Below, piece after piece: positions 1 through 45,538 of a stretch of DNA of 45,538 nt (its first letter is position 1; the number at the start of each line of letters is the position of its first letter). Origin of the DNA: Nitrospirales bacterium (GTDB lineage: Bacteria > Nitrospirota > Nitrospiria > Nitrospirales > UBA8639). The position numbers and the translations under genes are program-made. The stretch covers positions 1 through 45,538 of the forward strand of contig JAJDBQ010000208.1 of the NCBI GenBank assembly GCA_029261255.1. Reading direction: 5' to 3'. Below the pieces are notes generated by a model. That model did no database searches, was not told where the DNA came from, and saw only the letters and a program-made list of their open reading frames with translations.

Positions 1-103
1 TCTGCCTAAGATTCCGCTCTTCCATTGAAATTTGAAGATCACATGAATACATTGTGACCATTTTCTATTGTTAACCCGTTATAACTAACAAAGGAGCGGT
101 CTT

Positions 104-451
104 ATGAAAGCGATTGGAATTATTCTTGGAACGGTGGCTGCGAGTTGTTTGGTCGTCTCAATGGCGTTTGCTCAGGCAAAGCCACCAGCTCATCCTGGAT
201 ACCCAGCCCAAGGGAAATCTCCTGTGACTGGCCAATCAACGGCAAATGATCCAGGACAAACAAATGCAGTTGGCGGTGCTACGTTGGAGACTTCTCAGGG
301 AACTGCATCCAAAGCAGCCATGAATGATGTCAGCGATGCGAATCGTGCTCGGATTAAAAAATCCATGGGTGCCGGTCGTTTGCCAGAAACTGACACCATG
401 AACAAGGTGCCTATCAATCCAGCTGGGGCCACTTCAACAAAAATGAATTAA
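104..451 (+). CDS. Small secreted hypothetical protein
   Basis: 115-residue protein that I do not recognise. The first 23 or so residues form a Sec signal peptide (Lys2, a hydrophobic stretch, then a likely cut after AFA or AQA), so the product should be periplasmic. The mature part is low in hydrophobicity, rich in Ala, Pro, Gly, Thr and Asn, has no cysteine and looks disordered. The ATG at 104 follows an AAGGAG-type ribosome binding site at about 91-96, which makes the start firm. A strong intrinsic terminator follows 23 bases after the stop, so it is probably a monocistronic unit. Function unknown. Confidence 0.8.
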   Translation: MKAIGIILGTVAASCLVVSMAFAQAKPPAHPGYPAQGKSPVTGQSTANDPGQTNAVGGATLETSQGTASKAAMNDVSDANRARIKKSMGAGRLPETDTMNKVPINPAGATSTKMN

Positions 452-473
452 TCAATTCGTTTTTAGGTTTTAG

Positions 474-507
474 AAAAAAGGGTGCCAAATTTGGCACCCT
501 TTTTTTT
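474..507 (+). terminator. Rho-independent terminator
   Basis: Perfect inverted repeat: an A-run followed by GGGTGCCAAA is mirrored by TTTGGCACCC and a run of eight T (500-507). It lies 23 bases after the stop of the small secreted protein. The A-run on the left means it could also work on the minus strand. Confidence 0.9.
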
Positions 508-593
508 GTCTTTATTTCATTCCTGCCGTCTTTTCTTCTTAGCGTGACGGAGTGAGTGCCTGACAGATGCTCACGAGACCTTGAAAAAAAACC

Positions 594-1661
594 GTGAATC
601 GGATTCCCACAGAACTTTCCAGCATAGTAAAGGACAAAATTCGTGCTGAAGGTCCGATGACCTTCCGGGATTTCATGTCCCTCGCACTGTTTCATGAGAT
701 CCATGGGTTCTATACCCAAGCGCCCTCCATCGGGAGTTCTGATGGACCTTTTGACACGAGTGCCAAATTTACAGCTTTTGGGTTTGGGGTGGCTCAAGCC
801 ATTACGCAGGCTTCCAAAATCATGGGTGGTTCAGTTCGAGTGATAGAACTCGGGGGAGGGACCGGGCAACTAGGGGCATGCATTCGTTCTTTCCTTACGA
901 TCCCTCATGACTATCTTGTATGTGAAACAAGTCCAGGGTTTAGACAAAAACAAGAAAAAAAAGGGCTGACGTCTGTTGAGACGTTGAAAGGACTTGATCC
1001 TACTCCGACAATTGTCTTTGGCAACGAAGTGTTGGATGCGTTGCCGGTCCATCGGGTCATGGGCTTGGCCAACGAGGAGGTGTGTGAATTATTCGTGGAC
1101 GTCGATGAAGCGGGAGAATTCTGTGAACAAACTGGAGATGTCTCGACGCCCGCCCTATTGCAGCGGTTAACAGACGAACACATACATCTTGGCCGTGGAC
1201 ATGTTGCAGAACTATGCTTAGACATACAGCCTTTTCTTCAAGAATTGAAGAGAGTCGTTAATCCGGGATACATCATTTTTGTTGACTACGGTGACAAAGC
1301 GTCAAATATCTATTCATACCATCATCGGAATGGGACCTTACGTTCGTATTACCAACAGCAACAGATCCATGACCCGTTTTTTGCTGTTGGACAACAAGAT
1401 TTGACGGCCGATGTCGATTTTACCGCAGTCATGTCAGAGGCAAATACCTTAGGCCTTGCGTTCGCTGGTTCGACTTCTCAAGGAACATGGCTGATGAATC
1501 TTGGTATTCAGGATTATATTGGGACCGGAAAGGACTTTCTTTCCAGACAGCAGGAAGTTGATGTCTTAACCAAGCCAGCGAGTTTAGGTAGCACTTTTGA
1601 TGTGCTCATGTTTAAGACGCCTGGACTCCCCGATGGTCCCGGACTCCATCCAGTGCGATGA
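594..1661 (+). CDS. MidA/NDUFAF7-family SAM-dependent methyltransferase
   Basis: 355-residue class I methyltransferase of the MidA/NDUFAF7 (DUF185, COG1565) family. Mitochondrial members methylate an arginine of a complex I subunit; the bacterial substrate is not established. Visible marks are the SAM-binding loop ELGGGTGQLG (about residues 85-94), the family signature GNEVLDALPVHR (about 143-154) and an FVDYGD segment near residue 227. Length fits the family. The start is GTG at 594 without a clear Shine-Dalgarno, so it could be off by a few codons, but the N-terminal helix followed by GPMTFRDFM matches the family start. The upstream terminator separates it from the preceding gene. Confidence 0.9.
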   Translation: MNRIPTELSSIVKDKIRAEGPMTFRDFMSLALFHEIHGFYTQAPSIGSSDGPFDTSAKFTAFGFGVAQAITQASKIMGGSVRVIELGGGTGQLGACIRSFLTIPHDYLVCETSPGFRQKQEKKGLTSVETLKGLDPTPTIVFGNEVLDALPVHRVMGLANEEVCELFVDVDEAGEFCEQTGDVSTPALLQRLTDEHIHLGRGHVAELCLDIQPFLQELKRVVNPGYIIFVDYGDKASNIYSYHHRNGTLRSYYQQQQIHDPFFAVGQQDLTADVDFTAVMSEANTLGLAFAGSTSQGTWLMNLGIQDYIGTGKDFLSRQQEVDVLTKPASLGSTFDVLMFKTPGLPDGPGLHPVR

Positions 1662-2034
1662 CATGACCCTGTCAAAATTCTATCAGGCCTGACAGATCAC
1701 ACCACAATCTTTGTGCAACGAAGCGAAGGGAGCAAGGAATCAATGTGAATGTGCCGATGGTTTGAAAGTGTTTCTTCAAATATGTCGTGATGGCGCGATA
1801 TCCTTCTTTTCTTGTAAACCCACAAAATGTATGTTGACTCTTTTTTTTTTCTACAAAATGTTGTAGACTCCAAACATTCATACGCAGATATTCTTTCCTC
1901 TCTTCTTTTTTCGCCGTCATACACTCCACATTTTTCAGTTGTTTGTGAGTGCCACAATTTCTGTGGCATGCATGATGCACTCACTCACCTATTGACAACC
2001 GCGGGAGCAGGAGGCTTTCACAAGGAGGAGAGTT
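1662..2034. other. Intergenic region, probable 5' region of the zinc-ribbon gene
   Basis: No convincing gene in 370 bases. The centre is T-rich and holds a short hairpin (TCTACAA / TTGTAGA, about 1850-1867). Closer to the next gene are overlapping inverted repeats: GCCACA/TGTGGC (1951-1967) and GTGAGTGC/GCACTCAC (1945-1952 with 1977-1984). They cannot all pair at once. They could be an operator or a leader structure. Inference only. Confidence 0.35.
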
Positions 2035-2262
2035 ATGAATTGTGCAAGATGTAATGGACTGATGGTGGTTGATGATTGCCTGGACGTGAAGGGTGGCATG
2101 GGGGAGCTCTGGATTCGAGCGTACCGATGTGTCATGTGTGGGAATCTTTTAGATCCAGTCATCAATCAACATCGAACCACTCCAGTACAGGCGCAAGTGT
2201 TGCCGTTTCGGAAGCGGTTACGAAGAGCACCTCGCACTCCGGTTGCTCGATTAACGGCGTAG
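2035..2262 (+). CDS. Mini zinc-ribbon protein (CxxC...CxxC)
   Basis: 75-residue protein. Cys3-x2-Cys6 and, about 28 residues later, Cys-x2-Cys in VMCGN should form one zinc-ribbon knuckle pair. The C-terminal third is rich in Arg and Pro and basic, compatible with nucleic-acid contact. The ATG at 2035 has a strong AAGGAGGAG ribosome binding site just upstream. A paralogue lies at 20327-20548 on the minus strand, with the same MNC-x-RC-x-GL opening and the same order (CxxC, acidic stretch, CxxCG). Such one-ribbon proteins are common in Nitrospira-like genomes as far as I recall. Role unknown; a regulator or adaptor is possible. Confidence 0.8.
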   Translation: MNCARCNGLMVVDDCLDVKGGMGELWIRAYRCVMCGNLLDPVINQHRTTPVQAQVLPFRKRLRRAPRTPVARLTA

Positions 2263-2268
2263 CATGAG

Positions 2269-2286
2269 TGCCTGAGATATCAGGCA
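2269..2286 (+). terminator. Hairpin just after the zinc-ribbon gene
   Basis: Perfect 7-bp stem TGCCTGA / TCAGGCA with a 4-base loop, starting 7 bases after the stop codon. There is no following T-run, so it may be a weak terminator or an mRNA 3'-end stabiliser. The rest of 2287-2698 has no gene that I can support. Confidence 0.4.
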
Positions 2287-2698
2287 TTCAGGACAGACTG
2301 TCTCAGGGATGGAACATATTTACGGTCGGATGACTGTTTGTATGAGATGTGATGTGAGGTACCCGTCAAAATTATGATCATGCTATTGGCTCTTTTGACA
2401 TATCTCAAACGCGTTCGATAGGTATCGAGTCGCGAGTTGAAGACGGTCTTCACCTGAGTGACTCCCTCTCAATTGTTGTTTCTTCTCTTTCTGCTCTCGC
2501 AGAAAGTTTGAATTTGTCTTCCGATCCTGCTTAAATCACAGTCGTGATTTTTCTGGAAGTGATGCGACAAGTTCCCCTCTACGTTCTCATCACGTGAAAT
2601 TCTTTCCCGATACAATTTTTTTCAATCAAGGGCCTATTGAATATTTTCCCAAAAGGCCCGTATAGGCTCTAGGATTTTTTTATTTCAGGAGCCTCGCC

Positions 2699-2819
2699 GG
2701 GAATGATCAAAATAGTCATCCAGCAAGGTCGCAGCCGTTTTGACGCGCGGAGCGTACTCTCAGTACGTGAGCACGACAAAAGGGCGAGAACGCCGCTGGT
2801 GGCTTTTTTCAACATTCCC
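2699..2819 (-). repeat. Family A hairpin repeat, copy A1
   Basis: 121-bp copy in minus orientation. Its ends are GGGAATG and CATTCCC, perfectly complementary. Inside are the family blocks CCAGCGGCGTTCTCGCC, GTGCTCACGTACT and GCTCCGCGCG, and the GGCCTTGCTGG-type block here reads GACCTTGCTGG. The copy ends 20 bases before the GTG start of the SLC13-like gene, so it occupies that gene's 5' region. Confidence 0.85.
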
Positions 2820-2839
2820 ATTAAGGATGTTACCAGCCG

Positions 2840-4651
2840 GTGACTACTGACCAACTTTTTCTTATTAGCCTTCTGGGTATTCTCGTCGCCTTTTTTGTCT
2901 GGGAACGTTGGCGGTACGACCTTGTCGCGCTTGCCGGGTTACTCATTGCGACACTGTTGGGTTTCGTTCCTACTGATGAAGCGTTTTTAGGATTTGGCCA
3001 TCCTGCTGTGGTGACCGTCGCCGCGGTACTGATCATCAGTCGTGGGTTGAGCAATGCCGGAGCCGTAGAATTCTTGGCCCACTATATTAAAGGGATGACG
3101 TCCTCTCCCACATTACATGTCATCGGGTTATCCACAGTTGGTGGGTTGCTGTCCACCATCATGAATAATGTTGGGGCGTTGGCCTTGCTTATGCCGGTGG
3201 CCATCCAATCCTCTCTCGATGCGAAGCGATCACCTGCCGTGGTTCTCATGCCCTTAGCCTTCGGAACCATTTTAGGTGGAATGGCCACACTCATAGGGAC
3301 CCCACCGAATATCATCATTGCGAATTACCGGGCAGAAATTACCGGGCAGCCATTTGGCATGTTCGATTTTTCACCGGTGGGCGGAGTGGTGGCGGTGGCT
3401 GGCATTATTTTTGTGGCATTGATCGGTTGGCATTTGATCCCTATGGCACGCCGTTCTAAAAATGCACCGCAAGATCTCTTTCATCTCCAGGAATATCTCA
3501 CGGAAGTCAAAGTACCCGAAGGGTCCAAGGCTATTGGTCAATCCCTTTCGCAATTAGAATCGGCGACCGAAGATTCGGATGCGTTAATCATCGGACTCAT
3601 TCGAGGGGAACATTCTATTCGAGGGGCGGCTTGGCGGGAAGAGATTCAAGTGGGAGATGTCTTGGTGTTGGAAGCAGGGCCTCAGGGGCTTAATAAATTT
3701 GTCTCGGCATTGGGTTTGGAATTAACAGGCACGCAATCAAAAGATGAAGTGGAAGAGCTGGAGACAAAAAAGCCGACGGGGACTCCAGATGAAATATTAT
3801 TAGAAGCCGTGGTCCCACCTGACCGTTCCTGGTTAGTGGGGAGATTGGCTGGCACATTAAAGCTCCGTAGTCGATTTGGTGTCTCCTTATTAGGTGTGTC
3901 ACGCCAAGGGACTCCGTATCGGGGCCGACTCAAAGAATTTCGATTTAAGGCTGGCGATGTGTTGCTCTTACAAGGGGACAAAGAACAGGTGTTTGAAGTG
4001 ATTGGATCGTTGGGATGTTTGCCGTTGGCCGAACGTGGCATTAAATTAGGAAAATCTGGTCAAGCCTTGTTAGCTGGGGGTCTCTTTGGTGTGGCGTTGG
4101 TGAGTGCCTTGACAGGGTTGGTCTCCCTTCCGATTGCATTAATGGGTGCCGCTTTGGGCATGGTATTACTGACCGTGGTGTCTCCGCGAGATGTGTATCA
4201 AGTGATTGATTGGCCAGTCTTGGTGTTGTTAGGGGCCATGATTCCCCTTGGCCGAGCATTAGAGCAGAGTGGCGCCACGACCGTGTTGGCCCAATATCTC
4301 GTTGATGTGACGACTGGATATTCTCCAATTCTTTTACTCGGTCTGATTATGGTGTTCACCATGTTGTTGTCAGATGTCATGAATAACGCCGCAACCGCAG
4401 TGGTGATGGCTCCATTTAGCTTCGCGGTGGCTCAAAGTCTTGGCCTCAATGCCGACCCATTTCTGATGGCCGTGGCTATTGGGGCATCCTGTGCGTTCCT
4501 CACACCAATAGGGCATCAAAATAATTTATTAGTCATGGGACCCGGCGGCTATCGATTCGGGGATTATTGGCGCATGGGCTTGCCGCTGGAAATTTTAATT
4601 CTTGCCGTCTCCCTTCCCTTGTTAGTCATATTCTGGCCCCTGACAGGGTAG
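2840..4651 (+). CDS. SLC13/DASS-type permease with two TrkA-C domains
   Basis: 603-residue inner-membrane transporter of the SLC13 / ion-transporter superfamily fold. The two inverted halves show the paired signatures MNNVGALALLMP (about 109-120) and MNNAATAVVMAP (about 515), and the first is followed by LIGTPPNIIIANYR (about 151-164). Between the halves sit two RCK_C (TrkA_C) domains at roughly 220-290 and 320-392. Relatives carry sulfate, dicarboxylates or other anions; the substrate here cannot be read from sequence. The start is GTG at 2840 with no good Shine-Dalgarno, chosen because the next residues (MTTDQLFLISLLGILVAF) fit a normal first helix. The repeat A1 directly upstream leaves little room for a native promoter. 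Confidence 0.9.
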   Translation: MTTDQLFLISLLGILVAFFVWERWRYDLVALAGLLIATLLGFVPTDEAFLGFGHPAVVTVAAVLIISRGLSNAGAVEFLAHYIKGMTSSPTLHVIGLSTVGGLLSTIMNNVGALALLMPVAIQSSLDAKRSPAVVLMPLAFGTILGGMATLIGTPPNIIIANYRAEITGQPFGMFDFSPVGGVVAVAGIIFVALIGWHLIPMARRSKNAPQDLFHLQEYLTEVKVPEGSKAIGQSLSQLESATEDSDALIIGLIRGEHSIRGAAWREEIQVGDVLVLEAGPQGLNKFVSALGLELTGTQSKDEVEELETKKPTGTPDEILLEAVVPPDRSWLVGRLAGTLKLRSRFGVSLLGVSRQGTPYRGRLKEFRFKAGDVLLLQGDKEQVFEVIGSLGCLPLAERGIKLGKSGQALLAGGLFGVALVSALTGLVSLPIALMGAALGMVLLTVVSPRDVYQVIDWPVLVLLGAMIPLGRALEQSGATTVLAQYLVDVTTGYSPILLLGLIMVFTMLLSDVMNNAATAVVMAPFSFAVAQSLGLNADPFLMAVAIGASCAFLTPIGHQNNLLVMGPGGYRFGDYWRMGLPLEILILAVSLPLLVIFWPLTG

Positions 4652-4800
4652 GCTTCATCCATGGCCGCGATTTGGGGAACATTCGGAAAACACGGATTCA
4701 AGCCTAGAAGGTCTGCAGGAGTTCAGTTTTCCTCTCCTTAGAAAATGGATGGGGAATACTACGGGCTAATGAGGCATCAATGGTTTGTCTCACTTTTTAG

Positions 4801-4990
4801 TCCGACGCCTGCCGTCTGATCCCAGGGAGGGATGCTTCAAAAAATTGGCGGGCCTTGTTTGAGTAAAGCGAGTTGGGCCGCCTACCACAGTCTGGCGTCC
4901 TTCCTCTTTAATGAGTTCAGACGGGGCGTCAATGGTTTTGGATCCTTTTGCCGAAACAAAAGGGCCTCGCCTGCCGGGGCGAAACCCGGC
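4801..4990 (+). repeat. Family B structured repeat, copy B1
   Basis: 190-bp copy in the intergenic stretch 4652-5147, which holds no gene I can support. Order: a TCCGACGCCTGC head; left arm of stem P1, CCGTCTGA (4812-4819); left arm of P2 (4827-4835); left core GGCGGGCCTTGTTTGAG; right arm of P2 (4895-4903); right arm of P1, TCAGACGG (4917-4924); right core with hairpin CCTTTTG-CCGAAA-CAAAAGG; and a last hairpin GCCGGG-GCGAAA-CCCGGC. P1 is 8 perfect pairs. Confidence 0.85.
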
Positions 4991-5147
4991 GACAGAGAAA
5001 AGCCATTTGACCAGAGGGTTGGAAACAGGAGAGCGATGCGGTCACGAGGTAACGCGAAGTTGACGGTAAACATCCAAGAGGGATATTCGAGGCCCATCAT
5101 AAAACTGTAAGGTTTGAACCATAAATTCCGTATGATTCGATTGTATT

Positions 5148-6218
5148 ATGGCTTTCCCCTTTAAAACTAAATCAAAACCCAAATCCTCACTCTTTTTAAG
5201 GCGTGTCGTGTACATGCCTTCGGATTTGGATCCTGTCCGCACGCTGTTGATCAGGCTAGGGATGGTTGTATTCCTCTTTGGCATGTTGATCGGGGTGCTG
5301 TGGCTGGATCGAGAAGGATTGAAAGATCAAAGTGATGGCCACATGTCCTTTCCGGATGTCGTGTATTTCACCATGGTCACGGTCACAACCGTGGGGTATG
5401 GAGATATCGTGCCTGTGACTTCTCGAGCCAGAATGATCGATGCCCTTGTGGTGACACCCGTTCGAATTTTTATCTGGATCCTATTTTTAGGAACAGCCTA
5501 TCAATTGGCGTTAAGACAATTTACTGAGGTATTTCGTATGGCAAAACTTCAATCGAATCTTGATCAGCATGTCGTCGTGTGTGGGTTTGGGCACACGGGC
5601 TATTCCGCCGTCAAAGAATTATTAGCAAAAGGAACCAACGCTGAATCTATTGTGGTCATTGATCCTCTAGATGATCGAGTGCGAACGGCCGTAGAGTTGG
5701 GGGTGGTGGCACTCAAAGGAGATGCGACACAAGAAGGCCTCTTACAGCATGGCGCATTCTTGAGCTGTGCCAAAGCGGTCATTATTGCCGCCGGTCGTGA
5801 TGACTCGAATGCGCTTATCTTATTAACGGTTCGAAATCTCAATACACATTGTCGAGTGATTGTGAGTGCCAAGGAAGAAGAAAATGTGAAACTCTTCCGC
5901 CAGGGTGGGGCCCAAACGATTATTTCTCCGGCCACCTATGGGGGGTATATGTTGGCCGCAGCCGTGGATCAACAATATTTGGCTGATTATTTAGAAGACT
6001 TTCTCACCGTTGGGGGGCAAGTCAATATTGTTGAGCAAACCGTGAAAGATGCAGATGTTGGAAAGACCGCCAGCGATTTGCAGCCAGATGTTCTCCTTCG
6101 AGTCTATCGGCAGGGGACGATTTTATCGCCGTGGGAATTTCAGGATGGGCAGAGGTTGGAGTCGGGTGATGTGATGTTGTTGTTTCGACCGGTTCAGGAA
6201 GAGAAGTCTTCTTTGTAA
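5148..6218 (+). CDS. Two-TM potassium channel with cytoplasmic RCK domain
   Basis: 356-residue inner-membrane K+ channel subunit. TM1 lies at about 33-53, a pore helix precedes the selectivity filter TTVGYGD (about 80-86), and TM2 lies at about 98-121. The soluble part starts with a Rossmann RCK_N/TrkA_N domain (VVVCGFGHTG, about 142-151) and ends in an RCK_C-like region (about 270-350). This is the MthK/Kch-like architecture, a tetrameric channel gated by ligand binding to the RCK ring. The start ATG at 5148 has no strong ribosome binding site; an in-frame ATG at residue 23 (VYMPSD) is an alternative. It follows the SLC13-like gene on the same strand but is separated by repeat B1, so an operon is doubtful. 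Confidence 0.93.
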   Translation: MAFPFKTKSKPKSSLFLRRVVYMPSDLDPVRTLLIRLGMVVFLFGMLIGVLWLDREGLKDQSDGHMSFPDVVYFTMVTVTTVGYGDIVPVTSRARMIDALVVTPVRIFIWILFLGTAYQLALRQFTEVFRMAKLQSNLDQHVVVCGFGHTGYSAVKELLAKGTNAESIVVIDPLDDRVRTAVELGVVALKGDATQEGLLQHGAFLSCAKAVIIAAGRDDSNALILLTVRNLNTHCRVIVSAKEEENVKLFRQGGAQTIISPATYGGYMLAAAVDQQYLADYLEDFLTVGGQVNIVEQTVKDADVGKTASDLQPDVLLRVYRQGTILSPWEFQDGQRLESGDVMLLFRPVQEEKSSL

Positions 6219-6640
6219 GAGCCAGAGAAAAAGAAATGGAGCCCGTTACCATTTTCTTCAGCATTCCGGAATCAACCCTGCGTTTATCCTAAAGACGGCA
6301 GTTGCGCGCGAAAAAGCTGTGCAAGCAATTGATGTGCATAGGAATTTTAAAAATTGCGTGGTCACCTTGTGGATGATGAGTCAATTTTTAAAGTTTCAAG
6401 GTGTGCCGGGTTGTGCAGAGTTTCGTGATCCAACTGCCGTTTTTAGTTTGCTAGGATCCAATACCAAATTATACCTATCTATGGCTATGTATACACAAAA
6501 GTAATAATAAATGGCATGAGTGAAGTATGTATAGTATTTATCTTTTGTTTTCAACACGTTGTGGTGTGATTGTCTATGCCAAACTCACAATGTTGAATAA
6601 GAGAGCTTTGGCAGCACCAACAAAGTAAAACAAGGAAATT
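6219..6640. other. Intergenic region without a supported gene
   Basis: About 420 bases between the K+ channel and the Fic promoter. It becomes AT-rich after about 6430. The one short open frame (6319-6504) lacks a ribosome binding site and any recognisable protein features. It probably marks the left edge of the accessory stretch. Confidence 0.4.
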
Positions 6641-6642
6641 TA

Positions 6643-6671
6643 TATTTTACTTTAACGCGTTAAGGTATAAT
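6643..6671 (+). promoter_or_regulatory. Putative promoter and operator of the Fic gene
   Basis: A perfect -10 hexamer TATAAT sits at 6666-6671, about 26 bases upstream of the Fic reading frame. A perfect 12-bp palindrome, TTAACGCGTTAA (6652-6663), fills the -35/-10 spacer. The -35 region is only AT-rich. An operator placed here would block polymerase, so repression is the likely mode. That reading is inference. Confidence 0.5.
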
Positions 6672-6703
6672 AACTAAATCTATATGCTACTTTAGGAATG
6701 CTG

Positions 6704-7855
6704 ATGAACATTACGGAATTCAAAGCGGGCTCATATAAAAAAGGCTATGAGTACCAGTACTTCCTGCCAGCGAAAATTAATCACCCCTATTACTGGACGG
6801 ATACGGTCATCAATGAATTGCTAGAAAAAGCATCATTGAAATTGGGGGAATTGAATTCCTTTTCCCGGTTTGTTCCAGACACAGATATGTTTATTATCAT
6901 GCATATCTATAAGGAAGCGGTCGTGTCTAGCCGAATTGAGGGCACACGCACTAATATAGAAGAAGCGCTGATCGAAGAGAAGGAAATCGATCCGGAAAAA
7001 CGAGACGATAGGAAAGAGGTCAATAACTATGTCAGTGCAATGAATGCTGCCATAGAGGAGCTTCAAACACTTCCATTATCCAACAGACTGATTAAACATA
7101 CCCACAAGATACTACTGTCGGGTGGCAGAGGCGACCAGAAAAATCCTGGTGAATTTCGGCAATCTCAAAACTGGATTGGCGGAGCAAGTCTTGCGGATGC
7201 AGTCTTCATCCCTCCTGCACATACTGAGCTGCCAGCATTAATGTCTGATCTGGAGTTCTTCCTTCATAAGACCGAGATTCATGTACCGCATTTAATAAAA
7301 ATTGCAATCGCTCACTATCAGTTTGAGACCATTCATCCCTTTCTGGATGGCAATGGCAGAACCGGACGATTGCTGATCACCCTGTATCTGGTCTCCAGCG
7401 GCATTCTCGACAAACCTCTTTTGTATCTCTCCGATTTCTTTGAAAAAAACAAGACATTGTATTACGACAACCTGACATTTGTTCGATCCAAAAATGATCT
7501 TGGGCAATGGATTAAGTTTTTTCTGACAGGGGTGATACGGACGGCAGAAAATTCTGTGGCCACATTGAAGGCAATCACAGAATTGAAATCCTCCATTGAA
7601 AAAGAACGAATCCTTCTAATGGGCAAACGAGCGAAACAGGGAATAGAATTTTTTCATCAGCTTTTTAGAAAACCAGTCGTCACAATCAAAGATGTACAGA
7701 AAATGACTAGTCTGTCTCCTAAGGCAGCAAATGGTTTGGCTAAAGCCTTTGTTGAGCAAAGAATACTGGTTGAAACAACCGGCTATCAGCGCAACAGAGT
7801 GTTTGTATTTAGTGAGTATCTGAAGATGTTCGGAGAGGGAGAAGTCCGCAGATAA
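6704..7855 (+). CDS. Fic-family AMP-transferase, class II, with winged-helix tail
   Basis: 383-residue Fic protein. The catalytic motif HPFLDGNGRTGR lies at about residues 211-222; its His is the catalytic base and the Asp/Gly-Asn-Gly loop binds the nucleotide. An N-terminal inhibitory helix motif, SSRIEG (about 75-80), matches the class II autoinhibition motif (S/T)xxxE(G/N). The last 80 residues look like a winged helix (KPVVTIKDVQKM then SPKAANGLAKAF), typical of the large stand-alone Fic class. The ATG at 6704 is preferred over ATG 6698 because AGGA lies about 7 bases before it. The gene is more AT-rich than its neighbours and is flanked by non-coding repeats, which suggests transfer. The target protein is unknown. 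Confidence 0.92.
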   Translation: MNITEFKAGSYKKGYEYQYFLPAKINHPYYWTDTVINELLEKASLKLGELNSFSRFVPDTDMFIIMHIYKEAVVSSRIEGTRTNIEEALIEEKEIDPEKRDDRKEVNNYVSAMNAAIEELQTLPLSNRLIKHTHKILLSGGRGDQKNPGEFRQSQNWIGGASLADAVFIPPAHTELPALMSDLEFFLHKTEIHVPHLIKIAIAHYQFETIHPFLDGNGRTGRLLITLYLVSSGILDKPLLYLSDFFEKNKTLYYDNLTFVRSKNDLGQWIKFFLTGVIRTAENSVATLKAITELKSSIEKERILLMGKRAKQGIEFFHQLFRKPVVTIKDVQKMTSLSPKAANGLAKAFVEQRILVETTGYQRNRVFVFSEYLKMFGEGEVRR

Positions 7856-8146
7856 AAATAACCCGTGAAAAAGGAAGCGAATGTAGCGATATTGCATCGT
7901 CTACTCTTCGACTTTGGTAAACGTTGGTCTCAACCCGTGGTGCTTCAGAGAGATCAGACCCATAAAAATGTCTGGCAGAGAATGCTATGGACAAGGAATC
8001 TGAAGATGAAGGAATGAGAGAGGAATATGATTTTTCCCAAAGTGGTAGAGGGAAATATGCAAAGTCCTATCATCAAGGCAGTTTTGAATAATACAGATCG
8101 TCAAGAGCACACAGGCCAAGAGTCATGTTACCTATCAGCGGCTTCG
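7856..8146. other. Intergenic region without a supported gene
   Basis: About 290 bases downstream of the Fic gene. The only open frame (from 8027) runs into repeat A2 and has no family features. The rest of the 7856-9117 gap is described separately: repeat A2, two tRNA fragments and repeat B2. Confidence 0.4.
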
Positions 8147-8266
8147 GGGCGGTTCAAAAAAGTCCGTCCAGCAAGGCCACAACCCTATTCCCGCGCGGAG
8201 CGTACACTTCGTACGTGAGCACGCGAAAATGGCGAGAACGCCGCTGGCGGGTTTTTTCAACAGCCC
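8147..8266 (-). repeat. Family A hairpin repeat, copy A2
   Basis: 120-bp copy in minus orientation. The ends are GGGCGGTT and AACAGCCC: seven of eight positions pair, with one mismatch. It has the same internal blocks as the other copies, with central hairpin GTAC-ACTTC-GTAC. Confidence 0.85.
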
Positions 8267-8440
8267 TATCAAGGATCAAATGTGGTGGTATAGGCGCCTG
8301 ATGTTGCAGCACGGTTTCCTAATGCAGAATCAGTGAATCAAGCGCTTCGCAGTTTGGTGAATGTGATGGAGGGGAAGTCGAAGTATAAGTGAGGTACGGT
8401 GTCCGCACTATATCACGGCTCTGTCGTTCAAGAAAAAACA

Positions 8441-8490
8441 GCAAACTCTTAATCTTTGAGTCACAGGTTCAACCTCTGTGCGTCACACCA
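8441..8490 (+). pseudogene. tRNA 3'-half remnant (anticodon CTT?)
   Basis: Begins in an anticodon-loop-like ACTCTTAATC, then a T arm (ACAGG / TCTGT closing the loop TTCAACC) and an acceptor tail GCGTCAC-ACCA with encoded CCA. No 5' acceptor strand (GTGACGC) or D arm is found upstream, and the anticodon stem is mispaired. It is therefore a fragment, not a working tRNA. Such 3' halves are typical scars of integration at tRNA genes. Confidence 0.6.
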
Positions 8491-8565
8491 TCTTAGGCTA
8501 TAGGCCAGCCATTTAAATTTCACTCTATATATTTCAATCGAGCATTCTTTGTCTTGTTGCGAGTT

Positions 8566-8756
8566 GCCGGGTTTCGGCCCGGCAGCCGAGGCCCTTTTGT
8601 TTCGGCAAAAGGACCCAAAACCATTGACGCCCAGTCCGGTAAGATTAAATGAGATGGACGCAGGCTATGTTTGAGTGCGGACCAACTCGCTACGCTCAAA
8701 CAAGGCCCGCCAATAATAAGAGCGTCCATCCCCATGGCCGGACTGCAGGCGTCGGA
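8566..8756 (-). repeat. Family B structured repeat, copy B2
   Basis: 191-bp copy in minus orientation. P1 pairs CAGTCCGG (8632-8639) with CCGGACTG (8738-8745), 8 perfect pairs. P2 pairs GATGGACGC (8653-8661) with GCGTCCATC (8722-8730), 9 perfect pairs. Both cores and the terminal hairpin GCCGGG-CCGAAA-CCCGGC (element strand) are intact, while the stem sequences differ from B1 and B3. Confidence 0.85.
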
Positions 8757-8843
8757 TCATGTCGGGGGACCAACAATTCCGTCCTATTCAAGATGAGAAG
8801 TCGCATGCATAATGAAATATTCTAAAACATGTATTTTTATTAA

Positions 8844-8898
8844 GAGCAGCGGACTCTTAATCAGCGGGTCGTAGGTTCGATCCCTACACGGCCCACCA
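8844..8898 (+). pseudogene. tRNA-Lys(CTT) 3' fragment
   Basis: Reads GAGCAGC, anticodon arm GCGGA-CTCTTAA-TCAGC, T arm with GTTCGATCC, acceptor strand CGGCCCA and encoded CCA. This matches a tRNA-Lys with anticodon CTT from the end of the D arm to the 3' end. The first 20 or so bases (acceptor 5' strand, D stem) are missing, and one pair of the anticodon stem is broken. Likely an attachment-site duplicate left by an integrated element. Confidence 0.75.
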
Positions 8899-9117
8899 AT
8901 ACAATCAACTACTTAGGTCGTCCGCGCCAGCACCCCGTTCGGGGCAAAATCTGTTTTAAACCTGTCTCTGGAAATCGGGCGGCTGCCTTTCCCATTTTCT
9001 CGAATAACGCCATTGGATTTTTGGGGCCATGCGGAAGAGAAAAAGTGGCCTCATTTTCCTGAAAATTGTATCGTGCTACATCCGGTTTTCTGGAGAAGGA
9101 ATTATTATAATGGAGCT

Positions 9118-10578
9118 ATGGAAGAAACTTCTCGCAGTAAAGGGACCACCAAGTCAGAGCGATATTTGGCCCAGCTCGCTGATCGTACCTTTCTCAATCT
9201 CTGGGCATACCCCAATGTGTACCGAGATGGTCTTGTACATGGTCGCCGTGCTGGAAAGGAGCTCTGTGATCTGCTGGTGGTTTGTGGAGACCAAGTCATC
9301 ATTTTTAGTGATAAAACTATCGCATGGCCAAAAAATGATGATGTTAATTTGGCATGGTCACGATGGTATGCAAAAGCAGTAAAAAAATCAGTCCTTCAAG
9401 TTCGAGGTGCGGAGCGTTGGATCAATCAAAACCCAGATCGTCTTTTTCTTGATTCGGCCTGCACAAAAGTTCTACCAATTAAAATACCACCAAGGAATAC
9501 TCGGAAAGTACATGGAGTCGTGGTCGCTTTAGGTGCACACGAAGCGTGTAGTAATTTTTTTGGAGGTGATAGCGGCAGCTTCATGATTCATCCAAGTTTA
9601 CAGGGTGAGGAACACACGAATCTTACCTCTGCAGATTATTTTCCCTTTACTGTTGGGGACGTAGAACCTTCAGGCTCATTCATACACGTTGTGAATGAGG
9701 TTACATTAGATATCCTGATGAAAGAGCTTGATACCGTCACTGATTTTGTGGATTACCTGGAACACAAAGCTGTGTTCGCTCGTTCTGGAAATTTATTTCA
9801 CGCTCCCGGAGAGGAAGAATTACTCGCACATTACCTTACTCATATGGATAATGACCGACATGGATTTGTTCATCCAGAAGATCGCCAGTGGATGCCAGAG
9901 GATAAGTTCCAACTTTCTACAGGTCATTATGTGGGTTTAACAGAACATCCTCAGTTTATTAGGAAGAAGGAAGCAGATAAAAATTCCTATGTATGGGATC
10001 ATCTGATCGAAGCATTTACAAACCCCATGTTGGAAGGAACTACCATCGTCCCAGATGGCAGGCCGGACAATATTGCTCAGATTGAGGTAGGTGTTCGATA
10101 CATGGCGCAGGAGCCTCGAATTATTCGACGACTGTACGGCGAGGCTATTTTAGAAGTGTTACAAGTAGCGAACCAACACGACCGTTATTTTCGATGCATG
10201 CTTCCGAGTCAAGAAAATCCCCGCCATGGTATAGGTTATGTGTTTATGACTTATGCACTTCCAAGAGAAGAGCTTGACTGCAGCTATGAGCAGTATTGCC
10301 AAGCAAGGGCTCATACACTTTATGCATATTGCATGGAGATGTTGAAGAGATGTCGGTGGGTAAAGCGAATCATAGGCATAGCTACCGAACCCCCACCAAT
10401 CTCTGGTGGCGCTAGTGATACCTCGAAAGACATGGGAATGGTAGAGCAACCGACCGAATGGACACCAAAAAGAGAAATAGAGATAGATGAGCTATGCCGA
10501 CAATTAGACATTCTTCAAGAGGACAGACTTCATTTCACCCCTATTGGTTTGGACGAATACCCAAGAGGAGCAAGTTAG
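9118..10578 (+). CDS. Large hypothetical protein, nuclease-like N-terminus suspected
   Basis: 486 residues from the ATG at 9118; an open frame extends upstream to a TTG at 9013, but those 35 codons look non-coding. I do not recognise the family. Near the N-terminus, a block KSERYLAQLADRTFLNLW, then GKELCDLLVVCGDQVIIFSDK and AWSRWYAKAVKKSVLQVRGAERWI, has the pattern of a restriction-endonuclease-like or NERD-like core (an acidic residue on one strand, a hydrophobic strand ending in Lys). The canonical (D/E)xK spacing is not clean, so this is only suggestive. No signal peptide or membrane segment. It sits just after the tRNA remnants, in an accessory context; a defence role is conceivable but unproven. 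Confidence 0.8.
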   Translation: MEETSRSKGTTKSERYLAQLADRTFLNLWAYPNVYRDGLVHGRRAGKELCDLLVVCGDQVIIFSDKTIAWPKNDDVNLAWSRWYAKAVKKSVLQVRGAERWINQNPDRLFLDSACTKVLPIKIPPRNTRKVHGVVVALGAHEACSNFFGGDSGSFMIHPSLQGEEHTNLTSADYFPFTVGDVEPSGSFIHVVNEVTLDILMKELDTVTDFVDYLEHKAVFARSGNLFHAPGEEELLAHYLTHMDNDRHGFVHPEDRQWMPEDKFQLSTGHYVGLTEHPQFIRKKEADKNSYVWDHLIEAFTNPMLEGTTIVPDGRPDNIAQIEVGVRYMAQEPRIIRRLYGEAILEVLQVANQHDRYFRCMLPSQENPRHGIGYVFMTYALPREELDCSYEQYCQARAHTLYAYCMEMLKRCRWVKRIIGIATEPPPISGGASDTSKDMGMVEQPTEWTPKREIEIDELCRQLDILQEDRLHFTPIGLDEYPRGAS

Positions 10579-10675
10579 GCGAAACTGGCAAACGTTCCAG
10601 AAACAGATTTCAAAAAGGTTTTTAATTTGGCGGCGTTATTCTAAATCCTTGCAATAGTTGGCCTTCAAGGTCGAT

Positions 10676-10709
10676 GACCCACTGATTCCGTATCAGCTGC
10701 TCTGACCAT
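10676..10709 (+). repeat. Short intergenic repeat D, copy 1
   Basis: About 34 bases, closely matching 12215-12249 by eye (shared CCCACNGATTC, TATCAG and TGCTCTGA blocks). It lies between the large hypothetical gene and the 102-residue gene. Confidence 0.4.
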
Positions 10710-10833
10710 TATCTTGACCTACCTACCATCATTTTCAACTTCGTCTTCTTCTATTCCGATAATCTCTCCATTACTATTAAGTCAGTCAATTTCTAATTAG
10801 GCATTATCCAATCGAAATCGACCAGGAGAGATT

Positions 10834-11142
10834 ATGACACCATGTGAGTTAGCACCAGAAGATAAGAAGGCTTATGGAAAGGAGGTTGGGGAAATTCTAG
10901 TAAAGAAACACGGAAAGAAAAAGTTCTACTCCCCAGAAGAGGTCAAAACTGCTTCATCACAGAGTCGATCCGCAATGGATTGGCATTGTTGGGCTATGTG
11001 TATCTATACCTCCCCAAGCGACTTTGAGACCTACCATCGCTCAATAGGGGAAACGTGCGACTATGCTTCCATGAAAGCCGACATGACTTCCGCGTTGACA
11101 GATGGAGCATCAGAGTCCTGGTTTGATCTTGATGTTTCGTAG
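10834..11142 (+). CDS. Small cytosolic hypothetical protein
   Basis: 102 residues, no signal peptide, Lys-rich N-terminal half (KKAYGKEVGEILVKKHGKKK), then a conserved-looking WHCWAMCIYTSP segment with two cysteines, and an acidic C-terminus. The ATG at 10834 has an AGGAGAG ribosome binding site about 6 bases upstream, so translation is likely. I do not recognise a named domain. The compact, well-ordered sequence looks like a real conserved protein rather than chance. Neighbours give no functional hint; it is alone between two intergenic stretches. Confidence 0.7.
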   Translation: MTPCELAPEDKKAYGKEVGEILVKKHGKKKFYSPEEVKTASSQSRSAMDWHCWAMCIYTSPSDFETYHRSIGETCDYASMKADMTSALTDGASESWFDLDVS

Positions 11143-11329
11143 TTAGACTGGCCTGATATAGAACTCTCATCTGTATTCGATTTCTTGGACTAACCGGATA
11201 TTATCAACTCACGGCACACTTGACTCCGGCTTCTCATGGCACTGATATCCTAATCTCTGATTTTTCAATGGACTATAACCAGTTGAATGGTCTGTTTCAT
11301 ATTTAATCTTCGATCAAGTGAGACTACCG

Positions 11330-12055
11330 ATGAGAACATTGCAAACAGTCGTGAGACTTTCATGCTCAGCGATTGCCGGATTAATCTGTTATTTACTTTT
11401 TTTCTATCTGTGTTGGCTCGCTCAAGCCGATGCGCAAGGGGGTATCGGACTTGTCATTTATTCTCCGGTGATCGGAGGGTTATCTTTTTTTGCCATTTAC
11501 CTTGTCAAACACTCTAAACCACTTTTCTGGGCGGCGATCGTACTGACACTTCCTATTCCTTTGTTTTATTTTTCCGCATTTACTTCGCTCGGATTTAATG
11601 ATTTTGTCTTTAAAACCGTGGCAGGGATCAGGCAAACAATAGGATGGGTTTCTCCATATGATTGGGGAAGAAAGAACCGGGTCATTCATCTTGCCGCACG
11701 CGAAGGTGACCTATCAAAATTGGAAGAACACGTGAGCGAAAAAAAGAATGTCAACCTAGAAAACATCGGAGGAGAAACCCCGCTGTTCTTTTGTGTTGAC
11801 GGGAATAAGATCAAAGCATGCCAACTCCTCGTAAAATTTGGCGCTAAGGTGAATCACCGGCGAAAAGACGGCAGAACAGCACTGCACAATGCGGCAATAT
11901 ACGATTATCGCATAGAGATCGTTCGCTTTCTGGTTGAGGCAGGGGCGGAGGTCAATGTCAGGGACAAAAAAAATAAAACCCCATTGGGAATAGCAATGAG
12001 CCGCAACGAAGTGGTAATCACAGAGTATCTTAGGGGAATTGGTGCGGAGGAATAG
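11330..12055 (+). CDS. Membrane-anchored ankyrin-repeat protein
   Basis: 241 residues. Three hydrophobic segments occupy about residues 8-30, 38-56 and 64-82, followed by a soluble region with three to four ankyrin repeats: VIHLAAREGDLSKLEEHV, GETPLFFCVDGNKIKACQLLVKFGAKVN, GRTALHNAAIYDYRIEIVRFLVEAGAEVN, KTPLGIAMSRNEVVITEYL. It is likely a protein-binding module presented at the inner membrane. ATG 11330 is chosen; a GTG four codons upstream (11318) is possible, and neither has a strong Shine-Dalgarno. The partner is unknown. Part of the accessory stretch between the K+ channel and the antiporter. Confidence 0.82.
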   Translation: MRTLQTVVRLSCSAIAGLICYLLFFYLCWLAQADAQGGIGLVIYSPVIGGLSFFAIYLVKHSKPLFWAAIVLTLPIPLFYFSAFTSLGFNDFVFKTVAGIRQTIGWVSPYDWGRKNRVIHLAAREGDLSKLEEHVSEKKNVNLENIGGETPLFFCVDGNKIKACQLLVKFGAKVNHRRKDGRTALHNAAIYDYRIEIVRFLVEAGAEVNVRDKKNKTPLGIAMSRNEVVITEYLRGIGAEE

Positions 12056-12214
12056 TCCTCCTTGCCTATCAATATTTTTTGATTCTATTGGCTGCAAGAA
12101 CTATCTGAGATCCTGATCAGGCCAACCACGGCCCATCCAAACAGGTTCTAACGCAGGTTTTTCTCCATCTGTGGATCCCTCAAAGCCTTAACGGATAAGG
12201 AATTTTCTCCCACC

Positions 12215-12249
12215 AGCCCACAGATTCTCTATCAGTTGCTCTGATCCAT
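12215..12249 (+). repeat. Short intergenic repeat D, copy 2
   Basis: Second copy of the motif at 10676-10709. It lies downstream of the ankyrin gene in an intergenic stretch (12056-12649) that otherwise holds only repeat A3 and no gene I can support. Confidence 0.4.
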
Positions 12250-12481
12250 CTCCTCTCCTCTTGGACCGTATTGGTCTTTTGAATGCGATTCCAATTTATT
12301 TTCGTCTTCACTTTTCTCTTCCCTGTTCAAGTTTTTCTTCTCTTTCTGATGCCTGCCTTCTGGTTCTAAGAAGGGACGCCTTTATAATGGGTAGTTCTTG
12401 CTTGAGGTCTTCGACATTGCTCAGGATAAACTCCGCGAGTTGGTCCGTTCTCTACAGGCACGTGGCAGATCAGAGATCTCG

Positions 12482-12602
12482 GGGGCAGTTCAAAAAAACT
12501 CGTCCAGCAAGGCCGCAGCCCTTTTGACGCGCGGAGCGTACGACAGTACGTGAGCACGACAAAATGGCGAGAACGCCGCTGGCGCTTTTTTTCAACCGTC
12601 CC
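12482..12602 (-). repeat. Family A hairpin repeat, copy A3
   Basis: 121-bp copy in minus orientation with all internal blocks. Ends are GGGGCAGTT and AACCGTCCC, which pair less well than the other copies (outer GGG/CCC and inner TT/AA kept). It ends 47 bases before the GTG start of the CPA2 antiporter gene, a placement like that of A1. Confidence 0.85.
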
Positions 12603-12649
12603 GAAGGGTTCTCTTGTCGGGGGGATAGACAATAGATGAGAATCTGTTT

Positions 12650-14374
12650 GTGAATACGGAATATTTGACAGATACGATTGTGTTGTTAGCGGCGGCGGTG
12701 ATTGCGGTCCCGTTGTTTCAAGCGATAGGTCTCGGGGCGATCCCGGGATTTTTGGTGGCGGGGATTGTCTTAGGGCCATCGGGGCTGGGATTTATCGAGA
12801 ATTATGATGAGATTTCGCACCTTGCGGAGTTGGGTGTTGTGCTCTTGTTGTTTGTGATTGGGATAGAAATTAACCCCTCTCGTCTTTGGAAGATGAAGGG
12901 GCTGGTGTTAGGACTGGGCTCGCTTCAGGTGTTCATCACTGGAGGGATACTCACGTTTATTGTCCATGCCACCCTTCAAACTTCGTGGGGAATTTCGCTG
13001 TTAATCGGAGCAGCGTTAGCCCTGTCTTCAACGGCGTTTGTTCTTCAATTGCTCACGGAAAAGAAGATGCTGTCTTCAGAATACGGCAGACCCGCTGTGG
13101 CCGTCTTACTGTTACAAGATCTGGCGGTGGTCCCACTTTTAGCTTTTGTGTCTTTGATGGCCACACCGGAGTTAACCATCGCGGAAGACGTGTTCTATGC
13201 ATTCGCCGAGGCACTCGTTATTCTCGTTCTCATTATTACAATAGCCCGTTACATTTTGAACCCCCTCCTGAATAGACTGGCACGGTTTAGTTCTCCAGAA
13301 ATATTTACCGCATCAGCGCTATTGTTGGTTTTGGGCTCAGCGCAAGTCATGGAACGTATTGGCCTGTCCATGGCGATGGGGGCATTTACTGCTGGCCTCT
13401 TGATTGCTGATTCATCCTATCGCCACCAGATTATTGCTGAAATTCAGCCCTTTCGTGGCTTATTGCTGGGACTGTTTTTTATGTCCATGGGCATGTCCTT
13501 AAATCTCACCCTCTTTTTTGCTAACCCTCTTATCCTTTTAGGTATTGTGGTGGTCTTAATTGCTGGGAAGTTTCTCACTCTGTGGCCTTTATCACGTCTG
13601 TTTGGCATAGAAAACAAGGCATCGATTTCGATCGCCTTGCTCCTGGCTCAAAGTGGTGAATTTGCTTTGGTGCTGTTCGCCTTAGCAAAAGGCGTAGGGC
13701 TTTTAGATGCAACACTATTCCAACATCTTCTGATAATTGTCCTCCTGAGTATGCTGGCCACCCCAGCGCTAGAGAAAGCCGCTTTCCGGATATTTTTCTC
13801 TACTCGTGAAGGGAGCACTCCCATACCCGAGTTTGAAATTGGCAGGATAGAGCAAGACGCCAAGCCCGTCCTTCTTATTGGTTTTGGACGAATGGGCCGT
13901 AAGGTTGGCTTTATTCTGGAGTCGATGAAGGTGCCGTATGTGGCTATTGATGGTCGTGCCGATCTGGTGGATCGCGAGCGCGCAGAAGGGAAACCGGTGT
14001 ATTACGGAGATCTCAAGCGTGCCGAGATTTTTAGGGTGGCTGGGGTTGCAGATGCCCCCCTTGTGATTGTGGCCATTGATAGTCCGGAGGTCTCTGAGCG
14101 AGTGGTATCCTCTCTTCATGCGGCCTATCCAGCTATTCCGATTTTTGTGCGCGGGCATGACATGATGAGATGTCAGGCTCTTAAAGCACTTGGGGCTCAC
14201 TCCACTGTTTCGGAGACCCTGGAAGCTAGCGCAGAACTTGCGCGTGAAGCCTTGCTTCATATGGGACTTGAAGCACCTCAAGTCGAAATGGCGCTGGATG
14301 ACTTACGGAAAGACTATTACGAACGAACCAACCAGGTGAGGGTGGAGAGTAAACCAGGCCCTAATATTCCGTAG
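12650..14374 (+). CDS. CPA2 cation:proton antiporter with TrkA-N domain (KefB/C-like)
   Basis: 574-residue inner-membrane antiporter. The N-terminal 380 residues are a CPA2 transport domain with many helices (GLGAIPGFLVAGIVLGPSGLG, a LALSSTAFVLQLL segment, and GAFTAGLLIADS). It is followed by a Rossmann TrkA_N domain from about residue 403, with nucleotide loop GFGRMG. This layout is that of the Kef K+/H+ efflux family. No C-terminal TrkA_C domain is evident. The start GTG at 12650 has no strong ribosome binding site, but the first helix begins right after it, as expected. Repeat A4 begins one base after the stop codon. Probable role in K+ or Na+ and pH homeostasis. Confidence 0.92.
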   Translation: MNTEYLTDTIVLLAAAVIAVPLFQAIGLGAIPGFLVAGIVLGPSGLGFIENYDEISHLAELGVVLLLFVIGIEINPSRLWKMKGLVLGLGSLQVFITGGILTFIVHATLQTSWGISLLIGAALALSSTAFVLQLLTEKKMLSSEYGRPAVAVLLLQDLAVVPLLAFVSLMATPELTIAEDVFYAFAEALVILVLIITIARYILNPLLNRLARFSSPEIFTASALLLVLGSAQVMERIGLSMAMGAFTAGLLIADSSYRHQIIAEIQPFRGLLLGLFFMSMGMSLNLTLFFANPLILLGIVVVLIAGKFLTLWPLSRLFGIENKASISIALLLAQSGEFALVLFALAKGVGLLDATLFQHLLIIVLLSMLATPALEKAAFRIFFSTREGSTPIPEFEIGRIEQDAKPVLLIGFGRMGRKVGFILESMKVPYVAIDGRADLVDRERAEGKPVYYGDLKRAEIFRVAGVADAPLVIVAIDSPEVSERVVSSLHAAYPAIPIFVRGHDMMRCQALKALGAHSTVSETLEASAELAREALLHMGLEAPQVEMALDDLRKDYYERTNQVRVESKPGPNIP

Positions 14375-14375
14375 T

Positions 14376-14496
14376 GGGAATGTTGAAAAAAGCCACCAGC
14401 GGCGTTCTCGCCATTTTCCCGTGCTCACGTACGAAGTGTACGCTCCGCGCGCGAAAATGACTGCGGCCTTGCTGGGTGACTTTTTTGACCATTCCC
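14376..14496 (+). repeat. Family A hairpin repeat, copy A4
   Basis: 121-bp copy, plus orientation, starting one base after the antiporter TAG. Ends GGGAATG and CATTCCC are perfectly complementary. Because the whole unit folds back on itself, it could serve as the terminator or 3'-end stabiliser of the antiporter mRNA. Confidence 0.88.
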
Positions 14497-14610
14497 GTCA
14501 GCTGCTGACAACACAATTTCCTACAGCATTTCGAGCTATTTTTGAGAAATATTCAACAGCCCCATAGTCCTTTCAGATAATTTTTGTTTTCCCATACAGG
14601 TCTTTTTTGT

Positions 14611-14802
14611 TCCGATGGCTGCAGGCTGGTTATCGGAGAGGGGCGTCTCGTAAGGGCGGGCCTTGTTTGAGCGAAGCGAGTTGGCTCGCCCCACACTACC
14701 TACGCGCCGGTTCCATCATGTCCTAAAACCAGCCTGGGCATCAATGGTTTTGGGTCCTTTTGCCGAAACAAAAGGACCTCGCCTGCCGGGGCGAAACCCG
14801 GC
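14611..14802 (+). repeat. Family B structured repeat, copy B3
   Basis: 192-bp copy. P1 is CAGGCTGGTT (14622-14631) with AACCAGCCTG (14727-14736), 10 perfect pairs. P2 is weaker (GGGGCGT with ACGCGCC). The core hairpin GGTCCTTTTG-CCGAAA-CAAAAGGACC is perfect here, followed by GCCGGG-GCGAAA-CCCGGC. It lies between the convergent antiporter and exporter genes. Confidence 0.88.
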
Positions 14803-14851
14803 AAGGTCATTGAAGAAATCACGATTTTTTAAAATAAGATGTATGACTGAC

Positions 14852-15640
14852 TTAAAAGATGAGGTGCCAGCCATTATCTAGGATGAGTCCCAACCCGATG
14901 ACGCCAATAAGGATAGCTACACATCGTCTGAGGTGATGAGAGGAAATTGATCGAGTTACCTTAGACCCAAAGACCAATCCCAAAACGCTTCCGACTAACA
15001 CCAACCCCGTTAAAAAAATATCTAGGGATGCGAGAGATAAATGTCCAATGACTCCACCCGTTGCAATCAGGGCAATAATTAAAAATGACGTGCCAATTGC
15101 TAATCGGATAGGAAATTCCAAAAGGAGCATCAGGGCTGGCACAATCAGAAATCCTCCACCAATGCCAAAAAACCCTGTGAGTAACCCGACCCCCCAGCCT
15201 ATAGCTGAGGCCTTCAACGCGCAGGGCCAGGAGAAATGTTTGGCGCATCCTGAAGCTGTATCATCACTTGAATCGTTTTGCGGTTGCCAAAACGTCCAGA
15301 AGCTCATAAACAGCAAGAGGTTTCCAAATAAAAATAATACTATGGTTTCCGAGACGAGTTGATGCCCCTGGGCGCCAATCCATGCCCCCAATACCCCAGT
15401 TAAACTAAATACTAATGCTGCGGGGACATGCACCCGCTTGTGTCGGCTTTCCTGCCATGCGCCAAACAAAGCGGAATAACCGACGACGATGAGTGACATT
15501 GCGCTAGCCGTTTGAACCGGAATCCCAACCACATATACTAACAAGGGAATCGCAACCAATGATCCGCCTCCGCCAGTCGAGCCGAGTAATAATCCGATCA
15601 GGCCACCAGATAATAGTGCGAGGATGTAGTGGAATTCCAT
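14852..15640 (-). CDS. TauE/SafE-family permease, probable sulfite/organosulfonate exporter
   Basis: 262 residues. Eight or so hydrophobic segments with the two family glycine signatures GSTGGGGSLVAIPLLVY (about residues 20-36) and TGFFGIGGGFLIVPALMLL (about 145-163). Family members export sulfite, sulfoacetate or related anions. The start ATG at 15638-15640 (MEFHYILAL) is chosen because the longer frame, up to 15745, only translates repeat A5. Located downstream of the sorA-sorB pair on the same strand, so export of surplus sulfite is a sensible role. Repeat A5 sits between sorB and this gene and may separate transcription. Confidence 0.88.
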   Translation of the reverse strand: MEFHYILALLSGGLIGLLLGSTGGGGSLVAIPLLVYVVGIPVQTASAMSLIVVGYSALFGAWQESRHKRVHVPAALVFSLTGVLGAWIGAQGHQLVSETIVLFLFGNLLLFMSFWTFWQPQNDSSDDTASGCAKHFSWPCALKASAIGWGVGLLTGFFGIGGGFLIVPALMLLLEFPIRLAIGTSFLIIALIATGGVIGHLSLASLDIFLTGLVLVGSVLGLVFGSKVTRSISSHHLRRCVAILIGVIGLGLILDNGWHLIF

Positions 15641-15660
15641 TGAAGAAAGTTTCAGCGAGA

Positions 15661-15842
15661 GGGCATGTTGAAAAAATCCGCCAGCCTTCGCCAAGGCTGC
15701 GGCTGACAGGCAAATGGCTCGGTGCCTGCCGAAGCGGCTTCGCATAGGCAGGTCGCCATTTTTCCGTGCTCGCGTACTGAGAGTACTCTCCGCGCGTCAA
15801 AAAGGCTGCGGCCTTGCTGGGCGGACTTTTTTGACCATGCCT
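15661..15842 (+). repeat. Family A hairpin repeat, copy A5, with internal insertion
   Basis: 182 bp instead of 121. The ends GGGCATG / CATGCCT pair with one wobble, a third version of the terminal arm. About 61 extra bases interrupt the block that follows GCCAGC. The insert contains its own inverted repeat (GCCTGCCGAAGC / GCTTCGCATAGGC region). It fills most of the sorB-exporter gap; 15848-15863 adds a small ATTGTC/GACAAT hairpin. Confidence 0.85.
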
Positions 15843-15916
15843 GACAGATTGTCGCTAGACAATAGTGACACAAATAATCGAGAGGTTCTTTATACCATAG
15901 ACTTTAGCGAAAGAAA

Positions 15917-16264
15917 TTACTGAGTGGGTGGCGAGACAGAATTTTGTTGGAAAAGATAGGCCGCCAAGGGGGTAATTTGGTCTTGAGGTATTGGGCAGCC
16001 AAAGACATGTTTCATTTTGGTGATGATAGCCTGCCATTTTTTCTGAGAATGTTCGGGCTGCATGTAGATGTAATCGGCTGAGTGGCAAATGACGCAATAT
16101 GAGTTAGCGATCTCCTGGCCTGCACCGGATTGAAAAGAAAAGGGATCAGTGGGAAGTGTGATGCTGCGAGGTGAATTGGTCATCTCTTGAGCAAAACTCA
16201 CCGTTTCAAAACTCACCAAGAGGGTTCCTATAATCAGGAGGGAACGTAGAAGTCTTGCAATCAT
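15917..16264 (-). CDS. sorB: Monohaem cytochrome c subunit of sulfite dehydrogenase (SorB-like)
   Basis: 115 residues. Signal peptide (MIARLLRSLLIIGTLLVSFE..., cut near SFAQ), then one haem motif CVICH at about residues 57-61. The short C-terminal part fits the small SorB-type cytochrome that accepts electrons from the molybdenum subunit. Start ATG 16262-16264 lies 8 bases after the sorA stop (upstream in transcription), which is tight translational coupling. A longer frame starting inside sorA is not needed. Periplasmic. Calling it SorB rests on the pairing with SorA and its size; sequence identity was not measured. Confidence 0.85.
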   Translation of the reverse strand: MIARLLRSLLIIGTLLVSFETVSFAQEMTNSPRSITLPTDPFSFQSGAGQEIANSYCVICHSADYIYMQPEHSQKKWQAIITKMKHVFGCPIPQDQITPLAAYLFQQNSVSPPTQ

Positions 16265-16271
16265 GGACGAA

Positions 16272-17510
16272 TTACCCCTGGGTCCGCACGTGAATAGCCT
16301 CAACGGCATTCCGTAAATATCCATTCGGGTTCCATTTGGGATGCAGTTGCTGAGACTCACCAATTCTATTAATTGCCAGCGATTGCAATTGATATGATTG
16401 TACTGGTTTCAATGAGACCGCAATTTCCCATTGGCGAAAAGAAAAATCGCCATAATCTTTTCCAAGTTTGGCGGCTTTCCAATGCTGGCCACCATCTGAA
16501 GAGAACAAGACCTGATCAATGCCATATCCCTGATCGAAGGCAATACCTTTAACGAGTATCTTGGTGCCGATATCTATAGTGGCACCATCATGTATATTGG
16601 TAATAAAAGACCGAACCTTCATCGTGGAGATGGGGATTTTATCCTTAGCTTTTTCTCCTGGCTCTAAACATCCGCAAGCATTGTCAGGAATGCGATAGGC
16701 AGGATCCATCCAGAACTTGTGATCTTCTTGATTGAGCACTTCGATATCATTGAGCATTTTCACCCAATAGGTGGCATACCATCCGGGAACGACGAGACGA
16801 AGAGGAAAGCCGTTGAGAATGGGTAGAGGCTCGCCATTCATCGCATAAGCCACAATCACGCTGTCGGCTGTGGCATCATTTAGAGGTAGAGATTTCAGGA
16901 AATCTGGTGTGCCATCTGCAACGGGACGATCTAACCCGTCAAATCGGACATGCTGGGCATCGCTTTCTATTCCAACTTTTTCTAATAGATCTCGCAGTCG
17001 AAGACCTTTCCACAGGGCGTTGCCCATCGCTCCATGCCCCCACTGCCCTCCAGCCACGCGAGGCTCAGAAAAACCACGACTATTTCCTGCGCATTGGCAG
17101 ACCGCCGCTATCTCTACCGGCTCAAATTGTTCTTGTAAATCTTTGAGGCTGAAAGATAAGGGCTGTTTGACTCGCCCTCGAATGCTTAAGCGAAATGTTT
17201 GCAGATCAATTGAAGTGGGAATATTGGCTAAATGCCAGCGAACAAAGAAAGCATCATTCGGAGTAAACACATCATCATTGAAAATTGGAAAAGGTGTTTC
17301 CAATTGTGGTGGCCGTGTAGTCATGACCATCAATGGACGCTTTTCAGGAAACGTGACAAGAGGTCGATCTCCACGACTGAATGGAAGCTCGATGCTTTTT
17401 GGTGAGCTTGCTAAGACGGACTGTTTTCCGAGAACACTCAGCCCTCCCACAACGAGGCTTGTTTGGAGCAGTCGTCTGCGAGTTAATCCATCAGAATTAA
17501 AGTGTGCCAT
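16272..17510 (-). CDS. sorA: Sulfite dehydrogenase molybdenum subunit (SorA/SUOX family)
   Basis: 412 residues. A twin-arginine signal (LTRRRLLQTS, residues 9-18) sends the folded cofactor-loaded enzyme to the periplasm. The sulfite-oxidase-fold molybdopterin domain covers about 60-270, with the molybdenum-ligand cysteine in QCAGNSR (Cys140), followed by a Mo-cofactor dimerisation domain (about 285-400). It should oxidise sulfite to sulfate and pass two electrons to the SorB-like cytochrome encoded next. The start ATG is well placed for the Tat signal. Alternative: a nitrate-reductase-like or MsrP-type member of the same superfamily. The cytochrome partner and the nearby exporter favour sulfite. 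Confidence 0.9.
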   Translation of the reverse strand: MAHFNSDGLTRRRLLQTSLVVGGLSVLGKQSVLASSPKSIELPFSRGDRPLVTFPEKRPLMVMTTRPPQLETPFPIFNDDVFTPNDAFFVRWHLANIPTSIDLQTFRLSIRGRVKQPLSFSLKDLQEQFEPVEIAAVCQCAGNSRGFSEPRVAGGQWGHGAMGNALWKGLRLRDLLEKVGIESDAQHVRFDGLDRPVADGTPDFLKSLPLNDATADSVIVAYAMNGEPLPILNGFPLRLVVPGWYATYWVKMLNDIEVLNQEDHKFWMDPAYRIPDNACGCLEPGEKAKDKIPISTMKVRSFITNIHDGATIDIGTKILVKGIAFDQGYGIDQVLFSSDGGQHWKAAKLGKDYGDFSFRQWEIAVSLKPVQSYQLQSLAINRIGESQQLHPKWNPNGYLRNAVEAIHVRTQG

Positions 17511-17537
17511 CGACTTTCCTCAATGCGTTCAACTAAT

Positions 17538-18617
17538 TCAATGTGCCATGATGAAATCGATGCGATCCACTGTCTCTTGTATCATCTCTTCTTTTTTGGG
17601 GAGAACGACTCCGGTGATTTTGGCTAATGATTTATGTGGGGTGGTGAACTCCGTTTGTTTCATACTCTCCAAGGAAGCCTCAATGCTTTCGAGCGCTTCT
17701 TTCTTGTGGCCCATTTTAAATTGAATTTCCCCTATCATGCGATGTAGAAACATTTTTTCACTCTTCGGAGTATGCGGAAGTGCCTGTATGCCTGTTGCCA
17801 ACGCTTTTTCATTATTGCTCATCAATAGGTAGCACTGTATTAAGCGATCTCGCATTTGAGAATCTTCGGGTCTTAATTTCACAAGTTTTTTGGCAAATGG
17901 TAGAGCCTTGTTGATGTCATGCTGATCTTTCTCTTCAAAATAGTAACTCACTAATTCGTACATTGTCTTCCAATCCTCGGGGTGTGATTCTACCCAGCTG
18001 ACAAGGAATTTTTCGTATATTTTGGGGGTGTTTAAATCACGTAAGCTGTTTTTAATATCAAGATCGTCAGGATGAATTTCCATCCAGTCAAATATAAACT
18101 GTTCATAAAGAGTCTTGGAGCCTAGACGTTCTGGGAATTTTTCCGTGGGGAGATCTTTAAGTAACTCTGCAACAGATGTTTCCTCACCACCAACCTCTAT
18201 TACGGCAGATCGAGTAAGTGCTTCATGCATAGTAGGAGACCAAAAAATTATCCCATCTCTTACTAATGCTATACGTTTGTTCTTGAGACGTCCCGTGACT
18301 TCACGAATTTTCCGCCACGAATCTGGATTGAAATGCATGATGAACCCTTTGTCATCTTCAAAAAGAGGTTCAAAGTCATAAGTCGTAAAACCTACGATAT
18401 CTTCGTTACTTATGACAATTTCTTTAGAAGCTCTTTGAGGCATGCCATCATGATCCTGCAACAGAATCCATGGGATATTTTCTTGATCTTCAAGGAGGAT
18501 TCTGAATTCAATTTCAACTCCGGCGTTTCTGTAGAACACTGGATCGGGAAGATCCTCTGCTCCGATGAATGTTGGCAGAAACAATAGAATGACGATGAGG
18601 TAGGCGATCTGTCTCAT
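17538..18617 (-). CDS. Exported TPR-repeat protein
   Basis: 359 residues from ATG 18615-18617. Signal peptide MRQIAYLIVILLFLPTFIGA, so periplasmic or outer-membrane facing. The N-terminal half (to about residue 150) is unrecognised. The second half is helical, with TPR-like units (DWKTMYELVSYYFEE, ALPFAKKLVKLRPEDSQMRDRLIQCYLL, NNEKALATGIQALPHTP, MFLHRMIGEIQFKMGHKKEALESIEASLE). The longer frame to 18683 adds 22 residues before the signal and is unlikely. It lies 27 bases upstream of sorA on the same strand, so co-transcription is likely. It might be an assembly or scaffold factor for the periplasmic redox proteins, but that is a guess from position only. Confidence 0.82.
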   Translation of the reverse strand: MRQIAYLIVILLFLPTFIGAEDLPDPVFYRNAGVEIEFRILLEDQENIPWILLQDHDGMPQRASKEIVISNEDIVGFTTYDFEPLFEDDKGFIMHFNPDSWRKIREVTGRLKNKRIALVRDGIIFWSPTMHEALTRSAVIEVGGEETSVAELLKDLPTEKFPERLGSKTLYEQFIFDWMEIHPDDLDIKNSLRDLNTPKIYEKFLVSWVESHPEDWKTMYELVSYYFEEKDQHDINKALPFAKKLVKLRPEDSQMRDRLIQCYLLMSNNEKALATGIQALPHTPKSEKMFLHRMIGEIQFKMGHKKEALESIEASLESMKQTEFTTPHKSLAKITGVVLPKKEEMIQETVDRIDFIMAH

Positions 18618-18786
18618 ATTTGGTCTAGTGAAATTGTTAGGAATTTCCTGGAGAATTTCCAAAAGTCTAGATGGAAGAATCAAGGTCTCGATACCAATCG
18701 AACGTTCCCTGTCTGGCCAAAGACAAAAATTTTCCCCGAACTTTTATCGCAGAAGTATTCAGCGTTATTTTACAGAATAAAGACGA

Positions 18787-19191
18787 TCAGCAAGGCTGGC
18801 CGTTGAAGACGCAGGGCTTATAGCGCGTGATATCAAACTCGGTGTCTTCTTGGTAGACCAATTCATTGCCGTTCACCCCATCGAGTTGGGGATCGTTGAA
18901 CATTGTATGGTTCCACCAATAAAAAATTGGATGTTCTGGCAGAAAGTAGACGGGATTACCGTAGGAACTACGTTTGTGTCCTTGAACGGTTCGGCCTGTG
19001 ACGTAATCGACTTTTCCGTCGCCGTCTAAGGAATAGAGAGAAAGAAAGAGACGAGATTCTTGATCGTAGATTTCGTCGATACGCGTGGTTTCATCGGGTT
19101 CGGGAGGTAAGGATTGGAAGGCGGGATTCGAGATGGGAACGGAAGTCAATACAAGCCAGCTGGAAAATGCGAATAAGGCTAAACCTGTCAT
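18787..19191 (-). CDS. Small exported hypothetical protein with a calcium-loop-like motif
   Basis: 134 residues with an N-terminal hydrophobic segment (signal peptide or anchor, about 1-20). The middle contains SLDGDGKVDYVTGRTV, which resembles an EF-hand or dockerin calcium loop (D-x-D-G-x-V/I-D). The C-terminus is YKPCVFNGQPC, with two cysteines seven residues apart that could form a disulfide. I do not recognise the family. It lies between a cytochrome c gene (22 bases) and the TPR gene in a same-strand run, so it may belong to the same periplasmic electron-transfer unit. Confidence 0.72.
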   Translation of the reverse strand: MTGLALFAFSSWLVLTSVPISNPAFQSLPPEPDETTRIDEIYDQESRLFLSLYSLDGDGKVDYVTGRTVQGHKRSSYGNPVYFLPEHPIFYWWNHTMFNDPQLDGVNGNELVYQEDTEFDITRYKPCVFNGQPC

Positions 19192-19213
19192 GGGTCATGT
19201 CCCCCCTTTTGGG

Positions 19214-19660
19214 TTACGATTTGCCAAATGCCCTCACGTATAATAACACATGCCAGGCCTCCTCTTCACTAAGGACAAGTGGGATAAATGGCGCCATCGC
19301 TGTACCGGGGCTTCCGTTTTTCAGGATCCAAAGTAATTCCCCATCTGTTCGAGCCGCCTGCCAGTCTTTGTCAGTAAAATTTCTTGGAAGTTTCCCCACT
19401 AACCCTGGAATCTTTCCGAGGCCCTTCCCGTCACGCCCATGACAGGTGACGCAGAATGCTTTTCCATGGAAAAGCTTTTTCCCTTTCTCGATATTCTCAG
19501 GTGTTGAGGGGAACGGATTTACCCAGGCTTGCGCTTCGGCTATTTGGTCTTGAGGCACTCTTTGCTTTAACACTTGCGGGTCAGCCGCTTCACTTGTCAA
19601 AGGTAAAATGCTCTGGAGCAAGAGACTGAAAAAACATAGCGTTCCTATTATCCAAGGCAT
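19214..19660 (-). CDS. Class I c-type cytochrome, monohaem, exported
   Basis: 148 residues. Signal peptide to about residue 26 (LTSEAA), haem-attachment motif CVTCH at 70-74, and a likely axial Met in GTAMAPF (about residue 122); a class I fold of about 85 residues. ATG 19658-19660 is chosen because AAGGAG lies 8 bases upstream; an in-frame GTG two codons earlier is less suitable. Periplasmic electron carrier. Its position two genes above sorA-sorB suggests it may carry electrons from the sulfite dehydrogenase towards a terminal oxidase, but it could equally serve another pathway. Confidence 0.9.
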   Translation of the reverse strand: MPWIIGTLCFFSLLLQSILPLTSEAADPQVLKQRVPQDQIAEAQAWVNPFPSTPENIEKGKKLFHGKAFCVTCHGRDGKGLGKIPGLVGKLPRNFTDKDWQAARTDGELLWILKNGSPGTAMAPFIPLVLSEEEAWHVLLYVRAFGKS

Positions 19661-19692
19661 CAGCACTACTCCTTTATACAGGCTTGAGAGAA

Positions 19693-19723
19693 CACAGGGA
19701 GAGCTTCATTCGCTCTCCCTGTG
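19693..19723 (-). terminator. Strong hairpin after the DUF1264 gene
   Basis: Perfect 11-bp stem CACAGGGAGAG / CTCTCCCTGTG with a 9-base loop, 9 bases after the DUF1264 stop in the minus direction and before the cytochrome gene. There is no clear T-run on the minus strand, so it may attenuate or stabilise rather than end transcription. Confidence 0.6.
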
Positions 19724-19731
19724 GCGTGAGG

Positions 19732-20250
19732 TTATTCTGTTCGGAAAACGTGGCCGAGTGAGGTGGGTATGGAGACTGTCCCGTCTGGAACAACTTTATC
19801 TTTACCCCAAAGATGAATAATGACCCCATCAGTTTTCCCAGCGGCTTCGGCAATGGCTTTGACTTTGGCTGGATCCTCAATATCAAGAATTTGAACACGA
19901 CCGGTATCAATCTCAACTTGGTGGTCATGGAATGCTCTATTCCATTGAACTAACGGCACATTTTTTCTGGCAAGTTCTTTCCCGATAAAATATTCAATGG
20001 CCACTAGTTTGGCATTCGAATCGGTGGATTCATAGAGCTGACATTGCAGGACTTCAGGTGAGATCCCTTTGCAATAATGATGGTAGGGACCTCCAACGGT
20101 TCCGTCAGCCATCATATGTGGGGCTTGAACATGAATATTATATCCATCGGTTGGGCTCCCCCCCTCACTCATGGCTGGGGTGGTCATACACCCCATCGCC
20201 AGAAAACTCAAAGCCCCTACGAATGCTAGTGAACGGATTGAACGGTGCAT
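19732..20250 (-). CDS. DUF1264-family lipoprotein
   Basis: 172 residues. The lipoprotein signal ends at Cys21 (SFLAMG|C). The mature part shows the family pattern YHHYCK...LQCQLYES...NAKLVAIEYFIG, followed by NVPLVQWNRAFHDHQVEIDTG, as in DUF1264 (relatives include plant oil-body-associated proteins). The His and Cys content around HHYC could bind a metal, which is speculation. ATG 20248-20250 has an ideal AAGGAGG ribosome binding site 5 bases upstream; the longer open frame to 20493 is rejected. Biochemical role unknown. It lies in the same-strand run that ends with the sulfite genes. Confidence 0.85.
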   Translation of the reverse strand: MHRSIRSLAFVGALSFLAMGCMTTPAMSEGGSPTDGYNIHVQAPHMMADGTVGGPYHHYCKGISPEVLQCQLYESTDSNAKLVAIEYFIGKELARKNVPLVQWNRAFHDHQVEIDTGRVQILDIEDPAKVKAIAEAAGKTDGVIIHLWGKDKVVPDGTVSIPTSLGHVFRTE

Positions 20251-20326
20251 TGCGACCTCCTTGATAGAAATATGTGATGGACTGTCCTGAATTCCTTGTA
20301 AAGGACTATTCAAAATTATAGGCGTT

Positions 20327-20548
20327 CTATTTTGTGATAGCCAATGGGCTTCTTTGGTCGAGCCAATTTGTTGACTTTGAGCGTGGCGGCATCCCATGCT
20401 CTTTTTGCTTCTTTCGGTTTTGAAGAAGCATGGAGTCAAAGTTTTCACCACAGTTAAGGCAGCGCCATACGGCCAGTACATGCATGGCTTCATCTGCGTT
20501 GTAGACTTGATCGCTCATTAATAATCCTTCGCATCGTGGACAATTCAT
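20327..20548 (-). CDS. Mini zinc-ribbon protein, paralogue of 2035-2262
   Basis: 73 residues with Cys3-x2-Cys6 and, 26 residues later, LNCGENFD (second pair WRCLNC, Cys-x2-Cys). The tail is Lys/Arg-rich. Good ribosome binding site (AAAGGAGA) before the ATG. The start overlaps the end of the rhodanese gene by 4 bases (ATGA arrangement), which is strong evidence of translational coupling. Same family as the 75-residue protein near the left end of the window. Zinc binding is inferred from the cysteines; function unknown. Confidence 0.83.
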   Translation of the reverse strand: MNCPRCEGLLMSDQVYNADEAMHVLAVWRCLNCGENFDSMLLQNRKKQKEHGMPPRSKSTNWLDQRSPLAITK

Positions 20549-21135
20549 AATGAATCTCCTTTCTTCGTTGATGTCGAGGGGGAATGTTTGATTCGGTTCA
20601 TCGGGAGCTTGGATAAGAACATGCCCATGAGGCAGGAGTCTGTCACTCCGGCGTGAACCAGTCCGGCTCCGATGATAGCGGGAAGGAGATAAAATCCCTC
20701 ATGGACCGTAAAGCCCAAGGCCACGCCTAGCATGATCAATCCACCTGCTATGGCTCGAACTTGACCTTCTAACGAAATTCCCTGCTGGCCCTTGATGACG
20801 GGTTTTCCCTGATTCACCCACGCGGTGATGCCGCCTTCCAAAATTTCGCATTGCGTCACCCCATTATTCGTCAAATAATCATAGGCGATTTTCACTCGAT
20901 TTTGAGTGCGACAAACCAACTTGATGGGGCGTTGTTGCGCGAGCGTTTTCAATTCGTCGATATAAGCATGCAAGTCTGGTAAGGGAATATTTCTCGCTCC
21001 AGCAATATGTACATTCTCAAATTCTTGAGGTGTTCGGACATCCACATACAAAGGGTCAAGGTCCTGACTAAGGGGAATGTTGTTTGCCTCGGATGTTTCA
21101 GGAATTTGTTCTTGATCGAGCAACGTTGTTGTCAT
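20545..21135 (-). CDS. Rhodanese domain fused to DUF2892 membrane domain (YgaP-like)
   Basis: 196 residues. The rhodanese domain (about 25-115) has the DVRTPQEFENVHIAGARNIPL motif and an active-site loop with Cys75 in CRTQNR, so sulfurtransferase activity is expected. The C-terminal part (about 123-185) holds two hydrophobic helices (AIAGGLIMLGVALGF, LLPAIIGAGLVHAGV) and the DUF2892 end motif DSCLMGMFLSKLPMN. This is the same architecture as E. coli YgaP. It opens a nine-gene minus-strand run that leads to sorA, sorB and the exporter, so a role in sulfane-sulfur handling next to sulfite oxidation is plausible. Confidence 0.9.
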   Translation of the reverse strand: MTTTLLDQEQIPETSEANNIPLSQDLDPLYVDVRTPQEFENVHIAGARNIPLPDLHAYIDELKTLAQQRPIKLVCRTQNRVKIAYDYLTNNGVTQCEILEGGITAWVNQGKPVIKGQQGISLEGQVRAIAGGLIMLGVALGFTVHEGFYLLPAIIGAGLVHAGVTDSCLMGMFLSKLPMNRIKHSPSTSTKKGDSL

Positions 21136-21782
21136 GTATTCTTCCCCTTTACCTATGTATGTTTGTTGTCTATTCAGGTGGAGATCGCTTCAGTATCTCC
21201 GGAAAATTTCATCTCAAGCGAATATCGATCACTCAAATTCATGACGTCATGATTCTTATATAGAGCAACCCTTATGCCATGACCATATTATTTCATTTAA
21301 ATGATTAAATATTACATAAAAACAATAACTTATGATATTTAATGCCAAGATTGTAGACGTGCCAGTATGTGTCATTAACGGAAAGAATGAACAGAATGCG
21401 TTAACTGTTAACTTAACGACTTAACGTTTTAGCAGAAGGAAGATCTGAGAGGTTGTCGAAGAACTCAGGGTTTGAGCGGGAGCTTGGAGTCGTCTCTTGG
21501 AAACTTAGGCCTAAATCTCAGGCGCACTCAATGGGTCCTGGCGATGAAGTGGAGATTGATTCGTGTAAAACAGATCATTCGATCGGAGCTCATTATTTAA
21601 TAGAATTCAGTGAGAGCTGATACAGCTAATTGGCAGGGATGCGATTTAATGATCCGACTTCTCCTTAGGAGTTGCCGCTCAAAGCAATGGGATGTAGTTG
21701 ATTGGTCCACATGTCATTCCCATAAATTCTACGGAAACATCCAGGGATATGTGTGAAGAACCTAGATCCAAGCTATGAAGAG
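21136..21782. other. Regulatory-looking intergenic region
   Basis: About 650 bases with no supported gene, between two minus-strand genes. Close to the rhodanese start is a perfect 12-bp palindrome, CATGACGTCATG (21240-21251), beside a minus-strand AT-rich TATATAAG box, a plausible promoter/operator. Further up, TTAAC(G) occurs five times within about 55 bases (21374, 21401, 21408, 21413 and 21421), partly as inverted pairs (GTTAAC). Both could be binding sites for transcription factors I cannot name. Confidence 0.4.
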
Positions 21783-22262
21783 CTATTCCACTTTTTTTAT
21801 GACAACGTTTTCAATCGTCACAGGCTGAATTCCTTGTGGTGTTCGAATCAGAAGATGAGCATTAACTGTGGAGCCAATAGGCCAAGAGCTATCAGTGCTT
21901 GCGTTAATTTCCTGGTATGAAGAATTCTGGCGATAGCCCTGAGAAAGATCAATGACCCATTTTTCTAACAGTTTTTGTAAAACAAATTTTTCGATAAGCA
22001 GACCTTCAGGTAATTTCCCACCAGTTTTTTCTTTGATCTGAAGCGTAAGGTTCAGGGGTATCCTCGTTTCACCCCCCGGTTGATGATCTTTCCAGAGAAA
22101 AAGGTGAAATTGCAAAGGGTGGTCGAGCTTTTCAATGTTTTGGCTCAAACCACCCTTATGCACGTTGTTTCCCACATTAACTCCTGAAGAGGCAGCACAA
22201 GATGTCAGGACGAGCAGAAGCATGAACAGTATTGTTGTTCTGCCTTTAGCGCAATAGTCCAT
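21783..22262 (-). CDS. Lipoprotein, hypothetical
   Basis: 159 residues. Type II signal peptide (ILFMLLLVLTSC) with a lipid-modified Cys at about residue 22. The mature part has beta-rich stretches (PLQFHLFLWKDHQ, IPLNLTLQIKEKTGG, STVNAHLLIRTPQGIQPVTIENVVIKK) and no motif I recognise. Its start lies 60 bases after the subtilase stop, same strand, and no terminator is visible between them. Co-transcription with the protease from the sigma-54 promoter is therefore likely. It could be a partner, inhibitor or anchor for the protease; position is the only argument. Confidence 0.78.
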   Translation of the reverse strand: MDYCAKGRTTILFMLLLVLTSCAASSGVNVGNNVHKGGLSQNIEKLDHPLQFHLFLWKDHQPGGETRIPLNLTLQIKEKTGGKLPEGLLIEKFVLQKLLEKWVIDLSQGYRQNSSYQEINASTDSSWPIGSTVNAHLLIRTPQGIQPVTIENVVIKKVE

Positions 22263-22322
22263 GACGTTTCAACCTTGTGCATGTGGTGGCTCTCATCATT
22301 ACAGACGAATTCCTCTTCTCAA

Positions 22323-24704
22323 TTATATGCCTGATATCCGCAGAGCGTAAATTTGATTTTCACTCTGATTGGCGACATAGAGTATTCGACGAAGGGAATC
22401 GAATGCAATTCCTTCAGCCTGTCGAGTGCCTCCCCCTGGGGCATCGATGACCCCACGAATCTGTAGTGTCCATGGGTTAAATACCGTGATCTTTCCGGTC
22501 GTGGAATTTGCACTAAACAAGAATCCTCGACCGTATGTTAATCCTCGGCATGCACCACCTGGAGCAGGGAAGGAGCGAAGAACTTGTCCTGTTGAAGCCT
22601 GAAGCATATGAATCTGGGATATCGTGGAATAGAAAATCCTTGATCCCACGACCACCAACCCTTCCCCTCTTCCTGTTGGGGCAGGAATCGAGCTTATTTG
22701 CGAGCCATTGAACATATTGATTCGGTTGATTGAGCCAGCCCCCGTTGTGACATTGGCTGCACGAATGGCTGATCCATCCCACGCTAGACTCCCAATAGTG
22801 TCATTCGAAGCAGGGTCGATAGAACGTCGCACCGCTCCATTGAGGTGGTCAAGGAAATATATACGTTCACTCCCAGCTTTTTGCGTTAGGAAAAGCACAA
22901 CCGGACGCCTTCCCCAAAAAGGGAGGGGGAAGTTTGGGATAAAGGTTAATCCCGTGCTCGATCCGGCATTCTTTTGTGGGAATTTGAACTTGCGATACAG
23001 TGTTGCCTTGAGCTTTGGAGGAGGTGTATGGAGTAACGCTCGATAGGCATTAATCCGGCCTTTGCCTAGTAACCCCGTATAGGCTGGATTTTTGGAATCG
23101 ATATTGTCACACGTATTCTCAATGCATTTTCTCACCTCACTATTCGAGAGACCTAGATTTTTTGACCATATCAGTGCCGCAAGCCCTGCGACATGAGGAG
23201 AGGCCATTGACGTTCCATCTTTGAACCCATAGGTATCGTTGGGTACGGTTGAGTAGATATTGACCCCAGGTGCGGCAACATCAACTTTTTTCCCATAGTT
23301 TGAAAACGAAGCACGTTCGTCACGCTGATCTGTGGCGGCTACGGCAATCACTTCTGGGTAAATGGCTGGATATTGCGGCGTCACATCAATGTTGCTGTTA
23401 GCATTTCCCGCTGCAAATACGACCACCACATTTTTTGCTACCGCATTTCGAATAGCGAACAACACGCCAGAATGATGACCGCTCATTCTCCATGAACAAT
23501 TGATCACATACCGCCGGCTGTTCTTATACTTCAGGGCTAGCTTGGCGACATAGTTAATTGCGTCAGCTCTGTTCTGATTTTTGCCAGAAGTTAGGTTGAC
23601 TCGTAGAGGCATGACCCAAACAGAAGGGGCAACACCAACAACACCTTTGGTATTGCGTCGAGCGGCTACAGTTCCAGCTACATGGGTGCCATGTGTTCCT
23701 GAGTCCCAAGGGACGCTATCAGATGCTGCAAAATCCCAGTCCTCGTTTCCCCGAGGAAGAATGTTGATTTTGAGATCTGGGTGATCGAGATCACAGCCAG
23801 TATCAATGACGGCAACCACGACATTCTTTTTCCCAGACGTAATATTCCAGGCTTGTGGAGCATCAATATCCGCATCGACGGAGCCTGTTGATCCATTAAC
23901 CGATTGACCAGTATTGTGAAGCCCCCATAGACGTCCAAATGCCGCATCAGTGGGTAGGGCGAGTAAATCTGATTCAGCTTCGATATCCATTGCCTCGGGC
24001 TCATTCTCCAATCCATCTTCAGTGAGGTCTCCTGTCTCATTGTCTAAAGATGTCTCTTCAAAGTCTTCATCGAAGAGTTTGTCAATTTGCAGGCCTTCTT
24101 CTTTGAGGGAGTTTTCCGTATATTCACCCTTCACCCTACTTTTGGTTGAGGACCCCAATAGATCGTCAACGCCGACTTCGCTAGGCTCGGCAAACACCAC
24201 TTCTTTCAATTTGCTTAGTTCGCCAATGGACTGGAACAGCCCTTTTCCTTCCGGAACACTAATGGTGTAATACCCATCCGTCCGTTGTTTGGTCACAATA
24301 TTCATTCCACGCTCAGAAAGAATGTCCTGCGCTTTCTTTTCCTGAATCTTCTCAGCAAACTGAACGGTAAATTCATCAGGGATGAAATACCGTCGTCCTC
24401 CATCTTCATCCATCATGACCGGAATGACATTGGCGATATTGCCCCCTCCTTCCAGTGAATCCATCGTTGAGAGGGCTGCGGTCTCATCTCCGACGCGGAG
24501 GATGGCGAACCCATCCTGTGGAGAGAGTTGGGACACGGCACTATCCTCTCTTGAAAGTAGGGTTGCTGCAACATCATCAGATGCCTCCTGATTGAATGTC
24601 GCAACAATCTCATCATCGACAGGTTTAAATTTACAGGTACGTTCTGAGAGTTTGTCGGTGTATTCATATTTGCTTTCTCGTTTAACTTTACTGCGCGATT
24701 CCAT
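22323..24704 (-). CDS. Subtilisin-like (S8) serine protease with acidic linker and C-terminal beta-propeller
   Basis: 793 residues from ATG 24702-24704. N-terminal 250 residues: a propeptide-like region and a very acidic linker (about 205-247). S8 catalytic domain about 255-545 with Asp301 (AVIDTGCDLDHPDL), His338 (SGTHGTHVAGT), oxyanion Asn434 (FAAGN) and Ser499 (DGTSMASPHVAG), so all catalytic residues are present. From about 560, repeated blades (RIYFLDHLNGAVRRS, RIFYSTISQIHMLQASTGQVLRSF, RILYVANQSENQIYAL) indicate a YncE/SMP-30-like propeller. The start has AGGAGG 7 bases upstream. This start gives no signal peptide, which is unusual for the family. The longer frame begins inside the -12 promoter box and is unlikely to be used. 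Confidence 0.93.
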   Translation of the reverse strand: MESRSKVKRESKYEYTDKLSERTCKFKPVDDEIVATFNQEASDDVAATLLSREDSAVSQLSPQDGFAILRVGDETAALSTMDSLEGGGNIANVIPVMMDEDGGRRYFIPDEFTVQFAEKIQEKKAQDILSERGMNIVTKQRTDGYYTISVPEGKGLFQSIGELSKLKEVVFAEPSEVGVDDLLGSSTKSRVKGEYTENSLKEEGLQIDKLFDEDFEETSLDNETGDLTEDGLENEPEAMDIEAESDLLALPTDAAFGRLWGLHNTGQSVNGSTGSVDADIDAPQAWNITSGKKNVVVAVIDTGCDLDHPDLKINILPRGNEDWDFAASDSVPWDSGTHGTHVAGTVAARRNTKGVVGVAPSVWVMPLRVNLTSGKNQNRADAINYVAKLALKYKNSRRYVINCSWRMSGHHSGVLFAIRNAVAKNVVVVFAAGNANSNIDVTPQYPAIYPEVIAVAATDQRDERASFSNYGKKVDVAAPGVNIYSTVPNDTYGFKDGTSMASPHVAGLAALIWSKNLGLSNSEVRKCIENTCDNIDSKNPAYTGLLGKGRINAYRALLHTPPPKLKATLYRKFKFPQKNAGSSTGLTFIPNFPLPFWGRRPVVLFLTQKAGSERIYFLDHLNGAVRRSIDPASNDTIGSLAWDGSAIRAANVTTGAGSINRINMFNGSQISSIPAPTGRGEGLVVVGSRIFYSTISQIHMLQASTGQVLRSFPAPGGACRGLTYGRGFLFSANSTTGKITVFNPWTLQIRGVIDAPGGGTRQAEGIAFDSLRRILYVANQSENQIYALRISGI

Positions 24705-24760
24705 GCTGACACCTCCTAGTAAGAATAAGAAAAAGAATTGACCATGAATGATGTAGATCA

Positions 24761-24774
24761 GCAAAACTAGTGCC
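24761..24774 (-). promoter_or_regulatory. Sigma-54 (-24/-12) promoter of the subtilase operon
   Basis: On the minus strand the sequence reads aGGCACtagttTTGCt: GG and GC are separated by exactly 10 bases, GGCAC matches the -24 box, and TTGC matches the -12 box. The expected transcript start is near 24749, giving a 45-base leader with AGGAGG just before the subtilase ATG. A sigma-54 activator gene lies directly upstream. Seen in sequence by eye; not scored with a matrix. Confidence 0.72.
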
Positions 24775-24894
24775 TAAGCCGTGAAGCGACAGGGTAATGG
24801 CTTTGTGGGCTTCTATACTGCTGATTTAATAGAACATTTTCAGATCGTATTTCGAGGGTCAGACTGATGGAACATGGATAAGAAGCAGTTCGAG

Positions 24895-24936
24895 AAATAT
24901 CTAAACAGATACAACACTGTATCTAATTAGATATTT
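24895..24936. promoter_or_regulatory. 42-base nested palindrome, candidate activator-binding site
   Basis: Outer arms AAATATCTAA / TTAGATATTT (10 perfect pairs) enclose inner arms AGATACA / TGTATCT (7 perfect pairs) around an ACAC centre, broken only by two unpaired bases on each side. The centre (24915.5) is about 166 bases upstream of the predicted sigma-54 transcript start, the usual distance for a sigma-54 enhancer. The rest of 24775-25287 contains no gene I can support. Confidence 0.6.
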
Positions 24937-25287
24937 GGTGCCCCTAGGCTTGGTCTTGTTGCTCTTTCTTGGCGCTGAAGAAAAGGAGGAGGGTTTTCTT
25001 GGGAAGTAAGATGAAATGACAGAGAGCAAAATCTGGAAATAGCGCAGTGTTTTGTAGAGAGTTTTCCTCAATAATGGACTTTAACAAGTTGGTGATTGTT
25101 GAGGGAGAACCTGAATTGACTTACATTCTAATTGTAGGTTTTTTCAAAGGTAAAACATGATCGAGTCTGGGTATGCAGAAATAGAGGTGAAGTCGTCCTT
25201 TCTTTGTCATCGAAAGTAACCACATAGGGGGCTGTGTCTAGAGGGGAAAGTATTGGCTTGATGATGGGGATGAAATTGGAAGAAGCG

Positions 25288-26655
25288 TTAAGGAACCTTG
25301 AGTTGCTTGAGCTTCTTCCAAAGGGTTACTCGACTAATTCCGAGCAGTTTGGCTGCTTTGGTTTTATTCCCGTTGGCTTCTTCCATGGCTTTTAGAATGC
25401 CTGCTTCTTCAGCAGGGTCGAGAGAGGACGAAGTGGTTGAAGAGAGACCCGCCTTCGAGGAAAGTCTCTGGACTTCTTGAGGAAGGTCCCAAATGGTAAT
25501 GCAGTTATCAGCGACTGTCACAAAGGCATGCTCGATGGCATTTTTTAATTCGCGGACATTGCCTGGCCATCCATATTCTTGAAGTCGGTGCAAGGCATCT
25601 TGTGCGATTTCGTTCACGTCGCGTTTGAACGTCTTGGTATTTTCTTCCATGAATGTGTTGACCAAGAGTGGGATGTCTACGCGACGTTCTCGAAGTGGTG
25701 GGAGTGTAATTTCAAACACATGAATACGGTAATAGAAGTCTTCCCGCAGCGTGCCCTCGGCCATCAAGGTTTGTAAGTCTCGATTCGTGGCGGTAATGAG
25801 ACGGACGTCTACTTTTATCGCATGGTCGTCCCCCACCCGTTTCACTTCACTTTCTTGTAACACCCGTAGCAGTTTGAGTTGAAGTAAAGGATTGGTGTCT
25901 CCGATTTCATCCAGAAATAAAGTCCCGCCATCTGCGGCTTGAAACACGCCGATCTTATCTCGAATGGCTCCGGTGAACGCGCCTTTGACGTGGCCGAACA
26001 ATTCGCTTTCTAGCAATGTTTCAGGAATGGCCGAACAGTTAATGGCAAAAAAAGGCTTGTCTTTTCTGGCGCTCAGAGCATGAACAGCTCGGGCGGCTAA
26101 CTCTTTACCAGTCCCGGATTCTCCCGTGAGTAACACCGTTACATCGCTTTGGGCGGCTAGCCGTAGTCGACGAAAGACTTCTTGCATGACTGGGCTTTTC
26201 CCAATGAGTTGCTGAAAAGCCTCACGTGAATTTGTTTGCTCTTCTAAGACGGCGATCTTTTGGTTGTTGAGAATAAATGCAGTGAGGTCGGTAAACGTCC
26301 CTACCGCACCGGCGACCTGACCTTGCTCATCCCTAAGAATAGAGACATTGCCAAAAAGATAGAGCTCTCGCCCGTCTTTGCCTAACACCTTGCATTCCTG
26401 ATTGCAGATGCCCCATGGATACGGCGAGGGATTGTCGAGGAATTCTGTGAGGACACGAAACCCCTTACAATTCTGGCCTTCTAAGATGTGGCAGGATTGT
26501 CCAATTACATCATCGCTGGTATAGCCGGTGATGCGCGCCGCGCCGGTGCTCCAAGCGACAATGTGTCCTTTGGCATCCACGGTGAACACGCCATCGGCCA
26601 TGACATCCAGCATGTTGCTGAGGATGGCAGGATTTTTTCGGAAATCTAATTCCAT
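25288..26655 (-). CDS. PAS-AAA+-Fis sigma-54-dependent transcriptional activator
   Basis: 455 residues. PAS sensor domain (about 10-125) with four cysteines in two pairs (Cys55, Cys63, Cys84, Cys88) that could bind metal or respond to redox. AAA+ domain about 148-380 with Walker A GESGTGKE (178-185), the sigma-54 contact loop GAFTGA (225-230) and Walker B GGTLFLDEIG (243-252). The C-terminal Fis-type helix-turn-helix reads NKTKAAKLLGISRVTLWKKL. There is no receiver domain, so control is likely by direct sensing in PAS. It is encoded upstream of the subtilase, whose promoter is of sigma-54 type, so that operon is the obvious target (inference). No clear Shine-Dalgarno before the ATG. Confidence 0.94.
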   Translation of the reverse strand: MELDFRKNPAILSNMLDVMADGVFTVDAKGHIVAWSTGAARITGYTSDDVIGQSCHILEGQNCKGFRVLTEFLDNPSPYPWGICNQECKVLGKDGRELYLFGNVSILRDEQGQVAGAVGTFTDLTAFILNNQKIAVLEEQTNSREAFQQLIGKSPVMQEVFRRLRLAAQSDVTVLLTGESGTGKELAARAVHALSARKDKPFFAINCSAIPETLLESELFGHVKGAFTGAIRDKIGVFQAADGGTLFLDEIGDTNPLLQLKLLRVLQESEVKRVGDDHAIKVDVRLITATNRDLQTLMAEGTLREDFYYRIHVFEITLPPLRERRVDIPLLVNTFMEENTKTFKRDVNEIAQDALHRLQEYGWPGNVRELKNAIEHAFVTVADNCITIWDLPQEVQRLSSKAGLSSTTSSSLDPAEEAGILKAMEEANGNKTKAAKLLGISRVTLWKKLKQLKVP

Positions 26656-26711
26656 GAGATGGATGGAAATCGGCGTGAAGGCTGAAGGAGACGAGTGTGC
26701 ACTGAACTGCT

Positions 26712-26768
26712 AGGCGTGAGGGGAAAATCAAATCGAAAAATTATAATTTGATCTTCATCCTCACGCCT
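26712..26768 (-). repeat. Family C hairpin, copy C1
   Basis: Arms AGGCGTGAGG (26712-26721) and CCTCACGCCT (26759-26768), 10 perfect pairs, enclose a second stem ATCAAAT / ATTTGAT. It lies between the stop of the large exported protein and the start of the activator gene, both minus strand, so it may terminate the former transcript. Confidence 0.6.
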
Positions 26769-26804
26769 TATCTTTCACGAGTCTTGCTCAATGCTGTTTC
26801 GGAT

Positions 26805-28553
26805 TTATTGTGCTGCTAATAATGATTTGAATGCTGGGTCTGTCTTGACGATACCCGCGAGTGTATCGTTCTCCAGCATATAGGCCCAACCTTGTGGGTT
26901 GGCCCCAGGGATTTTTTCATACCAACCCTTGGCTTGTTTCAACAGATCGAGCATGGCCTCATTATCACGTGGAATGTGAAAGGCGAGGCTGTAGGCCATG
27001 GCATAGGTCGCGGTGAATTTATTCATGGGATTGTTGGTCATATCGAGTGCCTGCTTGGCTTCATTGTAGCCCTTGCGAATATCCGGATCGTCAAAATGCC
27101 GATTCCAGGCAACTTTTCCGATGCGAGCCCAAGCCAATTCCAGGAGCACGGTGGCACGCATTTCGTCTTGTTCCGACGGCACTTCCGCTAACAGTTCTTG
27201 TGGTGATGACAACGCGGCCTGCTGATCATTATTCCAGCGATACGTCGAGATCAGATGCATGCGGTTGTCGAAATCTCCAGGTTCAAGGGATGCGAGCGCT
27301 TCCATGACTGGAATCATGCGATACAAATAGTCAGCAGGCGTTGGTTCCGCCTTTCCGCCCGTCACCATGCCTAAGCCTAAATCAAAGCGGTCTGTTTGCG
27401 ATTTCACCGTCCAATACATTTCATTGAATCGCTGAGACAAAAGGGCGTCTTCGATGGTCACGCCACTCAGGCGGCCTCCGTAGCTCAAGAGTCCTTGGTA
27501 CAGTTGATTGGCGAAGACACTCAACACCTGGTGGTTATTTGGCGCAATCATTAAGACACGATTGAGTTGCATCAAGGCATCTAAGCGATTTCCTGTAGCT
27601 TGTGCCTGTTTCACGCCAGCGAGGGCGGCTTCTATTTGATCATCAGGCCCAAACCATGTTGTCGAATGTGGGACGAGGCCGCCTGAATCCATGACGAAAG
27701 GAATCGTGGTGCCATGAGGTCCGTCAAGTGGAAGATCTAACACGGCTTGATCGATTGGAAATCCCAATTGCTTGAGATCGGAAAGCACAACCCATTTTAC
27801 TTTTACCGATTGCACGACACGCTGCACTTTTTTGTAAGGGACGACCCAATCAGCCGCTCCGGGTCCATTAGAAACGGGGGCTGTTAACGGGTTGGGATAT
27901 GTGACCGTCGTGATGACAAACGAAGTTGGAGCGGCATGAACGGTGCTCTCATCAGGAGACGGAAAGGATGCGTGAGGTAAGGTTCCTGATTCTACGGCTT
28001 CAATGGTAAATGGATGCTCTGGTTCATGTCGGGCGATGTCATACATCACAAAGAATGAAGGCGCTAATTGTTTAGTCGCTGTTTCAGAAATATAAAACCG
28101 TCGAAAATCTTCGAAATCCACTAACTTTCCAGGGCCGGGCCAAATATTATCGAGCCCCCCGTCATGGTGGTTCACGATATGAGCATGTGCCTCTTTTCGC
28201 CGTTGAGCACACGATTCATAAATGGGGCTCAGAGCCTCAGGGAATTTTCCATCGACGAAGAGTTGTTGCTTCGCCATTTTCATCAGGCACACAAAATCTC
28301 GTTGCCCAGCTGCCACACGATCGTCTTTGCCAACGGCATGCGCATACTCATGGATGGTGGTCATTAATGTGTCTTGGTTCGCAGGGGCATTGTCTCCAGA
28401 CCACGCAAACGTGGTCGGCAAAAGAAAGAAACTGCAAAGGATGATGAGCCACTTGGCTTGTGTGGTTTCGCGCGATGAATGACTTACGCGGGAAACGCTG
28501 GAATCGTTTTGGGGGATATCGTTCACAATCAGTTGTTGGCGAACTGTACTCAT
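26805..28553 (-). CDS. Large exported hypothetical protein with helical repeats
   Basis: 582 residues. A polar N-terminal tail of about 34 residues precedes one hydrophobic segment (KWLIILCSFFLLPTTFAW), giving either a long signal peptide or a type II anchor; the rest is periplasmic. Residues about 60-190 hold many His and Cys (NHHDGGLDNIWPGPG, ARHEPEHPF). The C-terminal half, from about 300, is helical with TPR/SEL1-like units (AQATGNRLDALMQLNRVLMIAPNNHQVL, LLELAWARIGK, AMLDLLKQAKGWYEKI). I do not recognise the family. GAGGAG 8 bases before the ATG supports the start. It lies 80 bases downstream of the cupredoxin gene on the same strand, suggesting joint work in periplasmic copper or electron-transfer chemistry. 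That is inference. Confidence 0.8.
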   Translation of the reverse strand: MSTVRQQLIVNDIPQNDSSVSRVSHSSRETTQAKWLIILCSFFLLPTTFAWSGDNAPANQDTLMTTIHEYAHAVGKDDRVAAGQRDFVCLMKMAKQQLFVDGKFPEALSPIYESCAQRRKEAHAHIVNHHDGGLDNIWPGPGKLVDFEDFRRFYISETATKQLAPSFFVMYDIARHEPEHPFTIEAVESGTLPHASFPSPDESTVHAAPTSFVITTVTYPNPLTAPVSNGPGAADWVVPYKKVQRVVQSVKVKWVVLSDLKQLGFPIDQAVLDLPLDGPHGTTIPFVMDSGGLVPHSTTWFGPDDQIEAALAGVKQAQATGNRLDALMQLNRVLMIAPNNHQVLSVFANQLYQGLLSYGGRLSGVTIEDALLSQRFNEMYWTVKSQTDRFDLGLGMVTGGKAEPTPADYLYRMIPVMEALASLEPGDFDNRMHLISTYRWNNDQQAALSSPQELLAEVPSEQDEMRATVLLELAWARIGKVAWNRHFDDPDIRKGYNEAKQALDMTNNPMNKFTATYAMAYSLAFHIPRDNEAMLDLLKQAKGWYEKIPGANPQGWAYMLENDTLAGIVKTDPAFKSLLAAQ

Positions 28554-28633
28554 GGAACCAAACTCCTCAGATAAACAGGTTAAAAATTAAATGGTTCTTG
28601 ATGGCCACAGGGCTTGCCCCTAGGGTAAACCGC

Positions 28634-29128
28634 TCACTGTACCATACCGGGATTCTCACGCACTACGATGGTACCCCGCATGACATGGCCGGGTAAATCA
28701 CAGAAATAGGGATAGGTACCAGGGCGAACAGGGGTAAAGACAATTTCCGTTTGACCTCGGGTCGGCAGCAGTACCCGGACAAATCCCTCTTTGGCAAATT
28801 GCGGAGCGCCATTGCCGCTCACGGCGACATGGGAATCAGCTAATAAGCCAACGGGAACGAAGGCATGAAGTTCCGTATCCAAATTTTTCAAGACCAACCG
28901 AGTTTTTTGTCCGACCGGGATGGTCAAGGCTTGTGGTTGAAATTCACGATGTCGGATATGAATAATTTCTTCGAGAACATCGAGGTCGGGTTCTGGATTG
29001 AGGCTAGTTGGAGTGGCACTCAAAGCTGGAAACGCTGAAAGAGTATAAATCAGAGAGATCATCAACCAGGTAATGACCCGCGGTCTGACCCATGGCAGGT
29101 AAATCTTTCGGTGTGATGTTGTAGTCAT
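28634..29128 (-). CDS. Exported cupredoxin (type 1 copper protein)
   Basis: 164 residues. Basic N-terminal tail and a signal peptide ending near ALSA (about residue 38). The cupredoxin beta-sandwich carries candidate copper ligands His88 (TELHAF), Cys143, His148 and Met150 in YFCDLPGHVMRG. The spacing Cys-x4-His-x1-Met is shorter than in azurin or plastocyanin, so the Met position is odd; the more usual form is C-x4-H followed later by GM. Likely a periplasmic single-electron carrier or a copper-binding protein. It precedes the 582-residue exported protein on the same strand. Confidence 0.87.
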   Translation of the reverse strand: MTTTSHRKIYLPWVRPRVITWLMISLIYTLSAFPALSATPTSLNPEPDLDVLEEIIHIRHREFQPQALTIPVGQKTRLVLKNLDTELHAFVPVGLLADSHVAVSGNGAPQFAKEGFVRVLLPTRGQTEIVFTPVRPGTYPYFCDLPGHVMRGTIVVRENPGMVQ

Positions 29129-29320
29129 GCCGCATTATACTGGGCCACTCCTTCGACGCGAAAGTTTGAAATGACATGACGCAGACATTTTATTTGGTGT
29201 ATTAGAATTAAAGGCCTAGGTGTAAGTGACTACTTCAAGGGAGAATTCTCATCTGGACAGAAGATCTCAAGAAATTCGTTAACTGACCGAAAATATCAAT
29301 GATATGAGGAAAGACGACGC

Positions 29321-29488
29321 ATGACCCCGATAGTCGCTTTAATTGGAAGCAATGCACCAACGTTGGTGATAGGAACAGTTCTTGTCCTCGGGGTATTGGT
29401 CTTTGCCTGGTTTGATCATCGGCGGACATCCCGCCTACCACCTCTGGGAACTGTCATGGTCAAGAACCGCTTAAAAAGCTTCAACTAA
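29321..29488 (+). CDS. Very small single-TM membrane protein
   Basis: 55 residues: a short N-terminus (MTPIVALIGSNAP), one clear hydrophobic helix (TLVIGTVLVLGVLVFAWF), then a basic tail (DHRRTSRLPP...KNRLKSFN), giving a cytoplasmic C-terminus by the positive-inside rule. GAGGAAAG lies about 8 bases before the ATG. It stands alone in the 29129-29640 gap, convergent to nothing and divergent from the cupredoxin gene. It has no recognised family but has the look of a real small membrane protein. Confidence 0.5.
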   Translation: MTPIVALIGSNAPTLVIGTVLVLGVLVFAWFDHRRTSRLPPLGTVMVKNRLKSFN

Positions 29489-29640
29489 AATTTGCAATTC
29501 CTGCTCTTTCCCTTACCCCTTCCGCCATTGATCTTTCAGTCCTCCATCATCATAGAAGCGCAGCAGGCACAACAGGCTAGTTGAATAATTCAGGTCCATG
29601 CTCCGGAGATGCTTGGGTAAGACGAGCAACATCAGTGACT

Positions 29641-29762
29641 GGAGCTGTTCGAGAAAGATCGTCCAGCAAGGCCGCGGCCTTCTTGGCGCACGGAGCGTAC
29701 GATCAGTACGTGAGCGTGGCACAAGGGTGAGAACGCCGCTGGCGGCTTTTTTCAACAGCCCC
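29641..29762 (-). repeat. Family A hairpin repeat, copy A6
   Basis: 122-bp copy, minus orientation. Ends GGAGCTGTT / AACAGCCCC pair with one mismatch. Internal blocks are retained but with more substitutions than other copies. It lies in the gap between the 55-residue gene and the Cys-rich small gene. Confidence 0.82.
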
Positions 29763-29798
29763 TTTCTTTCAACTTTATTTTAAAAACGATTTGAAGAA

Positions 29799-29987
29799 TT
29801 AAGAATGGCTTATTGCGGGAAGCGGACGAAGAGGAGAGGTGGCGTTCGTTCGGCGAAACCCGTTGCGAAGACTACGGGCATGGTATCGGCAAATGCCATG
29901 TGATACCTGTTCACGCGGATTATCTGCCTTCTGTGCTTGAATGTTTCCTTGGTCTTCTTGTTGGCACCATGCGCAAATCTGAATCAT
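29799..29987 (-). CDS. Small Cys-rich protein (ICAWC ... SHGIC-x2-H)
   Basis: 62 residues from ATG 29985-29987, with GGGAG 5 bases before the start. The N-terminal motif is MIQICAWCQQE and, about 25 residues later, SHGICRYH. This CAWC...SHGIC...H layout is one I associate with short zinc-finger-like tails that also occur attached to response regulators or PAS proteins; here it stands alone. A Cys3His zinc site is plausible (inference). The C-terminal 20 residues are Arg/Pro-rich and may be poorly conserved. It could be a working mini-protein or a remnant of a longer gene. The rest of 29988-30225 holds no supported gene. Confidence 0.5.
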   Translation of the reverse strand: MIQICAWCQQEDQGNIQAQKADNPREQVSHGICRYHARSLRNGFRRTNATSPLRPLPAISHS

Positions 29988-30225
29988 TTCGACTCCCACA
30001 TCTTGCTGAATTCTTTGACGATGCAAACGCTATATCATGGATATAAGCAAGAACAACGCCAGGAACCAATAAGTGCTAAATCTCATAAAAACCTACGAAA
30101 TTAACCCTTCCCGCTTAGTTGATTCTGTTCCATGAGACGAACTGATACACCCTCGTATCGAAAGCGATACAAAGTGTTTGGTTGGAATGGGCCGATAAGG
30201 ACGTAAGTAGTGAGAGGCGAGAAAG

Positions 30226-31125
30226 ATGCAAAAAGCCCAACAGCTCACAATTAGGCCCCTTCCGGTTAGTAAGATTTTTAAGAAAGCACTCAGATTTCCT
30301 TTTTGTCAAAATCAGCAATTCTGGATATGGGTGGTCATCCTTTGTCTTGCCTCGTTCGTCATTACCAGAGCAGGGAACTATTTCATATTGACCATGCTGA
30401 GCGACCTTCCAGTAAAGGGAAGGATTGGTGTCTCGACGTTGTTGGGTGGGTTAGAGAGCGGCTTGGTGTTCACTCTCTTAGCTCTTAGCTTCCATCGAAT
30501 GATTCTATTGGAAGAAAAATATGAGCGGTGGACTGATTTTTTTAGATGGAGTCATCGAGAAACACGATTTTTCATGTGGTCATTTCTTATCTACCTCGGA
30601 GCTATGTTTGTACTATTGCATTCAATTTTTATTGGGTCACCGAGTTTTCTCGAATCGGGAATTGAATCTGTTAGAGACTATCTTGTCTTTATGGACTACT
30701 CTCTTCTTGAATGGCTAATACCCAAAACATGGATACCAACAATGTGGAGCTTTATTTTTGGAATGGGAGTTTCTTTGGTTAAATTCTTCATTTTTCTCTA
30801 TACAGCAAGTCGGGTGAGTCTTCTATTGCCGGCCATAGCTATTGATGCAAAACCAACACTATTCAGTGCTTGGAATCTTTCACGAGAAAATGGATGGCGG
30901 TTGGTCTTTCTGACCACAATACCCCTTATTGCGTATCATCTCGGTGGCTCAATTCTCAATGCTGTGACCATGCCATTTCCTCTTTATTGGATCCCAGGGA
31001 TCATCGGAAGTGCATGGTTTGTTTTTTGGATAATCTTGGAAGCGGCGATATTATCTGAGGTGTATAAAGAGCTGAGATCGAGGCGCCAGGCTCCTAGCTT
31101 GGCTCCACACTTTGATTTGTCATAA
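30226..31125 (+). CDS. Multi-pass membrane protein, hypothetical
   Basis: 299 residues with about six hydrophobic segments (near 33-52, 65-88, 114-135, 170-195, 225-245 and 255-275). A basic N-terminal tail of about 30 residues and a basic C-terminus lie in the cytoplasm by the positive-inside rule. No motif I recognise; the layout recalls uncharacterised membrane families without a known substrate. The ATG at 30226 is preceded by GAGAAAG, a weak ribosome binding site. It stands 77 bases before selO on the same strand, so co-transcription is possible but unproven. Confidence 0.78.
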   Translation: MQKAQQLTIRPLPVSKIFKKALRFPFCQNQQFWIWVVILCLASFVITRAGNYFILTMLSDLPVKGRIGVSTLLGGLESGLVFTLLALSFHRMILLEEKYERWTDFFRWSHRETRFFMWSFLIYLGAMFVLLHSIFIGSPSFLESGIESVRDYLVFMDYSLLEWLIPKTWIPTMWSFIFGMGVSLVKFFIFLYTASRVSLLLPAIAIDAKPTLFSAWNLSRENGWRLVFLTTIPLIAYHLGGSILNAVTMPFPLYWIPGIIGSAWFVFWIILEAAILSEVYKELRSRRQAPSLAPHFDLS

Positions 31126-31202
31126 CAGCTCAACATCTGGTTCAGTTTCCTGTATTCTTCCCTTCGGTTGCTCAAACACGATCAGTTACGGATAATGGTT
31201 GT

Positions 31203-32675
31203 ATGCTGAAACTAGAAAATCTCTCATTTGACAATTCCTATGTAAAGTTGCCCGACGTGTTTTGGGAACGCGTGAAGCCGACGCCGTTTCCGAATCCGTA
31301 TGTGGTGAGTGTGAATCCAGCGGCTGCGGAGCTGCTGAATTTAGATCCTGGAGAATTTGCACGGCCTGATTTTGCGGAATATTTTTGTGGGGCTAAGTTG
31401 CTGCCTGGGAGCGATCCTATTGCGATGCTCTATTCAGGGCATCAGTTTGGCCATTATAACCCCCAGTTAGGTGATGGGCGCGCGATCATGTTGGGCGAAG
31501 TGAAGAATGAGCAGGGTGAGCCGTGGGAACTCCAACTCAAAGGGGCAGGCATTACTCGGTTTTCACGCGATGGAGATGGGCGAGCTGTTTTACGTTCTAC
31601 CATCCGTGAGTATTTGTGTGGGGAAGCTATGCATGGCTTAGGCATTCCTACAACTCGGAGTTTGTGTATCGTGGCCGGGGAAGAAGTCGTGTGGCGAGAA
31701 AGGCCAGAGCCAGGTGCGATGTTATTGCGCATGGCCCCATCACATGTTCGGTTTGGCTCGTTCGAAGTTTTTCATTATCGACGACAATATGAGCATTTGA
31801 AGCTTTTAGCGGACTATGTGATCGATCATCATTACCTACATGTCAGAGAGGCCGAGAATCCTTATGCCCGCCTGTTGCATGAAGTGGCCATAAGGACTGG
31901 GCATATGGTCGCCCAATGGCAGGCAGTGGGTTGGGCGCACGGGGTACTGAATACCGACAATATGTCTATATTAGGATTAACGATGGATTATGGTCCGTTT
32001 GGATTTTTGGAACGGTATGATCCCACATTCATTTGTAACCATTCTGATCATCAAGGCCGGTATTCCTTTCAACATCAGCCGGATATTGGTTATTGGAATA
32101 TTCGAGCCCTGGGCCAAGCGTTGTCTCATTTAATCGATGATGAGGATGCATTGAAGATGGCCCCACAAGTGTATGAACAGGCTATGCTGGAGAGCTATGC
32201 TGAATTGATGCGAGGCAAACTAGGGTTTACCGAAAGTCATGCCGGTGATGACAAATTGGTTACGGACCTTCTAAATTTGATGGATTCGAGCCGGACGGAT
32301 TACACGACGTTCTTTAGAGACCTGGGGAATTTTCAGCTGGAGGAGCCGTCTAGCAATTCAGCCATTCGTGATTTCTTTCTCCATCGAGAGGCCTTTGATG
32401 ATTGGACTACTCGCTATCGTGAACGCTTAATAGCCGAAAAAAGCCAGGATGCAGAACGGAAGGTTCGAATGGATCAGGTGAACCCCAAATATGTTCTTCG
32501 CAATCATGTGGCCGAACGAGCCATTCAGTTAGCCACACGAGAGAAGGACTATTCTGAAATCGACCGATTATTGGAGCTACTGAGTCATCCCTTTACGGAT
32601 CAGCCCGGAATGGAAGCCTATGCCCTGCCGGCTCCAGATGATAGCCCCCCAATCATTGTGAGTTGTTCTTCCTAA
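31203..32675 (+). CDS. selO: SelO / YdiU pseudokinase-fold protein adenylyltransferase
   Basis: 490 residues, the usual length for bacterial SelO. It transfers AMP from ATP to Ser, Thr or Tyr side chains and is linked to redox stress in the characterised members. Signatures: GHQFGHYNPQLGDGRA, the ATP-site ELQLKGAG and RFSRDGDGRAVLRSTIREYL, the HGVLNTDNMSI metal/ATP loop, and the family C-terminus VSCSS, where Cys takes the place of selenocysteine in animal SelO. Start ATG 31203 gives the normal N-terminus (LENLSFDNSYVKLP). Repeat A7 begins two bases after the stop. Confidence 0.95.
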   Translation: MLKLENLSFDNSYVKLPDVFWERVKPTPFPNPYVVSVNPAAAELLNLDPGEFARPDFAEYFCGAKLLPGSDPIAMLYSGHQFGHYNPQLGDGRAIMLGEVKNEQGEPWELQLKGAGITRFSRDGDGRAVLRSTIREYLCGEAMHGLGIPTTRSLCIVAGEEVVWRERPEPGAMLLRMAPSHVRFGSFEVFHYRRQYEHLKLLADYVIDHHYLHVREAENPYARLLHEVAIRTGHMVAQWQAVGWAHGVLNTDNMSILGLTMDYGPFGFLERYDPTFICNHSDHQGRYSFQHQPDIGYWNIRALGQALSHLIDDEDALKMAPQVYEQAMLESYAELMRGKLGFTESHAGDDKLVTDLLNLMDSSRTDYTTFFRDLGNFQLEEPSSNSAIRDFFLHREAFDDWTTRYRERLIAEKSQDAERKVRMDQVNPKYVLRNHVAERAIQLATREKDYSEIDRLLELLSHPFTDQPGMEAYALPAPDDSPPIIVSCSS

Positions 32676-32677
32676 TG

Positions 32678-32799
32678 GGGGCTGTTGAAAAATCCTGCCA
32701 GCGGCGTTCTCACCCCTGGGCCGTGCTCACGTGCTCCTCCGTACGCTCCGCTCGTCCCAGCGGTTGCGGCCTTGCTGGACAGTCTTTTTGAACAGCCCC
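32678..32799 (+). repeat. Family A hairpin repeat, copy A7
   Basis: 122-bp copy, plus orientation. Ends GGGGCTGTT / AACAGCCCC are perfectly complementary (9 pairs). It starts two bases after the selO TAA, the same placement as A4 behind the antiporter gene. The central hairpin loop differs (CTCCTCC type). Confidence 0.87.
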
Positions 32800-32867
32800 A
32801 AGATTGCCTTGAGAATGTCTTCACTTTAATGCCTTTTCTCGCGCGCGTTTTCTCTTAAATACTTGTT

Positions 32868-33551
32868 ATGCGACTGATTATCATCTCTATGATTTTGATT
32901 GTGCTGGTGTTGGGGCCACAGTTGTGGGTGTGGTGGGTGTTTAAGCAATATCGGCAGCCCCGTGAAGATTGGCCGGGAACTGGTGGGGAATTGGCACGTC
33001 ATCTCTTGAATCGTTTTGGTCTGCAAGAGGTTCGTGTTGAACCTACGCCCATGGGAGATCACTATAATCCCGAAACAAAATTTGTAGGCCTCTCCCCTCA
33101 GCATTTTAATGGGAAGTCTCTCACGGCCGCTGTCATTGCAGCTCATGAGGTGGGCCATGCCTTGCAAGATCATGACGGATATTCGCTCTTAAAGGATCGG
33201 ACCAAACTCATCAAGTTTGCGCAAAAAGCTGAAAAAGCCGGATCGTACTTAATGCTCGGCATGCCCATTCTAGCTGGGATCACGAGAATTCCTGCCGTGG
33301 GTCTTGCCGTGTTCGTGGTTGCTATCGGTACGATGAGTGTGTCCGCCTTGGTGCATCTCATTACATTGCCAGTGGAATGGAATGCCAGTTTTCGTCGGGC
33401 CTTGCCCATCCTTGAAGAAGGTGGATATTTGGCTCCGACCGATATGGAGGGTGCCCGACGTATTCTCAAAGCCGCTGCCTTAACCTATGTAGCTTCTTCG
33501 CTGTTTAGCCTCGTCAATATGTGGCGCTGGATTCGGCTTGTCCGTCGGTAA
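32868..33551 (+). CDS. Membrane zinc metallopeptidase (YugP-like)
   Basis: 227 residues. An N-terminal TM helix (about 3-24), then the zinc motif HEVGH at about 93-97 within AAHEVGHALQDH, followed by two more hydrophobic segments (about 122-165) and a terminal amphipathic or TM segment (about 200-220). This is the layout of the YugP/neutral zinc metallopeptidase family. The substrate is unknown; the active site should lie at the membrane face. Length fits the family. The start ATG at 32868 is not preceded by a strong Shine-Dalgarno, and repeat A7 lies 70 bases upstream. Confidence 0.9.
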   Translation: MRLIIISMILIVLVLGPQLWVWWVFKQYRQPREDWPGTGGELARHLLNRFGLQEVRVEPTPMGDHYNPETKFVGLSPQHFNGKSLTAAVIAAHEVGHALQDHDGYSLLKDRTKLIKFAQKAEKAGSYLMLGMPILAGITRIPAVGLAVFVVAIGTMSVSALVHLITLPVEWNASFRRALPILEEGGYLAPTDMEGARRILKAAALTYVASSLFSLVNMWRWIRLVRR

Positions 33552-33721
33552 TGAAAGCAAGGGGCTTCGCCCATTGGTGCCTACTGCCAATAATGTTTCT
33601 AACATTGGACTCTGTATTTAAAGTTTTGTATCCTACCTCAATCGGTTGTGATTCAGCTGTTAGAGCGAGAATGCGGGCGAATGAATTAATCCTACTATTT
33701 GAACAGCTTGAGGTACTAATC

Positions 33722-34180
33722 ATGAAGCGGCTTACTTTTTTATGTGTTCTTTTCTGCACGATTTTTTTACCAACTGTGGCTTCAGCCAACAATATTGAGG
33801 CCGTGCGAGCTTGTTTAGCCAACTGGCCTGACCATCCCTTCGATGCTCAAGATCCTAAATTTAGATCGGTGGAAGCGCGATTTAAGATCTTTGGTATTGG
33901 TGAAAACATTAATGAATCCACTCCCACGGAAAAGCCGGAGTTAGTATTGATCCAATCTAATATCAGTGTCATGACCGGATCCGGCATAACCTTGATGAAT
34001 CCCAATGGCTGGTACTGCCTAAGGGCCAAGGTGAATGTGATGGCGTCCAGCCATGTCAATCTTCACTGCAAAGCTAAAATAGCATCAACCAAAGCGGGTA
34101 CTACTGTCTTAGGGGGAGGCGACGATATGGGCGTGACGGTTTTGGGAATGGCAGAGGTTCATCGGAAAGGCTGTGAATAG
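33722..34180 (+). CDS. Exported small beta-rich protein, hypothetical
   Basis: 152 residues from ATG 33722 with GAGG 8 bases upstream. Signal peptide MKRLTFLCVLFCTIFLPTVASA. Mature part: IEAVRACLANWPDHPF, then alternating hydrophobic stretches (ELVLIQSNISVMTGSGITLMNPNGWYCLRAKVNV, SSHVNLHCKAKIA) with four cysteines that may form two disulfides. I do not recognise a named family. The open frame extends back to 33521 over the metallopeptidase gene, but the signal peptide fixes the start here. Confidence 0.78.
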   Translation: MKRLTFLCVLFCTIFLPTVASANNIEAVRACLANWPDHPFDAQDPKFRSVEARFKIFGIGENINESTPTEKPELVLIQSNISVMTGSGITLMNPNGWYCLRAKVNVMASSHVNLHCKAKIASTKAGTTVLGGGDDMGVTVLGMAEVHRKGCE

Positions 34181-34443
34181 AAACTGATTGGCTCGAGCGT
34201 GGTTTATCCAGTACGTTTTCTAGGTACACATCGCTTTTGGTTTACGGAAGTAAAATCATCCGCCAGTCAATGTTGATTGCGTTTTGGCAGTTTCTGCCTG
34301 CTCATCACAAGAGGGTCAATCTGCAAACATTCGAGTTGGTCTGATCACGCTGGCGGGGCGAACAGGTCAACATTCCGCACGCTTTCATGCTTCATTTTAG
34401 CTTCCATCGCAAACGCAGTTTCCGTGGGCTCACCCCATCTCCT

Positions 34444-34764
34444 TTACTGGTTTGTCTGAATTTTTATTTGATCTAAGAGCGTTTCAACGGGGGTCTCTAG
34501 CTGCTTTTTTTTATTGCAGCCTGAGCAAGCGGCTACTATATTGCCTCGGGTGCTTTTGCCTCCTCGTGCAAGAGGGACAAGATGGTCCATTGTTAAGTTG
34601 TCTGTTCCTACCGTTTGCTGACAAAAGTGACAGAGGCCATTCTGGATCTGTGCTTCCCACCATGATGATTTCCGGAGTTTCTTTGCTTTATCCCGCTCAA
34701 GCTTAATGTGTCGTTGTACCGCATCATGGTCGCCGAGATCGTAGAAATGTTCTTTGCTCATCAC
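34444..34764 (-). CDS. HNH endonuclease domain protein
   Basis: 106 residues. Zinc-coordinating CHFC (45-48) and CSGC (80-83), the catalytic-type DHLVPLARGG (60-69) and Asn75 make a complete HNH core. The N-terminal 35 residues are charged and helical. Stand-alone HNH proteins of this size may nick DNA or act in repair or mobile-element contexts; the role here is unknown. Its neighbours are two exported hypothetical proteins on the opposite strand, so it is a single-gene unit. The 34181-34443 gap shows nothing else. Confidence 0.88.
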   Translation of the reverse strand: MMSKEHFYDLGDHDAVQRHIKLERDKAKKLRKSSWWEAQIQNGLCHFCQQTVGTDNLTMDHLVPLARGGKSTRGNIVAACSGCNKKKQLETPVETLLDQIKIQTNQ

Positions 34765-34904
34765 TGGTGTGCGAACGTTAACAGATACTATGGCTACGTG
34801 GGGATTCTACCTTCCCGCTCTTGTTCTTTGTAAAGCGGCAGGTTTGATTCAAAACCGACAGTGGCAGATGATATACTAGATCATTATCTGATGGGGGCAT
34901 TGTC

Positions 34905-35540
34905 ATGAATGTTCAATACTGCTGGCATATTCGTTTATTCGTTTCATGTTTTTTGGCCTTAGGGCTTCTGTCTTCTCCTTCGGCGTCCGCAGAGGTTTTA
35001 CCAGGCTCTGATGTGTTTCAAGGCTTTACCCAACATATTAGTGCTCAGATTATCAAAGATAAGCTGGCGTTTGCTGAAGCTGACACCTGTACGGCTTGGC
35101 TCTATAAAAAAATGGGGAAGAAACCGCCTCAAGCTGCCACGGTAGAGAAGATTCATTTTGTGCCCATATCCCAAGCTGACCCGACTTCGGATTGCGCAAC
35201 ACGATATTCAGGATTAGAGGAGGCTCGGGACGCATTTGGGAAGACTCAGCAACGACTTTCGTTTAGTCTGACATTTTTTCAAATGGCTTTAGTGAGTGAT
35301 GGCGATGATAATCACGCTTACAGTACCCAAGAAATGCAAGATGTGTTAAATGCTTTTAGTCGGACCTACCACAGCGGGCAATCGGTCGATCAGTATGTGA
35401 GCCAGCTCATTGGAATGTTTGAGCGCAATCGGCCCGAGATGCAGTTTCCCGTGTTGATGGCCGGGATGCAGACTCTGATGGACAAAGGATATCGACTGAC
35501 GAAGGCTGATCAAACTGCCTTAAACAAAGAACTCGAATAA
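34905..35540 (+). CDS. Exported helical hypothetical protein
   Basis: 211 residues. Signal peptide (about 1-29, ending SASA). The mature part is mostly helical, with a CTAWLYKKMGKKPP segment and a DCATRYSGLEEARDAFGKTQQRLSFSLTFFQMAL helix. The end (FPVLMAGMQTLMDKGYRLTKADQTALNKELE) is well ordered. Two cysteines could pair in the periplasm. I do not recognise the family. A G-rich stretch (GGGGGC) precedes the ATG at a usable distance. Stand-alone, convergent with the HEAT-repeat gene. Confidence 0.76.
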   Translation: MNVQYCWHIRLFVSCFLALGLLSSPSASAEVLPGSDVFQGFTQHISAQIIKDKLAFAEADTCTAWLYKKMGKKPPQAATVEKIHFVPISQADPTSDCATRYSGLEEARDAFGKTQQRLSFSLTFFQMALVSDGDDNHAYSTQEMQDVLNAFSRTYHSGQSVDQYVSQLIGMFERNRPEMQFPVLMAGMQTLMDKGYRLTKADQTALNKELE

Positions 35541-35637
35541 TCCTTAAAAGTAAAAAGGCAGTAGTGAGAACTTAGGTCTGAAAAAACAAAGAAATAGGAA
35601 AGGATTTTCTTTTCTTTAGCTTCTCCCTTTTCACTTC

Positions 35638-36285
35638 TTACTTAATTCTTTCCAGCGCTTCCTGGGAGCGACTGCGGACGGTCTGATCCCAATCTTCCTT
35701 CATTTTTTCTTCCAATATTTCTTTTGCTTCTTGGGCTCGCATCCGACCTAGGGATAATGCCGCACAGGCGCGGACATGTGCATGATCATCTTCTAGGAAT
35801 CGAATGAGTAGAGGAATGGACTCAGTATGATTGAGAATGCCTAAGTAACTGGCTCCCATTCCCCGGATGCGGTGTTGCTTATCTCCTAGGGCTGTGTTCA
35901 TTGTCCAGATAAAGAGTTTTGCCATGGGCTCTGCGATCGATTCCAGTCCTTGTGCTTGGAATTCATTGACTTCAACCAATACAAAGGCCAAATCTCGTTG
36001 TTTGTGTGGCGACGGTTCTTTTTTAAATCGTTGAATGAGGCGGTCGCGGAGTTTCAGTCGATCTTGCCGCGTGCGCCATTTTCGCCAGATGACGAAGAGT
36101 CCGATACTGACAATAGTGACGATACCAATAATAGGAATGATCTCATCCACGAAATAATCTTGGGTATCGAAGTCGAGATGATGCCAGACCCAAATACCTG
36201 CTACGATCGTGCCGAGCCCGAGTAATCCGACGAACGGATTCATGGCTCTGCTGGTTTCCGGTTGTGTTTGGGTTGGACTAGGCAT
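35638..36285 (-). CDS. Membrane-anchored HEAT-repeat protein
   Basis: 215 residues. Two hydrophobic segments (about 17-34 and 50-67), then a basic linker and a helical C-terminal domain with HEAT/PBS-lyase-type repeats (RIRGMGASYLGILNHTESIPLLIRFLEDDHAHVRACAALSLGRM is the clearest). A scaffold at the cytoplasmic face of the membrane is likely; the partner is unknown. Its start lies 50 bases from the divergent MBL-fold gene, so the two share a promoter region. The 97-base convergent gap after the stop contains AT-rich imperfect inverted repeats that could end transcription from both sides. Confidence 0.82.
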   Translation of the reverse strand: MPSPTQTQPETSRAMNPFVGLLGLGTIVAGIWVWHHLDFDTQDYFVDEIIPIIGIVTIVSIGLFVIWRKWRTRQDRLKLRDRLIQRFKKEPSPHKQRDLAFVLVEVNEFQAQGLESIAEPMAKLFIWTMNTALGDKQHRIRGMGASYLGILNHTESIPLLIRFLEDDHAHVRACAALSLGRMRAQEAKEILEEKMKEDWDQTVRSRSQEALERIK

Positions 36286-36335
36286 TAGATGAATCGAAGT
36301 ATTAAGTATTTTAGAAAGATGAATGGTTATTACTC

Positions 36336-37106
36336 ATGCGAGTGACCATCTTAGGGTCGGGTACCAATCTCCATCCTACGCGAGCAGCCGCTGGATATCT
36401 TATTCAGACCGATCGGCCTATTCTACTGGATTTTGGTCCCCGAACGCTCTCTAATTTACTGAAAACTGACGTAGACCGCCATACGATTCAATACCTACTT
36501 TTTACCCACTACCATGCGGATCATTTCTCGGATTTTCTGACATTTTTCTTTGATGCCATTTGCCATTCAAAATTCTCATCTGTTCGACCGGATCTGACGA
36601 TTTATGGGCCACCTGGGACCAAACGACTCTTCAGAATGATGTTCCGGACCTTCCCAAATTTTGCAGATACGCCGTTTCGCGTGATCTTGAAGGAAGTCAA
36701 AGACCAGTCGTTCCAGATTGGTGAGACCAGGGTTATGCCGCTGCCCATGACCCATACGGACCAACAAGTCTGTCTTGGCTACCGGGTTGAACACCAGGGT
36801 CGGTCGGCGGCCTTTTCTGGCGATGCGATGGCTTCTCCGAATTTGGTGAGCCTCTGCCGAGATGTGGATGTAGCTATTTTAGATTGTTCCTTCTCGTCGC
36901 ATGCCCCAGGCGGGTCGCATATGCATGCCGAAGAATGTGGAAAAGTGGCAAAAAAGGCCAAAGCCAAAAAACTGGTTCTTTCACATTTCTACGAAACAGC
37001 AGACCGATCCAATGTCGTCGCCCAAGCCCGCCGATTTTTCCCAGGGCCGATTGTCAAAGGAAAAGATCTTCTGGCCTTACAAGTCGGTAGTAAAGTGCCA
37101 ACATAG
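36336..37106 (+). CDS. MBL-fold metallohydrolase (ribonuclease Z-like)
   Basis: 256 residues. Metallo-beta-lactamase fold with the zinc motif THYHADH (57-63), a second-site TMTHTD-type His (about 140), GDA near 160, DCSFS about 177, and a late LSHFYE His (about 228). This arrangement is close to RNase Z / ElaC and related hydrolases, but the size is smaller than full RNase Z (about 300), so the substrate is open: tRNA 3' processing, phosphodiester or other. The start ATG follows only 50 bases after the divergent gene and has no strong ribosome binding site. Confidence 0.88.
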   Translation: MRVTILGSGTNLHPTRAAAGYLIQTDRPILLDFGPRTLSNLLKTDVDRHTIQYLLFTHYHADHFSDFLTFFFDAICHSKFSSVRPDLTIYGPPGTKRLFRMMFRTFPNFADTPFRVILKEVKDQSFQIGETRVMPLPMTHTDQQVCLGYRVEHQGRSAAFSGDAMASPNLVSLCRDVDVAILDCSFSSHAPGGSHMHAEECGKVAKKAKAKKLVLSHFYETADRSNVVAQARRFFPGPIVKGKDLLALQVGSKVPT

Positions 37107-37256
37107 CGAGGGCGAATGAAGCAAACCTCTCCGTTGCCCCACGTTTCAAGAAGCGGCTGTTAGAGCAACATTTTAACTTGTCAGTAGAGTAATCGATCCC
37201 TCTCAATTTGGGATAAGCTTCATCTCAAGGAAGAGGAACTGGATGGTACAAATAGT

Positions 37257-37856
37257 ATGTTGTTACCAAAATTCAATAGCCAAGCTTTAAAGGATCAGCT
37301 GACTAAGATTGAGTGCAAGCGTCAACTGGCATTCGGTGCGGCTTGCTGTGAAAGATTAGTCCCAAATTATTCCGCATTTCAGAAAGATACTGGATGGGGA
37401 AGTATACAACCCATTAGGGAAGCTTTAAATATCGTGTGGTCTTCTCTATGTGGATATTGCCCAAACTCCAAGGATATAAAGCAATTGCTTGCTTCTTGTG
37501 AGGCAGTTGCCCCAAATTCAGATGATTTCAAATCGTCTTATGTCAGTTTTGCACAAGATGCTGACTTTGCTGTATGTGGTCTTTTAGATTATTTGCTTGA
37601 AAGTAATATTGAAAAAATTTCGCAGGCTGCCATCTATGCTACCGATTCAGTTGATTTATATGTTCAAGAAATTGAGAACATGGACCCTAATGATGTTAAA
37701 TTTGAACATAACATCCTGACACATCGATTTATGCAACGAGAGCTACAAAGGCAAAAGGATGATCTGGATTTTCTGAGGCAAGTGCCTGAACTCAATACGG
37801 CAGTTGTGGAATTATTTCAGGATTCTTGTAGCAATGGGGGGGGGGAAGTAATTTAG
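37257..37856 (+). CDS. DUF416 (YjaG-like) protein, frame likely shifted at a G-run
   Basis: 199 residues. The family pattern is clear: KRQLAFGAACCERLVPNYSAF, GWGSIQPIREALNIVWSSL and a helical remainder. E. coli YjaG is about the same length; function unknown. A run of ten G (37836-37845) lies 8-21 bases before the stop. In the frame as read, the end is SNGGGEVI. Eight or eleven G would instead give SNLGIP and a stop at 37867, and SN-x-GI is the ending I recall for DUF416 proteins. Either the read is wrong by one or two bases or the gene switches at this run. AT-rich relative to its neighbours. Confidence 0.85.
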   Translation: MLLPKFNSQALKDQLTKIECKRQLAFGAACCERLVPNYSAFQKDTGWGSIQPIREALNIVWSSLCGYCPNSKDIKQLLASCEAVAPNSDDFKSSYVSFAQDADFAVCGLLDYLLESNIEKISQAAIYATDSVDLYVQEIENMDPNDVKFEHNILTHRFMQRELQRQKDDLDFLRQVPELNTAVVELFQDSCSNGGGEVI

Positions 37857-37975
37857 GCATTCCTTAACTCAATGTGATTTCAAGGGTAGTTTTCGCAATT
37901 GAGAATGCAATGGGGCAAGTCTATTTTTGGTGGTTCTTGTGGTTGATCTCAGAAGATCTCTGTATAGAGAACAGC

Positions 37976-38131
37976 TTAGCGAGGTGATTCAGGATTGGGT
38001 TGTTCGTTTTCCAGCAAATCAAGGAATGAACGTACTCTCTGGGCTTTTTGTTCGTCAGGTTCCTGGTCATAAACTCTCAGCAGATTTCTGAGCATGGGCG
38101 CCAACATGGTCGGAGTTAAGCTCTTTCTTGA
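37976..38131 (-). pseudogene. Truncated 3' fragment of a SirB1-like gene
   Basis: 51 sense codons plus TAA, homologous to the C-terminus of the gene at 40137-41147. By hand alignment 33 of 50 residues are identical (shared TPTMLA, MLRNLL, RVR, LLEN and PESPR ending). The reading frame is intact here but is stopped by TGA just upstream at 38132-38134, with no further similarity. The rest of the gene is missing. The cut is about 30 bases from repeat remnant A8. Confidence 0.75.
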
Positions 38132-38163
38132 TCATCAAAAGATACAATCTCTGTGACTATTTT

Positions 38164-38198
38164 GGGAATGTTAAAAAAATTACTAGTGGCGTTCTCTG
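38164..38198 (+). repeat. Family A remnant, copy A8
   Basis: Only the left part of the element remains (GGGAATGTTAAAAAA, then ACTAGTGGCGTTCTC). The right end is not found at the expected distance. Next to the truncated SirB1-like fragment. The rest of 38303-38736 has no gene or repeat I can support. Confidence 0.55.
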
Positions 38199-38225
38199 GA
38201 TGAGTAAAGGGTGAGAAGTATAAAA

Positions 38226-38302
38226 GTGAGGCGTAATAGTGAAGAACAGCCTGTCAGTTCATTCTTGCTCTTTTCCCCTTGTCTTCTCTCCTTACGCCTC
38301 AC
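38226..38302. repeat. Family C hairpin, copy C2
   Basis: Arms GTGAGGCGTAA (38226-38236) and TTACGCCTCAC (38292-38302), 11 perfect pairs, with further degenerate GTGAAG/CTTCTC pairing inside. Same arm type as C1 and C3. Confidence 0.6.
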
Positions 38303-38736
38303 GCCTTACTCCTCACGATCTCTGACTGATTTTTGACCCTTTCCGTCAGCGACTGATGCCAGATCATTCGACCCTACTTGGCAATATTCAACAGACCTAT
38401 CTTTAATAGGTGAGCCTCCTTCCGATAACCCCAAAGACGCACTGCCTTGTTTTCTAAACTGGTCGGGTAAAGAACTACTCTCGAATATCCGAACAATTTA
38501 TAAGCGGGGTGTGTCTTCTTAGCAAGACCAGCCTCACTGTGTAATAAAGGGGCAGGGCCGGCAATTGATGCGGGTTCTGTATCGGATCCACATTTATTCG
38601 AGACGCTTGGGTGCTGAGAAGGAATGTTGTCAGGCTCTTAGATGAAAACAGGTCGCAACATAAGACGTGGGCATACTGAGTCTGCATTACCATTCCAATT
38701 TGCACCGTCAGGGGACAATACAAAGATAGGGGTAAG

Positions 38737-39981
38737 ATGAAAACACAGGCTTGGCCATCAACGTATCAGGGAGAAGAAAGGGCTATACCCAAGGCTTCTC
38801 ATAATCCCAATGATATTCTCGTCGAACTTCGGCTTCTCACTCGTGCCAAAAACAGAATTTTTGAGAAGATTATAGCTGATCATCCTCATTTTTCCCTGTT
38901 ACCAGAGAGGGTTGAAAAAGAATCTAGGCCGGAATTGTTAATCGTGGAAGCTGGGTATGACCATCACCCCACATTTTCCCTCATCCAATCGTTGACGCGA
39001 CGCGAGGATGGGCCGGATGTGTTCTTGATCAGTGAAGTCGATGACGTCAGTTTGGCAAAAAAGGCTTTTCAGGCCGGGGTCAAAGATTTTTTCCCCTCTC
39101 CCCTAGATAGCAAGAAAATTTCGACTGCCTTGGATCGATATGCTCGCGAGAAAGGGAAAAAGGCTAAAAAGCGAAGACAGCGTGCGAGAGGCGTGATCAG
39201 TTTTTTTGGTGGGGGTGGAGGTGTCGGTACGACGACGACCGTTGTCAATTTGGGAATAGGCCTTCAACAGATGAAAGAAGCCCCTTCAGTGGTCTTACTT
39301 GAATTGAATCAACAAGCAGGAGATCTTGAACTGTTCATTGATACCAGTCTTTCTCATTCGCTGCGTGAACTCGGGACCACGATCTCCAAAATAGACGAGA
39401 CAACAGTCGAGCGGTTTTTGGTCAAACATAACTCAGGCTTCCATTTCCTTTCTTCAGGGAATACCGATTTTCAGATTAAAAAATTAGCTTCAGAGTTGGT
39501 TGAACCCATAATTTCCAGTCTTCGGTCTCGGTTTGACTTCGTGTTGATCGACTGCGGGCACACGTTGGACGCCACGACGACGGCGGCTATTGGTGCCTCA
39601 TCTCGCATCGTTGTGGTCTCAACTCTTACGTTTCCCGTCCTCAAGAGAACGAAGGTCGTCTTGGAATTTCTCAAACGGGGGGGGATCCCGACTGAAAAGA
39701 TCGACTGGATGCTCAATCGTTATATCAATAACGAAAGTCGTATGCTGAAAGAGGCGGAAGCCACTTGTGGGCATAAAACCTCTTGGATGATACCCAATGA
39801 CTTTCCCCGGGCGAACAAAGCCGTGAATTCGGGGTGCCCAGTAGTTATTGAATCTCCCAAATCCTCCATTGCCAAAGGTTTTCTTGCTGTAGCATCGTCA
39901 TTGCTCGTGAATCATGATGTGTCGACAGCAGAGGTTTCAAAGGTGAAACAATGGGTCAACCGCATCTGGCCAAAGTCCTAA
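38737..39981 (+). CDS. CpaE/TadZ-like ParA-family protein with non-canonical Walker A
   Basis: 414 residues. The N-terminal third (about 25-135) resembles a degenerate receiver domain (LLIVEAGYD, DVFLISEVDD, AFQAGVKDFFPSPLD), followed by a basic linker and a ParA/MinD-type ATPase domain from about 152. The phosphate loop reads FFGGGGGVGTTTT (157-168): both lysines of the usual KGGxGKT motif are absent, as in the more deviant TadZ/CpaE proteins. Family members place Tad pili or other machines at a pole. No other tad genes are in the window, so it is an orphan here. GGGG lies close before the ATG. Confidence 0.82.
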   Translation: MKTQAWPSTYQGEERAIPKASHNPNDILVELRLLTRAKNRIFEKIIADHPHFSLLPERVEKESRPELLIVEAGYDHHPTFSLIQSLTRREDGPDVFLISEVDDVSLAKKAFQAGVKDFFPSPLDSKKISTALDRYAREKGKKAKKRRQRARGVISFFGGGGGVGTTTTVVNLGIGLQQMKEAPSVVLLELNQQAGDLELFIDTSLSHSLRELGTTISKIDETTVERFLVKHNSGFHFLSSGNTDFQIKKLASELVEPIISSLRSRFDFVLIDCGHTLDATTTAAIGASSRIVVVSTLTFPVLKRTKVVLEFLKRGGIPTEKIDWMLNRYINNESRMLKEAEATCGHKTSWMIPNDFPRANKAVNSGCPVVIESPKSSIAKGFLAVASSLLVNHDVSTAEVSKVKQWVNRIWPKS

Positions 39982-40136
39982 CTGATCTTTCTCTTATCCA
40001 GGCTCAGTTATGCTGGACTCACAGAATCCAAACCCTCTTCAGCTGTTCTAGAGAAATAGGACTCAGTACCCTTTTCACACGTGGCGGTTACGTTGAATCG
40101 TGCTAATGGGGATTTAAGCGGGCGGAAAAAAAGATG

Positions 40137-41147
40137 CTAGCGAGGTGATTCTGGATCGAGTGGTCCGTTTTCTAGCAATTCGAGGAATGCTCTGACGCGG
40201 CGGGTCATTTGTTCGTGAGACTCTTGTTCATAAATACTCAACAAATTTCTGAGCATGCGTGCCAACATGGTTGGAGTTGAACTCTTTTCCAGAAAACTAG
40301 GGTCATAGGCCATACCTGAAGCGGTAATAAATTGTTCGCAGTCTTTCTCGCTCAGGATCGTTCCGCCATTAAAGCAATCCACGAATTGTGCCGGCGTCTC
40401 GCCTTCAAGTTTGACCAGAAAGTGTCCTGGCATGCCCACTCCAACAACTGGTAGCTCTAGGCGCTTTCCAACAAAGACATACAGCGCTGACAAGCTGATT
40501 GGAATGCCTTGGCGGGTTTCAATCACGCGATTGACGAAGCTATTATCCGGCTCATAATACTCCTCGCGATTCCCCGAAAAGCCTTTATCTTTAAACAGGA
40601 AGTTACTGAGTAAACGTGCGGCTTTTGCCGATGGGGCTTCAGCGGCATGCCACTTGATGCGAAATTCTTCGGCCAGCTGATCAAGGCATTCGACGTAATG
40701 TGGAATGGAGAGATCGGGGTATGCGAGTTTGGCTATCAAGAAGGCGCCATGCTCCCAATCGCCTTGTCGGGCGTTTTGAGAGACAAATACTTGAAATTCA
40801 TCTTTGACTTGTCCAAAGCGTATTTCTTCTTTGATGAAGGCCAGTCGCGGTTGTAACAGGGCCTCTTCTGTTCCAGTTTGTTCGAGAAATGGGAGCACAG
40901 GTGTGCCAAGACGCGCGAGTTGGTCTTGGATGGTCGCAGCGACCTTTTCGTTAGGGTCGGATAGTAACCGAAGAAGCGCGTGGATGGTGCTGTCTGGAGG
41001 AAGACTCACAATAAAACTATCGGACGAGAGATCCGTGTTTTGACGAAGTACAGCTGAACAATTATTCGGATCGTATTCAATTGAAAGAAGTCTAGCCGAC
41101 GGACCGTTTAAAAGCTTTTGCCCCGCCGTAGAGACACAAGGCATCAA
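40137..41147 (-). CDS. SirB1-family protein (transglutaminase-like core plus helical repeats)
   Basis: Up to 336 residues. The core shows NRVIETRQGIPISLSALYVFVGKRLELPVVGVGMPGHFLVKL and VDCFNGGTIL, the pattern of the Transglut_core2/SirB1 family, followed by a helical tail. The catalytic-type His is in GHFLV. Biochemical role not established; relatives are often near translation or regulatory genes. The start is uncertain: the frame begins at TTG 41147 (ATG three bases later), inside the permease gene, giving a 56-base overlap; a start near the permease stop is also possible. It ends a four-gene operon. A decayed partial copy lies at 37976-38131. Confidence 0.85.
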   Translation of the reverse strand: MMPCVSTAGQKLLNGPSARLLSIEYDPNNCSAVLRQNTDLSSDSFIVSLPPDSTIHALLRLLSDPNEKVAATIQDQLARLGTPVLPFLEQTGTEEALLQPRLAFIKEEIRFGQVKDEFQVFVSQNARQGDWEHGAFLIAKLAYPDLSIPHYVECLDQLAEEFRIKWHAAEAPSAKAARLLSNFLFKDKGFSGNREEYYEPDNSFVNRVIETRQGIPISLSALYVFVGKRLELPVVGVGMPGHFLVKLEGETPAQFVDCFNGGTILSEKDCEQFITASGMAYDPSFLEKSSTPTMLARMLRNLLSIYEQESHEQMTRRVRAFLELLENGPLDPESPR

Positions 41148-41871
41148 AGGCGATCAGGACGACGAGCGCCATGCCAACTTGCGGGAGTGCTTGACTCCAA
41201 CCAGCGATAATGAGGGGACGGACAGCATCAATGACCCATGTCATTGGATTGAAGAATGCTAAGGCTTGCATCCAACCGGGCATGGCAGCCAATGGTACTA
41301 ACGCTGAGCTCAGAAAAATCATAGGTAGGGAAAGAAAGCCGAGGACTGAGAAGAAATCTCCATGGCTTTTGACGGTAAAGGCCATGGCCATAGAAATGGC
41401 TGTTAATCCGACTCCAAATAGCATGCCGATGAGAAGGATGACAGTAATGCCCAAAAGGCCGGTTTCTGGAATGACGCCAAAGAGAAACGCCACGGCTAAA
41501 ATGACAAGAATTTGCATTCCCGTAATGGCCATGACAAAGAGAAAGCGGCTTAGAATAACTGAAGAGCGCTTAATAGGTGTGGACATCAGGCGTTCGAGAA
41601 ATCCATTTTCTTTATCGAACAGCAAATCGATGCCCCCGGCCAAGCCATTGTTGAGCACGGTCATGACCACGACCCCAGCAGCGAGAAAGCTCATGTAGTT
41701 TGGGGCTTGCAGCACTTGGATGTCAGCGGCTTTTTGGAATAAGTTTCCAAAGAAAATGAGCCAAAAAATCATCGGTTGAGCCAGGGTAAATAGCATGCTG
41801 AACTTTTCTCGACTGAGCCGTTTGACCCATCGATTGGTTAGGGCGAGGACTTCTTGTATTTGTTCATTCAT
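41092..41871 (-). CDS. ABC-2 type transporter permease
   Basis: 259 residues, six hydrophobic segments, ABC-2 permease family (DrrB/NodJ-like): the motifs MSFLAAGVVVMTVLNNGLAGGIDLLFDKENGFLERLMSTPI and SSALVPLAAMPGWMQALAFFNPMTWVIDAVRPLI are typical. It partners the ATPase encoded just upstream (39-base gap). The pair would form a two-subunit-type exporter in the inner membrane; the substrate cannot be told (drug, lipid, polysaccharide). The 3' end overlaps the SirB1-like frame. Confidence 0.92.
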   Translation of the reverse strand: MNEQIQEVLALTNRWVKRLSREKFSMLFTLAQPMIFWLIFFGNLFQKAADIQVLQAPNYMSFLAAGVVVMTVLNNGLAGGIDLLFDKENGFLERLMSTPIKRSSVILSRFLFVMAITGMQILVILAVAFLFGVIPETGLLGITVILLIGMLFGVGLTAISMAMAFTVKSHGDFFSVLGFLSLPMIFLSSALVPLAAMPGWMQALAFFNPMTWVIDAVRPLIIAGWSQALPQVGMALVVLIAFDALCLYGGAKAFKRSVG

Positions 41872-41910
41872 AACGAGCGTATTCCTACGAGATCAATCTT
41901 TTCTAGAGCG

Positions 41911-42891
41911 TTAGGTTTCTGTAGAGGCAGGAGGTTCGTCTTTGAGAGAGCGCCCGGTATGGGCAACAAAGACGTCATCTAAGCGGGGTCGATGATATTC
42001 AATACCATCTAACCGGCAACCGGCGATGGTATTGGTCGTTTCCATGATGCTAGGCAATGCTTTCTCAGGACCGTCCACGCGGATGTCCAGGCCATTTTCC
42101 CTAGGACGGATCGCTCGAACAAATGGCAAGCCCTGAAGTGCTGTGGTCAGTTGATTCAGGATCTCGGGAGTTGCGTCGCTCAGGGTTAGCCACACCCCAT
42201 CTCCACCAAGACTCGCTTTGAGGTCTTTAGGAGAACCCATTGCACGAATTTCTCCGCGATCAATGATCGCAATCCGATCACAAAGTTGGTCTGCTTCATC
42301 TAAGTAATTCGTGGTGATGACGATGGTGATGCCTTGCTGTTGCAACTGTCGAATATGCTCCCAAATATTCAGTCGGCTTTGGACATCTAGTCCTAGAGTT
42401 GGTTCATCAAGAAAGAGTATTTTCGGATGCGGGAGCAATCCGCATGCAATGTCGAGTTTTCGCTTCATGCCCCCTGAGTAGCCCTTCGCGACTCGGTCGG
42501 CATCGTCCTCTAAGTTGACAAGCTTCAAGAGCGAGGCGATGCGGCTCAGCGCCTCTTGCTTGGGTATATGATAGAGTTCGGCAAAGAGCAGCAGGTGTTC
42601 TCGTCCAGTCAGAAATCGATCAATCGCGCGTTCTTGTGCCACATAGCCAATGAGGCGTCGAACCGTGTCAGCTTCTTTGACGACATCGTGTCCGAGAATG
42701 GTGGCCGTGCCTGTTGTGGGATTGAGCGTGGTAATCAGGATTCTGAGCGTCGTACTTTTTCCTGCTCCGTTTGGTCCTAAGAGTCCGAAAATTTCCCCGT
42801 GCTGTACAGTCAATGAAAGATTTTTGACTGCCTCAACAGAATCATACACTTTGCCGAGGTTGGAAACTTCAATGGCAGCAGATGACGACAT
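41911..42891 (-). CDS. ABC transporter ATP-binding protein (DrrA-like)
   Basis: 326 residues. Walker A GPNGAGKST (about 39-47), Q-loop near VAQERAID, signature YSGGMKRKLDIA (about 138-149), Walker B ILFLDEPTLGLD (about 158-169) and a switch His-like region (TNYLDEADQ). The C-terminal 100 residues form the extra domain of the DrrA/CcmA group (LDGIEYHRPRLDDVFVAHTGRSL). Powers the permease encoded next. The start is 4 bases after the stop of the LON-domain gene, so the two are co-translated. Confidence 0.94.
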   Translation of the reverse strand: MSSSAAIEVSNLGKVYDSVEAVKNLSLTVQHGEIFGLLGPNGAGKSTTLRILITTLNPTTGTATILGHDVVKEADTVRRLIGYVAQERAIDRFLTGREHLLLFAELYHIPKQEALSRIASLLKLVNLEDDADRVAKGYSGGMKRKLDIACGLLPHPKILFLDEPTLGLDVQSRLNIWEHIRQLQQQGITIVITTNYLDEADQLCDRIAIIDRGEIRAMGSPKDLKASLGGDGVWLTLSDATPEILNQLTTALQGLPFVRAIRPRENGLDIRVDGPEKALPSIMETTNTIAGCRLDGIEYHRPRLDDVFVAHTGRSLKDEPPASTET

Positions 42892-42895
42892 ATGT

Positions 42896-43552
42896 TTAGC
42901 CCTGTGTTTGGAGATCAGCGAGTTTGAATCGGATTAAGTCGATGAGTCGGCGCGCTTGCTGTGGAAGGTCGTCCGATTCGAGTAAGAATTGCTTTTCGTT
43001 CGGTGACAGGTCAAGTCCAGCCGAGAGATTATGCACAAGAATAGGATCAGTGAGGTTGACGGAACTAATGATGTCACAGAGTTCGTTGGCCTTCTTGGAT
43101 GTGAGATATTCCTGCGCGGTTTTTTCCAGATGCCGACGGATCTCTGATGTTAATGATGTCGTCGCATTAGGAATATAGGGCGTCATTCGGGCTTGCCGAT
43201 ATTTCGTCATGACCGTCTGCTCTTGATAGGTACACCGTTGTAAGCCCTGCAAGACAATGTTATAGCGACCATCTGATAGTTTGTGAGAGCTAATAATCCG
43301 TCCCACGCACCCGATGGGATAAATCGGTGGTTCGTCTTCGTATTGGTCTTCCCATCCATCTTTAAGGAGCGCCATACCGACGCACTGTCCTTCTGCAGAC
43401 GCTTCCTGAATCATTTCTCGGTATCGAGGTTCAAAGATGTGCAGGGGTAAATAGGTTTTTGGGAAAAATACGACTGTTGGGAGCGGAAAGATCGGCACGA
43501 TATCCGGTATAGGAAACGCGTCGGGTTCTTCTGAAGAAAAATGCAAAGACAT
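42896..43552 (-). CDS. LON substrate-binding-domain protein
   Basis: About 218 residues from ATG 43550-43552. It contains a LON N-terminal (PUA-like) domain without protease or AAA parts: PIFPLPTVVFFPKTYLPLHIFEPRYREMI, then GMALLKDGW, IGCVGRII and GRYNIVLQGLQR. This is a stand-alone LON-domain family (COG2802); function unknown. Longer starts (43603, 43696) exist but add residues not typical of the family, and none has a good ribosome binding site. It heads the operon LON - ABC ATPase - permease - SirB1-like. Divergent from the lipocalin gene with about 130 bases between. Confidence 0.87.
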   Translation of the reverse strand: MSLHFSSEEPDAFPIPDIVPIFPLPTVVFFPKTYLPLHIFEPRYREMIQEASAEGQCVGMALLKDGWEDQYEDEPPIYPIGCVGRIISSHKLSDGRYNIVLQGLQRCTYQEQTVMTKYRQARMTPYIPNATTSLTSEIRRHLEKTAQEYLTSKKANELCDIISSVNLTDPILVHNLSAGLDLSPNEKQFLLESDDLPQQARRLIDLIRFKLADLQTQG

Positions 43553-43683
43553 GCGATACGATAGCCGAGAATTTTCTTGAAAGTCAACGTGGCGGTGATT
43601 CATGAGCATGGTTGACAAAGTGAGGAAATGCTTGCGGGGCAAGGGATTTGTGCGCTTTTTGGCATCGTGGTATAAACGTTTGG

Positions 43684-44826
43684 ATGATGAGAGCAATTCT
43701 GGTCGTGATGGTCTGTTTCGTCAGCCAGGACATCTTTGCCGCAGACTCACCTTCCTCCACATCCCGGTTTTCTTCTGCGGAGCCCGGGTATGTGTATCTT
43801 TTTCCCCGTGACCACGGGAGCCATGAACCGTTTCAGACTGAATGGTGGTATTTTACTGGGCATTTACATGGGGAAAACGGACGACGTTTTGGGTATGAAC
43901 TGACATTTTTTCGGCGTGGGATTGACTCCCCTCATGTCTGGAATAATCCTTCAACATGGGCGATGCGACACGTGTATTTGGCCCATTTTGCCTTGACTGA
44001 TGAACATGCCGATCAATTTCGGGTTGCAGAGAAAATTAGTCGAACAGGGATCCGAAAAGCGGGTGCTCAGGCTAACGTTCTCGATGTCTGGATTGACCAG
44101 TGGAGTGCGAAGGCTGTGAGTCCTGATCATCGACAATTTCATCTTCAAGCGAAGGCTGAAGAATTTTCTATTGATCTTGTTGTTGAATCAGAGAAACCTC
44201 CTGTGATGCATGGGGCTCATGGTGTGAGTCAGAAGGGTGAGATACCAGGTCAAGCTTCTCATTATTATTCGCTCACGCGTCTTCATACCACTGGTTCAGT
44301 GAGGGTCGATGGTAAATCAATGGCTGTTGAAGGAGTCAGTTGGATGGATCACGAGTTTGGCTCAGGAGATTTGGGAGAAAATTTAGTGGGTTGGGATTGG
44401 TTCAGCCTTCAGTTGGACAATGAGCATGAAATTATGGCGTATGGCCTGCGTCGGGCTGATGGTACATTCGATCCTGCTTCGAGTGGAACATTGGTTTTCC
44501 CGAATGGTTCTTCTACTGTATTAGCTCTCCAGGATTGGCAGATCTCGGTGAACCGACATTGGACGAGTCCAACGACGGGAGCTCGTTATCCTCACCACTG
44601 GTCTTTCTCCATCCCAAATGCGCAGATTGAGTTGACGCTATCTCCTCGCATGTCCAACCAAGAACTGATCACCACGCATAGTACAGGAGTGACCTATTGG
44701 GAAGGATCTGTCGATGTCACGGGACAATGGAAAGGCCAGGACATTCATGGCCAAGGTTATGTGGAACTCACCGGGTATGCCGAACCGTCTGGACGTGAGG
44801 CTTTAGGCGTAAGGGGTAAGGAGTGA
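43684..44826 (+). CDS. Secreted CrtC/AttH-type lipocalin-like protein
   Basis: 380 residues from ATG 43684 (or 43687), signal peptide MMRAILVVMVCFVSQDIFA. Two lipocalin-like barrels of the CrtC/AttH family (COG5621): HEPFQTEWWYFTGHL...RRFGYELTFFRRG, then a WMDHEFGSGDLGENLVGWDWFSLQL motif with acidic residues found in the carotenoid 1,2-hydratase relatives, and a final VTGQWKGQDIHGQGYVELTGYAEP. Most bacterial members are uncharacterised periplasmic proteins found near ABC exporters, as here. No other carotenoid gene is in the window, so carotenoid hydration is unlikely. The last ten codons translate the left arm of repeat C3, so the natural end may have been altered. Confidence 0.88.
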   Translation: MMRAILVVMVCFVSQDIFAADSPSSTSRFSSAEPGYVYLFPRDHGSHEPFQTEWWYFTGHLHGENGRRFGYELTFFRRGIDSPHVWNNPSTWAMRHVYLAHFALTDEHADQFRVAEKISRTGIRKAGAQANVLDVWIDQWSAKAVSPDHRQFHLQAKAEEFSIDLVVESEKPPVMHGAHGVSQKGEIPGQASHYYSLTRLHTTGSVRVDGKSMAVEGVSWMDHEFGSGDLGENLVGWDWFSLQLDNEHEIMAYGLRRADGTFDPASSGTLVFPNGSSTVLALQDWQISVNRHWTSPTTGARYPHHWSFSIPNAQIELTLSPRMSNQELITTHSTGVTYWEGSVDVTGQWKGQDIHGQGYVELTGYAEPSGREALGVRGKE

Positions 44827-44919
44827 GAAGCAAGCTTATAGACTTAACCCGTAAGGCGTCTGGCGTGAAGCGATTCAGAAATTACTCGCCTGACGCCTTA
44901 TGCCTCACGCCTCACGCTT
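44801..44919. repeat. Family C inverted repeat, copy C3
   Basis: Left part TTAGGCGTAAGGGGTAAGG with GAGTGAG (about 44804-44826) and right part CGCCTGACGCCTTATGCC then TCACGC (about 44888-44919) are imperfect reverse complements. A shorter inner pair (TAAGGCGTCTGGCG at 44852-44865 with CGCCTGACGCCTTA) also exists. It overlaps the 3' end of the lipocalin gene and the first codons of the next gene. Confidence 0.55.
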
Positions 44920-45538
44920 GGTTCCCATGTCTTTCCCGGCACATTTCTCTTTGTTGCATTGTTGTTTTCCTATTCGGGCTCGTGGCATGCGGGCAGCGGA
45001 GTGATACCATTGTGTCGATTGCTCTTCATCCGACTAAGCCCAATATCATCTATGTGGCGACAGATGAAGCCGTGTATAAATCGAGCGATACGGGAACGAC
45101 ATGGACGCGGTTCGCTGGGGAATTGACGCGGACTCGTGTCATTAGTTTGGCGATTGATCCTAAATTATCCGCAACGGTTTTTGCGGGAACGATGGGCGAT
45201 GGGACATACAAAAGTCCAGATGGTGGAAGAACGTGGCATGTCTATAATGCAGGGATTCAGAAGGGAACGATTTCGGCCATTGTGAACCAAATGGTGTTTA
45301 ATCCACGAGGGACGGAGATGGTGTATGCGGGCACAACGGTTGGCGTGTTTCGTAGTATGGATGGCGGGCGCAATTGGGTGGAACGGATGACTGGCATGAC
45401 TGAAGTAAACTTCGTGGTGTCGTTGGAGATGGATCCTCAACGACCAAATGTGTTGTATGCGGGAACGACTGGTGGCGTATATCGTACGATCAATGGCACG
45501 GAAAGTTGGGAGAAGAAAACTGAGGGGATGGTCGCCGC
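44865..45538 (+). CDS. BNR/VPS10-type propeller lipoprotein, cut by the window end
   Basis: Open frame of 224 codons running off the right edge. From GTG 44865 the first 30 residues derive partly from repeat C3; then a type II signal, CCIVVFLFGLVAC, gives a lipid-modified Cys. The mature part is a sorting-nexin/BNR or YCF48-like propeller with repeated blades: SIALHPTKPNIIYVATDEAVYKSSDTGTTW, VFAGTMGDGTYKSPDGGRTW, VYAGTTVGVFRSMDGGRNW, VLYAGTTGGVYRTINGTESW. Likely an outer-membrane or periplasmic lipoprotein. The start is uncertain because no ATG lies in frame close to the signal; GTG 44865 is the best candidate and has no clear ribosome binding site. Confidence 0.75.
   Translation, partial: MKRFRNYSPDALCLTPHAWFPCLSRHISLCCIVVFLFGLVACGQRSDTIVSIALHPTKPNIIYVATDEAVYKSSDTGTTWTRFAGELTRTRVISLAIDPKLSATVFAGTMGDGTYKSPDGGRTWHVYNAGIQKGTISAIVNQMVFNPRGTEMVYAGTTVGVFRSMDGGRNWVERMTGMTEVNFVVSLEMDPQRPNVLYAGTTGGVYRTINGTESWEKKTEGMVA

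Follow-up and report, generated by a model that had tools for sequence, protein, structure and literature searches.

A repeat family with covarying stems and a near-invariant loop in a Nitrospirales genus: a candidate small mobile hairpin element

The window analysed here, a stretch of 45,538 nucleotides from a Nitrospirales bacterium, contains three copies of a repeat of about 190 bp in which the arms of a stem differ from copy to copy and are still complementary. The question raised by this locus is what kind of element maintains its pairing in this way. The original prediction took the repeat for an undescribed structured RNA or a mobile hairpin element. That proposal is supported by the present analysis, and its mobile half is the better backed: the repeat is best explained as a small non-autonomous mobile hairpin element that acts through a single folded strand, either RNA or single-stranded DNA (probability about 0.57).

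The three copies lie at the positions originally given for them, with their core borders refined as listed in Table 1. The arms bracketing the left core are exactly as had been quoted (CCGTCTGA/TCAGACGG, CAGTCCGG/CCGGACTG and CAGGCTGGTT/AACCAGCCTG), as are the arms of a second stem (GAGGGATGC/GCGTCCTTC and GATGGACGC/GCGTCCATC), which is weaker in copy 3. The copies are intergenic, as had been claimed, in that none overlaps any open reading frame (ORF) of 100 amino acids or more. Two parts of the fold had been missed: P1 extends across a TG bulge into a part that hardly varies, which reads GACGCC/GGCGTC (in copy 3, GATGGC/GGCATC), and the innermost stem, P3, bears a conserved loop of 20 nt. The P1a pairing of copy 3 is imperfect and its P2 is weak. 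For copy 2, the RNA fold of lowest energy keeps P1 and P2 and has a different inner pairing in place of P3. Two further claims hold in part. The length of 190–192 bp is correct for the window copies but not for the family, in which the stretch from GACGCC to CCCGGC measures 182–189 nt in 141 of 148 copies; and the two right-core hairpins with a (C/G)CGAAA loop, said to be present always, are found in most aligned copies, with exceptions.

Table 1. Positions in the window of the three repeat copies and their parts
Feature	Position	Strand	Remark
Copy 1, core element (GACGCC...CCCGGC + 1)	4804..4991	+	No element between these two genes in 16/16 relatives
Copy 1, hairpin domain (P1a, P1b, P2, P3 and the apical loop)	4804..4930	+	Fold of 4804-4939: RNA z -5.3, DNA z -3.1
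Copy 1, right module	4931..4991	+	Linker AATGGTTTT, H1 ~4940-4966 (loop CCGAAA), TCG, H2 4973-4990
Copy 2, core element	8565..8753	-	Shared at this locus with relative G007
Copy 2, hairpin domain	8626..8753	-	Fold of 8616-8753: RNA z -5.3, DNA z -5.8
Copy 2, right module	8565..8625	-	Contains H1 and H2
Copy 3, core element	14614..14803	+	Absent in 3/3 relatives having both flanks
Copy 3, hairpin domain	14614..14742	+	Fold of 14614-14746: RNA z -2.6, DNA z -2.2
Copy 3, right module	14743..14803	+	Contains H1 and H2

A BLAST search of the host genome (4.36 Mb in 251 contigs, 88% complete) gave at least 42 matches, and 40 of 89 candidates were scored. The stretches fetched from this genome contain at least 44 copies of the form seen in the window (type A) and seven copies of a second form (type B), which has the right module of type A and a different hairpin, together with three distinct group II intron junctions and two loose pattern matches that look like chance. 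Among the loci viewed in this genome, no copy was seen to carry a gene of its own.

A consensus was derived from 80 copies, hand-chosen among the 143 non-redundant ones of 162. Its P1 consists of P1a (GACGCC/GGCGTC), the TG bulge and P1b, with about nine variable pairs; P2 has about eleven variable pairs around GGACGC/GCGTCC; and P3 (GCGGGCC/GGYCCGC) carries the loop TTGTYTGAGCGNAGCGAGTT. The hairpin is followed by the linker AATGGTTTT, by H1 (stem end CTTTTG/CAAAAG, loop CCGAAA), by TCG and by H2 (GCCGGG/CCCGGC, with a loop that is mostly NCGAAA), and a final A closes the element. The loop and the right module are its most fixed parts. To the left of the core, which is about 190 bp long, there is a pyrimidine-rich stretch, and a leader of about 65 nt is recognisable on this side in 18 of 172 copies, compared with one right flank and no shuffled sequence in the controls. 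An outer stem joining the left and right flanks was considered and rejected, as the flanks pair no better with each other than with shuffled partners (mean of 148 copies, -15.65 versus -15.93 ± 0.32 kcal/mol). The neighbouring genes of 116 copies show no preference in orientation, the upstream gene being on the same strand in 58 cases and on the opposite strand in 58, and the downstream gene in 51 and 65, respectively. When ORFs of at least 110 amino acids are called mechanically, 26 of 125 copies overlap one, and the term 'intergenic' is therefore strictly shown for the window copies only.

The pairing of the arms is maintained throughout the family. In the 80 copies, 92.6% of the 3,909 pair cells are paired, and two-sided changes are seen in 34 of the 49 pairs. 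The number of cells with two-sided changes is 254, against a mean of 72.6 ± 7.2 in shuffled alignments (none of 500 shuffles reached this value) and 33–80 when the partners are slid by 1–3 columns. On a tree of 155 of the 162 copies (seven were dropped), 126 double changes that keep a pair fall on the same branch (P1a 3, P1b 26, P2 25, P3 15, H1 43, H2 14), while slid partners yield 0–8 such changes per helix and 0–6 in P1b. Independent variation of the P1 arms in further copies, which the original prediction had named as evidence against itself, was not found; the arms covary over the 155 copies. A covariation test had also been proposed, and its outcome is divided. The pair counts are far above those of the shuffles, but in a self-made R-scape-like test (a G-test with APC and a tree-based null) 1 of 12,561 column pairs has E < 0.05. 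Helix pairs make up 13 of the 20 top-ranked column pairs in this test. The element does possess the covarying helices expected of a structured RNA, with a weak signal against the tree-based null, and its fold is preserved through paired changes.

Which strand is folded may be judged from the kinds of change. A Watson-Crick pair that changes on one side only becomes G.T in 174 cases and A.C in 100 (p = 9 × 10-6), and G.T leads in all six helices. In the 59 unpaired columns used as a control, C-to-T changes also exceed G-to-A changes per base, and this half of the G.T excess, which is not specific, may therefore be mutational. The clear part of the strand signal is the ratio of A-to-G to T-to-C changes, which is 66:128 in unpaired columns and 35:18 in paired ones. 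In the variable arms, the counts of G.T and A.C cells are nearly equal (38 and 30 in P1b, 97 and 87 in P2). The written strands of copies 1 to 3 fold with energies of -63.0, -61.8 and -56.8 kcal/mol, compared with -46.3, -59.5 and -49.8 kcal/mol for their complements, although in copy 2 the z-score of the complement is the more extreme (-6.4 versus -5.3). The tip of the element has the consensus GCGNAGC, which matches the d(GCGNAGC) mini-hairpins, whose GNA loop on two G-C pairs is extraordinarily stable in DNA according to the available part of PMC4686876; that part describes no function of such hairpins in repeats, and among the readable element loops just 86 of 157 are GNA (110 of 157 are NNA). 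RNA folding gives the loop an alternative pairing. Because of this pairing and the limited share of GNA loops, both RNA and single-stranded DNA are kept as candidate forms.

The history of single loci bears on mobility. At the site of copy 1, between a CitMHS-type and a TrkA-type gene, the element is missing from all 16 relatives in which both flanks are present, and copy 3 likewise differs in presence at a fixed locus, as is expected of a mobile element; by parsimony, copies 1 and 3 are gains in the lineage of the window. Copy 2 and its counterpart in G007 have flanks that are 80–81% identical and right modules that are 98% identical, and their hairpins are 70% identical, with matching changes in the arms. 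None of 148 copies shows a target duplication within 5 nt of its core borders; in copies with a leader, the left border may be farther out than that of the core. In the one interrupted paralogue seen (L132/L021), the insert has a sharp right end, 1 nt after CCCGGCA, while its left end precedes GACGCC by 66 nt, and the letters GGCA stand at either end. With these 66 nt included on the left, the case is not a clean empty site bounded by the core on both sides, and no such site was found.

Related copies were compared in 20 pairs, hand-picked and partly overlapping, among the pairs listed. Random pairs of hairpins are 70.8% identical, with a 95th percentile of 80.8. The hairpins are 86–95% identical in 14 of the 20 pairs, in 13 of which they exceed the right flank, and 70–78% identical, within or near the random range, in the remaining six, though flanks or right module match there. 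In L062 and L113, for example, the flanks are 74 and 79% identical, the hairpin 91% and the right module 97%. The conservation of the hairpin in the 14 pairs exceeds what is expected of a dead mobile element, and it counts against the mobile reading.

Copies are also exchanged. In one metagenome-assembled genome (MAG; OFTM76), the duplicated loci L135 and L163:5327 have flanks that are 86–88% identical and elements that differ, their hairpins being 75% identical, as in random pairs. At 96% identity, the L135 hairpin matches the one at L163:1298, where the flanks differ save for a few tens of nucleotides on the left. Whole elements are thus exchanged between loci at their borders or within about 10 nt of them. 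Ectopic gene conversion is the simplest cause; that the exchange can be plain RecA gene conversion counts against the mobile reading. Two other observations concern the arrangement of copies. In one genome, a type A locus (L036) and a type B locus (L051) have their right flank in common, which suggests a swap of hairpin form at one locus or a duplicated locus; and one element at L155 corresponds to two in tandem at L176, by tandem duplication or deletion.

Matches to the element occur in 31 of 59 genomes, which comprise all 20 genomes of the genus (the host included) and 11 of the 16 from other genera of the family. Three of these 11 have only one or two weak matches, five of the 16 have none, and none of the 23 genomes from other families of the order is matched. 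All but one of the 77 named stretches belong to Nitrospirota MAGs, under labels such as Nitrospirales, Nitrospiria and Nitrospiraceae. The sole named match outside the phylum is in a record of 'Marine bacterium B5-7' (L161), for which transfer or a binning error is possible.

The loop has a wider distribution. Taken alone, TGTYTGAGCGNAGCGAGTT is present in 18 of 295 Nitrospirota genomes, 11 of them in the host's family (the host included) and seven across five other families, and the reversed pattern, used as a control, has no match in the 295. In the families f31 and f33 the loop sits atop a long hairpin with unrelated stems and is followed by hairpins like H1 and H2; f15 has such a long hairpin without the trailing ones; and for f22 (G116) inspection by eye gives a 10-nt arm with a single mismatch, which the fold did not return. 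Among viral contigs, 87 stretches bear the loop, of which 80 were analysed as loci and fall into 18 clusters. The median number of spanning pairs at these loci is 9, versus 6 with swapped flanks, and 20 or more pairs are present in 26 of 80 versus 6 of 80. By eye, the architecture is seen in the provirus clusters L189 (12 members), L190 (5) and L188 (2) and in several singletons. The largest provirus cluster (36) and others are without it, and the loop is therefore present in other settings too. In that cluster (L237, 36 provirus contigs) and in L241, L265, L294 and L302, the 19-nt loop stands without a long hairpin, for example beside AAGACCCTAGA..GATCTTA. The exact pattern of the right module is in no viral contig.

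Outside these data, L189 partly matches records of Pasteurella multocida (46% of the query at 77% identity), in a stretch between dapF and a DUF484 gene in which the loop differs, and one unannotated Pseudoalteromonas record (25% of the query at 83%). Plasmids gave no match to type A, type B or L188, nor did phages and Escherichia coli genomes to L189, the sole query used there. The Haemophilus intergenic dyad sequences, thought to matter for the mobility of gene loci in the available part of PMC4144887, may already have described one branch, a comparison made by description alone and prompted by the architecture of L189 and its partial match to P. multocida. Tentatively, and at less than even odds, these loci may be read as a cross-phylum class of mobile hairpins, unnamed in the literature searched, that is set by its tip, a near-invariant 19-nt loop on lineage-specific stems, read by a putative enzyme. 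Most of the branches seen would add a trailing hairpin of the TACTTTT..AAAAGTA type, and the lineages would have rebuilt the stems by paired mutation.

Several other repeats and insertions adjoin the element. At L045 (~130-2008, contig C236 of the host genome) the linker is interrupted at CCAAAACCA^TTGACG by a group II intron, which lies on the opposite strand and has a reverse transcriptase with a maturase domain. This locus shows the two junctions of the intron, and the same right-module junction is found at L043, L044 and L048 (L043 and L044 are identical in letters). The element is here the target of the intron and not an intron itself; no intron family matches it, and a separate 'type C' form was rejected in favour of this insertion. 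A 'type D' form was likewise rejected, being some insertion within type B: two type B elements (L033 and L051, on contigs C71 and C209 of the host genome) are interrupted at contig ends by an insertion that may be IS110-like, to judge from a short N-terminus; the 74 amino acids available have no match in Pfam. At L022:2168-2410, L037, L047 and L115, about 210–240 bp to the left of type A copies are common to the loci and contain TGTTACAT repeats, and another small repeat tends to adjoin the element at several type A loci. The window also contains other repeats of 160–200 bp (14375-14564, ~15660-15840, 6288-6450 and 8074-8274) with several matches in the host genome or in relatives. The genus is dense in short intergenic repeats.

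A mobile element is preferred because the presence of the repeat is specific to a lineage, the distribution of the loop is scattered, and the copies show no preference in orientation. The same facts weigh on the idea that the family is a structured non-coding RNA in many copies that serves the cell, for example by binding a protein via the invariant loop, and that was amplified in the lineage and selected at each locus. Hairpin and right module are often better conserved between related copies than the flanks are, as in L062/L113, G.T is favoured over A.C, and the RNA folds have z-scores of -5.3, -5.3 and -2.6, all of which would suit such an RNA; yet the copies have no preferred orientation or gene arrangement, are gained and lost between species, are patchily spread (11/16 genomes of other genera in the family and 0/23 of other families in the order) and match nothing in Rfam, where the whole window scores with 0 of 4,227 families at the gathering score and six loci (type A, type B and intron-bearing) give, at E ≤ 1, nothing but the group II intron and a single match to a microRNA (E = 0.45). 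This explanation is considered somewhat unlikely. Unlikely, too, is that the arms are kept complementary by template switching of replication within the hairpin (quasi-palindrome correction), by which covariation would need no function. Two-sided changes from one Watson-Crick pair to another are indeed common (121 on the tree), and the near-equal G.T and A.C cell counts of P1b and P2 also speak for such a process, but it leaves the fixed loop, the fixed right module and the scattered spread unexplained, and the change counts favour G.T in every helix, with A-to-G versus T-to-C reversed relative to unpaired columns.

As a mobile element the repeat could belong to a known type. That it is a DDE-transposon MITE whose terminal inverted repeats are the P1 arms is hardly credible: the hairpin domain is indeed bounded by these arms as an inverted repeat, and in the single interrupted paralogue L132/L021 the letters GGCA are found at each end of the insert, but the conserved element runs about 60 bp past the right arm, and the 148 copies are without target duplication within 5 nt of their core borders. 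ERIC, NEMIS, RUP, BOX and Correia sequences are non-autonomous, foldable intergenic repeats of 100–250 bp. Set beside these by their familiar descriptions, the element is similar as a small MITE-like repeat, and it differs in that no target duplication was found at the core borders and in having a fixed loop that recurs across lineages on unrelated stems. With REP/BIME sequences it shares intergenic location, high copy number, hairpin form and the lack of an own gene, and the absence of target duplication at its core borders would also fit movement by a RAYT or another Y1 (HUH) transposase. Y1 genes (PF01797) occur in 44 of the 59 genomes, and copies in genomes without them could be relics. 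Nevertheless, four genomes that bear the element (G018, G022, G029 and G031) have no Y1_Tnp match, including G018, a single contig of completeness 100 with 14 element matches and 101 first-look candidates, and Y1/RAYT is therefore rejected as an obligatory partner. Moreover, REPs measure 20–40 bp and carry a GTAG or CGTC tag, the CGTC families being without a known dedicated transposase (PMC3733652, in its available part), whereas the element measures about 190 bp and has a three-part hairpin, a near-invariant loop of 19–20 nt and two extra hairpins. A REP/BIME-type origin is thus improbable. Among the open PubMed Central papers listed in text searches, none describes the family, matches to the letters of the loop or right module being judged irrelevant from titles and the openings of abstracts, and two genome papers on Nitrospirales (PMC10579370 and PMC12342949) do not mention such repeats, one 'repeated' in PMC10579370 being unrelated. 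The family is placed among the small non-autonomous hairpin repeats, a known kind of element.

The mobile hairpin element preferred here might operate in the following manner. The loop and the trailing hairpins would form a handle that is recognised on a single strand, which may be single-stranded DNA at replication or a transcript, by a candidate enzyme supplied in trans. The enzyme would insert the folded strand, ectopic gene conversion would then reshuffle the copies, and the stems could drift freely provided that their pairing persists.

Short intergenic hairpin repeats occur in very many bacteria, and the movers of most of them are not known. A fixed loop that recurs on unrelated stems in distant lineages offers a direct handle for fishing out a loop-binding protein. 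The family itself amounts to a set of natural paired-change experiments in living genomes, and it could serve to test whether covariation in repeats means RNA function, recognition of single-stranded DNA or replication error.
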